Positions 1-64,000 of a DNA stretch of 64,000 bases are shown here, one piece after another; position 1 is the stretch's first letter; the number at the start of each line of letters is the position of its first letter. Source of the stretch: Sphingobium sp. V4 (lineage in GTDB: Bacteria > Pseudomonadota > Alphaproteobacteria > Sphingomonadales > Sphingomonadaceae); contig NZ_CP081002.1 of the NCBI RefSeq assembly GCF_029590555.1, positions 434,001 through 498,000 on the forward strand. The letters are read 5' to 3'. The notes beneath the pieces are model-generated. The model was not told the origin of the DNA, did no database searches, and saw nothing but the letters and a program-made list of their open reading frames with translations. The translations under genes were made by a program, and so were the position numbers.

Positions 1-914
1 GGATCGGCAATCTCGGCCCGGATGGGCGCTGTCGATGGCGTCATCTCCCGAGCACCATCTGCACCGGCCGCAGGAATCGGCGCTGCGGCTCGCGGCGTCG
101 CAACGGCCATCATAGTAGGGGCCATGTCCACCGGCGGCGCGATGCGGCTTGCGATTGACATGTTCGTCGAAGGATTTGCACCAGCCGACTCCTCCGGGTT
201 GCCCGAAACATGCTTCGCCGGCTGGCCCAATTCGCCTGTAAATGCGGGCGCGATGCCCGGGCCAGCCAGGTTCATCGGCAACGGCGCGGCCAGGAACGCA
301 TCGGAATTGGACGGAGCCGTCGGAACCCCATCCTGATCCGCAGCCTCGGCCGGCCTGGCCATGTCCGTTTCGCGCATGGTCGCTTTTGCCGCAGGCCTGG
401 CGATGGGCGGCAGCGGCGCAGCCTGAACCGGAGCGATCGGAAGCGGCATGGGCGGCGACGGTTCCGCCGGACTCTCCACAGGCGTTTCAGCTGTCTGGAT
501 CGCTGTCGGCTTTGCGCCGGCCTCGGACGGCTGCGGCTGCGTTTCCGGCTCTGGTTGCGTTTCCGGCTCTGGCTCTGGCCGCGCCTCCGAAACAGCGATC
601 TCGGGACGAACGGGCGCGGCCAGCACGCACTCGCCCTTGTCCCGCCCACGCGGTGACAGCGGCGCTGGCGCCGCGTTCATGGCGGGCTCCTCTGGCAGGG
701 ATGTCTGCTTCATCCCCATATCGGGCGACGCCATGACGGCCGTTTCGGTCGGGACGGCCCCCAAATTCGCTGGCGCGTCCGCTTTCGGCGCGGCCATGCC
801 ATCGACCAAGGCGCCAAAGCCCGGGACGGGCATGGACAGGGGCGGCGCTTCCGGCGATGCCATCATGGGCGTGGAGGATGCCGGAGCGGACAAGATCATC
901 GATGCTGCTGTCAT
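1..914 (-). CDS. fliK: Flagellar hook-length control protein FliK, N-terminal part (cut by window edge)
   Basis: An open frame runs leftward from an ATG at 914 to the window edge without a stop (about 304 codons). The visible part is low-complexity and rich in Pro, Ala and Glu, including a short PEPETQ-type repeat around residues 110-125. This fits the disordered N-terminal export/ruler region of FliK, which measures hook length and switches export specificity. The conserved C-terminal domain lies beyond the edge, so the name rests on composition and on position just after flhA in a flagellar unit. A TATAAT box at 960-965 (minus) lies 46 bases upstream of the start, suggesting its own promoter. 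Overlapping frames on both strands are GC-rich shadows. Confidence 0.7.
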   Translation of the reverse strand, partial: MTAASMILSAPASSTPMMASPEAPPLSMPVPGFGALVDGMAAPKADAPANLGAVPTETAVMASPDMGMKQTSLPEEPAMNAAPAPLSPRGRDKGECVLAAPVRPEIAVSEARPEPEPETQPEPETQPQPSEAGAKPTAIQTAETPVESPAEPSPPMPLPIAPVQAAPLPPIARPAAKATMRETDMARPAEAADQDGVPTAPSNSDAFLAAPLPMNLAGPGIAPAFTGELGQPAKHVSGNPEESAGANPSTNMSIASRIAPPVDMAPTMMAVATPRAAAPIPAAGADGAREMTPSTAPIRAEIAD

Positions 915-959
915 GGTCTTTCGATCTTGATGGCGGCGACAAGCCACCGCATGTCATTC

Positions 960-965
960 ATTATA
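960..965 (-). promoter_or_regulatory. Predicted -10 box of fliK (CCTCTATAAT)
   Basis: TATAAT on the minus strand, preceded by CCTC, sits 46 bases before the fliK ATG. It is one of about a dozen near-identical boxes in front of flagellar genes here. No convincing -35 is visible. Confidence 0.5.
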
Positions 966-991
966 GAGGATGGACGGCCGTCCCGGTCGCG

Positions 992-3085
992 TCAGCCGAT
1001 TGTTCCGAGGCTGCGCAGCCGCGCCCGGGCATGAACCTCATTCTGCGACAGCACGACGGTTGCCGGTCGCACCCGTTCAATGATCGAGCGCACGAATGGG
1101 CGCAGCGGCGGACTGGTGAGCAGGCAGGGAATCTCGCCCTGGGTTGCGAAACGATCATAGGTCTCGCGAACGGCGGCGATGAACGCCTGGAGGCTGGATG
1201 GCGCCATTGCGAGATGGCGCTCGTCGCCCTGCCCGATAATGCTTTCCGCAAATGCCTCGTCCCACTGGCTGCCCAGCGTCACCACCGGAATGCTGCCGTC
1301 ATGGGTCTGCTGCGCGGAAATCTGGCGAGCGAGGCGGGCACGGACATGCTCCGTCACCTGGGTCAGGTTGGCGGTCATCGCGGTCGCCTCGGCGATGCCC
1401 TCCAGGATGGTGGGGATGTCGCGGATCGACACGCCTTCGGCCAGCAGGTTCTGCAACACGCGCTGCACCCCGGAAATGGAGATTCTCGTCGGTATCAGGT
1501 CGGCAATCAGCTTCTCAGCTTCCTTGTGGACCTCGTTCAGCAGCTTCTGGGTCTCCGCATAGGACAGCAGGTCGGCGATATTGTCCTTCACGATTTCGGT
1601 CAGATGGGTGGTAACGACGGTGCCGCAATCGACCACCGCCAGCCCACGGAACCCGGCCTCCTCGCGCATATCGCGGTCGATCCAGAGGGCCGGAAGCTGG
1701 AATACCGGCTCCTTTGTGGGTTCGCCCCTGATGCCCGGTTCCTGGCCAGAGGCGTTGATGACCAGCAGCTTGCCGATGCGCAATTCGCCGCGGGCGATCT
1801 CGGTCTCCTTGACATAGACCACATATTCATTGGCCTGGAGCGCCATATTGTCCAGGATGCGAACCGATGGCAGCACGAAGCCGAAATCGATCGCCATCTG
1901 GCGGCGAAGCGCACGGACCTGATCGTCGAGCCGCGGTTCGGCGCTCGCATCATTGATCATCGGCAGCAGGCCATAGCCCAGTTCGATCCGCAGCGCGTCG
2001 ATGGCAAGGGTGCGGGCGATGGGTTCCTCGACCTGCGCGACCTGCTGTCGCGCGGCGACTTCCTCGATGCGCGCCTGAATGGCCGCCGCCTCCGCCTTCC
2101 TCGTCATCGACCAGGCCAGCCAGCCGCAAATGCCGCCGAACAGGGCGAACGGCGCGAAGGGCAGGCCCGGCATCAGCGCCAGCATCAGCATCAGCGCGGC
2201 GACCACACCGAACGCCTTGGGATAGCGGCCGAGCTGCTCTCCCAGCGCCGCGCCGGTCTTGCCGGCAACCCCGCCCTTCGATACCAGCAGGCCGGCTGCG
2301 GTCGATACGATCAGCGCAGGAATCTGGCTGACCAGCCCGTCGCCGACAGTCAGGATGGTGTAGGTAGTGAAGGCCTCGCCAAAGGGCACGCCATGGATGG
2401 CGACGCCGATGATCAGGCCTACGACGATATTGATCGCCGTGATCAGCAATGCCGCAACGGCATCGCCCTTCACGAATTTCGACGCGCCGTCCATCGCGCC
2501 GTAGAAGCCGCTTTCGGCCTCGATCTCGGCGCGGCGTTCGCGCGCCTGCACCTCGGTGATCGTGCCGGCGTTCAGGTCTGCGTCGATCGCCATCTGCTTG
2601 CCGGGCATCGCGTCCAGGCTGAAGCGGGCGCCGACTTCGGCGATGCGCCCCGCGCCCTTGGTGATGACGACGAAGTTGATGACGATCAGGATGGCGAAGA
2701 TGGTGAGGCCGATCACCGTCTCCCCGCCCATCAGGAACTCGCCGAACGCTGCGATCACGCCGCCGGCGGCTTGGTGCCCCTCATGCCCATGGCCCAGGAT
2801 CAGCCGGGTCGAAGCCAGGTTGAGGCCGAGCCGCAACATCGTGACGATCAACAGGATCGTAGGGAAACTCGACAGCTGAAGCGGCTTGTCGATGAACAGC
2901 GCGGTCATCAGGATGAGCACCGACGCCGTGATCGACAGCGCCAGGCCCAGGTCCAGCATCCATGCCGGCATCGGCAGGATCAGCATCGCAATGATCCCCG
3001 TGACGCCCAGTGCCAGCGCCAGGTCGCGGCCGGGGCCGAGGCGCGCGATCATCTCGTCGAACTTTGCGGGGAGCTGGACTTTCAT
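992..3085 (-). CDS. flhA: Flagellar export gate protein FlhA
   Basis: 697 aa, normal FlhA length. The N-terminal half carries about eight membrane segments with the FHIPEP signature region (TMLRLGLNLASTR followed by the GHG loop near residues 82-103). The C-terminal half is the cytoplasmic nonameric ring domain that docks chaperone-cargo complexes. FlhA forms the proton-driven export gate with FlhB, FliP, FliQ and FliR, all encoded in this window. It lies 62 bases after the FlbD-like gene on the same strand, and the gap holds a 10-bp-stem hairpin. The ATG at 3085 gives a normal N terminus. Confidence 0.97.
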   Translation of the reverse strand: MKVQLPAKFDEMIARLGPGRDLALALGVTGIIAMLILPMPAWMLDLGLALSITASVLILMTALFIDKPLQLSSFPTILLIVTMLRLGLNLASTRLILGHGHEGHQAAGGVIAAFGEFLMGGETVIGLTIFAILIVINFVVITKGAGRIAEVGARFSLDAMPGKQMAIDADLNAGTITEVQARERRAEIEAESGFYGAMDGASKFVKGDAVAALLITAINIVVGLIIGVAIHGVPFGEAFTTYTILTVGDGLVSQIPALIVSTAAGLLVSKGGVAGKTGAALGEQLGRYPKAFGVVAALMLMLALMPGLPFAPFALFGGICGWLAWSMTRKAEAAAIQARIEEVAARQQVAQVEEPIARTLAIDALRIELGYGLLPMINDASAEPRLDDQVRALRRQMAIDFGFVLPSVRILDNMALQANEYVVYVKETEIARGELRIGKLLVINASGQEPGIRGEPTKEPVFQLPALWIDRDMREEAGFRGLAVVDCGTVVTTHLTEIVKDNIADLLSYAETQKLLNEVHKEAEKLIADLIPTRISISGVQRVLQNLLAEGVSIRDIPTILEGIAEATAMTANLTQVTEHVRARLARQISAQQTHDGSIPVVTLGSQWDEAFAESIIGQGDERHLAMAPSSLQAFIAAVRETYDRFATQGEIPCLLTSPPLRPFVRSIIERVRPATVVLSQNEVHARARLRSLGTIG

Positions 3086-3118
3086 GAGTGTATTCCGATG
3101 CGATGAGGGTCAGGCAAT

Positions 3119-3141
3119 CCTTCTCCCCGCGGGGGAGAAGG
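3119..3141. repeat. Inverted repeat/hairpin between the FlbD-like gene and flhA
   Basis: Perfect 10-bp arms (CCTTCTCCCC / GGGGAGAAGG) around a 3-base loop. It lies 34 bases upstream of flhA inside a presumed operon. It resembles dispersed hairpin repeats common in sphingomonads, and could weaken read-through into flhA or stabilise the upstream mRNA. Confidence 0.6.
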
Positions 3142-3147
3142 AAGAGA

Positions 3148-3591
3148 TCAATGCCGCAGCAGGCCCGCCGGCGGTGAGAAGTCATCTCTCAGGAACAAGC
3201 GCAGCTTGTTGCGGATCGTACGCACCGAAATGCCCAGCATCGCGGCGGCCGTGGTGCGATTGCCCCGGCAGCGATCGAGGGTCTGGAGGATCAGCGCGCG
3301 CTCGACATCGTCGACGCTGTGTCCGACCAGTTCCTCTACGGCTGCGGCCATCGCCTGGTTGGCCGCACGCTCGCCACGCAGCCGGGCGATCACGTCGGGC
3401 AGGTTCACCGCGACATCCACCACCACCAGCTCGCCCACGGTCCGGCGCCAATTTTCCAGCGCATTGCAGTCCGCCGTGCCGACCGCAATGCTGGCGGCGG
3501 ACCCGCGCACCATCTCGACGGCAAGACCCATCGTCTTGTTCAAATCGCCCACCAGCAGCAGGCGGGTCGGATCATGGTCTGAAACGAACAT
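3148..3591 (-). CDS. FlbD-like flagellar regulator lacking the AAA+ domain
   Basis: 147 aa. Residues ~9-80 look like the degenerate receiver of FlbD/FleQ (RLLLVGDLNKTMGLA near the start, no clear phospho-acceptor Asp set). Residues ~95-140 are a Fis-type helix-turn-helix (AAAMLGISVRTIRNKLR). The ~240-residue sigma54-interacting ATPase that separates these parts in ordinary FlbD (no GAFTGA, no Walker A) is absent, and there is no frameshift debris between them. The ATG at 3591 overlaps the fliN stop (TGATG), which sets the start and implies coupling. The likely role is a DNA-binding flagellar regulator that cannot activate sigma54. Its candidate sites are the palindromes at 5643, 18669 and 39180. 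Confidence 0.8.
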   Translation of the reverse strand: MFVSDHDPTRLLLVGDLNKTMGLAVEMVRGSAASIAVGTADCNALENWRRTVGELVVVDVAVNLPDVIARLRGERAANQAMAAAVEELVGHSVDDVERALILQTLDRCRGNRTTAAAMLGISVRTIRNKLRLFLRDDFSPPAGLLRH

Positions 3592-3950
3592 CAACGCTCC
3601 TGTCGCACAATTTCGGTAAGGGTGATGCCGAGCGCGCTGTCGATGAGGACGACTTCGCCGCGTGCGATCAGGCGGTTGTTGACGAAGATGTCGACCGGTT
3701 CACCCACGCGGCGGTCCAGTTCGACCACCATGCCAGGTTTCAGCCGCAGCAGTTCGCCAATGTCCATCCGCGCCCGGCCCAGGATCGCCTGCACCTTGAC
3801 CGGCACGTCGAACACTGCCTGAAGATCATCGGGCGCGGGCGGCGCGGTCGGACGCGGCGACCAATTGGGGTCGGCATTCATCTCCACATCATCGACGCCG
3901 TCGGTCAGATGGGCCGGCGAGAGTTGCCGAGGTTCCATATTTTCACTCAT
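3591..3950 (-). CDS. fliN: Flagellar motor switch protein FliN (first copy)
   Basis: About 119 aa from the ATG at 3950, which has a good AGGGG ribosome site. An in-frame ATG at 3965 overlaps the fliF stop (ATGA) and is the alternative start. The N-terminal ~40 residues are acidic and Pro-rich. The C-terminal ~75 residues are the SpoA/FliN domain (VPVKVQAILGRARMDIGELL, then GEPVDIFVNNRLIARGEVV). FliN forms the C-ring base and takes part in switching and export docking. A second, shorter FliN is encoded at 18740, while no FliM is in the window. Confidence 0.93.
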   Translation of the reverse strand: MSENMEPRQLSPAHLTDGVDDVEMNADPNWSPRPTAPPAPDDLQAVFDVPVKVQAILGRARMDIGELLRLKPGMVVELDRRVGEPVDIFVNNRLIARGEVVLIDSALGITLTEIVRQER

Positions 3951-3961
3951 TGCATCCCCTT

Positions 3962-5572
3962 TCATGCATTCATCCATTGCCGGATCACCGAGGCGGATTC
4001 CGCCGGTCCGGCGGCGATGGCGTCGCCGATGCGCTTCAGCGCGGAGACCTTGATCCGCCCGTCGATCTGGGCGAGCGCGATTTCCTCATCGAGCAGCGGC
4101 ACATCCTGCGCGCGGACTTCCTCCAGCTGGCGGATCGCTTCCTCGTCGCCATCGGCCGCACGCTGGGCGAGCGTGGCCATTTCCTCATTCTCCGCAGCCA
4201 GCAGATGTTCGACCGGCTCCACTTCGCCTTCGACAGGCATAACCTTTGGCCGCAACATGCGGATGGCGAACAGGACAACGCCACCGATCAGCACATATTT
4301 GGCAAGGTCGAGCAGGCCGTCGGCGGTGACACCGAAAGGCAGACCCTCGGCCGCGTCGTCGAGCTCGCCGGGCGCGGCAAAGCTCATATTCTCGACGACC
4401 ACGCTGTCGCCGCGTTCGGCATCGAAGCCCACTGCATTTTCCACCAGGCGCTGAAGCCGCTGCATCTCGCCCTGCGGCAGACCCTTGGGACCGCCGTCCA
4501 CCATCACCGCGACAGTCAGGCGCGACACCTTACCGGGCGAGCGGACACTCACCTTCTGGGTGCGGCTGTTCTGGTAGGTGATGTCCTCGGATGTTTCGTT
4601 GCGGGCGGAACGGCGGCTCTCGCCCCCCGTCCCGTTGATCGCAGCCTCATTGTCGGGCAACTGTGCGCCGACGGTCACGCCCTGCGCGCCCGCGCCGCTT
4701 TCGTCATTCTGATCGCTGGATTCGACTGTCACCTGATGGGCGACGACCTGGGTATCGGGATCGAATATCTCCGCCTCTTCACGCACCTGATCGCGCTCCA
4801 GCACGGCGGCAACCTCGGCGCGGACCTTACCGGCGCCCACGATTGGCGCCAACATGGCCTCGATCTCGGTCCTCAACTTGTTCTCGACGGAGGCCTGACG
4901 CTCGTCGATCTCGGATGAACCGGCGCTTCCGCTCTCGCCCGCCCGGGCCAGAAGCGCGCCCGACTGGTCGACGATCGACACGCTTTCGGGCGACAATTCG
5001 GGCACGGCCGATGCGACCAGGTGGCGAATGGCCTGCACCGATTCACCGGGGAGGCGGCCGGTAGTTTTGACCGTGACCGCTGCGGTCGCCTTGCGCCGCT
5101 CCGTCTCGAACATCGCGCGCTCCGGCATGACCAGATGCACTCGCGCCTTGGTGACGCGCTCCAGGCTTTCGATCGACCGGGACAGTTCCCCCTCGATGGC
5201 GCGGGTCTCGTTGAGCTTCGCGCGCGACGCCGACATGCCGAAGGGCTGTTCGGCGTCCAGCACGTCATAGCCGATCTTCCCGCCGAGCTGATCGCCGGCC
5301 ATGGCCATGCGCAGTTCCGGCAATTTGTCGACCGGCGCCATGACGGACGTGCCATCGGCAGAAATCTGGAACGGGACGCCCTGTCCCTTGAGCTTTTCGC
5401 CGATCGCCTGCGTGGCGGAGGGTTCCAGGTCGGTGTAAAGGAATCCCATCTCGCTCGATGGGCTTCGCAGAGCCAGATAGCCGATGCCCAGCAACAGGGC
5501 CGCGGCAACGCCCCCCATCAGCAAGGCGCGACGAGGGCCGATCTGCTCGATAAAATTCCGCAAAGCGTTCAA
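3962..5572 (-). CDS. fliF: Flagellar MS-ring protein FliF
   Basis: 536 aa, typical for FliF. An N-terminal membrane segment (~17-36) and a C-terminal one (~430-450) flank the periplasmic ring-building motifs (YscJ/FliF: LYTDLEPSATQAIGEKL, ARVHLVMPE). The C-terminal tail binds FliG. FliF makes the MS ring that houses the export gate. The start codon is TTG at 5572 with an AGAGG site 7 bases upstream. It has its own promoter: a TATAAT box at 5624-5629 with a 13-bp palindrome at 5643-5655. It is followed by fliN, the FlbD-like gene and flhA. Confidence 0.97.
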   Translation of the reverse strand: MNALRNFIEQIGPRRALLMGGVAAALLLGIGYLALRSPSSEMGFLYTDLEPSATQAIGEKLKGQGVPFQISADGTSVMAPVDKLPELRMAMAGDQLGGKIGYDVLDAEQPFGMSASRAKLNETRAIEGELSRSIESLERVTKARVHLVMPERAMFETERRKATAAVTVKTTGRLPGESVQAIRHLVASAVPELSPESVSIVDQSGALLARAGESGSAGSSEIDERQASVENKLRTEIEAMLAPIVGAGKVRAEVAAVLERDQVREEAEIFDPDTQVVAHQVTVESSDQNDESGAGAQGVTVGAQLPDNEAAINGTGGESRRSARNETSEDITYQNSRTQKVSVRSPGKVSRLTVAVMVDGGPKGLPQGEMQRLQRLVENAVGFDAERGDSVVVENMSFAAPGELDDAAEGLPFGVTADGLLDLAKYVLIGGVVLFAIRMLRPKVMPVEGEVEPVEHLLAAENEEMATLAQRAADGDEEAIRQLEEVRAQDVPLLDEEIALAQIDGRIKVSALKRIGDAIAAGPAESASVIRQWMNA

Positions 5573-5623
5573 GGCTGCCTCTTCTTGAGAGAGGGGGCGG
5601 CCCCCTGGCCGTCCCGCTCCTTC

Positions 5624-5655
5624 ATTATAGGAGGATCAGCTAGGCAATAGTTGCC
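5624..5655 (-). promoter_or_regulatory. fliF promoter with ftr-like palindrome
   Basis: On the minus strand, CTCC-TATAAT (5624-5629) lies 51 bases before the fliF start. The palindrome GGCAATAGTTGCC (5643-5655) is centred 22.5 bases upstream of the -10 centre, where a -35 would be; no TTGACA-like -35 is seen. The GG-to-GC spacing is 8, not the 10 of a sigma54 promoter. The arms match the elements at 18669 and 39180. Confidence 0.6.
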
Positions 5656-5670
5656 CGCGGCGGGAAAAGT

Positions 5671-6354
5671 TTACACCGTGCCGGCCTCTCCCAGCAGCCC
5701 ATCCAGTTCGCGCGCCACGGCGGCGCGGCGCGCTGCGGCCTCGACGATCAGCCCGCCTTCGGCCCAGCCGATATGGGCGTCATGCCGCGCGATCGTCGCG
5801 TCTGCGACGATCGCGATATTGAGGGCGCGTCGTTCCCCCGCGCGGCGTTCCGCCACCAGCCGCTCGACATCCTCCAGGCTGTCGGGATGAACGCGGATCG
5901 ATACGGACGTGCCGCGCACGACCTGCCGCAGCACGCGGCCCAGCGCTTCGTCGATCGCCTGCCCCGGCGCCTGCCGGATCGCATGGCCAGCGATCATCTC
6001 CGCGGCGCAAAGCGCCACCTCGGCGGCCTCGCGCATGATGCGATCGCTTTCGTGCGCCCATTGCCCACCCAGTTCGTCCAGCGCAGCGTGGAGGGCGTCG
6101 GTTGCGGACAGCATGGCTTCCGCGCGTTCGCCCCGCGCCTGAGCAAGCCCCGCGGCCAGCCCCTCAGCGCGGGCTTTCAGCAGCGCGGTTTCCCGGTCCT
6201 GGCGCATCTCCTCGATCCGCTCCTGCAGCGCCGCGATCTGACCCTGCAGTTCCTCGACGGGCGGAGACGCCGGAACGTCCTCCACCGGCGCGGGGCCGGA
6301 TCGGAACACCCGGTCGAAACCGAACGGCTTTATCGAAATGGCAGCCTCCATCAT
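5671..6354 (-). CDS. fliH: Flagellar export ATPase regulator FliH
   Basis: 227 aa. The N-terminal segment (KPFGFDRVF) is followed by a long coiled coil (~32-100, heptads in PVEELQGQIAALQERIEEM) and a C-terminal FliH/HrpE globular domain (AIRQAPGQAIDEALGRVLRQV). FliH dimers bind FliI and link it to the C ring through FliN. It starts 4 bases after the fliG stop, so the two are co-transcribed. It ends just before the fliF promoter region. Confidence 0.93.
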   Translation of the reverse strand: MMEAAISIKPFGFDRVFRSGPAPVEDVPASPPVEELQGQIAALQERIEEMRQDRETALLKARAEGLAAGLAQARGERAEAMLSATDALHAALDELGGQWAHESDRIMREAAEVALCAAEMIAGHAIRQAPGQAIDEALGRVLRQVVRGTSVSIRVHPDSLEDVERLVAERRAGERRALNIAIVADATIARHDAHIGWAEGGLIVEAAARRAAVARELDGLLGEAGTV

Positions 6355-6358
6355 CGGC

Positions 6359-7396
6359 TCAATAGATCATCGCATCGTCGCTCTTCGGATCGACGAGCAT
6401 GATTTCACCCCGGTCGCCCAGCGACTTGGCAAGGCGCACGAGCGACGCCTGCGCGTCCTCGCACTCACGCGCGCGCACCGGCCCCATCGCCGCCATATCG
6501 TCGCGCATCAGCTTCGCCGCACGCTCGGTCATCGCCTTGAAGAAAATCTGCTTCATCTCCTCCGGCGCGCCCTTCAGCGCCAGCGCCAGATCGCGCTTGT
6601 TGCTGTTGCGCACGATCGTCTGGATGGCCCCTGGCAGCAGGTTAGCCAGATCCTCGAAGGTGAACATCAGCGCGCGAATCCGCTCCGCCGACTCGGGCGC
6701 CCGGTCGTCGAGCGCGACCAGCATCGCCTCCTCGGTCGACCGGTCGAGCGCGTTGAACAGTTCCGCCATCGTCTCGTGCGGGTCGCGGCGCTGGGCGCGG
6801 GACAGGTTCGTCATAAACTCGCTCTTCAGCGTCTGTTCGACCTGGAGAATCACATCCTTCTGCACCGTGTCCATCTTCAGCATCCGCATGACGACATCGG
6901 TCGCAAGCTCGCGGGGAAGTTCGGCGAGCACCCGGGCAGCATGATCCGACCGCAGCTTGTGCAGAATGACGGCCACGGTCTGCGGATATTCATTCTTCAG
7001 ATAACCGGCCAGCACGGCCTCGCTGACATTGGACAGCTTGTCCCACATCGTCCGCCCGGAGGGACCACGAATATCCTCCATGATCTCCCGCACGCGATCG
7101 GCGGGCAATATACCTTCAAGCAGCCTTTCAGTGGTCTCGAACGAGCCATGGAGCGAAGCCATGCTCGATACTTCGCCGGAAAACTGCACCAGCAGATGTT
7201 CGACCACGACAGAGGGGACACGGCCCAGCTGGGCGATGGCGGAGGACAATTCCTTGATTTCCTCGACGGACAATTGCTCCCAGATCGGCCCGCCATGATC
7301 GCGCCCCAGCGCCAGCATCAGCGCGGCGGCGCGCTGAAGTCCCGAATATTTCTTCAATTCGGGCGGCTCGCCGAATTGCGGCGTCATCATGTTCAT
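6359..7396 (-). CDS. fliG: Flagellar motor switch protein FliG
   Basis: About 345 aa from the ATG at 7396 (MNMMTPQFGE), which has a GGGGAA site 9 bases upstream. The frame stays open to a TTG at 7441, but that leaves no leader after the -10 box at 7458. Three FliG domains are recognisable: an N-terminal FliF-binding domain, a middle domain with NEYPQT (the EHPQ-equivalent) and a C-terminal torque domain with MFTFEDL and charged helices (ERIRALMF...). FliG transmits stator torque. First gene of the fliG-fliH unit. Confidence 0.96.
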   Translation of the reverse strand: MNMMTPQFGEPPELKKYSGLQRAAALMLALGRDHGGPIWEQLSVEEIKELSSAIAQLGRVPSVVVEHLLVQFSGEVSSMASLHGSFETTERLLEGILPADRVREIMEDIRGPSGRTMWDKLSNVSEAVLAGYLKNEYPQTVAVILHKLRSDHAARVLAELPRELATDVVMRMLKMDTVQKDVILQVEQTLKSEFMTNLSRAQRRDPHETMAELFNALDRSTEEAMLVALDDRAPESAERIRALMFTFEDLANLLPGAIQTIVRNSNKRDLALALKGAPEEMKQIFFKAMTERAAKLMRDDMAAMGPVRARECEDAQASLVRLAKSLGDRGEIMLVDPKSDDAMIY

Positions 7397-7457
7397 ATGC
7401 ACATATTCCCCAAAATATTGCCCCGCGCCGAACCGGATCAAGGCTGCATTCCTCTAT

Positions 7458-7485
7458 CTTATAGGAGAGTGCCGGCAGCTTCCGG
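7458..7485 (-). promoter_or_regulatory. fliG promoter with degenerate ftr-like element
   Basis: TCTCC-TATAAG on the minus strand (7458-7463) lies 62 bases before the fliG ATG. An imperfect element, CCGGCAGCTTCCGG (7472-7485 on the plus strand), shares its left half CCGGCAGCTT with the palindrome at 39180. It also lies upstream of the divergent gene at 7500. Confidence 0.45.
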
Positions 7486-7499
7486 CGATGGAGGATTGC

Positions 7500-10202
7500 T
7501 TGACGATAAATTTATCCAACGGCCTGGTCGGCCTGTCCCTGCTGGGAGGAACCAACGGCTTCACCTCCTATTATGCGTCGACGACCGACACGCCGGCAGT
7601 GATCGACGCGAAAAAAGCTTTCACCCTGCCGGAAACCACGCCGCCCTGGCAGGAGGAACCGAGCGACGCCCCGCTGAGCACCCAGATCGCGGCGATCAAG
7701 CGGCTGAAGACGATCATCGACACCAGTAGCGACAATGGGCTGGAGGATCTGCCCGACATCCAGACCGCCTTCACCACCTACAAGGCGCTGGACGCCTTGC
7801 GCCTGTTAGCCGACAGCGCAGCCAAGAAGACGACGTCTTCGACGGAACGGCTGGCGCTGCAAAAGATATTTGCCAAGGGGTTAAGCGACCTACAAACCTT
7901 TCTGGGACAGGCGGAAACCGATCTTCTGACCCTGAACTATGGGCTGGTCACGCGTCGATCGGAAAGCATCGGCATCGAGACGACCGACAGTTCGGGCAAG
8001 GTCTATGCCGAAGGCGTCAGCGCGACGCGCGACGGCGCCCTCGCCGGCCTGACTGGCAATGAAGTGTTCAGCGTCACACTCACGCGCGGCACGGCCACCG
8101 AAACGGTCACGGTGGATCTGTCGACCACGACACAGCCACCGACGCTGGATTCGGTTGCCGACGCCCTGAATGCCGCAATCGGGGCGACGCCCGCGCTTGA
8201 TGGCAGCGGCAATCCGATCCTGGATGCGGGCGGCAACCCGACCAGTCTGTGGAAGTCGCGATTCACGGTCGAGAAGAGCGGGGACACATGGGGTCTGGCC
8301 TTTACCGCAGCCGGTATCGAGAAGGCGTCGATCGATCAGGTCAACGCCACCGACGCGCTGATGATAGCCAGTGGCCGAACCGCCACGGACGGACCTACAT
8401 CGGCGCAGATATTCCGCGTGGACGATCCGGCGTCGGCGCTCGAAACCGAACGGCTGAGCACGATCAACGCCATCGACAGCAAGGCAACCGCCCAGGCTCA
8501 GGCCGTCGCGGCCGCCAATGCCGACGCCGATGACGAGGATGCAGCCGATCCCATCGTCTATGTCGGTACGACCGCCCGCGCGATCGCCACGGATGCCCAG
8601 GGCTTCAGCTATGTCGTCGGCACCACCGCCGGCGATCTGGGCAGCTCCCTGTCGGACGGCGATGACGACCTGTTCCTCACCAAGGTCGACAGCGAGGGCC
8701 GGACCGTGTGGCAGCGCAGCCTGGGCGCGGCCGGAACCGGCGAAGGCGCTGCAGTCACCATCGCCGCCAACGGTGATATCGTCGTCGCGGGCACGGTCAG
8801 CGGCGCCTTCACCGGCAGCGATGACAGCCAGACCGACATGCTCGTCGCGCGCTTCTCCGCCAACGGGACGCAGACTTTCGCCACGGCCATCCGGCAGGTC
8901 GGCAACGAAAGCGCCACCGCGCTCGCCGTCGGCGATGACGGCAGCCTTTATGTCGCGGGCCGCGCTTCCACGGGCGGTGGCGACGCCGTGCTCGTGCGGC
9001 TCGATGCGACCGGCAAGGTTCAGGAAAAGCGGACCATCGACAGCGGCGGGTCGGACTCGATCACCGCGCTGGCTATCGACGGGTCGGGCGAACTGCTGGC
9101 GCTTACCAGGGAGGGCGCCGATGCGACGCTGAGGCGGATCGATGCGCAGGCGTTGTCGACCGATCTTGGATCGGTCAGCCTCGGCGCAGTCGATGCCCGT
9201 GCGATCGCGGTATCGGACAGTCGCGAAATCGCGGTCGCCGGCGCTGCCAGCGTGGCGGTCGATGGCGATCAGGCCAATGGCATGACTGGCGGGCGCGATG
9301 CCTTTGTGACCCGGATCACGTCCGATTTCTCCTCGGCCAGTACGAGCTATATCGGCACCACCAGCGACGATCAGGCCGACAGCCTGGCCTATATGAACGG
9401 CGCACTCTATGTGGGTGGTCGCACCAATGGCGCGCTCGAAGGCACGAAAAGCGGCAAGGTCGACGGCTTCGTCGCCCGGATCGACACGACCACCGGCGCG
9501 GTTGCGGACGTGGACCAATGGGGTCTCGTCACGCACAGCGTCGAACCGGTGAAGATCACAGCCGTGACCGGCGGCGCGACCGCGCTGGGCGCGCTGGGCC
9601 TCGGCCGGGGATCGCTGAGCCCGACCGTATCGGCCACCATTTCCTCCCAGACCACGCTCAAGGAAGGCGACAAGTTCAGCCTGCGCGTCGATGGCGGCAC
9701 AGTACGCACCATCACCATCGGCAAAGATGAAAGCATGGCCACGCTGGCGCAGAAGATCCAGCGCATCACCGGAGTGAACGGCACCGCCACTACGGCGAAG
9801 GTCGATGGCGAGCAGGTGTTGCGCGTCGACGCCAAAACCGGACACAGCATCGAGCTGATCGCCGGCCCGGACGGCGGCGACGCGCTGGCCAAGCTGGGCA
9901 TGACCCCGATCCGGCTCGTCGCCCCGGCGCCCAAGGATCCCGATGCGCCAAAAGTGACGCCCGGCGGCACATACAGCCTCAACCTGAACGACATGCTCAA
10001 CCTGACCGACCTGAAGTCCGCGGGAGCGGCGCTGTCCCGGATCAATGCCGCCCTGTCGATGACGCAGAGCGCCTATCGATCGCTCTATTGGGATTCGTCC
10101 AAGGAAGCCCAGATCAACGGCACCGTGACCGGCGGCGGTTCCGTCTATCAGCAGGCCCGGCTTGCCCAGTATCAGGCGGCGCTCAGTCGCCTTTCCGTGT
10201 AA
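7500..10202 (+). CDS. Beta-propeller protein with flagellar axial (hook/flagellin-IN-like) features
   Basis: 900 aa from a TTG at 7500 with GGAGG 5 bases upstream; an in-frame ATG at 7488 is the alternative. Residues ~1-130 are helical. Residues ~175-240 and ~718-802 look like flagellin-hook IN repeats (e.g. DKFSLRVDGGTVRTITIG followed by MATLAQKIQRITG). Residues ~348-673 hold about six ~45-residue SBBP-type propeller repeats with a recurring YVVG/VVAG/YVAG strand and DxFLxKxDxxG. The last ~75 residues are helical (INAALSMTQSAYRSLYW ... LAQYQAALSRL), like the D0 end of an axial protein. No signal peptide is visible. It is followed by flgB after 14 bases. I infer export by the flagellar system with a surface-exposed propeller; the exact role is unknown. 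Confidence 0.65.
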   Translation: MTINLSNGLVGLSLLGGTNGFTSYYASTTDTPAVIDAKKAFTLPETTPPWQEEPSDAPLSTQIAAIKRLKTIIDTSSDNGLEDLPDIQTAFTTYKALDALRLLADSAAKKTTSSTERLALQKIFAKGLSDLQTFLGQAETDLLTLNYGLVTRRSESIGIETTDSSGKVYAEGVSATRDGALAGLTGNEVFSVTLTRGTATETVTVDLSTTTQPPTLDSVADALNAAIGATPALDGSGNPILDAGGNPTSLWKSRFTVEKSGDTWGLAFTAAGIEKASIDQVNATDALMIASGRTATDGPTSAQIFRVDDPASALETERLSTINAIDSKATAQAQAVAAANADADDEDAADPIVYVGTTARAIATDAQGFSYVVGTTAGDLGSSLSDGDDDLFLTKVDSEGRTVWQRSLGAAGTGEGAAVTIAANGDIVVAGTVSGAFTGSDDSQTDMLVARFSANGTQTFATAIRQVGNESATALAVGDDGSLYVAGRASTGGGDAVLVRLDATGKVQEKRTIDSGGSDSITALAIDGSGELLALTREGADATLRRIDAQALSTDLGSVSLGAVDARAIAVSDSREIAVAGAASVAVDGDQANGMTGGRDAFVTRITSDFSSASTSYIGTTSDDQADSLAYMNGALYVGGRTNGALEGTKSGKVDGFVARIDTTTGAVADVDQWGLVTHSVEPVKITAVTGGATALGALGLGRGSLSPTVSATISSQTTLKEGDKFSLRVDGGTVRTITIGKDESMATLAQKIQRITGVNGTATTAKVDGEQVLRVDAKTGHSIELIAGPDGGDALAKLGMTPIRLVAPAPKDPDAPKVTPGGTYSLNLNDMLNLTDLKSAGAALSRINAALSMTQSAYRSLYWDSSKEAQINGTVTGGGSVYQQARLAQYQAALSRLSV

Positions 10203-10216
10203 GGAGCAGACCCGAC

Positions 10217-10642
10217 ATGACCTTCACTCCCTCGATACTCGACGGCATCGGCCGTTCGATGAAGCATCTCTCCGAACGCCAGCGGGTGATCGCGGAAAAT
10301 ATCGCCAATGGCGAAACCCCCGGCTTCAAGGCGCAGACCGTCGAAGCGCCGGACTTTTCGTCGCTTGTCCAGGTCTATGGCGGCAACGGCGGGAAACCGC
10401 GCGTCGGCCGCCCTCATGTCCAGTTGTCGGGCGGCATGGCCGCGCTCGGTGCGCAAGCGCCGCGCGCGGACAGTCGCGTGATCCTCGAAAGCGACATCAG
10501 CGAGACCAAGCCCGATGGCAATAATGTCACGCTGGAAGACCAGCTTCTCAAGATGGGAGAGGTTCAGGCGGATTTCGCAGCCATGACCAACCTGTACCGC
10601 AAGCAGATCGGCCTGCTGAAAACGGCCATCGGCAAAGGCTGA
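10217..10642 (+). CDS. flgB: Flagellar proximal rod protein FlgB
   Basis: 141 aa. The N terminus has the rod-protein motif (RQRVIAENIANGETPGFKA, the ANxxTPGF signature), and the C terminus is the usual amphipathic helix (VQADFAAMTNLYRKQIGLLKTAIG). FlgB, FlgC and FliE form the proximal rod on the MS ring. The ATG at 10217 follows GGAG and comes 14 bases after the propeller gene, so the two are probably co-transcribed. FlgC and FliE are encoded 8 kb away on the other strand, an unusual separation. Confidence 0.95.
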   Translation: MTFTPSILDGIGRSMKHLSERQRVIAENIANGETPGFKAQTVEAPDFSSLVQVYGGNGGKPRVGRPHVQLSGGMAALGAQAPRADSRVILESDISETKPDGNNVTLEDQLLKMGEVQADFAAMTNLYRKQIGLLKTAIGKG

Positions 10643-11059
10643 TCCGCCCGTCCTGGTCCTGACTGCGCGTTCCGAAAGGGGACCGGTCGGTCGCTCAGTC
10701 CAGCCGGGCGCGTAGTCATATAGATGAGACGCGCCAGGCGACAAGCGCGTGGCAATTCCATGCATCGCTCCGCCATAGGCCATGCACGATCCCGCTAAGC
10801 GGATGCATCCTATAAGTCCGCGCGAAAAATCGTGAAGTCTTGTGAAATTTTTGGGATACATCTGCCGCCTAGATGCGTTGGAGGCAGCATTTCGTGCTCG
10901 ATAATGAATCGCAACAGTATACCCTATAGGATGTTTCCAATTGTGACATCGTCAGAGTTGCTGATTGTAAATCATTGACCAACACAAAATGCTATGAGAA
11001 TAGGGCAAATGAGGGAGTGACGAGCCGTTCCTAAAATTGTTCCGCACGCAGAGGGCAAT
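10643..11059. other. 417-bp gene-free leader upstream of the double-HTH regulator
   Basis: No convincing gene. It has a plus-strand TCC-TATAAG at 10811-10816, a palindromic CCTATAGG at about 10923-10930, and an AT-rich stretch from ~10820 to 11040, clearly lower in GC than its neighbours. Weak GC-rich inverted arms just after flgB (~10647-10710) may terminate it. The length suggests complex control of the downstream regulator. Confidence 0.4.
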
Positions 11060-12247
11060 ATGACGCAGAAATTTGGCCAATCCCGCTCCAGAACGACCCG
11101 CCCGGCCCCCGTTCTGCGTCCACTTGCCGGCGTCGATGCCTTCCGCGCCTTCCTGTTTCCCAATAATATTCGGGAATATAGGAAAAAAAGAAATGCCGGG
11201 TCGCTGCTGCAACTATCCCAGTCGATTCCTTCCATAACCTATATTCGCCTGTCGAAGATCGAGCGCGGTGAGATTTTCGCCCGTGCCGATGAAATCAGGC
11301 AGATTGCTACTGCGCTGGAGGTCGATCCGGAGCGGCTGTTGATCGATATTGATGATGCCGCTTTCGACATCGCGGCGTGGGCGGCGGAATTTCAGTCGCC
11401 CGACAGCGCCGATCCGCTTGCGGACAGCTTGGCCGTGCTGGTGGCCGCCGCCGTTCGCGCGCGGCGGGCGGCGGACGCTTCGTTGACGATCGCCGCCTTC
11501 GAAATGGACTATGGCATCGCGCCGGTCATCCTGTCCCGGATCGAAAATGCCTACAAGCCCTTCGATCGTTGGAGCGCTGACATCCAGCAGGCGCTGTGTC
11601 GCCTCTTCGGCGTGCGCGATGCCGCCGGGCTGGAACAGGATGTCGTCCTCGCCCATGCGAGGGGTGAACTGGACGCCATGCTGCCCATGATCGCCAACCC
11701 GGAAACCCGGATCGCCAAGACCCGCGCCAGAATTCTCGCGCTACGGCGCGAACTGGCTGCCGAAGGTCGACGCACCCGGCCACTGCCACGCCCCAAGGCC
11801 GCGCACCCGGCATTGGGCAGCCTCATGCCAGACGACGTCTCGGCGCCCGTGCTGGACGCCATCCACGCGTCGGACAATGTCACCGTGCGCCTCGTCCCGG
11901 TATTCGGCGCGCCGCTCAACGACGGGCTGATCGCGCGCATCGCGACCGGCGAACAGGTCGAAGCGCCCCGCAATGCCGGACCGCGCGCCTATGGCCTGCG
12001 GATATGCCGGCCGACGCTGGGTTCGGGATTACCGGGCCGGTCGACGATCATTGTCGATCCCGATCGCTTTCCGTCGGCCGGCGGCCTGGCGGTCATCCGT
12101 GAAGCGGAAGGCCTTCGGCTGCTGTCCGTGACATTCGACCGGCAAGGGCGGATGTTCGGCTATAGCGAACATCCCGATCGGGAGATCGCCATCGACGATG
12201 TCGCCCCCGAAGATGTCGCAACCGTGCTGTCGGCACAGTTCGAATAA
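11060..12247 (+). CDS. Transcription regulator with two XRE-like helix-turn-helix regions
   Basis: 395 aa. Residues ~35-95 resemble an XRE HTH (NIREYRKKRNAGSLLQLSQ, then YIRLSKIERGEIFARADEIRQ). A second similar block lies at ~138-195 (ASLTIAAFEMDYGIAPVILSRIENAYKPF). The rest is a C-terminal domain of unknown fold (residues ~250-395), possibly a sensing or S24-like domain. The ATG at 11060 has GAGGG upstream. It sits between flgB and an EAL-domain gene inside the motility island, so a role in flagellar or c-di-GMP control is inferred. I do not recognise a named family. Confidence 0.6.
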   Translation: MTQKFGQSRSRTTRPAPVLRPLAGVDAFRAFLFPNNIREYRKKRNAGSLLQLSQSIPSITYIRLSKIERGEIFARADEIRQIATALEVDPERLLIDIDDAAFDIAAWAAEFQSPDSADPLADSLAVLVAAAVRARRAADASLTIAAFEMDYGIAPVILSRIENAYKPFDRWSADIQQALCRLFGVRDAAGLEQDVVLAHARGELDAMLPMIANPETRIAKTRARILALRRELAAEGRRTRPLPRPKAAHPALGSLMPDDVSAPVLDAIHASDNVTVRLVPVFGAPLNDGLIARIATGEQVEAPRNAGPRAYGLRICRPTLGSGLPGRSTIIVDPDRFPSAGGLAVIREAEGLRLLSVTFDRQGRMFGYSEHPDREIAIDDVAPEDVATVLSAQFE

Positions 12248-12287
12248 AGATTGGCCCGCCCCGGACATCGCTCGTCATTCTCCGCCC

Positions 12288-12293
12288 TATAAT
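12288..12293 (+). promoter_or_regulatory. Predicted -10 box of the GGDEF/EAL gene
   Basis: GCCC-TATAATG on the plus strand, 28 bases before the ATG at 12321. Same family of box as the flagellar promoters; no clear -35. Confidence 0.5.
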
Positions 12294-12320
12294 GGAGAGT
12301 GGAGGATAACCGGTTGAACC

Positions 12321-13646
12321 ATGTCGATTTCTGGCACGATCAAGTCTGCGCTCGGACGCGGTTCGCGCTCCTCACTCCCGCCGTCGGCCGTCATGTCGAA
12401 CGGCTTTTCCTCGCGCCAGCGCCTGCAACATGCGCTGGACGAGATGGTCGAGGCCCGCGAGCCTGCCGATCGGCTGGCGCTGCTGCTGATCGACCTTGAC
12501 CGTTTCGACCTGGTCAACGACCTGTGCGGCCCCGCCAAGGGCGATGCGGTGCTGGAGATCGTCGCCCGGCAGAGGCTGGGGAGCATCCGGACCGTCCGGT
12601 CGATCCATCTCGCGGCGGACAAATTCGCCTGCCTCTTTCCCTTTGCCGGTGACGAAGCGATCGCCCTGGCACTCGCGGACACGGTACAACAAGTCATCCG
12701 TGAACCCATTCTGCTGGGAGAGCATGTGGTTTACCTGACCGCTTCGGGCGGACTGGTGATCGCGGACGAGCCGGCGCTGTCGGCGGATGACCTGCTTCAT
12801 GCAGCCTCCCTCGCCTTGTCCCATGCTCAGCAGGCCGGTGGCGAGACCGTGCGATGCTTTTGTCCGGAGATGTTCACGGACCTCGACGATCGCACGGAAT
12901 TGGAGAATGATCTTCGCACCAGCCTGATGCGGGGCGAAATATTGCCCTATTATCAGCCGATCATATTGCTAGACAACAGCCGCCCCAAGGGGTTCGAGGC
13001 GCTCGCGCGCTGGCACCACCCGCGCCAGGGGCTGCTGGGGCCGGACCGCTTCCTGCCCATCGTCGACGACATGGGGCTGGACCGGGATCTGCTGTTCATG
13101 ATGCTGCGCCAGGTCTGCCGCGATGCGCGGGACTGGCCGGCGCATTTCACCGTGTCGATCAACATCTCGCCCGCACAGCTTTGCGATCCCGACAATGCGG
13201 TCATGCTGCTACGCATCCTCTTCGCCTCCGGGCTGGCGCCCGGCCGCCTTATCGTCGAGATCACGGAGAGCGCGCTGATCCATAATCTGGCGAGCGCGCA
13301 CGAAACCATCCGTTCGCTGCGCAATACCGGCGTTCGCATCGCCCTGGACGATTTCGGCACGGGCTATGCCAGCCTCAGCCGCCTTTGCAATCTGGAGATC
13401 GACCATCTCAAGATCGATCGGACGCTGATCCAGTCGCTGGACCGGGAAGCGGGCCGCAAGCTCGTCAAGGCGGTCGTCGATCTCGGCCGCAGCCTCTCCA
13501 TGCCCGTCACCGCCGAGGGGATCGAAACCCCGGACCATGCGCGGTTTCTCCGCGACCTCGATTGCGCATTCGGCCAAGGCTATTATTTCGGCCGGCCGGA
13601 ACCGGCCGATGCGGCCCGGACGCGGGCCCTTTCATCCCATCCATGA
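12321..13646 (+). CDS. c-di-GMP phosphodiesterase with degenerate GGDEF and intact EAL domain
   Basis: 441 aa, cytoplasmic. Residues ~35-170 are a GGDEF fold in which the active-site loop reads AADKF (98-102), so no cyclase activity is expected. Residues ~195-435 are an EAL domain with the signature EAL at 226-228, NIS at 281-283, EITES at 313-317, DDFGTGYASLS at 343-353, K364 and a later EGIE: all catalytic and metal positions look intact. It probably hydrolyses c-di-GMP and favours motility. It has its own TATAAT promoter and ends at a bidirectional terminator. Confidence 0.9.
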   Translation: MSISGTIKSALGRGSRSSLPPSAVMSNGFSSRQRLQHALDEMVEAREPADRLALLLIDLDRFDLVNDLCGPAKGDAVLEIVARQRLGSIRTVRSIHLAADKFACLFPFAGDEAIALALADTVQQVIREPILLGEHVVYLTASGGLVIADEPALSADDLLHAASLALSHAQQAGGETVRCFCPEMFTDLDDRTELENDLRTSLMRGEILPYYQPIILLDNSRPKGFEALARWHHPRQGLLGPDRFLPIVDDMGLDRDLLFMMLRQVCRDARDWPAHFTVSINISPAQLCDPDNAVMLLRILFASGLAPGRLIVEITESALIHNLASAHETIRSLRNTGVRIALDDFGTGYASLSRLCNLEIDHLKIDRTLIQSLDREAGRKLVKAVVDLGRSLSMPVTAEGIETPDHARFLRDLDCAFGQGYYFGRPEPADAARTRALSSHP

Positions 13647-13667
13647 GAACAGGACAGGGCGGATACG

Positions 13668-13697
13668 AAAAAGGCGCGGTCCCTGCCGCGCCTTTTC
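13668..13697. terminator. Bidirectional hairpin terminator between EAL gene and flgN
   Basis: Arms AAAAGGCGCGG / CCGCGCCTTTTC around a short loop give a GC-rich stem flanked by A and T runs. It sits between convergent genes. Confidence 0.85.
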
Positions 13698-13714
13698 TTT
13701 CGATCAGCCTGGAC

Positions 13715-14137
13715 TTAATATTCGCCGTTGAAGGAGATAGGAGTGGTCAGTTCCATCTTAGCCAGATCACCGCGCGCGCCATAGGTGCGGGCGCGATTGC
13801 CCGCCAAACGACGCGCTTCGGCGGCGATCGCGGTCATCATCTCCATCGACAGGTCGATCTGGCGCTCCAGCAAGCTGGCGTTTGTGGCAGAGGCGTGGCG
13901 CAGTTCGGCCAGCGCTTCGATCAGCCGCTCTCGTATCTCGACTTCCATTTCCTCGGCCCATTCCGGCTGATGCCGGTTGCGCCGGGCCAGCAACTCCTCC
14001 AGCCGCGCGACGAGGCGGGCCTTCGCCGCCGCCAGTTCCGCAAGGCTCAACGCGCGCTCCTGCCCCTGCAGCCGCCGAGTTTCCTCGTTCATGATCGCCG
14101 ACAGGGAAGTCATGATGTCGATCATCTCATTGGGCAT
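13715..14137 (-). CDS. flgN: FlgN-like flagellar chaperone
   Basis: 140 aa, almost entirely helical/coiled-coil (NEETRRLQGQERALSLAELAAAK onward) with a C-terminal AGNRARTYGARG segment like the end of FlgN-family proteins. FlgN chaperones the hook-filament junction proteins FlgK and FlgL, both encoded at 40.7-43.7 kb. The start overlaps the flgJ stop by 11 bases and has a GGAGG site. The sequence is weakly conserved, so another small flagellar helical protein is possible. Confidence 0.65.
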   Translation of the reverse strand: MPNEMIDIMTSLSAIMNEETRRLQGQERALSLAELAAAKARLVARLEELLARRNRHQPEWAEEMEVEIRERLIEALAELRHASATNASLLERQIDLSMEMMTAIAAEARRLAGNRARTYGARGDLAKMELTTPISFNGEY

Positions 14138-14414
14138 CCTTCTCTCCTCCCTGCATCCGGATAATCTGCGCCTCCACCGCTGATGCGAGGCCCAGGCCCC
14201 GCCCCTTCGCGATCTGCGCGCCGATCTGCTCGGCCAATATGCCGCGAAACATGGACTCGCCCGACCCGCCGGTGAAGTCGCCGTCCATCTCGACCGATTC
14301 CATCATGATCTTCGCGATCTGGCCGGCAAAGACACCCTCGAACTCGCGCGCGACCTTTGCGGCACTGCCGGTGGCACGGGATGTCACGGGCAGCGCGCTG
14401 ACAGCGTCCGCCAT
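14127..14414 (-). CDS. flgJ: FlgJ rod-binding domain protein (no muramidase domain)
   Basis: 95 aa from the ATG at 14414. It matches the rod-cap domain of FlgJ (AREFEGVFAGQIAKIMMESV, then SMFRGILAEQIGAQIAKG). The peptidoglycan-cleaving half found in enterobacterial FlgJ is missing; a separate lytic transglycosylase at 35958-36935 may supply it. It begins 1 base after flgI ends, so translation is coupled. A longer upstream frame overlaps flgI and is not real. Confidence 0.92.
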   Translation of the reverse strand: MADAVSALPVTSRATGSAAKVAREFEGVFAGQIAKIMMESVEMDGDFTGGSGESMFRGILAEQIGAQIAKGRGLGLASAVEAQIIRMQGGEKDAQ

Positions 14415-14415
14415 A

Positions 14416-15537
14416 TTATTGCACCGCGATTTCGGCCTGGAGCGCACCGGCGCTGCGCAAGGCCTGGAGAATAGTGATGAGGTCGCGCGGGCTGACGCCC
14501 AGCGCATTGAGGCCCGACACCAGGGACTGGAGCGACGCCCCGCCACCCAGCAGGGCGAGCGAGGCGCCGTTGCCATCGTCCGCTGTGATCTGCGTGCGCG
14601 GGAGCGTGACCGTCTCGCCATTGGACAAGGGACCGGGCTGCGAGGCGACCGGATTTTCGCTGACGCTGATGGTCAGGCCGCCCTGCGCAATGGCGACCGG
14701 GCTGATGCGGACATCGGCACCCATGACGACCGTGCCCGCTGCCTCGTTGATGACGATGCGGGCAGGCTGGTCGACCTCCACGGTCATATTCTCGACACGG
14801 GTGACTAGCTCGACGACCGAACCGGCAAAGGCGCCGGCAGGACGGATTTCGACCGTCGCGGGATCGAGTACTTCGGCGGTGCCGGGCATCTGCCGATTGA
14901 TGACGCCGGCGATCCGGTCCGCCGTCGTGAAGTCGGGATTCTTGAGCGCCAGCTTCAGGCTGGTGGCGGATTTGAGCGCGAAAGGCACTTCCCGCTCGAT
15001 GATACCTCCGCCCGCGATCCGGGCGGTCGTGGTGACTCCACGGCTGAGGCGCGCGGCGGCCCCCTGCGCCTTGAAGCCCGACACGGCGACCGGTCCCTGC
15101 GCCACGGCATAGATTTCGCCATCGAGGGCGCGGAGCGATGACACCAGCAGGGTTCCGCCCTGAAGGCTGGTGGCATCGCCCAGTGCCGAAACCTGCACAT
15201 CGATGGTCGATCCGGCGCGGGCGAAGGGCGGCATGGTCGCCGTCACGGACACCGCCGCGACATTCTGCGTCAGCATTTGCGTCCCCCGAATGTTGACGCC
15301 CATCCGCTCCAGCATCGCCTGCAACGTCTCTTCGGTGAAGGGAATGTTGCGGATGCGGTCGCCGGTGCCTTGCAGGCCGACCACGAGACCGTAGCCGACC
15401 AGCTGGTTGGGCCTCACATTCTGGACATCGACGATATCCTTGATCCGCGGCGTGGGACCGGCCAGCGCCGGGACCGGCGCCAATGCCGCGAACAACGCGG
15501 CCAGGGTCAGGGTCGGCGATTTCGTCAGCATCTTCAT
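14416..15537 (-). CDS. flgI: Flagellar P-ring protein FlgI
   Basis: 373 aa with a Sec signal peptide (hydrophobic core to ~26, cleavage near PALAG). The mature N terminus RIKDIVDVQNVRPNQLVGYG and LVVGLQGTGD are diagnostic. The P ring is the bushing for the rod in the peptidoglycan layer. The ATG at 15537 is only 7 bases downstream of a TATAAG box (15545-15550), so the mRNA may be nearly leaderless; a second ATG lies two codons in. First gene of flgI-flgJ-flgN. The frame continues upstream but without a signal peptide at its start. Confidence 0.96.
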   Translation of the reverse strand: MKMLTKSPTLTLAALFAALAPVPALAGPTPRIKDIVDVQNVRPNQLVGYGLVVGLQGTGDRIRNIPFTEETLQAMLERMGVNIRGTQMLTQNVAAVSVTATMPPFARAGSTIDVQVSALGDATSLQGGTLLVSSLRALDGEIYAVAQGPVAVSGFKAQGAAARLSRGVTTTARIAGGGIIEREVPFALKSATSLKLALKNPDFTTADRIAGVINRQMPGTAEVLDPATVEIRPAGAFAGSVVELVTRVENMTVEVDQPARIVINEAAGTVVMGADVRISPVAIAQGGLTISVSENPVASQPGPLSNGETVTLPRTQITADDGNGASLALLGGGASLQSLVSGLNALGVSPRDLITILQALRSAGALQAEIAVQ

Positions 15538-15544
15538 CTTAGTC

Positions 15545-15550
15545 CTTATA
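15545..15550 (-). promoter_or_regulatory. Predicted -10 box of flgI
   Basis: CTCC-TATAAG on the minus strand, directly upstream of the flgI ATG. The same bases include AAGGA, so the box may double as the ribosome site if transcription starts further upstream. Confidence 0.4.
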
Positions 15551-15649
15551 GGAGGATGGAGAGAGGGAATGGGGAGAAGGAAGCGCAAATTGCGTCTTTC
15601 GATCGTGCCGGCGTCGGCGGAGCCGACGACCGCAGCAAAGCGCGCACGA

Positions 15650-16717
15650 CTACCGCCCCTGTCTGGCGAGCCGCATGACATAGCCGATGATTTCGGCCAC
15701 CGCGGCATAATGCTCGATGGGAATGGGACGGTCGATCTCGACTGTGGCATAGAGCGCGCGAGCGAGCGGCGGCGCCTCGACGATGGGGACATTGGCGCCC
15801 TTCGCAACCTCGCGGATACGCAGCGCCACGGCATCGACGCCCTTCGCCACCACCACCGGCGCGGCCATGGCGCCATGGTCATATTTCAATGCCACGGCAT
15901 AATGGGTGGGGTTGGTGATGATGACGCTCGCTTCCGGGACGGCTGCCATCATGCGGCGTCGGGCACGCTGCATCTGGATCTGGCGAATCTTGCCCTTGAT
16001 CTTGGGATCGCCTTCGCTCTGCTTATGCTCGTCCTTCAATTCCTGAAGCGTCATACGCATCCGCTTGATGAAGGCGCGATTCTGGTAGAGGAAATCCGCG
16101 ACCGCCAGCAGCACGACCAGCAGAGTGACGGCGCGGATCGCCTCGAACGCCATGCGGCCCGCAACCAGACCGACACCGCCCGGCGTATAGCCGACCAGTT
16201 GATCGAGGCCGCCAAAGCGCGGGCGCAGCACGAGAAAGGCGACCGTCGCGATGGCGCCGAACTTCGCGAGCGTCTTTGCGAACTCGACCAGAGCACGGGT
16301 TCCGAACAGGCGCTTGAAGCCCGACATGGGGTTCAGCTTGGACCATTTGGGCGCGACGCGCGACCAACTCAGTGTCACCCGCCCCTGCAGGAACAACGTG
16401 CCCAGTGCGCAGGCGAACAATACCCCCATGACGGGCGCCAGGCTGAGCGCGACATGGCTCATGATCCCGGCCGCGACATCGCGGGCGCCATGGCCGTCGA
16501 GGCGGTAATCATCGGCGCTGCCCCAGAGGCGAGCGAGCATGCTAGCCAGACCGGACAGGGCCGACATGCCGGCCCAGCCGATGACGATGGTCGCGCCGAT
16601 CATCATCGTCGCATGGCGCATCTCCGGCGAGAGGGCGACATCGCCCTTCTTGCGGGCGTCCTCCAGCCGCTTCTGCGTCGGGGCGTGGGTGCGCTGGTCC
16701 TTGTCGGCCTCGGCCAT
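15650..16717 (-). CDS. flhB: Flagellar export switch protein FlhB
   Basis: 355 aa. Four membrane segments in the first ~200 residues, the cytoplasmic linker and the autocleavage motif NPTH (in VIITNPTHYAVALKY) are present. FlhB switches export from rod/hook to filament substrates together with FliK. It starts 3 bases after fliR; the order fliQ-fliR-flhB with 3-4-base gaps indicates one transcript. Confidence 0.97.
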   Translation of the reverse strand: MAEADKDQRTHAPTQKRLEDARKKGDVALSPEMRHATMMIGATIVIGWAGMSALSGLASMLARLWGSADDYRLDGHGARDVAAGIMSHVALSLAPVMGVLFACALGTLFLQGRVTLSWSRVAPKWSKLNPMSGFKRLFGTRALVEFAKTLAKFGAIATVAFLVLRPRFGGLDQLVGYTPGGVGLVAGRMAFEAIRAVTLLVVLLAVADFLYQNRAFIKRMRMTLQELKDEHKQSEGDPKIKGKIRQIQMQRARRRMMAAVPEASVIITNPTHYAVALKYDHGAMAAPVVVAKGVDAVALRIREVAKGANVPIVEAPPLARALYATVEIDRPIPIEHYAAVAEIIGYVMRLARQGR

Positions 16718-16720
16718 GGG

Positions 16721-17476
16721 TCAAAAGCTCCAGCCGCTGGCCATGAAATCGCCCATGGCAGTGGCGAAACCGGTCAGCATCGTGCCCCCGACCATCGCCA
16801 ACAGCGAAAGGCCAAGCAGCAGGTTGAGCGGCTGGGTGATGAAAAAGACCTGGATCGCCGGCGCCACGCGGGCGGCGAGGCCAAGGCCCAGGTTGAAGAT
16901 CACGCCATAGAGGATCAACGGCGCGGCAAGGCTGACGCCCAGCCCGGTCGCCCGCCCCAGCACGCCCACCGCCAGCATGGCGAAATCCCGTGCCGGTGCC
17001 AGACCTCCCACCGGAAACAGGGCGTAGCTGTTGACGATCGAGGCGATCCACAGATGATGGACACCCAGCGCCATGCAAACGATCACCGCAGCGAGGCCGA
17101 TAAGGCGCGCGAGCAGCGGCGACTGGCCGCCTAGGGACGGATCGGCCACCAGCGCGGAAGCAAGGCCGATCTGCATACTGGCGATGGAGCCGGCCATGGC
17201 CGCCGCGCTGAACAGCATCTTGACGATCATGCCCATGGCGATGCCGACCAGCATTTCGGCGATGATAATGATCGGCAGAACCGCCTGCGATGCGGCTAGC
17301 GGGGCGATCTTCGGGCCGAGGAGACCATAGAGGCCGAGGGAAAAGCCCAGGGCCATGACCAGCCGGATCTGCGGAGGCACGGTTTCCTCCGAAAAGGCGG
17401 GGAGCAGCATCAATACCGCCCCCACCCGCGCGAAGAGGATCAGGAACGTCGCCGCATCGATGGGAATCTGGTCCAT
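16721..17476 (-). CDS. fliR: Flagellar export gate protein FliR
   Basis: 251 aa, with about six hydrophobic segments and the FliR/SpaR pattern (ARVGAVLMLLPAFSEETVPPQIR at the N terminus; NLGLGLAARVAPAIQVFF later). It forms the core export channel with FliP and FliQ. It lies 4 bases downstream of fliQ and 3 bases upstream of flhB. Confidence 0.95.
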   Translation of the reverse strand: MDQIPIDAATFLILFARVGAVLMLLPAFSEETVPPQIRLVMALGFSLGLYGLLGPKIAPLAASQAVLPIIIIAEMLVGIAMGMIVKMLFSAAAMAGSIASMQIGLASALVADPSLGGQSPLLARLIGLAAVIVCMALGVHHLWIASIVNSYALFPVGGLAPARDFAMLAVGVLGRATGLGVSLAAPLILYGVIFNLGLGLAARVAPAIQVFFITQPLNLLLGLSLLAMVGGTMLTGFATAMGDFMASGWSF

Positions 17477-17480
17477 GACG

Positions 17481-17744
17481 CTATCCGTGGACGATGGCGT
17501 CGGCGATGCGGTCCATGAAGACCGACAACGCCTGGCCGATCATCGGCAGGCTGAGCAACAGCACGATCCCCAGCACCACCAGTTTGGGCACGAAGGTCAG
17601 CGTCATTTCCTGCACCTGGGTCAACGCCTGCAACAGGCCGATGGCGACACCGACGATCAGCGCGGCGATCAGCATCGGTCCCGCGATGGTCAGCACTAGC
17701 ATCAACGCGGCGCGCACGATTTCCATGACGTCAGTGGAAGCCAT
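17481..17744 (-). CDS. fliQ: Flagellar export gate protein FliQ
   Basis: 87 aa, two membrane helices (residues ~15-40 and ~50-75), with typical FliQ features (IVGVAIGLLQALTQVQEMTLTFVPK). The ATG at 17744 has AAGGAA upstream. The 135-bp gap to fliE holds an inverted repeat, so fliQRflhB may be partly uncoupled from flgC-fliE. Confidence 0.95.
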   Translation of the reverse strand: MASTDVMEIVRAALMLVLTIAGPMLIAALIVGVAIGLLQALTQVQEMTLTFVPKLVVLGIVLLLSLPMIGQALSVFMDRIADAIVHG

Positions 17745-17797
17745 GACTGTTCCTTTGTGGTGGTGGAGCCGGCATGATTGGTCGCCGCCGTTCAGCG

Positions 17798-17858
17798 CTG
17801 AGCCTGTCCCAAGCCGCGTGCCTTGCCGGCGAGAACTTTGGCCCTGCAACAGGCTCAG
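17798..17858. repeat. Inverted repeat between fliE and fliQ
   Basis: CTGAGCCTGT (17798-17807) and its complement ACAGGCTCAG (17849-17858) are 41 bases apart. The cores match the CTGAGCCTGT-type dispersed repeats common between sphingomonad genes. It may fold the fliE-fliQ mRNA. Confidence 0.5.
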
Positions 17859-17879
17859 GCGAACGGGGGCGGAGTTTCG

Positions 17880-18206
17880 CTAAATCTGCATCCGCATGAT
17901 TTCGGAATAGGCGCTCACCACACGATCGCGAACGGCGACGACCGTATCGAGCGCCGTCTCGGCCGCGCCGATCGCGGTGACGACATCGATCATGTCACCC
18001 TTCCCCGCCACCTGCTTGGCGCTTTCCGTCTCGGCGACGCGCAGCGTTCCCACAGCATCGCTCACCATGGTCTCGATCATCGATCCGAAACTGCCGCCGC
18101 CGGCCTCCTTCTGACCGATGCCGGTGGTGCCTTCGCCCGCCAAGGGCGCGAGGGTCTTGAGCGAGCGGCCGTAGGCGGCCGCCGCGTCGAGGGTTCCGAT
18201 TGCCAT
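17880..18206 (-). CDS. fliE: Flagellar MS ring-rod junction protein FliE
   Basis: 108 aa. A Gly/Ala-rich N terminus is followed by the conserved helical C terminus (ETESAKQVAGKG, MIDVVTAIGAAETALDTVVAVRDRVVSAYSEIMRM), as in FliE. It anchors the rod to the MS ring. It follows flgC by 11 bases, with an AAGGAA ribosome site. Confidence 0.94.
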   Translation of the reverse strand: MAIGTLDAAAAYGRSLKTLAPLAGEGTTGIGQKEAGGGSFGSMIETMVSDAVGTLRVAETESAKQVAGKGDMIDVVTAIGAAETALDTVVAVRDRVVSAYSEIMRMQI

Positions 18207-18217
18207 GTAAAGTTCCT

Positions 18218-18625
18218 TTATTTCAGCAGGTCGATGGTCCGCATGGTCATGCCGCGCGCGGATTCGATGGCGTTGAGGTTGGCCTCGTAGGATCGCTGCG
18301 CCGCTTTCATGTCGGCGGTTTCGATGAGACTGTTGACGTTGGGGCGCTGAACATAGCCGCTGGCGTCGGCGGCCGGATTGCCCGGCTCGTAGACGCGCTG
18401 GAACTGGCTCTTGTCGCCCTCGATCGACTTCACCGCCACGCGGGTGGCGCCGGTGGCGCGATCGACTTCGCTCCGGAAGGTGGTGACGCGCCGCCTGTAG
18501 GGATCGCCCCCCGGCCTGGTCGCCACGGAATCCGAGTTCGCCAGATTTTCGGCGATCACCCGCATCCGCAGCGACTGGGCGCGCAGGCCGGAGGCCGACA
18601 CGCCGATGGATGAATCCAGGTCCAT
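18218..18625 (-). CDS. flgC: Flagellar proximal rod protein FlgC
   Basis: 135 aa from the ATG at 18625. The N terminus has ASGLRAQSLRMRVIAENLAN; the middle carries the DPYRRR and ...VRPNVNSLIE-type motifs; the C terminus ends YEANLNAIESARGMTMRTIDLLK. Divergent from fliN2-fliO-fliP across a shared palindrome (18669-18681). Confidence 0.95.
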   Translation of the reverse strand: MDLDSSIGVSASGLRAQSLRMRVIAENLANSDSVATRPGGDPYRRRVTTFRSEVDRATGATRVAVKSIEGDKSQFQRVYEPGNPAADASGYVQRPNVNSLIETADMKAAQRSYEANLNAIESARGMTMRTIDLLK

Positions 18626-18662
18626 TCTTTCATGCTCCTGACTGCGTGAGGCAGACAGTCCC

Positions 18663-18719
18663 CTTATAGGCAATTTTTGCCGGGCGCCGGGCCTGATCCT
18701 ATAAAATTATTCCTATAAC
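18663..18719. promoter_or_regulatory. Divergent flgC / fliN promoter region with shared ftr-like palindrome
   Basis: The palindrome GGCAATTTTTGCC (18669-18681) lies between a minus-strand TATAAG (18663-18668) for flgC and plus-strand boxes TATAAA (18700-18705) and TATAAC (18714-18719), each preceded by CC, for fliN. The palindrome abuts the flgC -10 box but is ~28 or ~42 bases from the fliN boxes, so one bound protein could act differently on each side. Confidence 0.6.
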
Positions 18720-18739
18720 GAACCTGAAAGGAGACCCCT

Positions 18740-18973
18740 ATGTCGGTCCTCGAAGGTATCCCCATTGACCTGTCGATCGTGCTCGGTTCCACCGACCTGC
18801 CCATCCGGCAGGTGCTCAAGATGAGCCGCGGCGCGATGATCCCGCTCGACTGCGATCATAATGATCCCACGCGCGTCTATGTGAACAACGAACTGGTGGC
18901 GGAGGGCAAGATCCTGGTCGATGGCGAACATATGTCGCTGGAAATCACTCGCGTCATCCAGCGCAAGAGCTGA
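18740..18973 (+). CDS. fliN: Short FliN-family switch protein (second FliN)
   Basis: 77 aa, consisting almost only of the SpoA domain (IPIDLSIVLGSTDLPIRQVLKM, then RVYVNNELVAEGKILV). It lacks the acidic N-terminal arm of the copy at 3591. GGAG precedes the ATG at 18740. It begins the fliN-fliO-fliP unit, a common gene order (fliMNOP) with fliM missing. It may be the C-ring FliN or a FliN partner specialised for export docking. Confidence 0.92.
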   Translation: MSVLEGIPIDLSIVLGSTDLPIRQVLKMSRGAMIPLDCDHNDPTRVYVNNELVAEGKILVDGEHMSLEITRVIQRKS

Positions 18974-18979
18974 TCCGCC

Positions 18980-19270
18980 ATGGATATGCTATCACTGCTG
19001 CGCATGATCGGCGCGCTGGGCGTGGTGCTGGGTCTGCTCGCGGGCGGGCTGTGGATCGTGCGCCGCTACGAGATCCGCCTGCCGCAGAAATTCCTGTCCG
19101 GTTTCGGGCCTGCCGGTGCCCCTCGCCGCCTCGAACTGGTCGAGCGGCTCGCGCTTGACCCGCGACGCTGCGTCGCACTGATCCGCAAGGACGGGCGCGA
19201 ACATATGCTGCTGATCGCTCCCGAAGGGCTGCTGATCCTCGATGCCGGAACGGAGACGCCGGATGCGTAA
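18980..19270 (+). CDS. fliO: Flagellar export accessory protein FliO
   Basis: 96 aa, with one N-terminal membrane helix (~8-27), a basic loop and a small cytoplasmic domain (RLELVERLALDPRRCVALIRKDGREHMLLI). FliO assists assembly of the FliP ring. It is 6 bases after fliN and its 3' end overlaps the fliP start by 8 bases. Confidence 0.9.
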   Translation: MDMLSLLRMIGALGVVLGLLAGGLWIVRRYEIRLPQKFLSGFGPAGAPRRLELVERLALDPRRCVALIRKDGREHMLLIAPEGLLILDAGTETPDA

Positions 19271-20006
19271 ATCTTTCCTGATCGGCGGCGCCATCGCCGC
19301 GACCGCGCTGATGCTCGCCCTGCCCCAGGCCGCCCACGCGAAGGACATGCTGCCGGGCACGGGCGACGGGTCTTTGTCCGGCCGCGCGATCCAGCTGGTG
19401 CTGATGCTGACGGTGCTGAGCCTCGCGCCTGGCATATTGATGACCATCACCTCCTTCACCCGCATCGTCGTGGCGCTGTCGCTGCTGCGCTCGGGCCTGG
19501 GCGTCCAGGGAGTCCCGCCCAACCCTGTGGTCATCAGCCTGGCGCTGTTCCTCTCCTTCTTCGTCATGGGACCGACCTTCGATACGGCCTGGAAGCAGGC
19601 AATGGTCCCCTATAATGAGGGACGGATCAACGAGACGCAGGCGCTGGAACGGGCCAGCGCGCCGTTCCACGGTTTCATGCTGAAACATGTGCGCGACGAG
19701 GATGTCGGCCTGTTCGTCCAGCTCTCGGGGAAGCCCGCGCCCAATCGCGCACAACTGCCGATGACGACTCTGATGCCTGCCTTCATGATCTCCGAACTGC
19801 GGCGCGCCTTCGAAATCGGCTTTCTGCTGCTCTTGCCCTTCCTCGTCATCGATCTCGCGGTGGCGGCGGTACTGATGGCCATGGGCATGATGATGCTCCC
19901 GCCCGCGACCATATCCCTGCCGATGAAGATCATCTTCTTCGTGCTGGTCGACGGCTGGGCCTTGATCGCCGGATCGCTGGTCAAGAGTTTCGCTATGCCG
20001 GGCTAG
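19263..20006 (+). CDS. fliP: Flagellar export gate protein FliP
   Basis: 247 aa from the ATG at 19263 (MRKSFLIGG), with a cleavable signal peptide typical of FliP (cleavage near AAHA-K). Conserved blocks include ITSFTRIVVALSLLRSGLG and the PNPVVISLALFL helix; four membrane segments. FliP builds the pentameric export channel with FliR and FliQ. Followed by a terminator. Confidence 0.97.
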   Translation: MRKSFLIGGAIAATALMLALPQAAHAKDMLPGTGDGSLSGRAIQLVLMLTVLSLAPGILMTITSFTRIVVALSLLRSGLGVQGVPPNPVVISLALFLSFFVMGPTFDTAWKQAMVPYNEGRINETQALERASAPFHGFMLKHVRDEDVGLFVQLSGKPAPNRAQLPMTTLMPAFMISELRRAFEIGFLLLLPFLVIDLAVAAVLMAMGMMMLPPATISLPMKIIFFVLVDGWALIAGSLVKSFAMPG

Positions 20007-20029
20007 CTTGATCCACCCTCCTATCCAAA

Positions 20030-20062
20030 GGCCCGGCGGCAGGCTGTCGTCGGGCCGTTCTT
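20030..20062. terminator. Terminator between convergent fliP and the PilZ gene
   Basis: GGCCCG (20030-20035) pairs with CGGGCC (20051-20056), with further G-C and G-T pairs inside, followed by GTTCTTC. It lies between convergent genes. Confidence 0.75.
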
Positions 20063-20685
20063 CATGCCTGCGATTGCTGCCAGGCCAGCCAGCCGCCCAG
20101 TTCCTCGAAGGCCAGCGGTTCCACGAACGCCATGCCGAGCGCGCCATCGCTCGCCCAGCGCACACCGCCCTTACGTTCCGGCAGGCCGGGAATGGCAAGC
20201 GTCAGCAACTGATCCTGCTCCGCCTCGAAATCCACCTCCAGCCGGGCGCCGCCCTGCGAGACATTGACCAGCCGTCCGGCATGGCGCCGACCATCGCCGC
20301 GTAATTCGGCGCGGCAGTCGACCGCGAAGCGCGGCGCCCGCACCAGCCCCTGCTCGATGCTGCGCACGGTCGCGCGCGCGAGCACCGTGCCCACGTCGAC
20401 CGGCGTGTCGAACGCGATGCCCATGCGCCCCTCGCACAGCCAGCGCACGCGACCGGACAATTGATCGCCGGCCTTGAGTTCGATCGCGACCGGGTCATCG
20501 ACCAGCAGCGGCACATGGACCTCCGCCATCAGACCGCCATTCGAAAGGTTGCGGATGCGGCACAGCGCCTCGCCATGCGCGCTGATCATCTTGCCGATCA
20601 GCAGGATGGTGGTGACACGGGCCTCGCGCGGCCTGTGCGCGCGGTCAGGCGCGCGTTTCTCTGCGGACTCTTTGGGCAGGGGCAA
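20062..20685 (-). CDS. Tandem PilZ-domain protein
   Basis: 207 aa with two PilZ-like domains. The first (~20-100) has an Arg-rich entry (RPREAR) and NLSNGG, matching the [D/N]xSxxG c-di-GMP motif. The second (~115-200) has RAPRF and NVSQGG. It probably senses c-di-GMP; near motA/motB a brake-like role on the motor is plausible. It lies 20 bases after fliL at the end of the mot-che operon. Cytoplasmic, no membrane segment. Confidence 0.85.
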   Translation of the reverse strand: MPLPKESAEKRAPDRAHRPREARVTTILLIGKMISAHGEALCRIRNLSNGGLMAEVHVPLLVDDPVAIELKAGDQLSGRVRWLCEGRMGIAFDTPVDVGTVLARATVRSIEQGLVRAPRFAVDCRAELRGDGRRHAGRLVNVSQGGARLEVDFEAEQDQLLTLAIPGLPERKGGVRWASDGALGMAFVEPLAFEELGGWLAWQQSQA

Positions 20686-20705
20686 GATCGTCTCCTTTCC
20701 TGTTC

Positions 20706-21131
20706 CTAAACGGGCGACGCCTGCGTCACAGCCACGCCACGAACGATGTCGGGACCGTAAATTTCACGCGCAGCGTCCATGACCACCTTCCGAAATGCTG
20801 CGACACCCGGGATCAACCCGTCAGGGCCGCTGGCCAGGGGCGTGCGATAGGTACGCATGTTCACCGCATTCAGCAGTAACGGCAGTTTCGCTTTCACCAA
20901 TTCCCCCTGTCCCTGAGAGACTTCCAGCTGTATATCGAAAGACGTATAACCCGAAAGTCGACCATCTGGAAAGACAAGTGGCGCCATTATGGCTCCTGTA
21001 GGAACAAATTCCGTCTCGATTACAGCGGGACGGCGCTCCTGAGGCCGGATCATGCCGACGCCATAGGCACTCGCCCCGCCCACGCCGACCCCCAATATCA
21101 GGGCGATCAGCGCACCTGCGATTATCTTCAT
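20706..21131 (-). CDS. fliL: FliL-like basal-body-associated protein
   Basis: 141 aa. One N-terminal membrane anchor (~4-24) and a periplasmic domain ending with helical/beta segments (DIQLEVSQGQGELVKAKLPLLLNAV). It resembles the FliL fold that surrounds stator units. It is 15 bases downstream of motB, the expected partner. The similarity is moderate and not residue-specific. Confidence 0.65.
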   Translation of the reverse strand: MKIIAGALIALILGVGVGGASAYGVGMIRPQERRPAVIETEFVPTGAIMAPLVFPDGRLSGYTSFDIQLEVSQGQGELVKAKLPLLLNAVNMRTYRTPLASGPDGLIPGVAAFRKVVMDAAREIYGPDIVRGVAVTQASPV

Positions 21132-21146
21132 CGCCCTTCCTCCCGG

Positions 21147-22010
21147 TCAGAATTTGAAACTGGCGTCGCGGGGCAACGCCGACGGCGCGGCCAGGACGAC
21201 GATCGTGATGCGGCGGTTTTCCGGCAGGTCCGGACGATCGGGATAGACTGGCTCGGTTCCCGCCTTCGCTACCACTTCGCCGAAGCGATCGGGCGTCAAC
21301 CCGGCGGCGACCATGGCGGAGCGGGCGGCAAGCGCGCGCTGGGCGGACAGCAGCCAGTTCGCGTCGCTCTGTCCGCCTGTGCTGTCGGTATGCCCCTCGA
21401 TCGCGATCTGCGCCTTGGTTCCCGCCAGTTTGCCAGCAACTTTCGCCAGCATGTCCCGCGCGAAATCGTTGAGCTGCGCGGTGCTGCCGCGAAACATGGA
21501 TCGCTTGGCGCTGTCGACCAGATGGATGCGCAGCCCGTCCCGGCTCTGTTCGACATCGACGTTGCGCCTCGCATCGACGGCGGTGATCGGTGGCTCTATC
21601 GACAGGCGCATCTCTTCGGCGAGGACCCGTAAAGCCGCTTCGGGCACTTCGGCCGTGCCGCCCCGGGACGCGCCCTTGACACCGGCCTCCGCCGACGGTT
21701 CGCCCACAGGATCGCTGTCCGCCGCCTGCGCATGACGCGAATGACCGCCGAGCCCCGGCTGCGCGCCTGGCAGCGATGTCAGGGTCGTCGCCGGCGAATC
21801 CTTGGCCGATACCGGCGAAAAATAGTCGGCCAGCCCCTTCAACTGCGCCTTGTCAGGATTGGCCAGCAGCCACAGCAGCATGAAGAAAGCCATCATCGCC
21901 GTCACGAAGTCGGCATAGGCGACCTTCCAGGCGCCGCCATGATGGCCGCCATGCGCTGCCTTCTTGACCTTCCGGATAATGATCGTCGGTTCGCCGCCGC
22001 CGCTGCTCAT
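21147..22010 (-). CDS. motB: Flagellar stator protein MotB
   Basis: 287 aa. A His/Gly-rich N terminus leads into one membrane helix with the proton-binding Asp (D34 in VAYADFVTAMMAFFMLLWLL). A linker and a C-terminal OmpA-like peptidoglycan-binding domain follow (IEGHTDSTGGQSDANWLLS). In this operon motB is at the far end from motA, separated by the whole che set. Confidence 0.96.
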   Translation of the reverse strand: MSSGGGEPTIIIRKVKKAAHGGHHGGAWKVAYADFVTAMMAFFMLLWLLANPDKAQLKGLADYFSPVSAKDSPATTLTSLPGAQPGLGGHSRHAQAADSDPVGEPSAEAGVKGASRGGTAEVPEAALRVLAEEMRLSIEPPITAVDARRNVDVEQSRDGLRIHLVDSAKRSMFRGSTAQLNDFARDMLAKVAGKLAGTKAQIAIEGHTDSTGGQSDANWLLSAQRALAARSAMVAAGLTPDRFGEVVAKAGTEPVYPDRPDLPENRRITIVVLAAPSALPRDASFKF

Positions 22011-22027
22011 CTCGCCCCTCTCCCGCT

Positions 22028-22300
22028 TCAGCCCAGCGCCAGGCGCAGGCGCTGCTGCACCACGGCCAGCCGCACGTCATCGACCGCACTGTCCAGATCC
22101 TGCCCCGTCGCCACCCGGTCGAGCAGCGTCGCGCTTTCGTCGACATGCTGGACGATCAGGTCGAACGCCTGGAGCTGGTCCAGATAGTCCATCACGAAAC
22201 GCTCGTCGGCGACCAATGTGGCCGCCAATTCCTCCACGAGCCCCCGCGTCACGCGCATTTCCTGCGCCAGCGCGGCGCACAGCGCCACTTGCCTCGTCAT
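22028..22300 (-). CDS. Unknown small helical protein in the chemotaxis operon
   Basis: 90 aa from the ATG at 22300 (GGGGGA upstream); an ATG at 22333 would overlap cheD by 17 bases. It is nearly all helix, with a central QLQAFDLIVQHVDE segment and no Cys, signal peptide or membrane segment. It lies between cheD and motB. I do not recognise a family. A distant CheZ-like helix pair or a motor adaptor can be imagined, but nothing proves it. Confidence 0.7.
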   Translation of the reverse strand: MTRQVALCAALAQEMRVTRGLVEELAATLVADERFVMDYLDQLQAFDLIVQHVDESATLLDRVATGQDLDSAVDDVRLAVVQQRLRLALG

Positions 22301-22316
22301 CTTGTCCCCCGATTCC

Positions 22317-22844
22317 TCAAAATAGCTCGACATCGCCCGCCGCAGCCAGCACCGGCGCTGGCCGGGTGCGGGGCGGCAGGGGCGGCGCCTCGGCGACGCT
22401 GGTCGATCGTACCCGTCCTTCGAAAGGCATATATTCGACCTTGCGCGCCTGCACCCCGCCCAGTTCGCATCGACCGATGGCGATCCCTTCGGTCTCCATG
22501 AAGCCACGCGCGAAAGCGGCATTGCCGCTGCCGATCCCGCCCAACCCCGCGATGATATTGGCGCCGCCGTAGAGATGGCCACGCAGGCGCGAACGCTGGG
22601 CGCCCCGCTGCATCATGGCGTTGATCAGCAATTCCATCGCATGGACGCCATAGCGCTGCATGTCCGCAGTGCCGACCGGCGCGTCGGCGCCCGGCTCTCC
22701 CAGCAGAAAATGGTTCATGCCTCCCACCCGCGCCACCGGATCCTGCAGGCAGGCGGCGACGCAGGAACCGAGCAGCGTGGTGATGACGACGCCCGGCTCC
22801 GACACGACATGATATTCGCCCTGGACGATCGCGACGCGGCGCAT
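22317..22844 (-). CDS. cheD: Chemoreceptor glutamine deamidase CheD
   Basis: 175 aa. The catalytic Cys is in LLGSCVAACLQD and the catalytic His in GGMNHFLLGE, both in the expected places, and GGANI (in YGGANIIAGLGGIG) is also conserved. CheD deamidates receptor glutamines. The ATG at 22844 is 4 bases past the cheY stop. The last ~35 residues are a Pro-rich tail unlike most CheD. Confidence 0.95.
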   Translation of the reverse strand: MRRVAIVQGEYHVVSEPGVVITTLLGSCVAACLQDPVARVGGMNHFLLGEPGADAPVGTADMQRYGVHAMELLINAMMQRGAQRSRLRGHLYGGANIIAGLGGIGSGNAAFARGFMETEGIAIGRCELGGVQARKVEYMPFEGRVRSTSVAEAPPLPPRTRPAPVLAAAGDVELF

Positions 22845-22848
22845 GGGC

Positions 22849-23238
22849 TCAGGCCAGCTCGCCGAAGACGCGCTCAATCTTCTCCTTGAGCGCGGCGGGC
22901 GCGAAGGGCTTGACCACATAATTGTTGACGCCCAGCGCCGCCGCCTTCTGCACGACCTCCTTGTCGGCCGAACCAGTAAGCATGATGAACACGGTCTTGC
23001 CGATCACCGGATCGGCGCGCACCGCCTCCAGAAACTGCAACCCGTCCATGTCGGGCATATTATAGTCCGAGATGATGAGGTGGACGCGATCCGCCTTGAT
23101 CGCGGCCAGCGCTTCGACCGGACCGGCCTTGTCGCGCACATCCTTGAACCCCAGATCCTGGAGCGTGCGGCGGATCATCGCGCGCATACTCGTCTGATCG
23201 TCGACCACCATTACCTTAATTGCAGACGCTGCCGGCAT
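22849..23238 (-). CDS. cheY: Chemotaxis response regulator CheY
   Basis: 129 aa single receiver domain. D13/D14 form the acidic pocket, D58 is the phospho-acceptor (in IISDYNMPDMDG), then IMLTGSA and VVKPF with the conserved Lys. It would bind FliM/FliN to set rotation bias. It lies 15 bases downstream of cheB. One of two CheY genes in the operon. Confidence 0.95.
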   Translation of the reverse strand: MPAASAIKVMVVDDQTSMRAMIRRTLQDLGFKDVRDKAGPVEALAAIKADRVHLIISDYNMPDMDGLQFLEAVRADPVIGKTVFIMLTGSADKEVVQKAAALGVNNYVVKPFAPAALKEKIERVFGELA

Positions 23239-23253
23239 GAACCCTACCCCGAT

Positions 23254-24273
23254 TTAAAGCCGGCACAGACCGAGGATCGCCTCGGGCATGGCCGACAAAC
23301 TCACTTCCCTTTCCACCGCACCCAGTTCGAAGGCGGCGCGTGGCATTCCGTAAACGACGCAGCTATCGCGGTTCTGGCCCAGCGTGCGGGCGCCCGCATC
23401 GCGCATGACGCGCAAGCCCTGCGCCCCGTCGCTGCCCATGCCGGTCAGGATCACTCCCACCCCGCGCGTCCCCAGGGGCGCGACGGAACGGAACAGCATG
23501 TCCACCGATGGACGATGTCCCGACACCGGATCACCGGGCAGAAGCCGGATCTTGCCGCTGCTGCCACCGACCAGTTCCATATGCTGCGCGCCGCCGGGCG
23601 CGACATAGACCGTCCCGCGTTGCAGCATCATCCCATGCGCCGCCTCGACCACTTTGACGCGGCAGTCCCGATCCATGCGGACGGCAAAGCCGCTGGTGAA
23701 GGCCGCCGGCATGTGCTGGACGACCAGCACGGGCGGGCAATCGGGCGGCAGCGCGCCGACCAGCGAGAACAGCGCCTCGACCCCACCGGTGGACGCGCCG
23801 ATCGCGATCACGACGTCGCGCAGCTTGCCGGCGGACGCCAGCGGAGCCGGCGGCGCGGGCGCGCGACGGACGGAGGACCGCGCCGCCGCCTTCACCATCT
23901 TGCGCAACAGCGCGCCGTTCTGCGCCATTTCCTCGGCATTGCCCGATGGCTTGGCGATGCAGTCTACCGCGCCCAGGCGCAAGGCCTCGATCGTCGCCTC
24001 CGCGCCCCGCGCCGTCAGCGTGGAACACATGATGACCGGCATGGGGCGCAGCCGCATGATCTTTTCCAGGAAGGACAGGCCGTCCATCCCCGGCATCTCG
24101 ATATCCAGCGTCACCACGTCCGGGTTCAGCGTCTTGATCATCTCCCGCGCGGCATGGGGTTCGGGCGCAGCGCCGATCACCTCGATCTGCGGGTCGCTGC
24201 CCAGCAATTTCGTCAGCATCGCCCGCATCGACGGGCTGTCGTCGACGATCAGGACGCGCGTCGTCTCGCTCAT
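23254..24273 (-). CDS. cheB: Chemotaxis methylesterase CheB
   Basis: 339 aa. An N-terminal receiver (D57 in VVTLDIEMPGMDG) and a C-terminal CheB esterase domain with the Ser in IGASTGGVEAL and His in VVQHMPAAFTSGFA. It removes methyl groups from receptors when phosphorylated. The start overlaps the cheR stop (ATGA). Confidence 0.97.
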   Translation of the reverse strand: MSETTRVLIVDDSPSMRAMLTKLLGSDPQIEVIGAAPEPHAAREMIKTLNPDVVTLDIEMPGMDGLSFLEKIMRLRPMPVIMCSTLTARGAEATIEALRLGAVDCIAKPSGNAEEMAQNGALLRKMVKAAARSSVRRAPAPPAPLASAGKLRDVVIAIGASTGGVEALFSLVGALPPDCPPVLVVQHMPAAFTSGFAVRMDRDCRVKVVEAAHGMMLQRGTVYVAPGGAQHMELVGGSSGKIRLLPGDPVSGHRPSVDMLFRSVAPLGTRGVGVILTGMGSDGAQGLRVMRDAGARTLGQNRDSCVVYGMPRAAFELGAVEREVSLSAMPEAILGLCRL

Positions 24274-25163
24274 TGCGCGCCTCCTCTGCGAACATAGATA
24301 GTCTGGCCGGCCGGCTCCATCAGCCCCGCAGCGGGGCCGATCAGCCTTTCGCTATGGCCGATATAGAGCGTACCGCCGGGGCTGAGCATCTCGACGAAGC
24401 GCGCCTCCAGTTCGGCTTTCGCCTTGTCGTCGAAATAGATCATCACGTTCCGGCAGAAGATCGCATCATAGCTCTGGCGCATCGGCCAGGGTTCGAACAA
24501 GTTGAGCACCCGCGCGGTCACCAGCGATCGCAACGCGTCGGACACGACATGGCTGTCCGGCCCCTCCTGCCGCAGCCATTGCTGGCGATAGGCAGCCGGA
24601 ATCGGCTGGATCGTTCCAGTCGCGTAACGCGCATCGCTGACGGCCCGCACCACATGTGGGGCGATGTCGGTCGCCAGCAGGCGCACGTCACCCTGCTTCA
24701 GCCAGGCGGCGCTCGACCCGCTTTCACCGGCCATCGTCATGGCGATCGAATAGACTTCCTCTCCGCTGGAACAGCCCGCCGACCAGATCCGCACCTTCTG
24801 CCCGGCCCGCGCCCGCGCTTGCAGGCGGGGCAGGACATGGGCGCGCAGATGATCGAAATGATGGGCTTCACGGAAGAAATGGGTGTGGTTCGTGGTCAGC
24901 GCGACGACCATCGCCGCCCGCTCCTGCGCATCGTCGCGCACCAGCGCCAGATAGTCGGCAAAGCGCGTCAGCCCGTTTTCGCGCAGCCGGCGGCTCAGGC
25001 GTGAATGGACGAGCGTCATCTTGGCTTCCACCAGATGGATGCGCGCGTCCTTCTGCATGATCGCAGCGATCTCGCGGAACTGGGCCGTGGTCAGCTCGCC
25101 CTGTGCGGCAAGCGGCGACCCGGCTCCAGCACCGTCGCCGCTGATGGCGACGGCCTGGTTCAC
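24270..25163 (-). CDS. cheR: Chemoreceptor methyltransferase CheR
   Basis: 297 aa with GTG start at 25163, overlapping the cheW stop (GTGA). An N-terminal helical domain, then the SAM-binding core RIWSAGCSSGEEVYSIAM, and a late FCRNVMIYFDD motif. It methylates receptor glutamates. It has ~20 extra N-terminal residues of low complexity. Confidence 0.97.
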   Translation of the reverse strand: MNQAVAISGDGAGAGSPLAAQGELTTAQFREIAAIMQKDARIHLVEAKMTLVHSRLSRRLRENGLTRFADYLALVRDDAQERAAMVVALTTNHTHFFREAHHFDHLRAHVLPRLQARARAGQKVRIWSAGCSSGEEVYSIAMTMAGESGSSAAWLKQGDVRLLATDIAPHVVRAVSDARYATGTIQPIPAAYRQQWLRQEGPDSHVVSDALRSLVTARVLNLFEPWPMRQSYDAIFCRNVMIYFDDKAKAELEARFVEMLSPGGTLYIGHSERLIGPAAGLMEPAGQTIYVRRGGAQ

Positions 25164-25654
25164 GCGGCGATATCCATGATATGGCGGGTCAGGCTGAGCG
25201 CATCGAGGTCCAGCAGCAGCACCATGGTTTCGGCATGGCTCGCGTCCGACGTCCGGCGTTCGATGCGGACCAGGCCGGCAATTGCGCTCTGTTCATTCAC
25301 CTCGACATCGGGCGCGGGCTGGATGTCGGCGCTGTCGATGACGACGATGTCCGCCACTTCATCGACCAGGAAACCCGCCTGCCGCTGCCCGATCGCGACG
25401 ACCAGGATGCACGACCGCGAATGCAGCACGCTCGGAGTCCAGCCCAGCCGCTCGGCGAGGCCGACGACCGGCACCACAGCGCCGCGCAGATTGGTCACGC
25501 CCTTCACATAGCTGGGCACGCTGGGCAGCGGGGTGGGTTCTTCCCATTCGCGGATTTCGATCAGGGCGCGCATGTCGATGCCGAACATCTGATGACCCAG
25601 GGTGAAGGTGACGATCTTGCGCTCTTCGCCTTCGGTTTCTTGCGTCTTGCTCAT
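25160..25654 (-). CDS. cheW: Chemotaxis coupling protein CheW
   Basis: 164 aa, a single CheW/SH3-like domain (IVTFTLGHQMFGIDMRALIE, then YVKGVTNLRGAVVPVVGLAERL). It couples receptors to CheA. ATGA overlap with cheA upstream and GTGA overlap with cheR downstream. Confidence 0.96.
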   Translation of the reverse strand: MSKTQETEGEERKIVTFTLGHQMFGIDMRALIEIREWEEPTPLPSVPSYVKGVTNLRGAVVPVVGLAERLGWTPSVLHSRSCILVVAIGQRQAGFLVDEVADIVVIDSADIQPAPDVEVNEQSAIAGLVRIERRTSDASHAETMVLLLDLDALSLTRHIMDIAA

Positions 25655-27759
25655 GCAGCCATTCCTTTCAGGGCAGATTTGAAGCCGGTCGCGACGACCA
25701 GCGCATCGATGTCGAGGATCAGGGCGATGGAGCCGTCGCCCAGCACCGTGGCCCCGCCGAGGCCGCGAATGGGGTGGAGATTGTCCTCCAGGCTCTTGAT
25801 GACGACTTCGCGCCGGTTATCGATGGTGTCGACCATCAACCCGACATGGCCCGCCGCCTCGCTCTCGACGATGATGACCAGCGAGTCCTCCGGCCTGCGC
25901 TCGCCGGTCAGGCCGAACATCTCGCCCACCCGCCGCACGGGCAGATACTGGCCGCGCAGTTCGATCACTTCCGACGTGGGCGATGTCGCCTGCACCTGGC
26001 CGGGCGCAGGCTGGACGGTTTCGATCACATTGGTCAGCGGCAGGACGTAGCGCTGCTTGCCCAGCCGCACGATCATGCCGTCCAGGATCGCCAGCGTCAG
26101 CGGCAAACCCATGGAGAAGGTCGTGCCCTCGCCCGGCACCGACTGGATATCCAGCCGCCCGCCCAGCGCCTCGACATTGGAGCGCACCACATCCATGCCG
26201 ACACCGCGGCCGGAAATATTGGAAATGGTCTCGGCCGTCGAAAATCCGGGCGCGCAGATCAGGCTGTCGATCTCCTCGTCGGACAGCTGGGCGTCGGCGG
26301 CGATGATGCCGCGTTCGATCGCCTTGGCGCGGACCCGTTCCCGGTTGATGCCGCGGCCGTCGTCGCTGATCCGCACGATGATGCGCGCGCCCTTCTGCTC
26401 GGCCGACAGGCGAATCGTGCCTTCGGCGGGCTTCCCGGCGGCGATGCGCTCCTCGGGGCTTTCGATACCGTGATCGACGGCATTGCGGATCATGTGCGTC
26501 AGCGGATCGCCGATCTTCTCGATCACGCCCTTGTCGACCTCGGTCGTCTCGCCGGTGGTGACGAGTTGCACCTGCTTGCCGGTCTCGCCCATCAGGTCGC
26601 GCAACATGCGCGGCACGCGCGAAAAGGCCTGCCGGATCGGCTGGGCACGCAGCGACATGACATTGTCCTGAATCTGCCGCGTCAGGCGCGACAGTTCGGG
26701 CAATTCGACCCGTTCCTGATCGGCGGGCGAAAGGCGATCGGACAGGATCGACCCCCGGATCACCAGTTCCCCGACCAGGTTCAGCAGCTGGTCCAGCTTG
26801 CCAAGATCGACGCGAATGCTCTGGGCCGGTGCTTCAGCCTTGGGCTTCTCGACCGCTGGCGCCACATTGCCCGCCACCAGCGTCAGCGCCGGGCGTTCCG
26901 TTTCCTCGATCACAGGCACCGAAACCGCCGCTTCGACGACGGGCGGGGCGATCGCGACGTCCGCCCGGCCGATCTCGATCAGCGAATCCGGCGCGACGAA
27001 GTCGAAGCAGTCGCGGATCGCCTGTTCCTCGACCGAGGCCGGCAGATCCAGCGTCCAGACCAGATAGCCCTCCTCCGGGTCCAGATCGCGCAGCCCGGGC
27101 AAGCGGCTGGTGTCCGCCGCGGCGACACGGCCACCCATGTCCTCCAGCTCGCGGATCACCAGCATCGGCTCCGCGCCATTGGCCATCGCCGCGCGCGACG
27201 GGCCGAAACGCACCGTCCAGCCCGCAGGTTCGGCCGCGACCAGATCGTCCAGCGCCACCATCACCGGCTCGAAGCCGAAGGGATCGAAATCCTCGACCAT
27301 CGCAGCGACCGGCGTGAAGCCAAACTCATCCGCCTCAGCGACCGGCGCCGGAGCGCCTGGCTCCGCCGGGGCGCCCTTGCTGGCTAGGATCGCATCGAGC
27401 TGTTCCAGCGTCGCCGCATCATCCGGGAAGGCCGAACCGCTCTGCGCCGCCGCAACATGATCCGACAATATGTCGAATGCATTGAGCATGATGCGCGTGA
27501 CCTCGGCGCTCGCCGGGATGTGCCCCGCCCGCACTTCGTCCAAAACATTCTCGAATCGATGGGAGAAGGCCTGCAACGCGCCGTGGCCGAAGGCGCCCGA
27601 ACCGCCTTTGATCGAATGGACGGCGCGGAACACCCCCGCGATCACGTCAGCCGACACGTCTCCCGCCGCCATGGCGGACAGGCCTTCCTCGGCGATGACC
27701 AGGCCTTCGGCACATTCCTCGAAGAAGATGCCCTGAATTTCGTCCAGCTCGTCGCTCAT
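25651..27759 (-). CDS. cheA: Chemotaxis histidine kinase CheA
   Basis: 702 aa from the ATG at 27759 (ATGA overlap with cheY2); a GTG two codons upstream is also possible. Order: Hpt domain with phospho-His 48 (AVHSIKGGSGAFG), a ~200-residue variable linker/P2 region, the dimerisation helix (IRVDLGKLDQLLNLVGELVI), the HATPase domain (N box HMIRNAVDHGIE, then DDGRGI and GRGVGMDVV), and a C-terminal CheW-like domain. No internal receiver, so it relies on the two CheY proteins. Confidence 0.97.
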   Translation of the reverse strand: MSDELDEIQGIFFEECAEGLVIAEEGLSAMAAGDVSADVIAGVFRAVHSIKGGSGAFGHGALQAFSHRFENVLDEVRAGHIPASAEVTRIMLNAFDILSDHVAAAQSGSAFPDDAATLEQLDAILASKGAPAEPGAPAPVAEADEFGFTPVAAMVEDFDPFGFEPVMVALDDLVAAEPAGWTVRFGPSRAAMANGAEPMLVIRELEDMGGRVAAADTSRLPGLRDLDPEEGYLVWTLDLPASVEEQAIRDCFDFVAPDSLIEIGRADVAIAPPVVEAAVSVPVIEETERPALTLVAGNVAPAVEKPKAEAPAQSIRVDLGKLDQLLNLVGELVIRGSILSDRLSPADQERVELPELSRLTRQIQDNVMSLRAQPIRQAFSRVPRMLRDLMGETGKQVQLVTTGETTEVDKGVIEKIGDPLTHMIRNAVDHGIESPEERIAAGKPAEGTIRLSAEQKGARIIVRISDDGRGINRERVRAKAIERGIIAADAQLSDEEIDSLICAPGFSTAETISNISGRGVGMDVVRSNVEALGGRLDIQSVPGEGTTFSMGLPLTLAILDGMIVRLGKQRYVLPLTNVIETVQPAPGQVQATSPTSEVIELRGQYLPVRRVGEMFGLTGERRPEDSLVIIVESEAAGHVGLMVDTIDNRREVVIKSLEDNLHPIRGLGGATVLGDGSIALILDIDALVVATGFKSALKGMAA

Positions 27760-28121
27760 GGGCACACGCGGCGGATGGCCGCCCCCAGCTTGGTCGCGTC
27801 GAACGGCTTGGTGATCCAGCCGGTCGCCCCGGCCTGCCGGGCGCGCGTCTTCTTGTCGTCCGAAAACTCGGTCGACAGCACCAGGATCGGCGTGCCGCGG
27901 AATTCGGGCACCGAACGAACCGCCTCGATCAGTTCGAAGCCGTCCATGCGGGGCATGTTGATGTCGGTAATCAGCAGGTCGGGCTTCACCTCATGCATCC
28001 GCTCCAGCCCATGCTGGCCGTCATCGGCGCTTTCGATACGAAAGCCCTGCGCGGTCAGCGATGCCTTCAGCAACATCCGCATGGACGCGGAGTCATCGAC
28101 GGTCAGGATCAATTTGCTCAC
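27756..28121 (-). CDS. cheY: Second CheY-type response regulator
   Basis: 121 aa receiver with D9/D10, D53 (LLITDINMPRMDG), LVLSTEFS (Ser in place of the Thr switch position nearby) and WITKPF. GTG start overlaps the STAS gene stop (GTGA). Located between the STAS gene and cheA. It could be a phosphate sink or the main CheA partner. Confidence 0.93.
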   Translation of the reverse strand: MSKLILTVDDSASMRMLLKASLTAQGFRIESADDGQHGLERMHEVKPDLLITDINMPRMDGFELIEAVRSVPEFRGTPILVLSTEFSDDKKTRARQAGATGWITKPFDATKLGAAIRRVCP

Positions 28122-28438
28122 GAAAGAAGGTCCTTTTCCACGGAAAGGCCGATGGCCGGCGCCAGCCCGCAGGCGGTCACCCGATCGACAAAGGCGGGGC
28201 TGGGGTTGCGAATGACGAAGCTCTGCCCCTGGGCGTCGGCCTCCGCCTTGGCGGCGACCAGCAGTTGCAGCACCGCCTGGCCGACGCTTTCGACCGCGCC
28301 GGCGTCCACTTCCATCGCGCCGTCGAAATCGCTCGCCAGCACCAGGCGGACGCGCAGATCCTCGGCGGTCACGGTCGTTCCGTGCGGCGGCAGGGTCAGC
28401 GATCGGTCGTCGGCGACCGGATCAGACAGGTTTGGCAT
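28118..28438 (-). CDS. STAS-domain protein of the chemotaxis operon
   Basis: 106 aa, STAS-like alpha/beta pattern (LRVRLVLASDFDGAMEVDAGAVESVGQAVLQLLVAAKAEA, then QSFVIRNPSPAFVDRVTACGL). The usual phospho-Ser position reads ...VESVGQ. Similar STAS proteins occur at the start of alphaproteobacterial che operons; the function is unclear. It overlaps motA by 17 bases upstream and cheY2 by 4 downstream. Confidence 0.75.
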   Translation of the reverse strand: MPNLSDPVADDRSLTLPPHGTTVTAEDLRVRLVLASDFDGAMEVDAGAVESVGQAVLQLLVAAKAEADAQGQSFVIRNPSPAFVDRVTACGLAPAIGLSVEKDLLS

Positions 28439-29306
28439 TGAGCTGGTCCTTCACATCGTCGAGCGCGGCTTCGAGCTGCGCGAATGAGGGGGCGTAGGCG
28501 GACGGGGTCATGCGTCGCGCCAGTTCGATGGCCACCTGGGTCGGCTGGCCCTGGGCGTGGCCGATGATCGCGGTCTTGACGATCAGATAGGGCTTGAAGT
28601 CGGCATCGATGATCTGGTGCAGCTTCGATGCGATCGGACCGACCAGGCAGTAGGCGAGCAGCACGCCCAGGAAGGTGCCGACCAGCGCGCCGCCGATCAT
28701 GGCGCCCAGCACTTCGGTCGGCTGATCGATCGAACTCATCGTCTTGATGACGCCCAGCACCGCCGCCACGATGCCCAGCGCGGGCAGGCCGTCCGCCATC
28801 ATCTGGATCGCATTCTGGGGCAGCAATTCCTCGGCATGATGGCGCTCGATGTCGCCCTCCATGGCTTCGGCCATCTGGTGCGGGTCCTCGAAATTGACCG
28901 TCATCATGCGCAGATAGTCGCAGATGAACTCGATCAGCCCCTGATCCTGCAACAGCTTGGGATAGCGGCTGAAGATGCTGCTTTCCGCCGGCTGGTCGAG
29001 ATGCTTTTCTATCGCGTTCGCGCCGTCCTTCCGGAAGGTGGACAGCAATGTATACAGCAGCGCGAGCAGGTCGCGGAAATCCGCCTCGGTCCACCGCACG
29101 CCCTTGAAGACGCGGACCGTCCCTTTCCACGCCTTCTTCACAGTGCTCATCGAGTTGCCGAGAATGAAGGCGCCGACCGCCGCGCCGGCAATAGCCAACA
29201 TCTCGTGCGGCAAGGCATGAAGGATGACGCCGAGATTGCCGCCCGACATCAGGAAGCTGCCGAAAACACACAGCAGGATGACGACGAGGCCGATGGCATT
29301 GAGCAT
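28422..29306 (-). CDS. motA: Flagellar stator protein MotA
   Basis: 294 aa, four membrane helices (two N-terminal, two around 180-230) with a large cytoplasmic loop containing the charged face (RYPKLLQDQGLIEFICDYLRM). Conserved AVLGVIKTM and GGALVGTFLGVLLAY helices carry the key Pro/Thr region. First gene of the mot-che operon, with TATAAT at 29352-29357. Confidence 0.96.
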   Translation of the reverse strand: MLNAIGLVVILLCVFGSFLMSGGNLGVILHALPHEMLAIAGAAVGAFILGNSMSTVKKAWKGTVRVFKGVRWTEADFRDLLALLYTLLSTFRKDGANAIEKHLDQPAESSIFSRYPKLLQDQGLIEFICDYLRMMTVNFEDPHQMAEAMEGDIERHHAEELLPQNAIQMMADGLPALGIVAAVLGVIKTMSSIDQPTEVLGAMIGGALVGTFLGVLLAYCLVGPIASKLHQIIDADFKPYLIVKTAIIGHAQGQPTQVAIELARRMTPSAYAPSFAQLEAALDDVKDQLNAKPV

Positions 29307-29351
29307 GGATCAGTCCGCTTGAGCTGGAATGTGGCCGAAGCCGATGGACTG

Positions 29352-29357
29352 ATTATA
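29352..29357 (-). promoter_or_regulatory. Predicted -10 box of the motA-che-motB operon
   Basis: TTCC-TATAAT on the minus strand, 45 bases before motA. GGCGATCG lies 10 bases further upstream; the porin promoter shares that octamer at 11 bases. Confidence 0.5.
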
Positions 29358-29462
29358 GGAAGAATATCGATCGCCCCGCGCCACCGCGCATCTTTTTCAT
29401 GCGGCTCCGGTCCCGAACCGACCGATCATCGTCAATGGCGACCGCATCGGCGATTTTTATCC

Positions 29463-29468
29463 TAGAAT
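29463..29468 (+). promoter_or_regulatory. Predicted -10 box of flaF
   Basis: ATCC-TAGAATGG on the plus strand, 29 bases before the flaF ATG. A one-base variant of the TCCTATAAT box. Confidence 0.4.
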
Positions 29469-29497
29469 GGAAAGATACTTATGCCAGGGGATCGTCC

Positions 29498-29878
29498 ATG
29501 TCACTCAACGCCTATCGCCGCGCACAGGAAATCGCCGCGACACCAAGAGGCACCGAATATCGCCTGATGAGCCAGATCACCGCCGAAATGATGGCTGCGC
29601 GCGATGCCGGGCTCGTGGGCGTTGGCTTGATGCCCTCGCTGCATCGTAACCGCCGGGCATGGAGCACCTTTTCCAACCTGTGTGCATCGCCGGACAATCA
29701 ACTGCCCGAGGATTTGCGCGCCCGCATCATCTCGATCGGCCTGTGGGTCGAGCGCCATACCTCCGACGTCGTGCGTGGCCGCGAATCCATCGATGACCTT
29801 ATCGTGGTCAATCGCGCCATCATTGAAGGGCTTTCCCAGGAAAACGGTAAGGCAAGCCCTATGGTTTCGAATCCGTAA
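29498..29878 (+). CDS. flaF: Flagellar biosynthesis regulator FlaF
   Basis: 126 aa matching the FlaF family (SLNAYRRAQEIAATPRGTEYRLMSQI, LHRNRRAWSTFSNLCASPDNQLPEDLRARII). In Caulobacter FlaF and FlbT control flagellin translation and secretion. FlbT is encoded 9 kb away (38719-39120). No flagellin gene is near, unlike the usual arrangement. The ATG at 29498 has AGGGG upstream. Confidence 0.93.
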   Translation: MSLNAYRRAQEIAATPRGTEYRLMSQITAEMMAARDAGLVGVGLMPSLHRNRRAWSTFSNLCASPDNQLPEDLRARIISIGLWVERHTSDVVRGRESIDDLIVVNRAIIEGLSQENGKASPMVSNP

Positions 29879-29900
29879 CCATATTTTTATGGTTTTTGTT
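29877..29900 (+). terminator. Hairpin terminator after flaF
   Basis: AACCAT (29877-29882) and ATGGTT (29889-29894) flank a 6-base AT loop, followed by a T-rich tail. The stem is short. Confidence 0.55.
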
Positions 29901-30030
29901 CAGATATATGCCTCACTTCCGGCTTCATGGGGGCATTAAAAACTGTCGGAAATATTTACATTCTGGGTCGGCCGCTTCATGCGATCGTCCGGGGCACGTC
30001 GCGATGCCCCGGTGATGATTGAGAGTGGGG

Positions 30031-32748
30031 ATGAAATTGTTGATACCGCCGCCATCAGGCGCTGGCGGGGCCCCTTCTGCTCGACTGGCGCCGGCCGTCC
30101 CCGCGCTGGTCGCCGTGGCGCTGATCATATGTGTGGCCGTCCTGATGGGGTGGTCCAGGGATAATCTAGGGATCGCCGGCTTCGGCCGCAGCGAGATCTT
30201 CATGCAACCCTGGACGGCGGTGGGCTGCATCGGGCTCAGCCTGTCCTTCTTCTGCGCTGCAACGGGCCGATATGGGGCCGCGCGCCTGATAGCGGTCGTG
30301 CCGTTGGCCATTTCGCTCATGGCCCTGTTCGAGGATTGGGCCGATCTGACGCTGACGATCGACCGCTGGCTCTTCCCCGACCATATCGAGCATCAGCCAC
30401 GCGTGAACCCCGGCAGGCCGGGACTGATGCCTGCCATTTCCACGCTGCTGCTGACCTGCGCGTCGCTTGCCACGACATCGCGGCACAATGCCGTGCAACG
30501 CATGGTAACTTTGCTCAGTTGCTTGGCCTTATCGACCGCCGTCATTTCCGGCACGCTGCTTCCGCTCGGCGTCAGTTCATTGGGGGAAGGCACCAGACGG
30601 GCGCTCATGTCAGTGCCCACAGCGTCCACCCTGATCGCGCTCGCCCTGGCCATCATCGAGCAGCGGCGTCATGTCGCCTGGCCGCGCAGTCCCCGTTGCG
30701 GTATCGGGAGCGGTACGCTCCAGTGGTTGCTGGCGCCCTGCGTCCTCCTGCCCGTGTCATCGGCGCTTTTGCAGCTTTGGACGTACAAAAATGGTCATGT
30801 GACCAAGGAAATGGCCGAAATCATCCAGGCAGCGATCCAGGTCAGCATATCCTGCCTGATCGTCGCCTGGGCCTGGATACGGATCGGTCGCGAAAGCACC
30901 ACCCGATGGGCGTTCAGCACCGCCATCGATTCCGCGCCGATCGCTATCACCGATATAGACGGCCGCATCATCCGCTGGTCGAAGGGCTGCGAAAGGCTTT
31001 ACGGATGGACAGCCCAGGATGCGCGAGGCCAGTGCAAGCACGCATTGACCAGGGCGCTTCTGCCCACCGGATCGCGCCTCCCCTTCGCGTCCCAGGCGCG
31101 CCAGGAGGCCGAGATCACGGAGCGGCATCGGGACGGAACGAGCCTGCGTGTCCTGGAATCGCGCCAGATCGTGCAGCCGCGGCCCGACATAGCGCCGATG
31201 GTGGTGCTGTCGATGACCGATATCACCGAACGTCAGCGTGCCGAGCAGGCCGTTCTGGCGAGCGAGGCTCGGCTTGCCTTTGCGGCGGACCTACACGAAC
31301 TGGGCCTGTTCGAATGGCGGCAATCGACCGACCAGATGCAAATGTCGCCTCATGCGGAGCGTCTCTTCGGTTTCCTGCCCGGCACGTTCAGTGGTGGCAT
31401 CGACGACTGGCGCCACCATGTGCGCGCGCATTTTGGCGCCGATATCCTTGCAGATCAGCCCCTGCCCGCAAGTTTCCATCATTGTTCCTTCCATCTGAAC
31501 GGCGCGTTGGCGGACGAACCGCTGATCGTCGAAGGCTCGATCTTCTTTTACGACGCGCCCGGCGATCAGGGGCCCTCGATGCTGGGCATCGTCATGGACG
31601 CGACCGAGCGCGCGCGCCGCACCGAAATGCTGGAGGCCCGCGAATTCGAGCTGCGCTCGATCCTGGAAACGGTGCCGGAAGCGATGATCACCGTGGACGA
31701 AACGGGGCGCGTCCGCTCCTTCTCGACGGCAGCCGAAAGGCTGTTCGGCTACAGCGCGGAGGAAATTACCGGCCACGATGTCCGCACATTGCTGCCCGAC
31801 TATGAGAAAACGGCTGTCTCGACGGACGGGGTGACGCCTCCGCTCAAGGCGTCGCAAGCCCAGACCACCGCCGGGCGCGACCGGCACGGCAACGCCATGC
31901 CGGTCGAACTGGTGGTCGGCGAAACCACGATCGGCACGGAACATATCTCCATCGCCTTCGTCCGCAGCCTGCGCGAACAGATCGCGACCCAGACGCGCCT
32001 CAACGAATTGCGGGAACAGTTGCTGCACGCGGCGCGGGTGAGCACCATGGGCGAAATGGGCGCCGGCCTCGCCCATGAACTCAATCAGCCCTTGACCGCG
32101 ACCGCCAATTTCCTGGGGGCCGCGCACATGAGATTGGGGATGGGCGCATCGCCGGACCAGGTCCGCGACCTGATCGCCCTCGCCAATGTCGAGGTGCTTC
32201 GCGCGGGCGAAATCATCCGCCGGATGCGCGCTTTCGTCGCCAAGGGGGAACTGGACATCCGATCCTGCTCGCTGAGCGAACTGATCGCGGATGCGCTGCA
32301 GCTGGTCTGGTCGGGAACCCGTCACTCGGGCGTCACACTCCATTACCAACCCAGCATCTCTGGTCCGGACATATTGGCCGACGCCGTCCAGATACAGCAA
32401 GTTTTCATCAACATAATCAACAATGCGCTCGAAACATTCGCCGTCCACCCGACGACCGGTGCCCGGATCATGATCTCGACGGTCGAGCACGCCGACGGCA
32501 CCGTCATGATCCGGTTCAGGGATAATGGCCCGGGCTTTCCGCCGGCCATCATAGGGCGACCGTTCGACGCCTTCATGTCGACCAGGGCTAACGGACTGGG
32601 TCTCGGCCTGTCGATCTGCCGCCGTATCGTCGAGGGTCATGGCGGCGCATTGACCCTCGCCAATGCCGCGGACGGCGGCGCGATCATAGAATTTTCTCTG
32701 CCGATCTATCGGGAGTCGGGCGATGGCGAAATGAAGGCGGCACGATGA
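30031..32748 (+). CDS. Membrane PAS-domain sensor histidine kinase, FixL-type
   Basis: 905 aa from the ATG at 30031; a TTG at 30019 would add four residues. About eight membrane segments in residues 20-280 form an unassigned sensor. Three PAS domains follow (~295-410, ~420-535, ~545-655), then a FixL-like HisKA (MGEMGAGLAHELNQPLTATA, His near 681) and a HATPase domain (INIINNALE, DNGPGF, GLGLGLSICRRIVE). The receptor for an unknown signal. Its stop overlaps the response-regulator start (ATGA), so the pair is co-translated. A heme PAS is not evident. Confidence 0.92.
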   Translation: MKLLIPPPSGAGGAPSARLAPAVPALVAVALIICVAVLMGWSRDNLGIAGFGRSEIFMQPWTAVGCIGLSLSFFCAATGRYGAARLIAVVPLAISLMALFEDWADLTLTIDRWLFPDHIEHQPRVNPGRPGLMPAISTLLLTCASLATTSRHNAVQRMVTLLSCLALSTAVISGTLLPLGVSSLGEGTRRALMSVPTASTLIALALAIIEQRRHVAWPRSPRCGIGSGTLQWLLAPCVLLPVSSALLQLWTYKNGHVTKEMAEIIQAAIQVSISCLIVAWAWIRIGRESTTRWAFSTAIDSAPIAITDIDGRIIRWSKGCERLYGWTAQDARGQCKHALTRALLPTGSRLPFASQARQEAEITERHRDGTSLRVLESRQIVQPRPDIAPMVVLSMTDITERQRAEQAVLASEARLAFAADLHELGLFEWRQSTDQMQMSPHAERLFGFLPGTFSGGIDDWRHHVRAHFGADILADQPLPASFHHCSFHLNGALADEPLIVEGSIFFYDAPGDQGPSMLGIVMDATERARRTEMLEAREFELRSILETVPEAMITVDETGRVRSFSTAAERLFGYSAEEITGHDVRTLLPDYEKTAVSTDGVTPPLKASQAQTTAGRDRHGNAMPVELVVGETTIGTEHISIAFVRSLREQIATQTRLNELREQLLHAARVSTMGEMGAGLAHELNQPLTATANFLGAAHMRLGMGASPDQVRDLIALANVEVLRAGEIIRRMRAFVAKGELDIRSCSLSELIADALQLVWSGTRHSGVTLHYQPSISGPDILADAVQIQQVFINIINNALETFAVHPTTGARIMISTVEHADGTVMIRFRDNGPGFPPAIIGRPFDAFMSTRANGLGLGLSICRRIVEGHGGALTLANAADGGAIIEFSLPIYRESGDGEMKAAR

Positions 32749-33365
32749 AGACCAGACAGATCTTCATCGTGGATGACGACGATTCGGTTCGCCTGTCGCT
32801 CGTCCAGCTCCTGTCGATATTGCCCGATCACCAGGTTCACAGCTTCGCGTCGGGGGATGTATTCCTGGCCGCGGCCGCGCGGCTCGATCCCGGATGCCTG
32901 CTGCTGGACCTGCACATGCCGGGCACCCCCGGCATCGGCGTCCTGGAAGCGATCGGCCCCATCGCAGAACGATTCGCGACGATCGTGCTGACCGGGGAGA
33001 GCGATGTCGGTACGGCGGTGCAGGCGATGAAGCTGGGTGCCTTCGATTTTCTGGAAAAACCCTGCGACCATGTCCGCCTGATCGCCGCCATCGAATCGGC
33101 CTTTTCCCGGCAGGCGAAGTCCATCCAGGCGGTGACACGCCGGGCGCAGGCGCTGGCGAAGATCAATTCGCTGTCGCTGCGCGAGCGCGACGTGCTGATC
33201 GGGCTGATCGAAGGGCATTCCAACAAGGTGATCGCCCATGACCTTGGCATCAGCCCCCGGACGATCGAAATCTATCGGGCCAAGCTGATGGAGAAGCTGC
33301 ATGTGCGCAGCCTCTCCGAAGCGCTAGGCATCGCCTTCGCCGCCGGGCTCTATTCGAACGACTGA
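32745..33365 (+). CDS. FixJ/LuxR-type response regulator
   Basis: 206 aa. Receiver with phospho-acceptor D55 (CLLLDLHMPGTPGI), Thr in IVLTGESD and Lys in FLEKP. A C-terminal LuxR HTH (LSLRERDVLIGLIEGHSNKVIAHDLGISPRTIEIYRAKLMEKL). Partner of the upstream kinase. The convergent porin gene ends 9 bases away. Its targets may be nearby motility genes, but this is only inferred from location. Confidence 0.94.
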   Translation: MKTRQIFIVDDDDSVRLSLVQLLSILPDHQVHSFASGDVFLAAAARLDPGCLLLDLHMPGTPGIGVLEAIGPIAERFATIVLTGESDVGTAVQAMKLGAFDFLEKPCDHVRLIAAIESAFSRQAKSIQAVTRRAQALAKINSLSLRERDVLIGLIEGHSNKVIAHDLGISPRTIEIYRAKLMEKLHVRSLSEALGIAFAAGLYSND

Positions 33366-33373
33366 ACCGCCGG

Positions 33374-34801
33374 TCAGAATTCCAGATAAAGGTCGACATA
33401 GCCATAGCGTGTGTCGCCGGACCGCGGCGCATTGGCGGCGTCGGTCAGGAAACGGCCCTTCGCCAGATAGGCGATGCCGGTGTCGACGCGGAGCAGATCG
33501 GGGATCAGCCAGCGCCGCAGCCGGGCTTCGAACTGATGTCCGGCGAACCGACCGGCGTCGCCCGCCGCGTCCTTCACATTGGTGGCTGCGAAGCTATCGG
33601 TCCTCGATTCGAGCCAGAGCGCGCGATACATCGCCATCACGTCGGAGGATTTTCCCGGCTTCGCTTCGAACCGCACCCCGCCCGACATCATATTGAAGCG
33701 ATGGACCGGGCCATAAAGGGCGGTGGGGCCAAAATCGAAACGCCGCGCGCCAAAAAGCGTATCGAAGCGATTATAGGTCCGCGCGCCAGCCTTGTCGCCG
33801 GTCGCAAGGTCGAAATCGATCGACAGGCGCGGCTGCATTCCCTGCGGCCACGTCCGCCCCAGTTCGGCATGGACCAGCCAGGCCGACACATTGAGATCGG
33901 TCAGGTCAGTGGCCCTGGTGCTCGCGCGGGTCTCGCCAAACTGATAGGCAGCTTCCAGATCATAGTCGATCCGCCCGGCCTTGGGTTTGCGCCACGCGCG
34001 CAGGCCCGGCGTCCACAGCCGGCGGTTGCGGGTCAGGCGATCGGCCGTGTCCTGTTCCTTCAGCCCATAGCCATAGATTTCCAGCGTGCCGCCCAGCACG
34101 CCCGCCTTGGTCAGACTGCCGCCGAAAAACTGCAATGCGCTGCTTTCCTGGTCCCAGCGGACGCCGTTGTCGAAGATGCCGTCATGATCGTCCGGCAAGC
34201 GGATCTGCGGCATGGTCCAGAACAGGGTCAGGCGATCGCCGGCCTTGTCCGACAGGATCAGGTTGGCGCCGGTAAAGGCATTGGTGGTGTTCCGGAACGT
34301 CTGGCGCGCCACGAGGCGGCGCGAGCCGACATCCATGGTGAAGCGGCCGGCGGTCAGCGCGCCCTTGGCCTTTTCCCCCAGCCCAAAGTCGACGCCGACA
34401 TAGGCCTGGATCAGTTCGAGCGCATTGATTTCATTGGTACCCGCCGAAGAATTCTGCTTCTCGCCATAGCCCCGCGCATCCCATATCTCGCCGCCGACAC
34501 GCACCGGCCCGCTGTCGTAATCGACCAGCAAGGTGGTCTTGAGCGACCACAGAAAATCATTCTCCGCCATGTTCGGGCGAAACTGGCCGTCGATCGCCTC
34601 GATGCGCGAACGGACCATGCCCTTGATCGTCAACTCGTCCGGAGCGCCCAGCGCTTCATGCAGCGGCGTCTCGGCCAGCGCAGGACCGGCGTGGCCGGCG
34701 ACCATCGCAAGCGCCGCAACGGCAGGCGCCCAGGCACGGCGGGTGGACGAGGAGAGAATGCGGCGCGCGCTACGGCGCGCGGTCCGGAAAGCATAAGTCA
34801 T
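33374..34801 (-). CDS. Alginate-export-type outer-membrane porin
   Basis: 475 aa from the ATG at 34801 (GGAG upstream). An Arg-rich N terminus and signal peptide (cleavage near GPALA-E) precede a beta-barrel with many alternating amphipathic strands and a C-terminal aromatic residue (YLEF), matching the Alginate_exp family. It likely moves a small anionic or polysaccharide-like solute across the outer membrane. It is odd in a flagellar island, and it uses the same TCC-TATAAG promoter box as flagellar genes. Confidence 0.82.
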   Translation of the reverse strand: MTYAFRTARRSARRILSSSTRRAWAPAVAALAMVAGHAGPALAETPLHEALGAPDELTIKGMVRSRIEAIDGQFRPNMAENDFLWSLKTTLLVDYDSGPVRVGGEIWDARGYGEKQNSSAGTNEINALELIQAYVGVDFGLGEKAKGALTAGRFTMDVGSRRLVARQTFRNTTNAFTGANLILSDKAGDRLTLFWTMPQIRLPDDHDGIFDNGVRWDQESSALQFFGGSLTKAGVLGGTLEIYGYGLKEQDTADRLTRNRRLWTPGLRAWRKPKAGRIDYDLEAAYQFGETRASTRATDLTDLNVSAWLVHAELGRTWPQGMQPRLSIDFDLATGDKAGARTYNRFDTLFGARRFDFGPTALYGPVHRFNMMSGGVRFEAKPGKSSDVMAMYRALWLESRTDSFAATNVKDAAGDAGRFAGHQFEARLRRWLIPDLLRVDTGIAYLAKGRFLTDAANAPRSGDTRYGYVDLYLEF

Positions 34802-34826
34802 GAACACACTCCAGGGATGATGCTTC

Positions 34827-34832
34827 CTTATA
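34827..34832 (-). promoter_or_regulatory. Predicted -10 box of the porin gene
   Basis: GTCC-TATAAGG on the minus strand, 25 bases before the porin ATG, with GGCGATCG 11 bases upstream as at motA. Confidence 0.45.
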
Positions 34833-34914
34833 GGACGAGGGTCCGATCGCCAGCTTCGCGCTGGAGAAAATTTCGCCGCCGCCAACAAGTCGCATTGCTG
34901 CGCTAGAGCTATCC

Positions 34915-34920
34915 TATAAT
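34915..34920 (+). promoter_or_regulatory. TCC-TATAAT box pointing into the 3' end of the sigma-factor gene
   Basis: ATCC-TATAAT on the plus strand ends 1 base before the sigma-factor stop codon, so transcription from it would be antisense to that gene. No plus-strand gene follows. Confidence 0.3.
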
Positions 34921-34921
34921 T

Positions 34922-35800
34922 TCAGTGGAGCGTCGGCTGCGCCGGTGGGACGTCGCGGTGATCGACCATGATGGCGAAGCGCGGATCCTGCGCTGCCAGC
35001 TCGGCCATGGTCTTGGCAGCGCGCTTGGCGATCTGGCGCACCCGTTCCTTGTTCACGCCCATATCACCTTCCAGCGTATCGAGCGTCGCAATGTCGAACA
35101 AGCGGCGTTCGACGACTTCGCGATTATGGCTCAGGCGCATTTCCAGTTCTTCGAGTTCGACCGGATCGAGGCAGGAATTGTCGGCCCGCCATACCGACTG
35201 CCGCGACGACCCCGCAGCCCGGGCTACGCGCTTGGTGCGAACCTGCCGACGCATCCGATCGAGCGCGACTGTGCGCAGATGCTCGATATAGCCATCGATC
35301 AGCGTGACCGTGGCAGCCGCCGCCAGATAGGCCGAAGCCCCCGCTTCCGTCCGGTCCAGCGCTTCCTCGTCCTCGATGAGGGAGATCGCCGAAATCTCCT
35401 CGCCATCCTCACCCGCACCGATCGCGTCGAGCGATACGGTGGTCGCCTCGACCTTGCGAGCTGAGGGGCGCTGGTCGGTCATCAGACGGAAGCGAAGGCT
35501 CTGCAATTCGCCGCGGATCTGCCAGTTGACGAAGGTCGTGAACTGCGCCTTTTCCGGGTCATAGGCCTCGATCGCGCGGTGGACGGCTATGGAGCAGACC
35601 TGCTCTGCGTCCTCCCAGTGCCCCACCAGCCCATATTGCCGGATGAAATGGCGGATACGCGGCGCGATCAGCGTCAGGATGCGCGCGAACGCCTTATCGA
35701 CGGCGGCGCGCTGACGGGCGGTCTGCGTCTGTCCGTCGGCGGGCAGATTGGCCTTCACCGTGGCGACGGCCGCTTCCAGTGCAATGGTGGTTTTCGACAT
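34922..35800 (-). CDS. RpoH-like sigma-70 family factor in the flagellar island
   Basis: 292 aa from the ATG at 35800 (AAAGGA 6 bases upstream). Region 2 is clear (HWEDAEQVCSIAVHRAIEAY, then AQFTTFVNWQIRGELQ), and a C-terminal region 4 HTH contains GVNKERVRQIAKRAAKTM, closer to RpoH/RpoD than to classic FliA. A ~100-residue divergent middle replaces regions 2.4-3. No other sigma factor is in the window, so it is a candidate for the flagellar sigma. Its upstream region has two TCCTATATTT repeats and a TTTTGCCGGG half-site. Confidence 0.75.
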   Translation of the reverse strand: MSKTTIALEAAVATVKANLPADGQTQTARQRAAVDKAFARILTLIAPRIRHFIRQYGLVGHWEDAEQVCSIAVHRAIEAYDPEKAQFTTFVNWQIRGELQSLRFRLMTDQRPSARKVEATTVSLDAIGAGEDGEEISAISLIEDEEALDRTEAGASAYLAAAATVTLIDGYIEHLRTVALDRMRRQVRTKRVARAAGSSRQSVWRADNSCLDPVELEELEMRLSHNREVVERRLFDIATLDTLEGDMGVNKERVRQIAKRAAKTMAELAAQDPRFAIMVDHRDVPPAQPTLH

Positions 35801-35895
35801 GTCCAGTCCTTTCGATGACGTCATGGCATCGCGACCTTCGCGTGCCCCCCTTTCGACAGGACCCTTTTCGCCTCCATTGGTTAACGACTCTCTAA

Positions 35896-35938
35896 TCCTA
35901 TATTTATTTTTTACCTCATTCCTATATTTTTTGCCGGG
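35896..35938. promoter_or_regulatory. Tandem repeats plus ftr half-site upstream of the sigma-factor gene
   Basis: TCCTATATTT occurs at 35896-35905 and 35920-35929 (24-base period), each followed by T-rich sequence ending ACC or GCC. TTTTGCCGGG (35929-35938) matches the right arm of the palindrome at 39180-39198. Located ~95-140 bases before the sigma start, in a strikingly AT-rich island. Confidence 0.4.
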
Positions 35939-35957
35939 CATCCACGCGGGTGCAAGG

Positions 35958-36935
35958 TCAGGCGCTGAACCGCTCCGCCCGAATGTTCCGCCCCATGAAA
36001 TCCAGCAACCATGCGCGATGCGCGACGGTCGCATCGCCAACGGCGGCTATCCGCCGACCCGCGCCGGCCGCACCGATCTGCGCGTTCAGCAGCGTCCGGG
36101 CACGGTCGGGATCGAGTCCTCCTTTAAGAAATCGGATGGCATCGCCGCGTCCCAGATGGTGGCCGAGATAGGCCGCCTGGGCGACCGCCTGCGCACCCTC
36201 GCCGATCGACACGCCCGCGCGCGCCAAGGCATCCAGATTGGCCTTGGCATAATCTGCAGTCGCCTGGATCGCCGCCTCCGGGTCATATCGCAGCGCCAGC
36301 AATGCCGCGCGGTCCTCGCCCTTCACCCGACCATGATCGTTCAGCCAGCCGCGCTGGCGCGCGACGGCCTTCAGCCAGGTGCCCTCGCGCTCGGCCTCGC
36401 CCCTCCATGTTCCGCTCAGAAACTGGCCTAGGCCGGCCGCGCTGGAGCGCGGGTTCCGTGAATAGGGGAGCCAGCGGCCATCGGGCGCTTTCGCCGCCTC
36501 GGCATGGACGATGGTGGCCAGCGCCGCCACGGGCAGGCCGGTGCGCTGCGCCGCGGCGCTCAACGCCCCGGCATGACCCGCATTGGGACCATAGCCGCGC
36601 GCCTGGCCGGCCGTTGCATCCTGCTGCCGCCCCTGTTGCTGCCGCCCTCCCTGCCCGTCCCAGGGAAGGATGGGGGTCGACGGTTCGCTTTCGGGCAGCG
36701 TCGCCCTCTGGGGCATGGCCGGCGCGGGCGTCTGCTTGTCCTCCTTCAGCAGGGTCAAAAGCGAATCCAGGCTCATCGGCAGCTTCACGTCGCCCCCGGC
36801 TCTTTTTTCGCCCCCCTCCTCACTGCCCAGCGCCGCGCGCCAGAGCCGGGTCGTCAGTTCGCTGCGCGCCTGCGCGTAGATGACGTCGGCCTTTTGCGCC
36901 GCAGTCAGCCCCGCCGGTCCGCTGGCGGCGATCAT
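35958..36935 (-). CDS. Flagellum-associated lytic transglycosylase
   Basis: 325 aa, no clear signal peptide. Residues ~1-110 are a low-complexity linker. Residues ~120-300 form an SLT-like domain with a catalytic Glu (IVHAEAAKAPDGRW) and the downstream SSAAGLGQF motif. It probably opens peptidoglycan for the rod, standing in for the missing C-terminal half of FlgJ, and may be exported by the flagellar apparatus. ATGA overlap with fliJ. Confidence 0.75.
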   Translation of the reverse strand: MIAASGPAGLTAAQKADVIYAQARSELTTRLWRAALGSEEGGEKRAGGDVKLPMSLDSLLTLLKEDKQTPAPAMPQRATLPESEPSTPILPWDGQGGRQQQGRQQDATAGQARGYGPNAGHAGALSAAAQRTGLPVAALATIVHAEAAKAPDGRWLPYSRNPRSSAAGLGQFLSGTWRGEAEREGTWLKAVARQRGWLNDHGRVKGEDRAALLALRYDPEAAIQATADYAKANLDALARAGVSIGEGAQAVAQAAYLGHHLGRGDAIRFLKGGLDPDRARTLLNAQIGAAGAGRRIAAVGDATVAHRAWLLDFMGRNIRAERFSA

Positions 36936-37366
36936 CTCCCGCCTCGCAACATGCGGCGGGCCTTCAGAAACGCCACGGCCGAACTGTCGTCCATGCCCGC
37001 CTGCTCGACATTGGCGCTGCGCCGGTTGGCGTCCTCCTTATATCCCTCCGCCGCGACCTCGATCGCGCGGAAGGCGCCATAGGCCGCCGCCGCCTTGCCG
37101 CGCATCTGGTCGAGCCGTGCGCTCTGCAACGCGCCGTCCCGGGTCAGGCGTTGCTGCTCGGCGCGGATGCGCTCCATATAGGCGTGGGAGGAGAGGGTCA
37201 GATCCCCCGCCGCCACATCGGCTTCGCGCAGGATGCTCGTCCGCGCCTCGTCCCGCGCCGTCTCGATCTGGTTCAGCACATTGACCTGCACGTTGATGGC
37301 GACGCCCATCGCGTCGATCTCCCGCCGCTGCACGCGCATCGCGGTGTCATAGGGTGTCTTCATCAT
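36932..37366 (-). CDS. fliJ: Flagellar export chaperone-escort FliJ-like protein
   Basis: 144 aa coiled-coil protein (residues ~5-110) with the FliJ-like pattern of spaced Ile/Leu and Arg (YMERIRAEQQRLTRDGALQ). It overlaps the fliI 3' end by 20 bases and is followed by the transglycosylase. FliJ couples FliI to FlhA. The family is poorly conserved, so position carries much of the weight. Confidence 0.8.
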   Translation of the reverse strand: MMKTPYDTAMRVQRREIDAMGVAINVQVNVLNQIETARDEARTSILREADVAAGDLTLSSHAYMERIRAEQQRLTRDGALQSARLDQMRGKAAAAYGAFRAIEVAAEGYKEDANRRSANVEQAGMDDSSAVAFLKARRMLRGGR

Positions 37367-38684
37367 TCATCTCCATGATGGCGGCGAGTCTGGTGAAACT
37401 GTCCTGCGCGAAGCCGCGCTCCTGCTTTCCCTGGTTCAGCAGCGCTTCGATCCGCGGTGCCAGCGCGACGGCGCGGTCGACCTCAGCGCTCGATCCGGCG
37501 CGGTAGGCGCCGAGCCGGACCATCTCCTCCATGTCGCGATAGGTGGACAATTCGCGTCGGGCCGCCAGCCGCACCGCATTTTCCTCGGTGGAAAGGCAGT
37601 GCGGCAAGGTGCGGGAGACGGACTTGAGAACATCGATGGCGGGATAGCGGCCACGCTCGGCGATCTGGCGGGTGATGACGACATGGCCATCCAGAATGCC
37701 GCGCACCGCGTCGGCCACCGGCTCGTTATGATCGTCGCCGTCGACCAGCACCGTGAACAGGCCGGTGATGCTCCCCTGCCCCGGCAGGCCGGGACCGGCG
37801 CGCTCCAACATGCGGGGCAATTCGGCAAAGACGGTGGGCGTATAGCCCTTGGTCGCGGGCGGCTCGCCACTGGCCAGGCCGATCTCGCGCTGGGCCATGG
37901 CAAAGCGCGTCACCGAATCCATCAGGCACAGGACGTTCAGCCCCTGGTCGCGGAAATGTTCGGCGATGGTGAGTGTCGTCCAGGCCGCCTGCCGGCGCAT
38001 CAGCGCCGGCTCGTCCGACGTCGCGACCACCACGACGCTGCGCGCCAGGCCTTCTTCGCCCAGGTCGTCCTGCACGAATTCCTGCACCTCGCGCCCGCGC
38101 TCGCCGATCAGGCCGATCACCGCCACGTCGCAATCGGTCCAGCGCGCCAGCATCGAGAGCAGCACTGACTTGCCGACGCCCGATCCGGCGAACAGGCCCA
38201 GCCGCTGGCCGCGGCAGAGCGGCGCGAACAGGTCCAGCGCGCGCACCCCGGTGCCCAGCCGCTCGCCCACCCGTGCCCGCGCAGAGGCAGGCGGCGGCGA
38301 CGCCTTGATCAGGCGCATTTCGGCGCCTTGCGGCAGCGCGCCCTTGCCGTCGACGGGACGGCCAAGCCCATCGACCATGCGACCGAGCCAGCCGGCGCCG
38401 GGACGCAGGCCCAGCTGGCTGGCGGCCAGGTCCGCGCGCGTCCCCGATGCAATGCCCTGCGGCTCGCTGAAGGGCATACAATGGGCGATGCCATGATCGA
38501 GGCCGGTCACTTCCGCCTCGACCCGGCCGGCCGAGGTATCGAGCGTGACGCGCGATCCGATCTGCGCCGCCCCGGCCAGCCCTTCCACCTCGATCAGCGC
38601 GCCGCGCACCGCAACGACATGGCCATAGCGGCGATCGGGGCTGAGCAGGCGCAGCCCTGCGGCCGCCGCTGCCAATGTGGTCAT
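37347..38684 (-). CDS. fliI: Flagellar export ATPase FliI
   Basis: 445 aa from the ATG at 38684 (GGAGAA upstream). F1-ATPase-beta-like: Walker A at 166-173 (AGSGVGKS), Walker B region (VLCLMDSVTRFAMAQREIGLASGEPP), catalytic Glu in GERGREVQEF. It hydrolyses ATP to unfold and feed export substrates. It lies between flbT (34-base gap) and fliJ. Confidence 0.97.
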   Translation of the reverse strand: MTTLAAAAAGLRLLSPDRRYGHVVAVRGALIEVEGLAGAAQIGSRVTLDTSAGRVEAEVTGLDHGIAHCMPFSEPQGIASGTRADLAASQLGLRPGAGWLGRMVDGLGRPVDGKGALPQGAEMRLIKASPPPASARARVGERLGTGVRALDLFAPLCRGQRLGLFAGSGVGKSVLLSMLARWTDCDVAVIGLIGERGREVQEFVQDDLGEEGLARSVVVVATSDEPALMRRQAAWTTLTIAEHFRDQGLNVLCLMDSVTRFAMAQREIGLASGEPPATKGYTPTVFAELPRMLERAGPGLPGQGSITGLFTVLVDGDDHNEPVADAVRGILDGHVVITRQIAERGRYPAIDVLKSVSRTLPHCLSTEENAVRLAARRELSTYRDMEEMVRLGAYRAGSSAEVDRAVALAPRIEALLNQGKQERGFAQDSFTRLAAIMEMNDEDTL

Positions 38685-38718
38685 CGGACGTTCTCCAGCC
38701 TTGCTGTGAAAGGGAAGA

Positions 38719-39120
38719 TCAGGCCGCCTGGGCGGCCCGGGCCAGCACGTCGGCCTCATATCCGATCAGCCATCGGCAATCGGACAGGGCGGCATAAAAT
38801 TGCCCGGTCGCGACCTTCTGGGCAAAACCGATGCACTTGGCCTTGGCGTCGGGCGCTTCGAGCGCGGCCATTAATCCCTCCAGCCGCTCCAGCAGGGCGC
38901 CCTGATGCTTCTGCAACTCGCCCTGGTCGATATAGGCCATCATGCAGGCGAAATAGAGCTGGCGCGCCGGCGTGTCGGCCTCCTCCGGCTTCATCACGTC
39001 GCGGCCGCGCAATATGGTGGCGCTGTTTTCCACCACCAGGTCGGTGCGCCCGACCGAGCGCAGCACGGCGCCGTTCACGATCACCGGCTCTCCATTGCGA
39101 AGCGAAATGCGAAGCGTCAT
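38719..39120 (-). CDS. flbT: Flagellin regulator FlbT
   Basis: 133 aa matching FlbT (LRISLRNGEPVIVNGAVLRSVGR, LVVENSATILRGRDVMKPEEADTPARQLYFACMMAY). In Caulobacter FlbT binds the flagellin mRNA leader and blocks its translation until the hook is complete. Promoter TATAAT at 39163-39168 with a 19-bp palindrome upstream. Followed by fliI, an unusual pairing. Confidence 0.93.
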   Translation of the reverse strand: MTLRISLRNGEPVIVNGAVLRSVGRTDLVVENSATILRGRDVMKPEEADTPARQLYFACMMAYIDQGELQKHQGALLERLEGLMAALEAPDAKAKCIGFAQKVATGQFYAALSDCRWLIGYEADVLARAAQAA

Positions 39121-39162
39121 GCGAATATCCCCGATAGCGCCCCGAAGAGCGGACATGACCAG

Positions 39163-39198
39163 ATTATAGGATGAACCGACCCGGCAGCTTTTGCCGGG
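39163..39198 (-). promoter_or_regulatory. flbT promoter with perfect ftr-like palindrome
   Basis: CATCC-TATAAT on the minus strand (39163-39168), 42 bases before flbT. CCCGGCA-GCTTT-TGCCGGG (39180-39198) is a perfect 7-5-7 palindrome centred 23.5 bases upstream of the -10 centre, about 1 base from the fliF arrangement. The divergent flgE promoter lies ~60 bases to the right. Confidence 0.65.
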
Positions 39199-39246
39199 TG
39201 GCGTATTTTTTTGACCACCTCCCGACGGAGGGCCGGGACTCCCTCC

Positions 39247-39252
39247 TACAAT
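39247..39252 (+). promoter_or_regulatory. Predicted -10 box of flgE
   Basis: CTCC-TACAAT on the plus strand, 57 bases before flgE. The divergent palindrome at 39180-39198 is centred about 60 bases upstream. Confidence 0.4.
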
Positions 39253-39309
39253 GAAGACGTAACCGGGTCGGACTTGCCGAGCGCGCCGCCCCACGCATGG
39301 GAGAATGAC

Positions 39310-40626
39310 ATGAGCCTCTATTCCGCCCTTTATGCTGGCGTATCCGGCCTTGGGGCACAGGCGGGCGCGATGGCGACCGTTGCAGACAATATCACCAACG
39401 TGAACACCGTCGGCTACAAGGGCGTGTCGGCGCAGTTCCAGACGCTGGTGGCCGGCGGCCAGAGCAGCAACGGCTATTCCGCCGGCGGCGTCGCAGCCAC
39501 GCCCAAGGCGCTCATTTCCAAGCAGGGCCTGCTCCAGGCGTCGAGCAGCCTGACCGACATCGGCATCGATGGCGCGGGCTTCTTCGTCGTGCGTTCGGGC
39601 ACCGATGCGGGCGATGCGGTATCCTTCACCCGCGCCGGTTCCTTCGTTCCCGATTCGCAGGGCTATCTACGCAACGCGGCGGGCTATTATCTCCAGGGCT
39701 GGCCGCTCGACGTCGATGGCAACTATGTCGACAACGGCAATCTCAACACGCTCGAACCGATCCGCCCAAACGCGCTGACCGGATCGGCCCAGCCGACCAG
39801 CAAGATCGCGATGCGCGCCAACCTGCAATCCACGGCCGAACCGATTACCGGCGCCTATGTCACCGGCTCCATGGCGTCGGGCACGCTGTCGCCGCAATTT
39901 TCCCGCTCGATGGAGGTCTATGACGCGCAGGGCACGTCGCACCAGCTGACCTTCAATTTCGTCAAGACCGCAGCCAATGAATGGGTCGCGGAAATTTCGG
40001 GCGATCCGGCCGACATCACCAGCATCGGCGGCACTGCGATCACCGACGGCGTGCTGGCGAGCGGCACGATCCGCTTCAACGCCGACGGCAGCCTGGACCT
40101 GGCCGGGTCCGATCCTGCGCTGTTCGACAGCCTCGACATCGGCTGGGCCAATGGCGCCGGCTCCAGCCCGATCCGCCTCAGCCTCGGCAGCGACGACGGG
40201 CTTGACGGCCTCACCCAGTTCGGCAGCGACTCCGCGCTCCTCTCCTCGACCGTCGATGGCGGGATGCTCGGCACGGTGGCCTCGGTGGAGATTTCCGACC
40301 AGGGCGTCGTCAGCGCCATTTTCGAGGACGGCACCTCGCGCGCCATCTACCAGCTGCCGATCGCGACCTTCCAGAATCCCGACGGCCTCGCCCGCATCAG
40401 CGGCAATGCCTATATGATGTCGTCGCAATCGGGCAATGTCGCGATCAACAAGCCCGGCGCGCTTGGTGCAGGCACGATCGCGGCTGGCGCGCTGGAAGCG
40501 TCCAACGTCGACCTGGCGCAGGAATTTTCCAACATGATCCTGTTCCAGCGCGCCTACAGCGCGTCGTCGAAGATCATCACCACGGTCGACGAGATGCTCC
40601 AGGAAGTCAGCAGCCTGAAGCGCTGA
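39310..40626 (+). CDS. flgE: Flagellar hook protein FlgE
   Basis: 438 aa. N-terminal rod-type motif (DNITNVNTVGYKGVSAQFQ), middle hook domains with IN-like strands, and C-terminal helix SNVDLAQEFSNMILFQRAYSASSKIITTVDEML. It polymerises into the hook. The ATG at 39310 lies in the gaATGacATG-like leader; the frame extends upstream to 39211 without hook features. Confidence 0.97.
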   Translation: MSLYSALYAGVSGLGAQAGAMATVADNITNVNTVGYKGVSAQFQTLVAGGQSSNGYSAGGVAATPKALISKQGLLQASSSLTDIGIDGAGFFVVRSGTDAGDAVSFTRAGSFVPDSQGYLRNAAGYYLQGWPLDVDGNYVDNGNLNTLEPIRPNALTGSAQPTSKIAMRANLQSTAEPITGAYVTGSMASGTLSPQFSRSMEVYDAQGTSHQLTFNFVKTAANEWVAEISGDPADITSIGGTAITDGVLASGTIRFNADGSLDLAGSDPALFDSLDIGWANGAGSSPIRLSLGSDDGLDGLTQFGSDSALLSSTVDGGMLGTVASVEISDQGVVSAIFEDGTSRAIYQLPIATFQNPDGLARISGNAYMMSSQSGNVAINKPGALGAGTIAAGALEASNVDLAQEFSNMILFQRAYSASSKIITTVDEMLQEVSSLKR

Positions 40627-40675
40627 TCCTGATCCGCGCGCCCCTCTCCCCTGATTTGTCGAAGGACCACCTACC

Positions 40676-42772
40676 TTGTCCCTGAACGAGATCCTCAATT
40701 CAGCCATTTCGGGCCTGTCGGCCTCGCAGGCGGGACTGCGGTCGGTGTCCAACAATATCGCCAATGTCGGGACCCCCGGCTATGCGCGCGAACGCGTGTC
40801 GCTCAGCACCGGAGTTTCGGGAGGGCGCGTATCGGGCGTGATCGTCGGCGAACCGTCGCGGGTGGCGGACAAGTTCCTCGAAAATGCCGTCTACCAGCGC
40901 GGCGGCGCGGCCGGACGGTCGGAGGTCGCCTCCTCCTATCTCGACCGGCTCCAGTCGCTGTTGGGCGCGCCGGATTCCAGCGCCGGGCTTGCCGCGCGGC
41001 TGAGCACCCTGTCCTCCGCCGCGGCGCAGGTCACCAGCCTTCAGGGCTCGTCCCAGTCGGTGGCGCTGTTCACCGGCAATGTCGCCGACACGATCGACAC
41101 GATCGCCCGGTTGCAGAAGGACGTGTCGGGCCTGCGCGCCGATGTCGAGACCGAGGTCGGCTATACGGTGGAGCGCGCCAATGTGCTGCTCCGGCAGATC
41201 CACGACCTCAACAGCGAAGTCGCGCGGCTCGACGGGCTGGGCCGCAGCAGCTCCGGCCCGACCGACCAGCGGGTGAGCGCGCTGGAGGAGTTGAGCGGTC
41301 TCATCGACATCACCGTGAGGGAGCAGCCCGACGGACGCGTCACCATCGACAGCGCGTCGGGCCAGGTGCTGCTCGACAAGCGGCTGCGGCAACTAAGCTA
41401 TCCCTCGGGCGCGGGCGCGTCGCAGAACAGCTACCCGCCGATCGACATCCGCTTCGCCACCGACAGCGGTGCGATCGGCGCTTCGACCGGCGAACAGATC
41501 GAATCCGCCGCGATCGGCGGCAAGCTGGGCGGCCTGCTCGACATGCGCGACCGGGCGCTGCCCCAATTTTCCGAGCAACTGGGCACGCTCTTTTCAGGCC
41601 TTGCCCAGAGCCTTAACGCCGTGTCGAACGCCGGCACCACCCTGCCCCCGCCGAACAGCCTTACCGGCGAGGCCAATGGCCTGGTCGGCGCCGATCGCCT
41701 GGGCTTCACCGGTAAGGCAGTGTTCGCCGTGGCAGCGGCGGACGGGACGCTGGTGCAGAAGGTCACGGTGGATTTCGACGCGCTCGGCGCGGGCGCGACC
41801 GTCGATGATGCGGTGGCCGCGATCAACACCGGCCTATCGCCGGCTGCAACCGCCAGCTTCGTCGACGGCGTGCTATCGATCCAGGCGACCGACAGCAGCC
41901 AGGGCATCGCCATCGCGCAGGATCCCGACGCCCCCAGCGACCGCGCCGGGGTCGGCTTCTCGCAATTTTTCGGGCTGAACAATCTGGTCCGCTCGGACGC
42001 CAGCGCGCTGGTACCGTCCGGCTTCACTCCCACCGACCCGCACGGTTTCGGCGCGGGTGAGACGACCGAGATCGCATTGCGCGATTCGACAGGCAAGCTG
42101 CTGGCTAGCTACACGCTCACCGGATCGGCCGGGCCGACCTTCGGCGACCTGATGACCGAACTGAACGCCAGTCCACTCGGCCAGCATGGCAGCTTCGCGC
42201 TGGACGACAAGGGCCGGGTCCAGTTCACGCCCGACAGCCTGAGCGCCGGATCGACCATCTCCATCCCCTCGGATTCGACCAGCCGCTACGGCACCGGCCT
42301 GTCCTTTTCGGCACTGTCGGGCCTGTCCGGTGCGGCGAGCGGCCTGGCCAGCGCGGAGGTGCGCGCCGACATCGCCGCCAAGGCCACCCTGCTGCCGCTC
42401 GCCCGACTGCAACTGGACGTTCCGGTCAATTCGAAAGCGATCGGCGCAGGCGACCTCTCGGGCGCGACGGCCTTCATCGACGAACTCGCCCGCACGTTCG
42501 ATTTCGGCAAGGACGGATCAGCCACGATCGAAACCTTCGCCAGCCGCCTGCTGGGCGGAGCGGGAACGGAGGCGTCGCTCGCCCAGACCAGCTATGCGGG
42601 CGCGGCGGCGCGGCTGGATGACGCGGTCAACCGGCGCGACAGCTATGCCGGCGTCAATGTCGATGAGGAACTGGCCCAGATGGTGGTGTTGCAGAACAGC
42701 TATTCCGCGTCCGCCCGCGTCATGACGACCGCGTCGGAAATGTACGACACCCTCCTCCAGATGCTCCGATAA
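40676..42772 (+). CDS. flgK: Hook-filament junction protein FlgK (HAP1)
   Basis: 698 aa, TTG start at 40676. N terminus LRSVSNNIANVGTPGYARERV; long variable middle; C-terminal helix VDEELAQMVVLQNSYSASARVMTTASEMYDTLLQ. First hook-associated protein. It lies 49 bases after flgE and 29 before flgL. Longer than typical FlgK (~550), the extra lying in the middle domain. Confidence 0.96.
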   Translation: MSLNEILNSAISGLSASQAGLRSVSNNIANVGTPGYARERVSLSTGVSGGRVSGVIVGEPSRVADKFLENAVYQRGGAAGRSEVASSYLDRLQSLLGAPDSSAGLAARLSTLSSAAAQVTSLQGSSQSVALFTGNVADTIDTIARLQKDVSGLRADVETEVGYTVERANVLLRQIHDLNSEVARLDGLGRSSSGPTDQRVSALEELSGLIDITVREQPDGRVTIDSASGQVLLDKRLRQLSYPSGAGASQNSYPPIDIRFATDSGAIGASTGEQIESAAIGGKLGGLLDMRDRALPQFSEQLGTLFSGLAQSLNAVSNAGTTLPPPNSLTGEANGLVGADRLGFTGKAVFAVAAADGTLVQKVTVDFDALGAGATVDDAVAAINTGLSPAATASFVDGVLSIQATDSSQGIAIAQDPDAPSDRAGVGFSQFFGLNNLVRSDASALVPSGFTPTDPHGFGAGETTEIALRDSTGKLLASYTLTGSAGPTFGDLMTELNASPLGQHGSFALDDKGRVQFTPDSLSAGSTISIPSDSTSRYGTGLSFSALSGLSGAASGLASAEVRADIAAKATLLPLARLQLDVPVNSKAIGAGDLSGATAFIDELARTFDFGKDGSATIETFASRLLGGAGTEASLAQTSYAGAAARLDDAVNRRDSYAGVNVDEELAQMVVLQNSYSASARVMTTASEMYDTLLQMLR

Positions 42773-42801
42773 GACTAGGTTCCAGAAAGGGAAAACCAGA
42801 C

Positions 42802-43710
42802 ATGACCCGCGTAGCGACCATTCCCCTGCAACGAACGCTGTCCGGCGCGATCCAGCGCTCCCAGCAGAATCTGGCGACCAGCCAGATCCAGCTGACCAGC
42901 GGCAAGAAGGCTCATGACTATGCCGGGCTGGGCATCGATGCTGTGCGTACCCTGTCCGCCCGGTCGATGCTGGCCCAGCAGCAAAGCTACCAGTCGGTGG
43001 CCAGCCGCGTGGGCACGACACTGTCCCTCTATGACGCCAATATCAGCCAGATCGACGACAGCCTGTCCAACCTGCGCACCGAATTGATGACCGCGCTGGG
43101 CACCGGGGACTCGCCGGGCATCCAGCATCTGGTCGAAGGCAGCTTCGCCGACGTGCGCGGCGCGCTCAACGCGACCGAGGCGGGGATGCCGCTCTTCGCG
43201 GGCGCGCGGACCGACGACCTGCCGATGGTTCCCGAAACCCTGGCCGATCTTGCCGGCATGACACCCGACCAGGTGTTCGTGAACGATCAGGTGCGCCAGT
43301 CGGGCCGCGTGGGTGACGGGGTGGATGTCGAATATGGCGTCGTTGCCAGCGATGTCGGCGCCAAGCTCGTCCCCGCCTTCCAGACGCTGGCGGCCGCCGG
43401 CCCCTTCGGCGACCGGCTGACCGACGCCCAGAAGGATGCGATCCGCCAGGCGATCGGCGAACTGGACGACGGACTGAGCGAAGTCCGCGCGGTCAACGCC
43501 GAAAATGGCCGCAAGCAGAATCAGGTGGAGATGTTGGGCACCCGCGCCAAGGACCGGGAAATCCTGCTGACCGACGTGATCGGATCGGTCGAGGATGCCG
43601 ATCTCGGCCAGGTCGCACTCGACATCTCGCAGCGCCAGACCATCCTCGAAGCCTCCTATTCCGTCTTTTCCCAGCTCTCCAGCCTGTCGCTCACACAGTT
43701 CCTGGATTGA
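42802..43710 (+). CDS. flgL: Hook-filament junction protein FlgL (HAP3)
   Basis: 302 aa flagellin-like protein: N-terminal helix with SQQNLATSQIQLTSGKKA, C-terminal helix ISQRQTILEASYSVFSQLSSLSLTQFLD. It joins FlgK to the filament. Last gene of the motility island; terminators follow. Confidence 0.95.
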   Translation: MTRVATIPLQRTLSGAIQRSQQNLATSQIQLTSGKKAHDYAGLGIDAVRTLSARSMLAQQQSYQSVASRVGTTLSLYDANISQIDDSLSNLRTELMTALGTGDSPGIQHLVEGSFADVRGALNATEAGMPLFAGARTDDLPMVPETLADLAGMTPDQVFVNDQVRQSGRVGDGVDVEYGVVASDVGAKLVPAFQTLAAAGPFGDRLTDAQKDAIRQAIGELDDGLSEVRAVNAENGRKQNQVEMLGTRAKDREILLTDVIGSVEDADLGQVALDISQRQTILEASYSVFSQLSSLSLTQFLD

Positions 43711-43717
43711 TCTGCCG

Positions 43718-43757
43718 CCGGTCGCCCAGGCCTCCCCATATCGGGGCGACCGGTTTC
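43718..43757 (+). terminator. Terminator after flgL
   Basis: CCGGTCGCCC (43718-43727) pairs with GGGGCGACCGG (43743-43753), followed by TTTCGGG. It starts 8 bases after the flgL stop. Confidence 0.75.
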
Positions 43758-44099
43758 GGGAACGCGCTGTCCAGCGCCCCCCACATGGACAGCGCACCCC
43801 AACGTTCCGTCAGGCTGCCGCGCAGCCTACAGTCCCCACTGTTGCCCGGCAGCAGGCGGAACGGGGAGAGGACGATCCCCCCGGATCGTCCTCTCCTTCT
43901 TCGGGGAGCAGTGCGTGCGCGCACCACCGAAAGTCGGTTCCAACGATGCGAAAGCATGGCTGGCAGTCTTCCACTATACAGAAGCGAGCACCTCGCTGCC
44001 GACCTATACTCATACAGTTATGTTTTTCTGCGCTTGCAATCTGCAGACTATGCCGGGGCGGGTGTGAAACGAGGTCGAAGGTGGCGAACTCCTGGAAGA
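43758..44099. other. Gene-poor stretch with a strong hairpin
   Basis: No gene recognised. It contains the perfect 14-bp-arm hairpin at 43865-43896. Short overlapping frames show no family features. Lower coding signal than neighbours; part of the island junction. Confidence 0.4.
43865..43900. terminator. Perfect 14-bp inverted repeat, probable terminator
   Basis: GGAGAGGACGATCC (43865-43878), four-base loop CCCC, then its exact complement (43883-43896) and TTCT. It could act as a terminator or as a mobile-element relic. Confidence 0.7.
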
Positions 44100-44556
44100 T
44101 ACGCACCGGCGGCCGTCGTCACGGAAATGATTGAGCAAATTGGTGACCGTGGCCCCGGCGCCGATGGTATTATTGACGCGGATGTTGTGCTCGATCGCTT
44201 CAAGAGCCTGGGTTCGGGGCATCTGGGCAAGCGCGCCTTGGACGCGGTAGGCCGCGATGCCTGGGAAGGCGAAGTAGGACGCATAGGAAGCGATGTTCAC
44301 GATCGCACCCGAGCCAATCTTCATCATCGCCTTCTGGACTTCACGCGAGTCGAGGAAGGCGCCGGTGACATTAGAGGATGCGGCCGGCATTGTTGACGAG
44401 GATGTCGAGCTGGCAGAACGTATCGACTGCAAGCGATACGGCCTGCTCTGCGAAGCCGTCCATCGTGATGTCCGCGACCAGGGCGACGATGCCTTCGCGC
44501 TCGAGATTCTTCATCGCCGGATCGATGTCTTCCGCAACGACCTTGGCCCTTGAGAC
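44100..44556 (-). pseudogene. Decayed short-chain dehydrogenase
   Basis: Read on the minus strand, residues of an SDR appear in two frames: AEDIDPAMKNLEREGIVALVADI then LDILVNNAGRIL, a stop, and in another frame NVTGAFLDSREV and GSGAIVNIASYASYFAFPG then NTIGAGATVTNLLNHF. The N-terminal TGxxxGIG and the C-terminal part are missing. So it is truncated at both ends, with a frameshift/deletion near 44385. It was probably an ordinary SDR oxidoreductase. Confidence 0.8.
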
Positions 44557-44609
44557 AACGGTACGGACCGATTATTCGCCACGCAGGAGCGACACCCGCA
44601 AGATTTGCT

Positions 44610-45422
44610 TCACCGCAGGAAATCGGGTTTATGGACCTTCATCCGTCTGTACCGCGCCTCGATTAGGCTGAACAGCCCGAACAGCGCCAGGCCGAGGGCC
44701 ACGACGCTCAGTAAGACGGCGCCTTCATCCTGCGCGCGCAACTGCTCAAGTGCTTCGCCCAGACCGCCAGCGCGATCGGGATCATGGTTCAGCGCTGCCG
44801 AAATGATGAACCAGCCGATGAGGGAGAAGACCAGAGCGCGTGCGGCATATCCCCATCGTCCGATCCATCTCACATAGCTGGGCGCCGGAACATCGCCGCC
44901 AAGCTCGTCAAATCGCGCCTTATAGGCCTTGAGCGCTTGCGCTGCCGCAATGATGAGGAGCAGGATTCCCGCGAGAACGAGCAGGAATACGCCCCCCGGC
45001 TGTCCCAGAAGCCAGGCCGACCACCCCTGGGCGCTTTCGTCTGCAGGACTCCCCTGCTGTTTTGCCGTTTGTTCCAGAGCAAGGCGTCCGGCGGCGGTCG
45101 CAAGCATGATATGGGAGATGCCGCTAATGGCGTAGCCAAGTCGTTCAAACTTCCCTTTCAAGGTTCGACCGCGTTTCTCTGGGTCCGTGATCGCTTCTGT
45201 AAGCCTCCAGAGCGCATAGCCAGCAAATCCCACTGCACAGACTGCAAGGAGAATATGTCCAAGCGGCGCATCGGCCAGGGTTCCCAATGCGCCCTGATTG
45301 TCGGTCGTCTCGCCTCCGTGCAATGCGACATCGAGCGCGAACCATCCGATCAGGATATATACAAGGCCGCGCGCGGCAAAGCCGATACGCGCCAACAAGG
45401 TCATCCGGTCGCTATATGCCAT
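44610..45422 (-). CDS. DUF1206 integral membrane protein
   Basis: 270 aa with six predicted membrane segments in three two-helix repeats, each beginning with an (G)xAARGLVYxxIGWF-like block (GFAARGLVYILIGWFAL; WGYAARALVFSLIGWF). This is the DUF1206 pattern. Function unknown. It stands alone between the SDR pseudogene and the rut operon, whose last gene ends 121 bases further on the same strand. Confidence 0.9.
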   Translation of the reverse strand: MAYSDRMTLLARIGFAARGLVYILIGWFALDVALHGGETTDNQGALGTLADAPLGHILLAVCAVGFAGYALWRLTEAITDPEKRGRTLKGKFERLGYAISGISHIMLATAAGRLALEQTAKQQGSPADESAQGWSAWLLGQPGGVFLLVLAGILLLIIAAAQALKAYKARFDELGGDVPAPSYVRWIGRWGYAARALVFSLIGWFIISAALNHDPDRAGGLGEALEQLRAQDEGAVLLSVVALGLALFGLFSLIEARYRRMKVHKPDFLR

Positions 45423-45542
45423 CCTGTCCTCCTACAGGATCGCAACTGCCAAGTGACGTTCTACGTTCCCAAGTGGATGTTCAAGGCGCGCGGACGGCCA
45501 GGCTCCATTCAACCATCCTGCCAAAGCTGAGGGATGCCGTTC

Positions 45543-46615
<1,073 letters not shown>

Positions 46616-46619
<4 letters not shown>

Positions 46620-47398
46620 CTCCTGAGGAATTCGAGAACGAGGCGATTGAAAGCGTCCGGATCAGTGACGTTGCAGGCGTGGCCGCCCCATTCGACGGTC
46701 GCGACATGGGCGCGGCGGGCCGCTTTGGCCAGGTCGAGCGCGGTGGCGAAAGGCACGAGAAAATCGTCGCGCGTGGCAATGACAAGCAGGCTTTCGAGCG
46801 CGGTCAGCCCGGCCGGGTCGGGCGCGTAGGCCTGCACGGCCGCGATGCGCCTGGCGGTTGTTTCGACTCCCGGGAAGCCTGCAAGCTGGTGGTCCATGTC
46901 TGCGTTCAGCTCGGCATCGTGCGAGGCGATCCAGTCCGGTGGATAAAGGAACAGCGGCTGCGCTTCGAGAAAGGCGCGTACGCCCGCACCATGCAGCAAC
47001 GCAACCCGTGCGGCAAAGCAGCGCCGCGTATGTGGCGAGAGCGTTCGCCAGCCATTGACGACGATCAGCCGGTCGACTCTCGCGGTCCGGATGGCAGTTT
47101 CGACACCAATCGCGCCACCGAGCGCATGACCGATGAAGTGCGCCCGCTCGATGCCCAGCGCATCCATGAGCGCGATCACGTCGCTCGCCATGCCCTCGAC
47201 CGAAATTGTCGCGGGCAATGTCCGATCGCTACGGCCGGTGCCGCGATGGTCGTAAGCGACGACCCGGAAATGCTCGGCCAACGCCCGAAGATTCGGCGCC
47301 CAGTAGCCCGCCGAACCGCCAAGACCGCTCGACAGGATCAGCGACGGCGCGTCCGCCGCTCCGTGGATTTCGTAGTAAAGCCCGGCCACCTCAGCCAA
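46616..47398 (-). CDS. rutD: RutD-type alpha/beta hydrolase (aminoacrylate pathway)
   Basis: 260 aa alpha/beta hydrolase: oxyanion region [11 protein letters not shown], nucleophile motif GHALGG (Ala replaces the usual Ser-containing GxSxG; the Ser is not obvious), and a late His in [10 protein letters not shown]. RutD is thought to speed aminoacrylate/carbamate breakdown. It overlaps rutC by 8 bases and rutA by 4. Confidence 0.85.
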
Positions 47399-47774
47399 GA
47401 TGGGCGACCGAGGCGATTTCGACGAGGCAGTCGGGCTTTACCAGTTCGCATTTGATGCAGTAGCGCGCAGGCTTGTCGCCCGGAAAATACTCGGCATAGA
47501 CCGCATTGAAGGCGGCGTAGTCATTGAAGTCCTTGAGGAAGATATGGTTCATGGCGATGTCCGCCATGGTGCCGCCTGCCGCCTCGACCGTGGCCTTGAT
47601 GACCTCCAGCACATGGCGGGTCTGCGCGACCGCGTCGCCCACATGCAACACCGTGCCGCCCTCGCCCAGCGCCAGCACGCCCGAGACATAGACCGTGCTG
47701 CCCGCCCTGGCGCCGGCCGAATAGGGCGCGATGGGCGTGGGGAACTGCGGCGGATTGATCGGTTCGAAAGGCAT
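47391..47774 (-). CDS. rutC: RutC aminoacrylate deaminase (YjgF/RidA family)
   Basis: 127 aa, Rid fold ([21 protein letters not shown], then [22 protein letters not shown], with the conserved Arg). The ATG at 47774 overlaps the rutB stop (TGATG); a TTG one codon upstream is less likely. It acts after RutB to detoxify aminoacrylate. Confidence 0.92.
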
Positions 47775-48556
47775 CAATCATCCTTTGGTGGAAGCTGACC
47801 GACGGCGGTGCGGAAGTCCGCGACGCTGCTCACCCAGCCGAAGAACTTCTCGACATTGTAAAGGCTTGCCTCGCGGATGAAGTCGGGACCGAGATGATGG
47901 ACCGCATCCTCCAGCAGCACGCCGAAATACTCAAGATGGAACCCGTCGCGCAGGGTCGATTCCACGCAGACATTGGTGGCGATTCCGGTGAAGATCAGCG
48001 TGCGGATGCCGCGCGCGCGCAGCACGGAATCAAGCTGCGAGTTGAAGAAGGCCGAATAACGAGGTTTATGCACGCGAAGGTCGCCATCCTGCACATTCAA
48101 GCTATCGACAAGGTCATAGTCCCAGCCGCCCCGCGCCAAAAACTTCCCGGCGAGAGCAGGTCGGGACCGCATGGTCTTGAGCGCATTGGACTTATGCCAA
48201 TTGGGCGACAGCGGCGTACCTGCCTCGACATAGTCCGGATCCCAGCCATTCTGCAGAAAGACCACCGGCATCCCCGCCGCGCGCGCCGTGACTATGACTT
48301 CGGCAATCTTCGGAATCACGCTTGCTGCCGGGCCGACATCAAAACCAGCCTCGTCCACATAGCCACCTTTGCTGGCATAGGCATTCTGCATGTCGACGAC
48401 GATGACCGCCGTCGTCGCGGCATCGACCCGGATCGCTTCGGGCCGCGCCGGCAACACCACCGAGGGACCGACACGCGAAGGGGAAGGATCGACGATTGCT
48501 TGGCTCACCAAAGCAGGATTGAGCAAATGCAACCAGTGGTCAAGCGAAGCGCGCAT
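47774..48556 (-). CDS. rutB: Ureidoacrylate amidohydrolase RutB
   Basis: 260 aa isochorismatase-fold hydrolase with the Asp-Lys-Cys triad: D55 ([16 protein letters not shown]), Lys in [10 protein letters not shown] and Cys in [17 protein letters not shown]. It cleaves ureidoacrylate to carbamate and aminoacrylate. It has ~34 extra N-terminal residues compared with E. coli RutB (which begins near ARPEAI). First gene of the BCDA operon. Confidence 0.94.
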
Positions 48557-48592
48557 TTGCTTTACTCATCCAGGATGGCTGTTGTTAACCAT

Positions 48593-48808
48593 TCATTGTC
48601 CTGAGGGCCAGAGCTGACCGACATTCGTAGGGAACGACAAATCGCTGAACGCGCATAGCGTAGCGGCCGAAAGCCAGAATTTCCGCTCAAGCAGCTCGGT
48701 GACGGACTCTGTGCCGCGCTTGCCGTCCACCGTGTACCCGGTGGAAATGACCGGCACGCCACCGGGAGGGCAATCGAGATAAGCGTCGCGATGACCCGCC
48801 GGGTGATC
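48593..48808 (-). pseudogene. C-terminal fragment of an unidentified gene
   Basis: An open minus-strand frame of ~71 codons ends at 48593 (GGVPVISTGYTVDGKRGTES, then SVTELLERKFWLSAATLCAF) and is stopped upstream by TAG near 48809. The composition is protein-like, with no start signal. I cannot name the family. Confidence 0.35.
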
Positions 48809-49058
48809 CTACACGCCTCAAATCAATGGCATGGCCGAACGTTTCAAGGCCGCATCGCCGGTGGAGTGATAGGCATCAACCTCGCCGGCCATGCTGATCT
48901 TGCAGTCGTGCCGACCGGCTTTAACCGTGCCTACAATTGGCTACGACAGCAGGCGCTCCAAGGCATTTTCTTGCGTCAGAAGGTAGAGAACCCGATTGGT
49001 CTTTGCCCATCTCTCGCCAGCTGCTATTTTATCCCGATGATGTGTCGCAACCAGACAG
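48809..49058. other. Gap without a recognisable gene
   Basis: A plus-strand frame at 48791-49075 exists, but its sequence fits no family and it runs across the end of an opposite-strand gene. Codon choice is unlike the neighbours. Read together with the fragment at 48593, this is probably decayed DNA. Confidence 0.4.
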
Positions 49059-49817
49059 CTAGCTGCCATCGGTGATCAGAGTTCCCCCATCCACGACGAG
49101 ATTGTGGCCCGTCACGTACGCGCCCGCCGGCGACGCGAGGAAGAGTGCGCTACCTGCCACCTCCTCCATCTCGCCCGGCCGGCGCAAGGGCGTCATCTGC
49201 ATTCGCCGCGCCATGAATGCATCGTCAGCCAGCAGCGGCGCTGACAGTTCTGTGCGGATGAGGCCTGGCGACAGGGCGTTAACACGCACATTGCGCGGGC
49301 CCCACTCGACCGCAAGGTTGCGGGCGAGCTGTGCCACGCCCGCCTTGGCCAGAGCATAGGCGTTGATCGCACCATTGCCGCGCAGACCCGACAGGCTGGC
49401 GATAAGGACTGCGGCCCCGCCGCCTGTCGCGGCGATATGGGGCAAGGCGAGATTGCACACGCGCACCTGGCTGCGCAGGTTAATCGCCATCACCCGATCA
49501 TAATCCGCCATGTCGATCGTAGCGAACGGCCCCGCACGCCCGGTGATCCCGGCGTTGCAGACGAGAATGTCGAGGCGGCCGAAATGGGCCATCGTGCCAT
49601 CGACCAGTGCATCAAGTTGCGCGTCGTCGGCCACGTCCGCCGCAATTGCCAGCGTATTCAGTTGCTCCCCGACCCTCTGGCTGTCTACGGCATCTTCGCT
49701 GGAGATTACGACATTCGCGCCATGGCCCTGAAGCGCCCGCGCGATGGCAAGGCCAATGCCCCGCGTCGATCCGGTAACGATCGCGACCCTGCCGGTAAGA
49801 TCGAACAACGGCGTCAA
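49059..49817 (-). CDS. Short-chain dehydrogenase/reductase (SDR)
   Basis: 252 aa classical SDR: TGSTRGIG cofactor motif (15-22), NAG (in ILVCNAGITG), catalytic Ser in ASLSG and YALAK (YxxxK). NAD(P)-dependent oxidoreductase, substrate unknown. It is last of the FAH-cupin-SDR operon, with a 4-base overlap with the cupin gene. Confidence 0.93.
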   Translation of the reverse strand: MTPLFDLTGRVAIVTGSTRGIGLAIARALQGHGANVVISSEDAVDSQRVGEQLNTLAIAADVADDAQLDALVDGTMAHFGRLDILVCNAGITGRAGPFATIDMADYDRVMAINLRSQVRVCNLALPHIAATGGGAAVLIASLSGLRGNGAINAYALAKAGVAQLARNLAVEWGPRNVRVNALSPGLIRTELSAPLLADDAFMARRMQMTPLRRPGEMEEVAGSALFLASPAGAYVTGHNLVVDGGTLITDGS

Positions 49818-50329
49818 TGCTTGTCTTCGGGCTTGTCTTCGGGGAGCGGCTGGCCGTTGTGCAGATAGGCGGGCGCCTCGATCAGGATGAAGGCGATGCG
49901 GCAGGGCTTGTCGGTGACGTTGCGCCAGAGATGATTGGTGCCGCGCTGGATGATGACACCACCTTCCCGCACCGTCGTTTTGCGGCCATCGTCCAGTTCC
50001 AGCTCGACCTCGCCCGACATGACGATGCCATAGTCGATGCTGTTGGTGCGGTGCATCGGTGACTCCTTGCCTGGCAACATGTCGACAATGCGGATCACCG
50101 AGCCCTGGTTGAGGGTGAGGCCGGCGTCGCGCAAGCGGCCATCGGTCTCGTCATTATTGTCGGCCGGCACCGTGGCCGTCGTCCACAGGAGCAGGAAGGA
50201 GGCGTCGCCCGACGGGATCATCCGGGTTGGCGTGACATCTTCCGACTTGAAGATCGCCCGGCCGTCCGCGTCGTGGCCAGTGACGACGCGCTGGACCGGG
50301 GGAAGGCCGGAATCGCTGAGGTCGGTCAT
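49814..50329 (-). CDS. Cupin-domain protein
   Basis: 171 aa single cupin with MHRTNSIDYGIVMSGEVELEL and GTNHLWRN (His and Glu metal ligands). An N-terminal ~65-residue extension contains DGRAIFKSEDVTP. Such cupins often act as a binding or oxygenase component in aromatic degradation. ATGA-type overlaps with both neighbours. Confidence 0.85.
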   Translation of the reverse strand: MTDLSDSGLPPVQRVVTGHDADGRAIFKSEDVTPTRMIPSGDASFLLLWTTATVPADNNDETDGRLRDAGLTLNQGSVIRIVDMLPGKESPMHRTNSIDYGIVMSGEVELELDDGRKTTVREGGVIIQRGTNHLWRNVTDKPCRIAFILIEAPAYLHNGQPLPEDKPEDKH

Positions 50330-51285
50330 GATTGCTCTCCAGTATAGGCGATGACCTGCTGGTCGATGATGCCGAAGGGCGCGCGCCCGTCTGCGAGGCG
50401 GCCCTCCATGCGGACGCGGTCGCCAAAGCGCATGAAGGCGGTGCGGGCCGCGCCTTCGTCCACGATCTCGATCCCTCGCCGTTCGGCGATGCAGGAGGAC
50501 CCGACCTCGCGGAAATTGGCGTTGGACACCGTGCCTGAGCCGATCACCGTGCCGGCCACGAGATGGCGGGTCCGCGCCGCGTGGGCGACCAGTTCATGGA
50601 AGCCGAACCCCATCGGTTCACCATTGGCGGCGCCAAAGCGCTGGCCATTCCAGTCGACCAGCAGGTCCATGGCAACCCGGCCATCGCGCCATTGGTCGCC
50701 CAGTTCGTCCGGCGTCACGGCAAAAGGCGCCATGGAGCAGGCAGGCTTGGCCTGAACCCAGCCGAAGCCGCTCTTCATTTCGGGACCGGCAAGCGCGCGC
50801 AACGACCAGTCGTTGATCTGAACGATCAGGCGGATATGCGCCATCGTATCGGCGGGCGTGCTGCCCATCGGCACGGCGTCGACGATGACGCCGAACTCAC
50901 CCTCGAAATCGATGCCGAGAGTCTCGTCAGGCATGGGGACATCGTCATGCGGACCGTAGAAATGATCCGAGACACCCTGATACATCAGCGGCCGCCCGGT
51001 TTTTTCCGGAGTGATGCCGAGTACCTTGTCCATCAGCGCGCCATGGCTTTCGAACGCCGAACCATCGAGCCACTGCCAGGCGCGCGGCAGGGGGGCGGCG
51101 AGGTCGGCAGGATCGAGCGGATGCGGAAAATCGGTGATGGCGGCGAGCGTCGGCGCAACGTCCGTCCAGCTTTCGAGCGCAGCCTGGAGCGTGGCGACGG
51201 CGGGCTGCGCATAATGGCTGCCATCGGGCGACAGGACGACCAGTCGCCCGTCCCTGCCGCCATTCCTGATCGTCGCCAGCCGCAT
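50326..51285 (-). CDS. Fumarylacetoacetate hydrolase (FAH) family protein
   Basis: 319 aa. An N-terminal lobe and the FAH catalytic domain with IDFEGEFGVIVD (metal-binding Glu/Glu) and GxGTVSNANF. FAH members cleave C-C bonds or hydrate diketo acids after ring opening. First gene of a three-gene operon; the ATG at 51285 has GAGGAG upstream. Confidence 0.92.
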   Translation of the reverse strand: MRLATIRNGGRDGRLVVLSPDGSHYAQPAVATLQAALESWTDVAPTLAAITDFPHPLDPADLAAPLPRAWQWLDGSAFESHGALMDKVLGITPEKTGRPLMYQGVSDHFYGPHDDVPMPDETLGIDFEGEFGVIVDAVPMGSTPADTMAHIRLIVQINDWSLRALAGPEMKSGFGWVQAKPACSMAPFAVTPDELGDQWRDGRVAMDLLVDWNGQRFGAANGEPMGFGFHELVAHAARTRHLVAGTVIGSGTVSNANFREVGSSCIAERRGIEIVDEGAARTAFMRFGDRVRMEGRLADGRAPFGIIDQQVIAYTGEQS

Positions 51286-51462
51286 CGCTTCTCCTCTCGT
51301 TCTTGTCGGCAGAAGCGATGGGACAGGGCGGCGGCATGGTCAAAGCCAATTGATGGATAGTGGGCTTCCACGGTTTCAATTTGATCCGGGCCATCCATGC
51401 GGGTTTGTGATGCGGTGGATGAAGCTGCCCATGCCGGCGGCGCAACAGTCGAGAGGATCTGC

Positions 51463-52614
51463 ATGTTCGAGCCCTTCCCCGGAAATTATGTCTGGAATCT
51501 CGCCACCAATCTGGCGCTGGTGTGCGGCGGCAATCATGGCGAGATCGACGAGGCGAACCGGCCCATCATTGAGGCCGCCAAGGCCGGCGCCGACGCCGGA
51601 AGCGCGCTGATGTTCGACAGCTGGCTGCGGGTGGCGGACCAGGTCGCGGCCAATGGCGCGGCGGACGAAGCGGCCGGTTATGCCTTGTCCGCGGGGACCA
51701 AATATCTGCGCGCTTCTGGCTATTATCTGGCGGCCGAACGGATGCAGAGCCGCGACTATGCGCCGCGCTGGGCCGCCTATGATCGCGGGCTGGAGCTGTA
51801 CGCCAGGGGGGTGGCGCTGCGCGGGCTGCATGTCGACTTTGTCGAGATCCCTTATGAGGACAGCGCCTATACGGCGATCTTCGTCCATGACGGATCGGGG
51901 ACGCCGCGCCCCACTCTGGTGTCGGTCAATGGCCTCGATTCCATGAAGGAACAGGTCAATATGGCAGGGCACGGCGCGTCCAATCTGGAACGCGGTATCA
52001 ACACGCTGTTCGTGGACCAGCCCGGCACCGGCGAAGCGCTGCGCAAGCGCGGACTGACGGCGGTGTTCGATGCCGAACGCTGGGGATCGCCCGCCTTCGA
52101 CTATCTGCTGACGCGCGACGACGTACTCCATGACCGGATCGGCATTTTCGGCCTGTCCTTCGGCGGCTATCATGCGCCGCGCATCGCCGCCAATGATCCG
52201 CGCTATGCATTGTGCGCGGTGATGGGCGCGAACCATGTCTGGGGCCGGCGCCAGCGCGAGCGGGTCGCCAATGAAGGCGAGAACCCGGTGCCCCATTATT
52301 GGGACCATGTGATGTGGGTGTTCGGCTTCGACAATCAGGCCGATTTCCTGGCCTATGCCGACCAGATCACGCTGGACGGACAGGTCGAGAAGATCAGGGT
52401 GCCCTTCCTGATCACCCATGGCGAGAATGACCGGCAAATACCCGCCTTCAACGCGCAGTTGAGCTACGATCAGGCGGTCAATTCCCCCAAGCGCACGCTG
52501 CGCATGTTCACGAAGGCCGATTTCGAGGTCGAGCATTGCGGCGCCGACAATGGCACGGGGATGCGCGACTATATCGCCGACTGGTGCGCGCAGACCTTCG
52601 CCGAGATGGGCTGA
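51463..52614 (+). CDS. Alpha/beta hydrolase (DUF1100 / pseudooxynicotine-hydrolase-like)
   Basis: 383 aa from the ATG at 51463 (GAGAGGA upstream). A helical N-terminal cap of ~130 residues, then an alpha/beta core with nucleophile GLSFGGYHAP, late Asp in HGENDRQIP and His in VEHCGADNG. The architecture resembles hydrolases that cleave C-C bonds of diketones. The stop overlaps the following VOC gene (TGATG). Confidence 0.85.
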   Translation: MFEPFPGNYVWNLATNLALVCGGNHGEIDEANRPIIEAAKAGADAGSALMFDSWLRVADQVAANGAADEAAGYALSAGTKYLRASGYYLAAERMQSRDYAPRWAAYDRGLELYARGVALRGLHVDFVEIPYEDSAYTAIFVHDGSGTPRPTLVSVNGLDSMKEQVNMAGHGASNLERGINTLFVDQPGTGEALRKRGLTAVFDAERWGSPAFDYLLTRDDVLHDRIGIFGLSFGGYHAPRIAANDPRYALCAVMGANHVWGRRQRERVANEGENPVPHYWDHVMWVFGFDNQADFLAYADQITLDGQVEKIRVPFLITHGENDRQIPAFNAQLSYDQAVNSPKRTLRMFTKADFEVEHCGADNGTGMRDYIADWCAQTFAEMG

Positions 52615-53021
52615 TGGCCGATTTCACCTTCCACCATGGCGGGGTGAGCGTGCCCAGCCTGGACGCGGCGATCGACTGGTATGGCCGGGTGCTGGGCTTC
52701 GTGGTCGAAAAGCGCTTCTACATCGAGGCAGCGCGGTCCCATGCGGCGATGGTGCGCAAGGGACCGTTGCGGTTCGAGCTGTTCGAGGTAGAGGGCGCCG
52801 CCCCGCTGCCCGAAGCACGCCGCCATCCGCCATCGGACCTTAAGACCCATGGCAACAAGCATGTCGCCTTTAGGGTCGATGACCTGGAGGCGTTTCTGGT
52901 CGAGATGGAGGGCAAGGGCGCGGACATCGCCTTTGTTGTGCGCGAGGCATTCGGCAAGGGGTGTTTCCTGCGCGATTGCGCCGGCAACCTCATCGAATTC
53001 GTCGAGGAGCCGATCCCCTGA
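52614..53021 (+). CDS. Small VOC/glyoxalase-family protein
   Basis: 135 aa single VOC domain (FTFHHGGVSVPSLDAAIDWYGRVLGF; HVAFRVDDLEAFL; GNLIEFVE). Conserved metal His/Glu positions are present. Likely a lyase, isomerase or epimerase in the same pathway. Start at 52614 overlaps the upstream stop. Confidence 0.88.
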   Translation: MADFTFHHGGVSVPSLDAAIDWYGRVLGFVVEKRFYIEAARSHAAMVRKGPLRFELFEVEGAAPLPEARRHPPSDLKTHGNKHVAFRVDDLEAFLVEMEGKGADIAFVVREAFGKGCFLRDCAGNLIEFVEEPIP

Positions 53022-53160
53022 AAAGAGGATATCCGCCGCTTAACTTCGCACTTTTCCTGCCCTTTTCGGCATGATTGAACAAAAGCCGGAAATATGATTA
53101 CGCCCGCCACGCCACCGAACAGTTTGAGGCGGCACGGATGGATATAAGGCAAAGGGCGTT

Positions 53161-53200
53161 CCGCAGGACAGGCCGGCACGACTGCCGGCCTGTCCTGCGG
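53161..53200. terminator. Perfect 18-bp-arm bidirectional terminator
   Basis: Arms at 53161-53178 and 53183-53200 are exact complements with a 4-base loop. It lies between convergent VOC genes. A few T on one side. Confidence 0.8.
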
Positions 53201-53206
53201 AATCCT

Positions 53207-54277
53207 TCATATGGCGTGTTCATCCGCTTCGCTGATATCAGCCAGCTTCCCTTCGACCGGCCGCTTGCCCGGCTGGCTCTTGCGATACGGTTCGAAGCTG
53301 GCGCGATCGGCGTCGAAGCTCATGTCCCAGGGGATATTGTCGCCGCGAAAGATGGGCGGGGCGTTGTTCGACCAGAGCAGCGAACCGAAACGGAAATCCC
53401 AGGCGCGCGGAACCCAGTTATCGTCCAGATAATCGGTGTCGGCATGATATTCCGCTTCCCCCGCCTTGCCCGGCATGTCGCAATAATAATAGATGGCCGA
53501 CGAGATGCGGTGGCGCGATATGCCGCCCGAGCTGTTCATCGTCTGGTTCTTCCAGCCCTTCGCCTCCATGATGTTAGCACCGAGCATGACCTCGTCGATA
53601 TCGTCCATGCCGAAGGCGATATGCATGAACTTGAAATGGTCGGGCGCAATCGGGAGGTCGCAATTAACCCAGAAAATCGAATGATGTTCGAACGTGCCGT
53701 CGGCGCGGGAAAAGATACCAGTGCCCTTGCTATGGTCGACATAGCGAAAGCCCAGATGCCGTTCGTAAAATTCGAAGCTGCCGACATAGTCGGGCGAGAA
53801 AAAGACGACATGGTTGATCGTCTTGGGGATGGCCTTGCGCCGCCAGATCCGGTGCTGGTTGAAGCGCGGATAGGAACCCGGCGTGTTGACCGGGCTGGTT
53901 TCGCTGATGACCAGGCGCTTGTCCCAGACCCGCAGGCCGATGGGCTGGCCGTCGGGGCAGGTGCAATGGACAGTGCCGTCGTCGTCGCGATGCACGGCGA
54001 CCTCGGTCGCGAGGCTGGCGGCGATCCGATCCAGCGCATCGGGGCTTTCCACGCCCCAGACGGTTTGCTTCAGCCCATCGCCGGGGAAGGGATCGGGCGA
54101 AGGCAGCCGCGCGTCGCCATGGCGGTAGAGAATGACACGGGAGCCGGAGGCGAGGCGGAAAATCGACTGATGGTCATCCGCCTTTTCCAGCGGCAAGCCG
54201 AAATCGGTCCAGAAGCGGGTATGTTCGCCCAGGTCGGCAACCCCGAAAATCGCGCTCTCAACGCCCAAAATGCTCAT
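53207..54277 (-). CDS. Extradiol-type dioxygenase (two VOC domains)
   Basis: 356 aa with two vicinal-oxygen-chelate domains; the C-terminal one carries the likely Fe(II) ligands: His in INHVVFF, His in FMHIAFGM and Glu in GEAEYHADT. Matches type I extradiol ring-cleavage dioxygenases (BphC/2,3-dihydroxy class). Substrate unknown. It follows the small DUF gene by 230 bases. Confidence 0.88.
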   Translation of the reverse strand: MSILGVESAIFGVADLGEHTRFWTDFGLPLEKADDHQSIFRLASGSRVILYRHGDARLPSPDPFPGDGLKQTVWGVESPDALDRIAASLATEVAVHRDDDGTVHCTCPDGQPIGLRVWDKRLVISETSPVNTPGSYPRFNQHRIWRRKAIPKTINHVVFFSPDYVGSFEFYERHLGFRYVDHSKGTGIFSRADGTFEHHSIFWVNCDLPIAPDHFKFMHIAFGMDDIDEVMLGANIMEAKGWKNQTMNSSGGISRHRISSAIYYYCDMPGKAGEAEYHADTDYLDDNWVPRAWDFRFGSLLWSNNAPPIFRGDNIPWDMSFDADRASFEPYRKSQPGKRPVEGKLADISEADEHAI

Positions 54278-54398
54278 GCATGTCTCCTCATCCTGACCAT
54301 CATCATGGCGGCGGGGGCGACGGCGCGGAAACGCATTTCATGGGACGCTGCTATCGGTGGGGCGGATAGGTGGGGCGTTTGTTGGGGGGCTGGCATGT

Positions 54399-54492
54399 CC
54401 TCCCCTGCAAGGGGAGGTGGCTGGCGCAGCCAGACTCGATAACGGGAAACCCCTCCACCCGCTTCTCCGGTCCCCTCCCCTTGCAGGAGAGG
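54399..54492. repeat. Pair of dispersed inverted repeats
   Basis: CCTCCCCTGCAAGGGGAGG (54399-54417) and a related CCCCTCCCCTTGCAGGAGAGG-type copy (~54472-54492). These resemble intergenic repeat elements of sphingomonads. The gap 54278-54507 holds nothing else recognisable. Confidence 0.55.
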
Positions 54493-54507
54493 ATTGTTGG
54501 GGTTGCC

Positions 54508-54738
54508 CTAGCCCCGCCGGAACAGCAGGGTCAGCAGGAAAAGGATGGTGCGCCTGTCCAGCAACCGCAGCGCGGCGCGCGCTTCGGCGGGGGTCAGTTT
54601 GGCGACCATCGGCATGGCGCCGAAGATCTTTCCGCGGATGATGAGGGCGTTGCCGTCCCGCTCGATCTTGCGGACAGTCATCAGTTCCTTGTCCTGCGCG
54701 TCGAGGATTTTCATGACGGGCGGCTTGTTCGTAGTCAT
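54508..54738 (-). CDS. Small conserved-looking protein, unknown function
   Basis: 76 aa, a mixed alpha/beta N terminus (VMKILDAQDKELMTVRKIERDGNALIIRG) and hydrophobic C terminus (RRTILFLLTLLFRRG). ATG overlaps the dehydrogenase stop (ATGA), so it is co-translated. No known catalytic motif. It could be a membrane-anchored accessory of the oxidoreductase. Confidence 0.7.
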   Translation of the reverse strand: MTTNKPPVMKILDAQDKELMTVRKIERDGNALIIRGKIFGAMPMVAKLTPAEARAALRLLDRRTILFLLTLLFRRG

Positions 54739-56324
54739 TGTACGGCTCCTGCGCAGACCTTGTCATAATCGATGCCCATATCGTCCATCATCTGGATCGC
54801 GGTGGCGCGGCCCGCGCCGAACACGCCGCCGCCCGGATGCATGAAGGGGCCGACGAGATAGAGGCTCTCGATCCCCGGCACGCGGAAATGGCCAAGGTCT
54901 GGCGTCGGGCGGTGGCCGACCGTCTGGTACATGAAGGGCGCGCAGCCATGAATGTCGCCCTTGACGAAGCTGGCGGGGCTGTCGCGTTCATGATCGAGCG
55001 GGGAGCGGACCAGTGAGCCGATGATATTATCCTCGTCCAGATTGCTGTAGAACAGGCGATATTGGCGCAGGCTTTCTTCTGCGATCTCTTCCTTCATCCG
55101 GTCCCATGCCGCCGGGCCGCCTTCGTGCAGGTCGTAGGGCGCGAAGGTCACCCCGTAGAAGATACCGCCCCCCGCCGGCGCGCGGCTGGGATCGTTGGCG
55201 GTGTTGTCGCCGCCCGCGATCAGGCGGCGGGGTGGCACCACGCCCCGGCGCAGATGATCGTAATCCAGCAGCATATCGCGCATCCTGTGGGTCTGGAGCA
55301 GTTCGGTCATCACCCCGCCCTCCCCTTCGCTCCAGCGCAGCTTGGCCTTTTCCTTGAGCGCCATGTGCAGCAGGTTGATCGAGAAGGTGGAGGGCGTGAC
55401 CCGTTCTGCCCGTTGCAGCACGGGTTCAGGGGTTTCGCTGACAAAACGGCGCAGCACATGGGGGTGGATCGCGCCGATGACGCCATCCTTCGCCATGATC
55501 GTTTCGCCGTCGATCAGTTCCAGCCCCGTCGCCTTGCCCGACGAGACGATGACGCGCTTCACCTCCGCATTGCAGCGCACTTCGCCGCCCATATGTTCGA
55601 TCGCGCGGACCAGCGCCTTGCTGAGTTCGCCGGAGCCGCCCTTGGGCATCGACACGCCATAAGTGTGGATGATGCCGGGCATCAGCAGCGCGCCCATGCC
55701 GGTGCCCAGTTCGTCGGGCATCTGGAGATTTTCGGTTACGAGCCGGACGATATGGATTTTCAGCCGGTCGCTCTCGAAATATTGGTTCACGACATCGAGC
55801 GCGGACCGCTGCATGACGTCGAGCAGGAAGCGGCCCTCATCCGACTGGTCCATCATCGCGACGAAGGCTCCTATCGGGAAGGGCGGCGCGTAAAGACCGC
55901 CCATGAACATCGGCAGCACGCCCTGGCTGATACCGACGAACTTGCGATAGGCGTCGGCATCGCGCAGGCTGTACTGCGCGATTTCCTGGCAGGTGCGGTC
56001 GAGATCCTTCCATGATCGCATCACGGTGCCATCATCCCAGATGCTGACATGCGGCAGTTCGGGATAGATATAGTCGAGGCCGAATTTGCCGATCAGGCCC
56101 AGCTCGTCCTCGCGGATCATCGGGTTGCCCTGGATCATGATGTGAACATTGCTATGTTCGTCATGCCAGTAGCCCGGCGTGATGAGTTCGCGGGTCGACA
56201 CGCCGCCGCCGAAATGGGGCTTGCGTTCCAGGACCAGAACCTTCTTCCCCGCCTTGGCCATATAGGCAGCAGCGGTCAGGCCATTATGGCCCGCGCCCAT
56301 GACGACGATGTCGTAATTGCTCAT
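54735..56324 (-). CDS. Phytoene-dehydrogenase-like FAD oxidoreductase
   Basis: 529 aa. N-terminal dinucleotide motif VVMGAGHNGLTAAAYMAKAGKKVLVLER and C-terminal FAD-binding block PGIESLYLVGPFMHPGGGVFGAG. Family members (carotenoid desaturases, retinol saturase) oxidise or reduce long hydrophobic substrates. Here it is flanked by SDR and dioxygenase genes, so it is likely catabolic. ATGA overlaps on both sides. Confidence 0.9.
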   Translation of the reverse strand: MSNYDIVVMGAGHNGLTAAAYMAKAGKKVLVLERKPHFGGGVSTRELITPGYWHDEHSNVHIMIQGNPMIREDELGLIGKFGLDYIYPELPHVSIWDDGTVMRSWKDLDRTCQEIAQYSLRDADAYRKFVGISQGVLPMFMGGLYAPPFPIGAFVAMMDQSDEGRFLLDVMQRSALDVVNQYFESDRLKIHIVRLVTENLQMPDELGTGMGALLMPGIIHTYGVSMPKGGSGELSKALVRAIEHMGGEVRCNAEVKRVIVSSGKATGLELIDGETIMAKDGVIGAIHPHVLRRFVSETPEPVLQRAERVTPSTFSINLLHMALKEKAKLRWSEGEGGVMTELLQTHRMRDMLLDYDHLRRGVVPPRRLIAGGDNTANDPSRAPAGGGIFYGVTFAPYDLHEGGPAAWDRMKEEIAEESLRQYRLFYSNLDEDNIIGSLVRSPLDHERDSPASFVKGDIHGCAPFMYQTVGHRPTPDLGHFRVPGIESLYLVGPFMHPGGGVFGAGRATAIQMMDDMGIDYDKVCAGAVQ

Positions 56325-57130
56325 TGATGCTCTCCAAAGAAGGCGCGGAACTGGGCGATGCCAGGGACGTGGCTGGCGCAGCCGCCATCAGCGACGATCA
56401 GTTGGCCGGTAATGTTGCGGGCGGCGTCGGACGCGAGGAAAGCGGCGACCTGGGCAATGTCGTCCGGGTCGCCAAGCTGCTCGCGCAGGGTTTCCGCCTC
56501 CACCGCTTCGCGCAAGGGCGGCGGGAAGGCAGCGCGGAGTGCGGGCGTCATCGTCATACCGGGCGCGACCGCGTTGCAGCGTATGCCATCGGATCCGTGG
56601 CTGGCGGCGATCGAGCGTGTCATCTGGATGATCGCGGCCTTGGACGAACCATAGGCGGCCTGAATCAGATGCCCCTGCAACGCCAGATTGCTGACGGTGT
56701 TGACGATATTGCCGCGCGTGGCCCGCAGATGGGGGAGCGCGGCGCGGCAGGCGACCATGGTGCCGCGCACGTTGACGGCATAGGTGCGGTCCCACAGCGC
56801 CGTTTCCATATGCTCGATATTGCCATCCCGTTGCGCGATGTCGGGGCCGAGCAGGGCGGCATTGTTGTGGAGAATGTCGAGCCGGCCATAATGGGCGATG
56901 GCGGCGGCGATCATGGCTTGGGTCGAGGTTTCGCTTTCCAGATCGAGCGCGATCGCCAGCGCATCGGGGAGCGTCGCGGCCAGCGCCTGCGCTGCCTCGA
57001 ACGCGATGTCGGCGATGGCCACCAGCGCGCCGCGCGCCGCCATCAGTTGCGCGGTGGCCGCGCCGATCCCGCCCGCTCCGCCGGTGATGATCGCTACCTT
57101 GCCGTCCAGACGGATCGCATCGGCCTGCAT
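56321..57130 (-). CDS. Short-chain dehydrogenase/reductase (SDR)
   Basis: 269 aa with TGGAGGIG (16-23), HNNAA (NNAG variant), and YGSSK (YxxxK). First gene of the SDR - oxidoreductase - small DUF unit; GAGGAG upstream of the ATG at 57130. NAD(P)-dependent, substrate unknown. Confidence 0.92.
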   Translation of the reverse strand: MQADAIRLDGKVAIITGGAGGIGAATAQLMAARGALVAIADIAFEAAQALAATLPDALAIALDLESETSTQAMIAAAIAHYGRLDILHNNAALLGPDIAQRDGNIEHMETALWDRTYAVNVRGTMVACRAALPHLRATRGNIVNTVSNLALQGHLIQAAYGSSKAAIIQMTRSIAASHGSDGIRCNAVAPGMTMTPALRAAFPPPLREAVEAETLREQLGDPDDIAQVAAFLASDAARNITGQLIVADGGCASHVPGIAQFRAFFGEHQ

Positions 57131-57193
57131 CGCTTTCTCCTCCCTTGCTCTTGTCGACAGGCATCATATGCTGCGCAGCAGAGGCGGGAAGAC

Positions 57194-57209
57194 GGCACTT
57201 TTTTGTGCC
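57194..57209. promoter_or_regulatory. Palindrome in the SDR/HxlR divergent region
   Basis: GGCAC-TTTTTT-GTGCC, a 5-6-5 inverted repeat at 57194-57209, 8 bases before the regulator ATG at 57217. Candidate operator for the HxlR regulator, or a small hairpin. Confidence 0.4.
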
Positions 57210-57216
57210 CTCCAAA

Positions 57217-57669
57217 ATGAGACCGATGATGATCTTCGACGATTTCTATCCGCACGCGCGCGTGGGTCTGGCCGCGCTGGCGCAAGATATGGCGGACCAT
57301 GGCGCGCAGCGCGATGCGCCGATCCGGACCATCTTCGGCTTGCTGGGGGATCGCTGGTCGATGCTCGTCCTGTTGCTGCTGGCCGTCGCGCCGTTTCGCC
57401 ACGCGGAATTGCGCAGGCTGCTCGACCGGCTGAGCGCGGAAGGCAGGATTTCTCAGCGGGTGCTGACGCTCAAATTGCGGCTGCTGGAGCGCAACGGGCT
57501 GGTGGCGCGATCGGTGAGCGAAGATGTCCCGCCCAAGGTAGGCTATGCGCTGACGCCCTTGGGCGCCGAACTGGTCGAGGAAGCGCGCCGGCTGCTGGGC
57601 TGGGTGCAGGCCAGCAGCGTGCAAATCAATCAGGCACGGGCGGCCTTCGACAGGATGGAGGACGTCTAA
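57217..57669 (+). CDS. HxlR-family transcription regulator
   Basis: 150 aa from the ATG at 57217; ATGs at 57226 and 57229 are alternatives. Winged-helix HxlR core (RTIFGLLGDRWSMLVLLLLA, FAELRRLLD-type, ISQRVLTLKLRLLERNGLV, YALTPLGAEL). Divergent from the SDR operon. The last 4 bases overlap the convergent LysR gene. Confidence 0.88.
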   Translation: MRPMMIFDDFYPHARVGLAALAQDMADHGAQRDAPIRTIFGLLGDRWSMLVLLLLAVAPFRHAELRRLLDRLSAEGRISQRVLTLKLRLLERNGLVARSVSEDVPPKVGYALTPLGAELVEEARRLLGWVQASSVQINQARAAFDRMEDV

Positions 57670-58679
57670 CCGCGCGACTTGGGCGTCGAATCGCTCAGGA
57701 ATTGCGCGGCCAGTTCCTCGCGCGATACGCGCGCCTCGTCCAGCGATACGACGGACGGATCGCGTGCCGGGACGGCGGGCATCTGCGCATAGGACATGAT
57801 CCGTTCGACGACCCAGCGGATCGCCGGATCATTGTTGCTGGAAATATGCCACTGGATCGCCTCGCGAATGGGAGGGATGTCCATCGGCACTTCGCGCAGG
57901 GTCAACGGCAGATAAGCGGCCATGCGGGTCGCCAGCCGCCGGTGCATAGTCGCGATCCGGTCGGAGCCGATGACGAGGCCGGGAAGGGAAAGAAAACTGT
58001 GGGTTACGATCTCGACCCGGCGCTGACGCTTCTGACGACGCACGAACCAGTCCTCGAAAGCGGACACGCGAGCGCGGCCGAAGCGAGCGGTGACATGCCC
58101 AAGCTCGAAATAGAGTTCCTTGGTCATGGGCCCGGCCATCGCCGGATTGCCGTTCCAGCCGACGACGACATAATCGTCCTCGAACAATATCTGACTGGGG
58201 TGGTCGGCGGAAATCGCATAGTCGATGGTGATGAGCAGGTCGATGGCGCCGCGTTCAAGCGATTCCAGCAAGGCTTCGCTCAGCGACTGGATTTCGAACC
58301 GCATACCGGGCGCCTGCTGTTGCAGGTCGGTCATGGCCGCGGCCAGCAGCACTTCGGTGATATAGTCCGACGCCATGATACGAATCGTCCGGTCGGACGT
58401 GGCGGGATCGAACGGCGGCGGCACCGCGATGGTCGAGCGGATCTGTTCCAGAACGGCGCGGACCGGATCGACCAGCCCTTCGGCGCGGGCAGTCAGCACC
58501 ATCTGCCGCCCCTTCTGGACCAGCAGATCATCGGCGAAATAGTCGCGCAGACGGCCCAGGGCAGAGGATGTGGCGGACTGGGACAGGCAGATGCGGTCCG
58601 CCGCCAGGCTGACGCTGCGTTCGGCCAGCAGCGCATCAAGCGCCACCAGCAGATTGAGATCCAGCCTGTCGAAGCGCAT
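57666..58679 (-). CDS. LysR-family regulator (NodD-like)
   Basis: 337 aa. N-terminal HTH (LDLNLLVALDALLAERSVSLAADRICLSQSATSSALGRLRDYF) and a periplasmic-binding-like effector domain. NodD/LinR-like in that it has LNLLVALDALL. It likely responds to the catabolic substrate. It lies 13 bases after the epimerase gene, on the same strand. Confidence 0.94.
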   Translation of the reverse strand: MRFDRLDLNLLVALDALLAERSVSLAADRICLSQSATSSALGRLRDYFADDLLVQKGRQMVLTARAEGLVDPVRAVLEQIRSTIAVPPPFDPATSDRTIRIMASDYITEVLLAAAMTDLQQQAPGMRFEIQSLSEALLESLERGAIDLLITIDYAISADHPSQILFEDDYVVVGWNGNPAMAGPMTKELYFELGHVTARFGRARVSAFEDWFVRRQKRQRRVEIVTHSFLSLPGLVIGSDRIATMHRRLATRMAAYLPLTLREVPMDIPPIREAIQWHISSNNDPAIRWVVERIMSYAQMPAVPARDPSVVSLDEARVSREELAAQFLSDSTPKSRG

Positions 58680-58692
58680 GTCCTGTCCTCCC

Positions 58693-59622
58693 TCAGCCTG
58701 CCGCTATGGCCGACAGCGCGTTGGCAACGAGCTTAGCAGGATCGCCGTCATGGGCAAAGCCGGCATGGTCCGCTGCCGGGGTGGCAAGCAATGGATGCGC
58801 GCCGAAGGCAGCCTCCAGCGCAGGGTCCGGGCGGTAGCGGACAAGATCGGGCGACACGCCGCATTGCCGCGCAACCTCGGCGGCCAGATCGCCCATGGCG
58901 ATGCGCTGTGCGGGCAACGTCACGACGCGGGTGACGGGCATCAGCGCCGGGTCCATGGTGAGCGCATGGACCAGATTGTCGGCGCAGCGCGCGACCGACT
59001 GCGCCCAGATGGTCGCGCCTTCCGAGACCGGGCAGACGAAGGGTTCGCCCGCGCGCAGGGCATGGAACAGGTCACTCATGAAGGCAGATTTCATGCCCGA
59101 TGGCCCCTTGGGCCGAGCGAGGATGCCGGGCAGGCGGACGCTGATCCCCTCTATCTCCCCGCGATGGTGCATCATGGCGACGGCGATCTCCATCATCGCC
59201 TTGTGCCCGCCATAGATCATGCGCGGGGCGAGCGGAGTGTCGTCGTCCACGCCACCGGCGGGCAACGGATCGCCAAACACCGCGATGGAGCTGGCATAAA
59301 CGATGCGCGGCCTGCGCCCCGCTGCCTTCGCGGCATCGAGCAGGTCGTACATGGCGTCGATATTGATACGGCGGGACGCGGCGGGATCAGCCTCCGCCGC
59401 GCCGCCCGGAACGGTCGCGAGATGGACGAGCGCGCTGCATCCGTCGGCACAGGCTTCGGCACGGACGGACGGCGAAGCAATGTCACCCGCCACCGCGCGC
59501 GCACCAGCGGGGATGCCGCCTGCCACGCTATCCATGCCGACAACGCTCTCACCCGCGTCCAGCAGGCGTTGCACAAGCTGGCGGCCGACGAAGCCACCGG
59601 CTCCGGTCACGATGATCGTCAT
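58693..59622 (-). CDS. NAD-dependent epimerase/dehydratase
   Basis: 309 aa extended SDR: TGAGGFVGRQL (6-16), catalytic YASSIAVFG then YGGHK (YxxxK). Similar to D-erythronate dehydrogenase (DenD)-type proteins. 3 bases after the sulfatase gene, so one transcript. Substrate unknown. Confidence 0.88.
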   Translation of the reverse strand: MTIIVTGAGGFVGRQLVQRLLDAGESVVGMDSVAGGIPAGARAVAGDIASPSVRAEACADGCSALVHLATVPGGAAEADPAASRRINIDAMYDLLDAAKAAGRRPRIVYASSIAVFGDPLPAGGVDDDTPLAPRMIYGGHKAMMEIAVAMMHHRGEIEGISVRLPGILARPKGPSGMKSAFMSDLFHALRAGEPFVCPVSEGATIWAQSVARCADNLVHALTMDPALMPVTRVVTLPAQRIAMGDLAAEVARQCGVSPDLVRYRPDPALEAAFGAHPLLATPAADHAGFAHDGDPAKLVANALSAIAAG

Positions 59623-59625
59623 GGT

Positions 59626-61014
59626 TCAATATCTGTCCGCATAATGAGCACGCACATCCTCGCTATAGCTTCCGAGCGGATAGGCGAGCATCTGGCTGTT
59701 CCAAGCATCCCATTGCAGGCGCATGGCCTTCAGCCGCGCGGGATCGTCGGGCGCGAGATCGGCGCGTTCGCGCGCGTCGCTGGCGAGGTCGAACAGATGT
59801 TCCTTGTCGCCCAGTTTGAGATATTTCCAGTTGCCCTGGCGCAAGGCGGCCTGGCCATTGGCCTTGAACCGCCAGTAGAGGGTGCGATCGATGGGGGCAG
59901 CACGGCCGGTGAGTTGCGCCGACAGGTCGAGGCCGTCGAACGTGCCGGCCTTTGCGCCATTGCCTCCCGCCATGGCGAGCAGGGTCGGGAGGAAATCCAT
60001 CGAGATCATCACCTGATCGCTGGTCGAGCCCGGGGCGATATGGCCGGGCCATCGGGCGAGCAGGGGTACGCGTATGCCACCTTCCAGCAGCTCGCCCTTG
60101 ACGCCGGTGAAGGGCCAGGTTTCGGAGAAGCGTTCGCCGCCATTGTCGCTGGTGAAGATGATGATTGTATTCTCGGCCTTGCCGCTGCGCTCCAGCGCCG
60201 CCAGCAGCTTGGCGACATTTTGGTCCATCGCCTCGACCATCTCCTTATATTTGGCGAGGCTTCCGCCATTATAGTGAAAAGAGCCATCGAGCGTCGGCGC
60301 AACTGCGGCGTCCTCGCGCCCTTCCCAGGGCCAGTGCGGCGCATTGAAATGCAGGCTGAGAAAGAAGGGCTTATCGCCCGCCTGCTCGACCGTCTTCACA
60401 GCTTCGTCGCCGAACAGGTCGGTCAGATAGCCGTTGCGCTCGATCGGCGTGTCGCCTTGCGCAAGGCCGACGCCGACCGTCTTCTTTCCCATCACCATAT
60501 GATGGCGAAAATAGTCGGCCGCGCCTTCGACGATGCCGAAAAATTCGTCATAGCCATGGCGGAGCGGCCCGTGGCGGGGCGGTTCGCCCAGATGCCATTT
60601 GCCCACCAGCTTGGTGCGATAACCCTGGTCGCGCAGGACCGAGGCGATGGTAGGTCGGTCGACCGGCACCCCGATGCCGTCCGGTGCGCCGGGGCCTAGC
60701 GGCTCCTCGACGCCGATCGGGAAGCGATATTGGTAGCAGCCCGTCAGCAGTGCAGTACGGGTTGGCGAGCAGATGGCGCTGTTGGCATAGCCCTGCCGGA
60801 ACTGGATGCCCTGCGCACCGATGCTGTCGATCGCGGGGGTACGGATATGGTGCGATCCGGTGCAGGACAGGTCAGCATAACCCAGATCGTCTGCCATGAT
60901 GAAGATGATGTTGGGGCGGACCTTGCCAACCGGCGCAGTAGCACCCTCCCCGCTCGCGGCCAATGTCCCGAGCGCGCCTACGCCGCCAATGAAAGCCCGT
61001 CTGTCCAACTGCAT
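59626..61014 (-). CDS. Exported sulfatase
   Basis: 462 aa. Tat-type leader (DRRAFIGGVG), then PNIIFIMADDLGYADLS (metal Asp), and the formylglycine signature CSPTR at 82-86. Arylsulfatase class; releases sulfate from an organic sulfate ester in the periplasm. Co-transcribed with the epimerase; the TonB receptor is upstream. A sulfatase-modifying enzyme is not in the window. Confidence 0.93.
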   Translation of the reverse strand: MQLDRRAFIGGVGALGTLAASGEGATAPVGKVRPNIIFIMADDLGYADLSCTGSHHIRTPAIDSIGAQGIQFRQGYANSAICSPTRTALLTGCYQYRFPIGVEEPLGPGAPDGIGVPVDRPTIASVLRDQGYRTKLVGKWHLGEPPRHGPLRHGYDEFFGIVEGAADYFRHHMVMGKKTVGVGLAQGDTPIERNGYLTDLFGDEAVKTVEQAGDKPFFLSLHFNAPHWPWEGREDAAVAPTLDGSFHYNGGSLAKYKEMVEAMDQNVAKLLAALERSGKAENTIIIFTSDNGGERFSETWPFTGVKGELLEGGIRVPLLARWPGHIAPGSTSDQVMISMDFLPTLLAMAGGNGAKAGTFDGLDLSAQLTGRAAPIDRTLYWRFKANGQAALRQGNWKYLKLGDKEHLFDLASDARERADLAPDDPARLKAMRLQWDAWNSQMLAYPLGSYSEDVRAHYADRY

Positions 61015-61083
61015 GATCGTCCTTCCGGAAGTGTCGGGAGCAGGACCGCCAGGCCCTGCTCCTTTACCCTATCCTCGTTTGCT

Positions 61084-63534
61084 TCAGAAATTCGCAGAGA
61101 AGCGCAGGCCATAGGTCTGCGGTGCCGTGTACCGGGCGACCGCCATACCGATCGGCGAGCGCTGGGGCGTAGCTATGCGGCGCTTATTCTCCAGATTGTA
61201 AAGGAAGGCGCCCAGCGACCAGCCGCCATCGGCCGCGCGCAGCGTGAGGTTGAGGTCGGTCTGCCAATAGGCGCGGATATGTTCGAAATCGAGATATTCG
61301 AACGCGCCCCATTGGTCGTCGCGCCAGGCGGTGGCGATATTGCCGACCAGTTCGAGCGAGCGGCCGAGCGGCACCACCTGTTCCGCGCCCAGATTGACGG
61401 TCCATTTGGGCGAATAGAGCAAGGGCTTGCCCGAACAGTTGAAGTCCTTGACCGGCGCGCCGCCGGCGGTCGCGCCGGTCAGGGTAAAGGGACAGGCGAT
61501 ATTGTCGCGGGGCGAGGCGGTATAGAGGTGCAGGTCGTCATAGGTGGCTTTGAGATATTGCACTTTGGCGTTCAGTGTGGTCGTCGGCGTCGCCTTGACG
61601 ATGGCGTCCACGTCGAAGCCCTTGATCGTCGACTTGCCCGCATTTTCGTTGGAATTGATCAGCGTGCCGCTGGTATCGACCGTGAAATAGGTGATCTGCT
61701 GGTCCTTATACTTCCAGTAGAAACCCTCGACGTTCAACTGCACGCGATTGTCGAAGAAGCGGTTCTTCGATCCCACCGTGTAGGCCGTGATGAATTCCGG
61801 ATCATAGCTCGACTTGCCCTCCGCCAGCTGGAAACCGCCGGCGCGATAGCCAGTTTCGACCGTGGCGTAGAGCAGGTTCGCCGGGCCGAGATCGAACTCC
61901 GCCGACGCCTTCCAGGTGACGCGCGAATAGCTGCCGCTGTCGACCACCGGATTATAGGTTTTGAGGATCGTGCCCTTGCCGTTCAGCAGCGCGAAGACCT
62001 GCGGGTTCGCCTGGTCGGTGCTGCCCGCCGCGATCCAGCCATTGCTGGCCAGCCAGTTGACCGTGTCGCCAGTCGTCAGGAAATTGGGATAGCGCGGCAG
62101 CGCATTGGGTGCCGCGCATCCCGCCGCGAAGGAGGCCGGCGGCACGATATTGGCGGGCGGCAGGCCACCGCAGAAGGTGATGAAATTGTTGATGATGCCG
62201 TCCATCGACTTTTTGTCGCGGGTGTAGCGCGCACCGCCGACCAGGCGGAAGCGGTCGCTGACATGGGCGGTCAGCTGGCCAAAGCCGGCCCAGCTTTTCG
62301 TCTTGTGGGTGTAGGACTGGATCGGCAGCACGAATTCCTGATTATATTCGTTCTGGGCGTCGATCCTTTCGTTGAAGTAGAAGCCGCCCAGCACATAGTC
62401 GATCATACCGACCGACCCGGCGAGGCGGGCTTCGAGGCTGTATTGTTTGTCCGTTTCGGCGCTATACGCCGTGTTGAACGCCGGGCCGTAGAAGAAGCTG
62501 TCGCCCTTCGACTTGCGGAAGGCGGGGACGAGCGTGAACGTCCCGATATCGGTCTTCCAGTTCAGTTCCGCATTGACGCCCCAATAGGTGTAATCGACCG
62601 ACTGCTGCTGGTTCATCGCATTGAGGAAGCCGAAGCCCGGCGCGCCCAGCAATGTCCGTCGATAGGCGTTGGCCGCATCCGTGTTGAACCCTTCCGACGC
62701 ATCGAACGGCCCCGGCGTGAAGCTATATCCCGATGGACCGGGCGTATAAGCGCCGATATAGCTGCCCCCCGGCCCGACGCCGCCGATCTTGGTCCAGTCC
62801 GCGCCGATGCGCAGGCTGATGGCGTCGGTCGGCTCGATCAGGAACTGGCCACGCAGGCCGGTCCGCTTCAGATCGTCACTGCCATCGCGGTTATAACCGT
62901 CATGGACCTGGCGCGTGGCGGCGACGCGGAGCGCACTGGTGTCGCCGGTCGCAAGGTTGAGATAACCGTCGACATTGACTGCATCATAATTGCCGAGGGA
63001 CACGTTGAAGCCCGCGCCGTTGCGGCCCAGTTCCGGGCGAGCGGGAATGATGTTGACCGCGCCGCCGGTGGCGTTGCGGCCGTACAGTATGCCCTGCGGG
63101 CCTTTGAGCACCTCGACACGGGCAAGGTCGTAGAAGGCAGAGCCGAAAGCGCCCGCCGCGCGGCCCAGCACGACGCCGTCATAGCTGGGGGTGACGGCGG
63201 GGTCGTTATAGCTGCTGGACGTGATGTTGCCGACGCCGCGGATAAAGATCGAGGTGTTGGACCCGCCGCCATTGGTGACGGTGATGGCGGGGACGCTTTT
63301 GGTGATATCCTCCGCCTTGGTGATGCCCTGCTGGATCAGCGTGTCGCCGGTAACGGCGTCGATCGCGATCGCGGCCTTTTGCGCGCTTTCCGACTTGCGC
63401 TGCGCCGTCACGACGATTTCGTCGATACCGGCCGACGACTGGTCGGCCGCCTGTTCGGATACCTGCGCCCAGGCGTCCGGCATGGTGGCCATCGTTACGA
63501 CGGCGGCCGTTGTGGCGAATAGAATCTTGCGCAT
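61084..63534 (-). CDS. TonB-dependent outer-membrane receptor
   Basis: 816 aa from the ATG at 63534. Signal peptide (~24 residues), TonB box (IDEIVVTAQR), plug domain and 22-strand-like barrel ending in an aromatic residue (LRFSANF). It takes up an unknown, probably lipophilic or aromatic, compound. The sulfatase gene begins 70 bases downstream on the same strand. Confidence 0.95.
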   Translation of the reverse strand: MRKILFATTAAVVTMATMPDAWAQVSEQAADQSSAGIDEIVVTAQRKSESAQKAAIAIDAVTGDTLIQQGITKAEDITKSVPAITVTNGGGSNTSIFIRGVGNITSSSYNDPAVTPSYDGVVLGRAAGAFGSAFYDLARVEVLKGPQGILYGRNATGGAVNIIPARPELGRNGAGFNVSLGNYDAVNVDGYLNLATGDTSALRVAATRQVHDGYNRDGSDDLKRTGLRGQFLIEPTDAISLRIGADWTKIGGVGPGGSYIGAYTPGPSGYSFTPGPFDASEGFNTDAANAYRRTLLGAPGFGFLNAMNQQQSVDYTYWGVNAELNWKTDIGTFTLVPAFRKSKGDSFFYGPAFNTAYSAETDKQYSLEARLAGSVGMIDYVLGGFYFNERIDAQNEYNQEFVLPIQSYTHKTKSWAGFGQLTAHVSDRFRLVGGARYTRDKKSMDGIINNFITFCGGLPPANIVPPASFAAGCAAPNALPRYPNFLTTGDTVNWLASNGWIAAGSTDQANPQVFALLNGKGTILKTYNPVVDSGSYSRVTWKASAEFDLGPANLLYATVETGYRAGGFQLAEGKSSYDPEFITAYTVGSKNRFFDNRVQLNVEGFYWKYKDQQITYFTVDTSGTLINSNENAGKSTIKGFDVDAIVKATPTTTLNAKVQYLKATYDDLHLYTASPRDNIACPFTLTGATAGGAPVKDFNCSGKPLLYSPKWTVNLGAEQVVPLGRSLELVGNIATAWRDDQWGAFEYLDFEHIRAYWQTDLNLTLRAADGGWSLGAFLYNLENKRRIATPQRSPIGMAVARYTAPQTYGLRFSANF

Positions 63535-63762
63535 TGCCCTCTCCCTGAATGGTTTTGATTTGGCGCAATATTGGTCGTTGAAACGGGTCGCTGTCGCATT
63601 GATTTTCTGGATGGGACCTATCTGCACGCGCGGACGATGGCGAAACGATCGCCCCGTCTATCCAGCTTTCCGATAGCAGATATTGAAGTAAAGGATTTTC
63701 GCGGCTGCCCGGCACTCGATAGCAGAAACAGTGAGAAGAGTTTCCGGGAGAGGCATGGTATC

Positions 63763-64000
63763 ATGATTGCGGGCAAACATATATTGATCGTCGGCGGAGG
63801 CATTGGCGGCATGGCTGCTGCCATCCGTCTGGGCGAACTGGGCGGCAAGGTCACGCTGATCGACATCGATCCGGAATGGCGGGTCTACGGCGCGGGGATC
63901 ACAATCACCGGCCCGACGCTCCGCGCCTATCGGCGCCTTGGCCTGCTCGACGCGATCAAGGAAGAAGGCGCAATCGCCAAGGGATCGACCATCTTCCGCC
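63763..64000 (+). CDS. FAD-dependent monooxygenase, N-terminal part
   Basis: 79 codons visible before the right edge, from the ATG at 63763 (GGGAGAGG upstream). It starts MIAGKHILIVGGGIGGMAAAIRLGELG (GxGxxG FAD motif) with TLIDIDP. PHBH-like hydroxylase class. Divergent from the TonB receptor, with a 228-bp gap likely holding both promoters. Confidence 0.85.
   Translation, partial: MIAGKHILIVGGGIGGMAAAIRLGELGGKVTLIDIDPEWRVYGAGITITGPTLRAYRRLGLLDAIKEEGAIAKGSTIFR

Follow-up and report, generated by a model that had tools for sequence, protein, structure and literature searches.

A sphingomonad FlbD orthologue without its AAA+ domain, with a probable new role at ordinary flagellar promoters

The flagellar gene cluster analysed here encodes a 147-aa protein that, judged by its sequence and gene position, is likely to be FlbD in its usual place, an orthologue that no longer depends on sigma54, and that probably now serves as a small, ordinary DNA-binding regulator. 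The window, meaning the whole stretch of DNA that was analysed (64,000 nucleotides from Sphingobium sp. V4, contig NZ_CP081002.1, positions 434,001 to 498,000), lies on C2 (1.25 Mb) of the 4.5-Mb genome. The gene, its parts and its neighbours are as follows.

3148..3591, minus strand: flbD, a half-receiver FlbD of 147 aa without AAA+ domain (ORF call, HTH_8, NF050807 alignment, relatives)
3376..3567, minus strand: first half of a degenerate receiver, beta1 to alpha3, residues 9-72 (NF050807 alignment and AF2 model)
3184..3315, minus strand: Fis/NtrC-type HTH, residues 93-136 (Pfam, AF2 model, Fis matches)
3591..3977, minus strand: fliN, whose stop overlaps the flbD start as TGATG
3962..5572, minus strand: fliF, upstream and in the same gene run as flbD
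992..3085, minus strand: flhA

The gene order is fliG-fliH-fliF-fliN-[flbD]-flhA, with flbD starting at the ATG at 3591; a TTG at 3594 would lengthen the protein by one residue. The overlap with fliN fits translational coupling, as the sequence-only reading proposed, and the flagellar operon position given there was borne out. Between flbD and flhA lies a near-perfect inverted repeat, CTTCTCCCCGCGGGGGAGAAG, at 3120-3140 and without a T run; no second copy was found within the window at 3 mismatches.

Pfam analysis of the 147-aa protein revealed HTH_8 as the sole match above cut-off (residues 93-131, E 5e-14). Alignment with the NCBIfam FlbD model NF050807 (454 positions) placed the HTH at model positions 382-442 and, weakly (E 7e-4), the N-terminus at positions 2-79, and these two stretches indicate a deletion that runs from inside the receiver to just 5' of the HTH. 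The score of 82 bits is below the equivalog cut-off of 750 bits. Neither Pfam nor NF050807 detected an AAA+ domain with GAFTGA, Walker A and Walker B, or any remnant of one, which confirms the loss described from the sequence. The AF2 model, of moderate quality (mean pLDDT 78, pTM 0.43), showed three beta-alpha units (strands at 9-15, 34-38 and 56-62, helices at 17-28, 44-52 and 64-71), a linker helix and further helices leading into the HTH. According to this model the receiver is halved, its second half missing. The earlier description of a retained FlbD-type receiver and Fis-type HTH was right for the HTH and needs correction for the receiver, which is incomplete. A PDB fold search returned nothing at E <= 0.001; its top matches were Fis and NtrC-type HTH domains.

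A database search covering proteins of 0.55 to 1.75 times the query length yielded at least 129 relatives, with lengths of 93-190 aa among the 120 listed. Sphingobium sp. TCM1 encodes a protein identical to that of the window. Six half-receiver pairs gave dN/dS values of 0.04-0.16, indicating purifying selection. These similar-length relatives, the TCM1 protein and the dN/dS values mark the short flbD, on sequence grounds, as a real gene, neither chance nor sequencing error. Values for other pairs were 0.04-0.21 for full-length proteins with a dead motor (defined below), 0.18 and 0.31 for AAA-less proteins with a whole receiver, and 0.22 for an HTH-only pair, whose N-terminal part gave 0.69 over a region partly outside the ORF. 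Progressive shortening, down to 82 aa, could be taken as the mark of a decaying pseudogene. This reading is very improbable given the low dN/dS values, the 27 positions that are invariant across 91 proteins (26 of them from residue 88 onward) and the conservation of a DNA dyad alongside the gene.

To describe the distribution of FlbD forms, we scanned named genomes, which gave 243 related stretches, and kept the best 80 loci; since these were picked by similarity to short forms, they are a biased sample. All 80 have flbD flanked by fliN and flhA, with the three genes on one strand. They comprised 45 full-length proteins with both catalytic motifs lost, 23 with a half receiver, 7 AAA-less with a whole receiver, 3 consisting of nearly the HTH only, and 2 intact. 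The dead class was first defined as lacking either motif, and each of its 45 members lacks both. A strict regular expression for the receiver second half recognised just 12 of 25 outgroup frames and therefore did not serve for counting. When 199 genomes were sampled evenly from the family (the best 28 first-look candidates being scored in many genomes), 18 gave an FlbD-type HTH below E 1e-29, with the match ranked after them at 3e-13: 8 short, 5 full-length without GAFTGA and 5 intact-type. Most of the family in this sample shows no FlbD, and some members retain an intact one. One of the intact-type proteins, L149, had been taken for a short form; it is broken over frames and was dropped as such. 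Among genomes of the same genus, 3 of 36 had a match, two with a half receiver and one (G032) AAA-less with a whole receiver. In the locus of Sphingomonas melonis AS2.3 (L071), a strain with the short form, flhA at 10477-11370 matches over 298 residues in one frame (a 510-aa open frame), as if the gene were interrupted in this assembly.

Examination of the full-length proteins refined the earlier picture, as the AAA+ domain already looks catalytically dead in sphingomonad relatives that keep it. The 80 loci hold 47 full-length FlbDs, of which 45 lack both the GAFTGA Thr (replaced by Pro in 29, Ala in 7, a gap in 5, Glu in 3 and Asp in 1) and the Walker B Asp (Arg in 43 and Ala in 2, one Ala in a poorly aligned stretch); six of the 45 additionally have Arg for the Walker A Lys. 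The two intact loci, L119 and L120, have GAFSGA with DE. Other families of the order kept GAFTGA, DE and the Walker A Lys in 20 of 21 FlbD loci, the exception being L028. This motif census left out L024 and L028 (both AAA-less), L046, L047 and L050 (all other activators) and L048 and L049 (second matches of included loci), and counted its 22 rows as 20 loci because L131 and L132 are second copies; L028 is added to these in the total of 21. L028 comes from a draft genome (G060) of another family of the order and encodes an AAA-less FlbD with a whole receiver, with no flhA match in its 3.2-kb locus; its AAA+ loss is apparently independent of that in the sphingomonad family.

Phylogenetic analysis of FlhA from 79 of the 80 loci (L071 was omitted for its short flhA frame) revealed that the forms are nested and that AAA-less forms occur in two places. 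Half-receiver and HTH-only forms made up one group (support 98.5), joined to the whole-receiver AAA-less L076, L077 and L079, and HTH-only forms arose twice within the tree. A comparison of one with two AAA+ losses gave an AU p of 0.056, which favours two and does not formally reject a single loss. In many sphingomonads the FlbD motor seems to have been disarmed first, by loss of the GAFTGA Thr and the Walker B Asp, and removed later, probably at least twice.

The half-receiver clade would also have lost, with the second half of the receiver, the FlbD partner FliX. FliX was found in 0 of 26 genomes with half-receiver or HTH-only FlbD, 7 of 7 with AAA-less whole-receiver FlbD, 14 of 15 with dead full-length FlbD and 2 of 2 with intact FlbD, in 50 named genomes, which cover 48 loci out of 78 of sphingomonad type as well as L119 and L120 (Fisher p 2e-13); the 26 genomes without FliX are one clade, and the pattern is thus essentially one event. 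A set of 23 genomes, partly of the same species, gave 0/10, 1/2, 3/5 and 5/6 in the same class order. The genome of the window (G000) showed no FliX match. A possible second case of receiver-FliX co-loss is G216, which lacks FliX and has a full-length FlbD (frame L144, which looks the same as Blastomonas aquatica L126) with a scrambled receiver second half. Counter-examples came from Pacificimonas (L097/L138, and G158 with the frame of L097), which has no FliX match and an intact-looking receiver; either it breaks the link or its FliX is too diverged for the model. No FliX match was obtained either in G117 (intact FlbD) or in G060 (whole receiver; genome 85% complete), and apparent absences may generally hide such diverged proteins. 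FliX outlives the ATPase domain and, in the main clade, does not outlive the receiver second half, which bears on its site of action.

The sequence-only reading had set its proposal against a full-length FlbD and rpoN elsewhere in the genome. rpoN is present, on C1, which counts against the proposal; a full-length FlbD is absent from the whole genome (best score 333 of 750 bits with NF050807), which counts for it. The sigma54-activator domain gave 8 matches in the genome, 6 of them strong and all six on C1. A second flhA and six rod/hook-family matches revealed a second flagellar cluster on C1, adjoined by a 419-aa activator with a Sigma54_activat domain, GSFTGA and LFLDE, which we take to be FleQ-like. 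A genome-wide search for the exact sigma54 pattern TGGCACGn4TTGC found 5 sites, all on C1 and 3 of them in its flagellar cluster, and none on C2; the reversed-pattern control gave 2. A matrix based on the sigma54 consensus (maximum 20.1) was applied to the C1 cluster as positive control, where three sites reached 20.1 and one 17.6. The same matrix found one site of 16.5 inside a called ORF (L163:17527) and one of 13.3 in an 84-kb region of C2, and three of 12.8-14.4 in the second flagellar stretch of C2 (L210). When the 20-kb flbD loci were scanned, no group, intact included, had more sigma54 sites than one first-order simulation; this result is uninformative because these loci hold mainly early genes. 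Apparently, one genome has a sigma54-type flagellum on C1 and a sigma54-free one on C2. The second cluster occupies the stretch C1:2360001-2400000 (L164, L165), where the sigma54 sites are near-perfect and a separate AAA+ activator is encoded.

These results bear on two readings that keep sigma54. In one, the 419-aa activator of C1 governs the two flagellar systems alike, and the short FlbD is a remnant or has an accessory part; the activator is intact, rpoN is present and one fair sigma54-like site exists on C2, but the confinement of the exact sites to C1 and the purifying selection on flbD in relatives make this improbable. In the other, the short FlbD recruits another AAA+ activator in trans to sigma54 promoters as a hetero-oligomer. 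Direct action of a mutant NtrC on FlbD-sigma54 complexes has been proposed for Caulobacter in a passage of PMC12421884; with the AAA+ surface gone and no exact sigma54 site on C2, a hetero-oligomer here is hardly credible. The proposal that the trimmed FlbD works by other means, on ordinary promoters, is supported by the absence of a full-length FlbD from the genome, by the lack of exact sigma54 sites on C2 and by a dyad conserved at the -35 region of promoters with TATAAT. The sites in the window are listed below.

5643..5655, minus strand: dyad GGCAACTATTGCC preceding fliF, within the -35 region; putative FlbD operator
5624..5629, minus strand: fliF -10 element TATAAT, 13 bp after the dyad
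18669..18681, plus strand: dyad GGCAATTTTTGCC between flgC (minus) and fliN-like/fliO/fliP (plus), with TATAAA at 18700-18705, 18 bp away
39180..39198, no strand: perfect 19-bp dyad CCCGGCAGCTTTTGCCGGG between flbT-fliI (minus) and flgE (plus)
39163..39168, minus strand: flbT -10 element TATAAT, 14 bp from the dyad core
39247..39252, plus strand: flgE -10-like element TACAAT

The dyad was first spotted by eye at 39180 and then tested. Looking for perfect dyads of 6 bp that recur yielded no usable result. In the window the bare core GGCAn5TGCC is about as frequent as expected (3 seen, 2.2 expected), and it is no commoner than scrambled cores. The case for it as an operator is one of position, conservation and its composite with TATAAT. 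The fourth core site of the genome lies between flgF and fliL, at about C2:1225389, where FliL, FliM and a rod/hook-family protein were confirmed. Three of the four dyads are shared between an early operon and rod/hook genes that run the opposite way, so a single dimer bound there could repress transcription in one direction and aid it in the other.

A dyad upstream of fliF was sought in 79 loci (L079 was too short). CGGCAn5TGCCG was exact in 45 (41 dead, 2 whole-receiver, 2 intact), and the best-scoring site was taken in the remaining 34. In the 26 half-receiver and HTH-only loci GGCAn5TGCC lies 77-85 bp before the fliF start, apart from the L066-L075 edges and from L073 and L074, where it is 207 and 141 bp before the extrapolated start. 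L076 and L077 have GGCAn5TTCC. Another 14 loci with intact FlbD were examined, and the GGCAn5TGCC core is present upstream of fliF in 13. Against a matrix from the dead-FlbD sites, half-receiver and HTH-only sites scored low (-3.5 to 8.1 of 17.7) because their outer bases differ, the TCM1 copy of the window site being lowest at -3.5. The identity of 1.00 over the 8 dyad columns is partly circular, as the site was located by a regular expression on those columns.

An exact TATAAT follows the dyad by 11-15 bp in all 26 half-receiver and HTH-only loci, and at the -35 position of these no more than 2 of 6 bases agree with TTGACA. Dead full-length loci have a -10-like hexamer in 44 of 45 cases (13-16 bp after the dyad in 42 of these, 31-33 bp in 2), and in six whole-receiver AAA-less loci it follows after 12 bp in 2 and 31-33 bp in 4. 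The composite GGCAn5TGCC-n7..17-TATAAT had 22 occurrences across 804 kb, taken from 11 regions in 10 genomes (7 with short and 3 with dead FlbD), compared with none in each of 6 Markov-2 simulations and 0-2 for nine scrambled cores. The 40-kb C1 cluster had none and 14 loci with intact FlbD had one. All 22 stand before early operons (fliF 10, fliL 9, flbT 3), and no TTAA occurs in any of these promoters from 60 bp upstream to 20 bp downstream.

We infer by analogy that the dyad is the ftr element of Caulobacter. The half receiver with its Fis-type HTH would most likely bind as a dimer to this ftr-type site, which would occupy the -35 region of TATAAT promoters of the early operons fliF, fliLM and flbT-fliI, with a similar site at wider spacing before fliN-like/fliO/fliP; such promoters presumably use sigma70. 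Since the protein has no ATPase, C2 has no exact sigma54 site and a dyad stands where the -35 box would be, a small dimeric regulator of sigma70-type promoters is the simplest reading. The dyad geometry fits a class II-type sigma70 activator.

The direction of control is a closer question. We prefer, at about even probability, an activator that replaces -35 recognition; the absence of both -35 boxes and TTAA elements favours it, although a missing -35 box is expected under repression as well. Occlusion with autorepression, as at Caulobacter ftr4, is a possibility that we hold as somewhat doubtful. In its pure form, to which we give similarly tentative credence, ftr4-type occlusion of fliF and other early operons would be the sole ancestral function retained, and another factor would activate. 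Passages in PMC3096577 and PMC3930126 describe repression of fliF by Caulobacter FlbD through ftr4, and the fliF-upstream dyad here matches that role. The dyad covers the -35 region, flbD lies downstream of fliF in the same gene run, and the site survives even beside HTH-only proteins of 82-95 aa (L073, L074, L107); the ancestral ftr4 role and this survival favour occlusion. Against a pure autorepressor, with neither a -35 hexamer nor a TTAA element, nothing visible would activate these promoters.

The history that we on balance believe is that sphingomonad FlbD changed sigma factor on an unchanged operator. The fliF dyad would have become a -35-replacing sigma70 element, the ATPase would have died and then been excised, probably at least twice, and FliX would have been lost once its docking face on the receiver second half had vanished, with living species preserving every stage. 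If true, this is an unusually complete record of the sigma54-to-sigma70 rewiring of a conserved developmental circuit, from disarmed motor through motor removed and receiver halved to a nearly bare HTH, the upstream dyad being retained throughout.

The protein shares with the sigma54 activator FlbD of Caulobacter crescentus the gene position, the HTH family, the first half of a degenerate receiver and the dyad upstream of fliF, but it has no AAA+ domain, half a receiver, no FliX and TATAAT instead of -24/-12 promoters. RegA, PrrA and ActR are response regulators composed of a receiver and a Fis-type HTH, likewise without AAA+; the protein here, in contrast, derives from FlbD and its receiver is degenerate and halved, so it lacks the complete receiver of that family. 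Membership of the whole-receiver short forms in the RegA family was rejected, since all seven named ones sit between fliN and flhA. Fis, a nucleoid protein, matches the HTH in sequence and fold (PDB 1FIP and others), whereas here there are few, flagellar sites and an extra N-terminal half-receiver. The nearest precedent among enhancer-binding proteins that abandoned sigma54 is Caulobacter NtrC, which, like that of Rhodobacter capsulatus, lacks GAFTGA and acts at sigma70 promoters according to a passage in PMC10274813. NtrC keeps the AAA+ fold, whereas in FlbD substitutions apparently disarmed the fold before it was lost.

Among the matches listed in the open-licence literature, none described an FlbD without AAA+ domain or a sphingomonad FlbD that has lost GAFTGA. 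FlbD of Sphingomonas sp. WG is treated as a sigma54 activator in a passage of PMC8921679; FlbD of the sphingomonad strain ATCC 31555 (L130), which may differ from WG, has GAFPGA and an Arg in Walker B. A sphingomonad flbD annotation should not be read as sigma54 control.

Three further genes of the window stood out. A protein of about 900 aa without Pfam match (7488-10202, plus strand), divergent from fliG, occurs at the same place and with 44-87% identity in nine further flagellar clusters, whose FlbD is short or dead. A 77-aa FliN/FliM C-domain protein (18740-18973, plus strand) precedes fliO-fliP, besides the fliN at 3591-3977. A large multi-PAS histidine kinase (30019-32748, plus strand) adjoins flaF.
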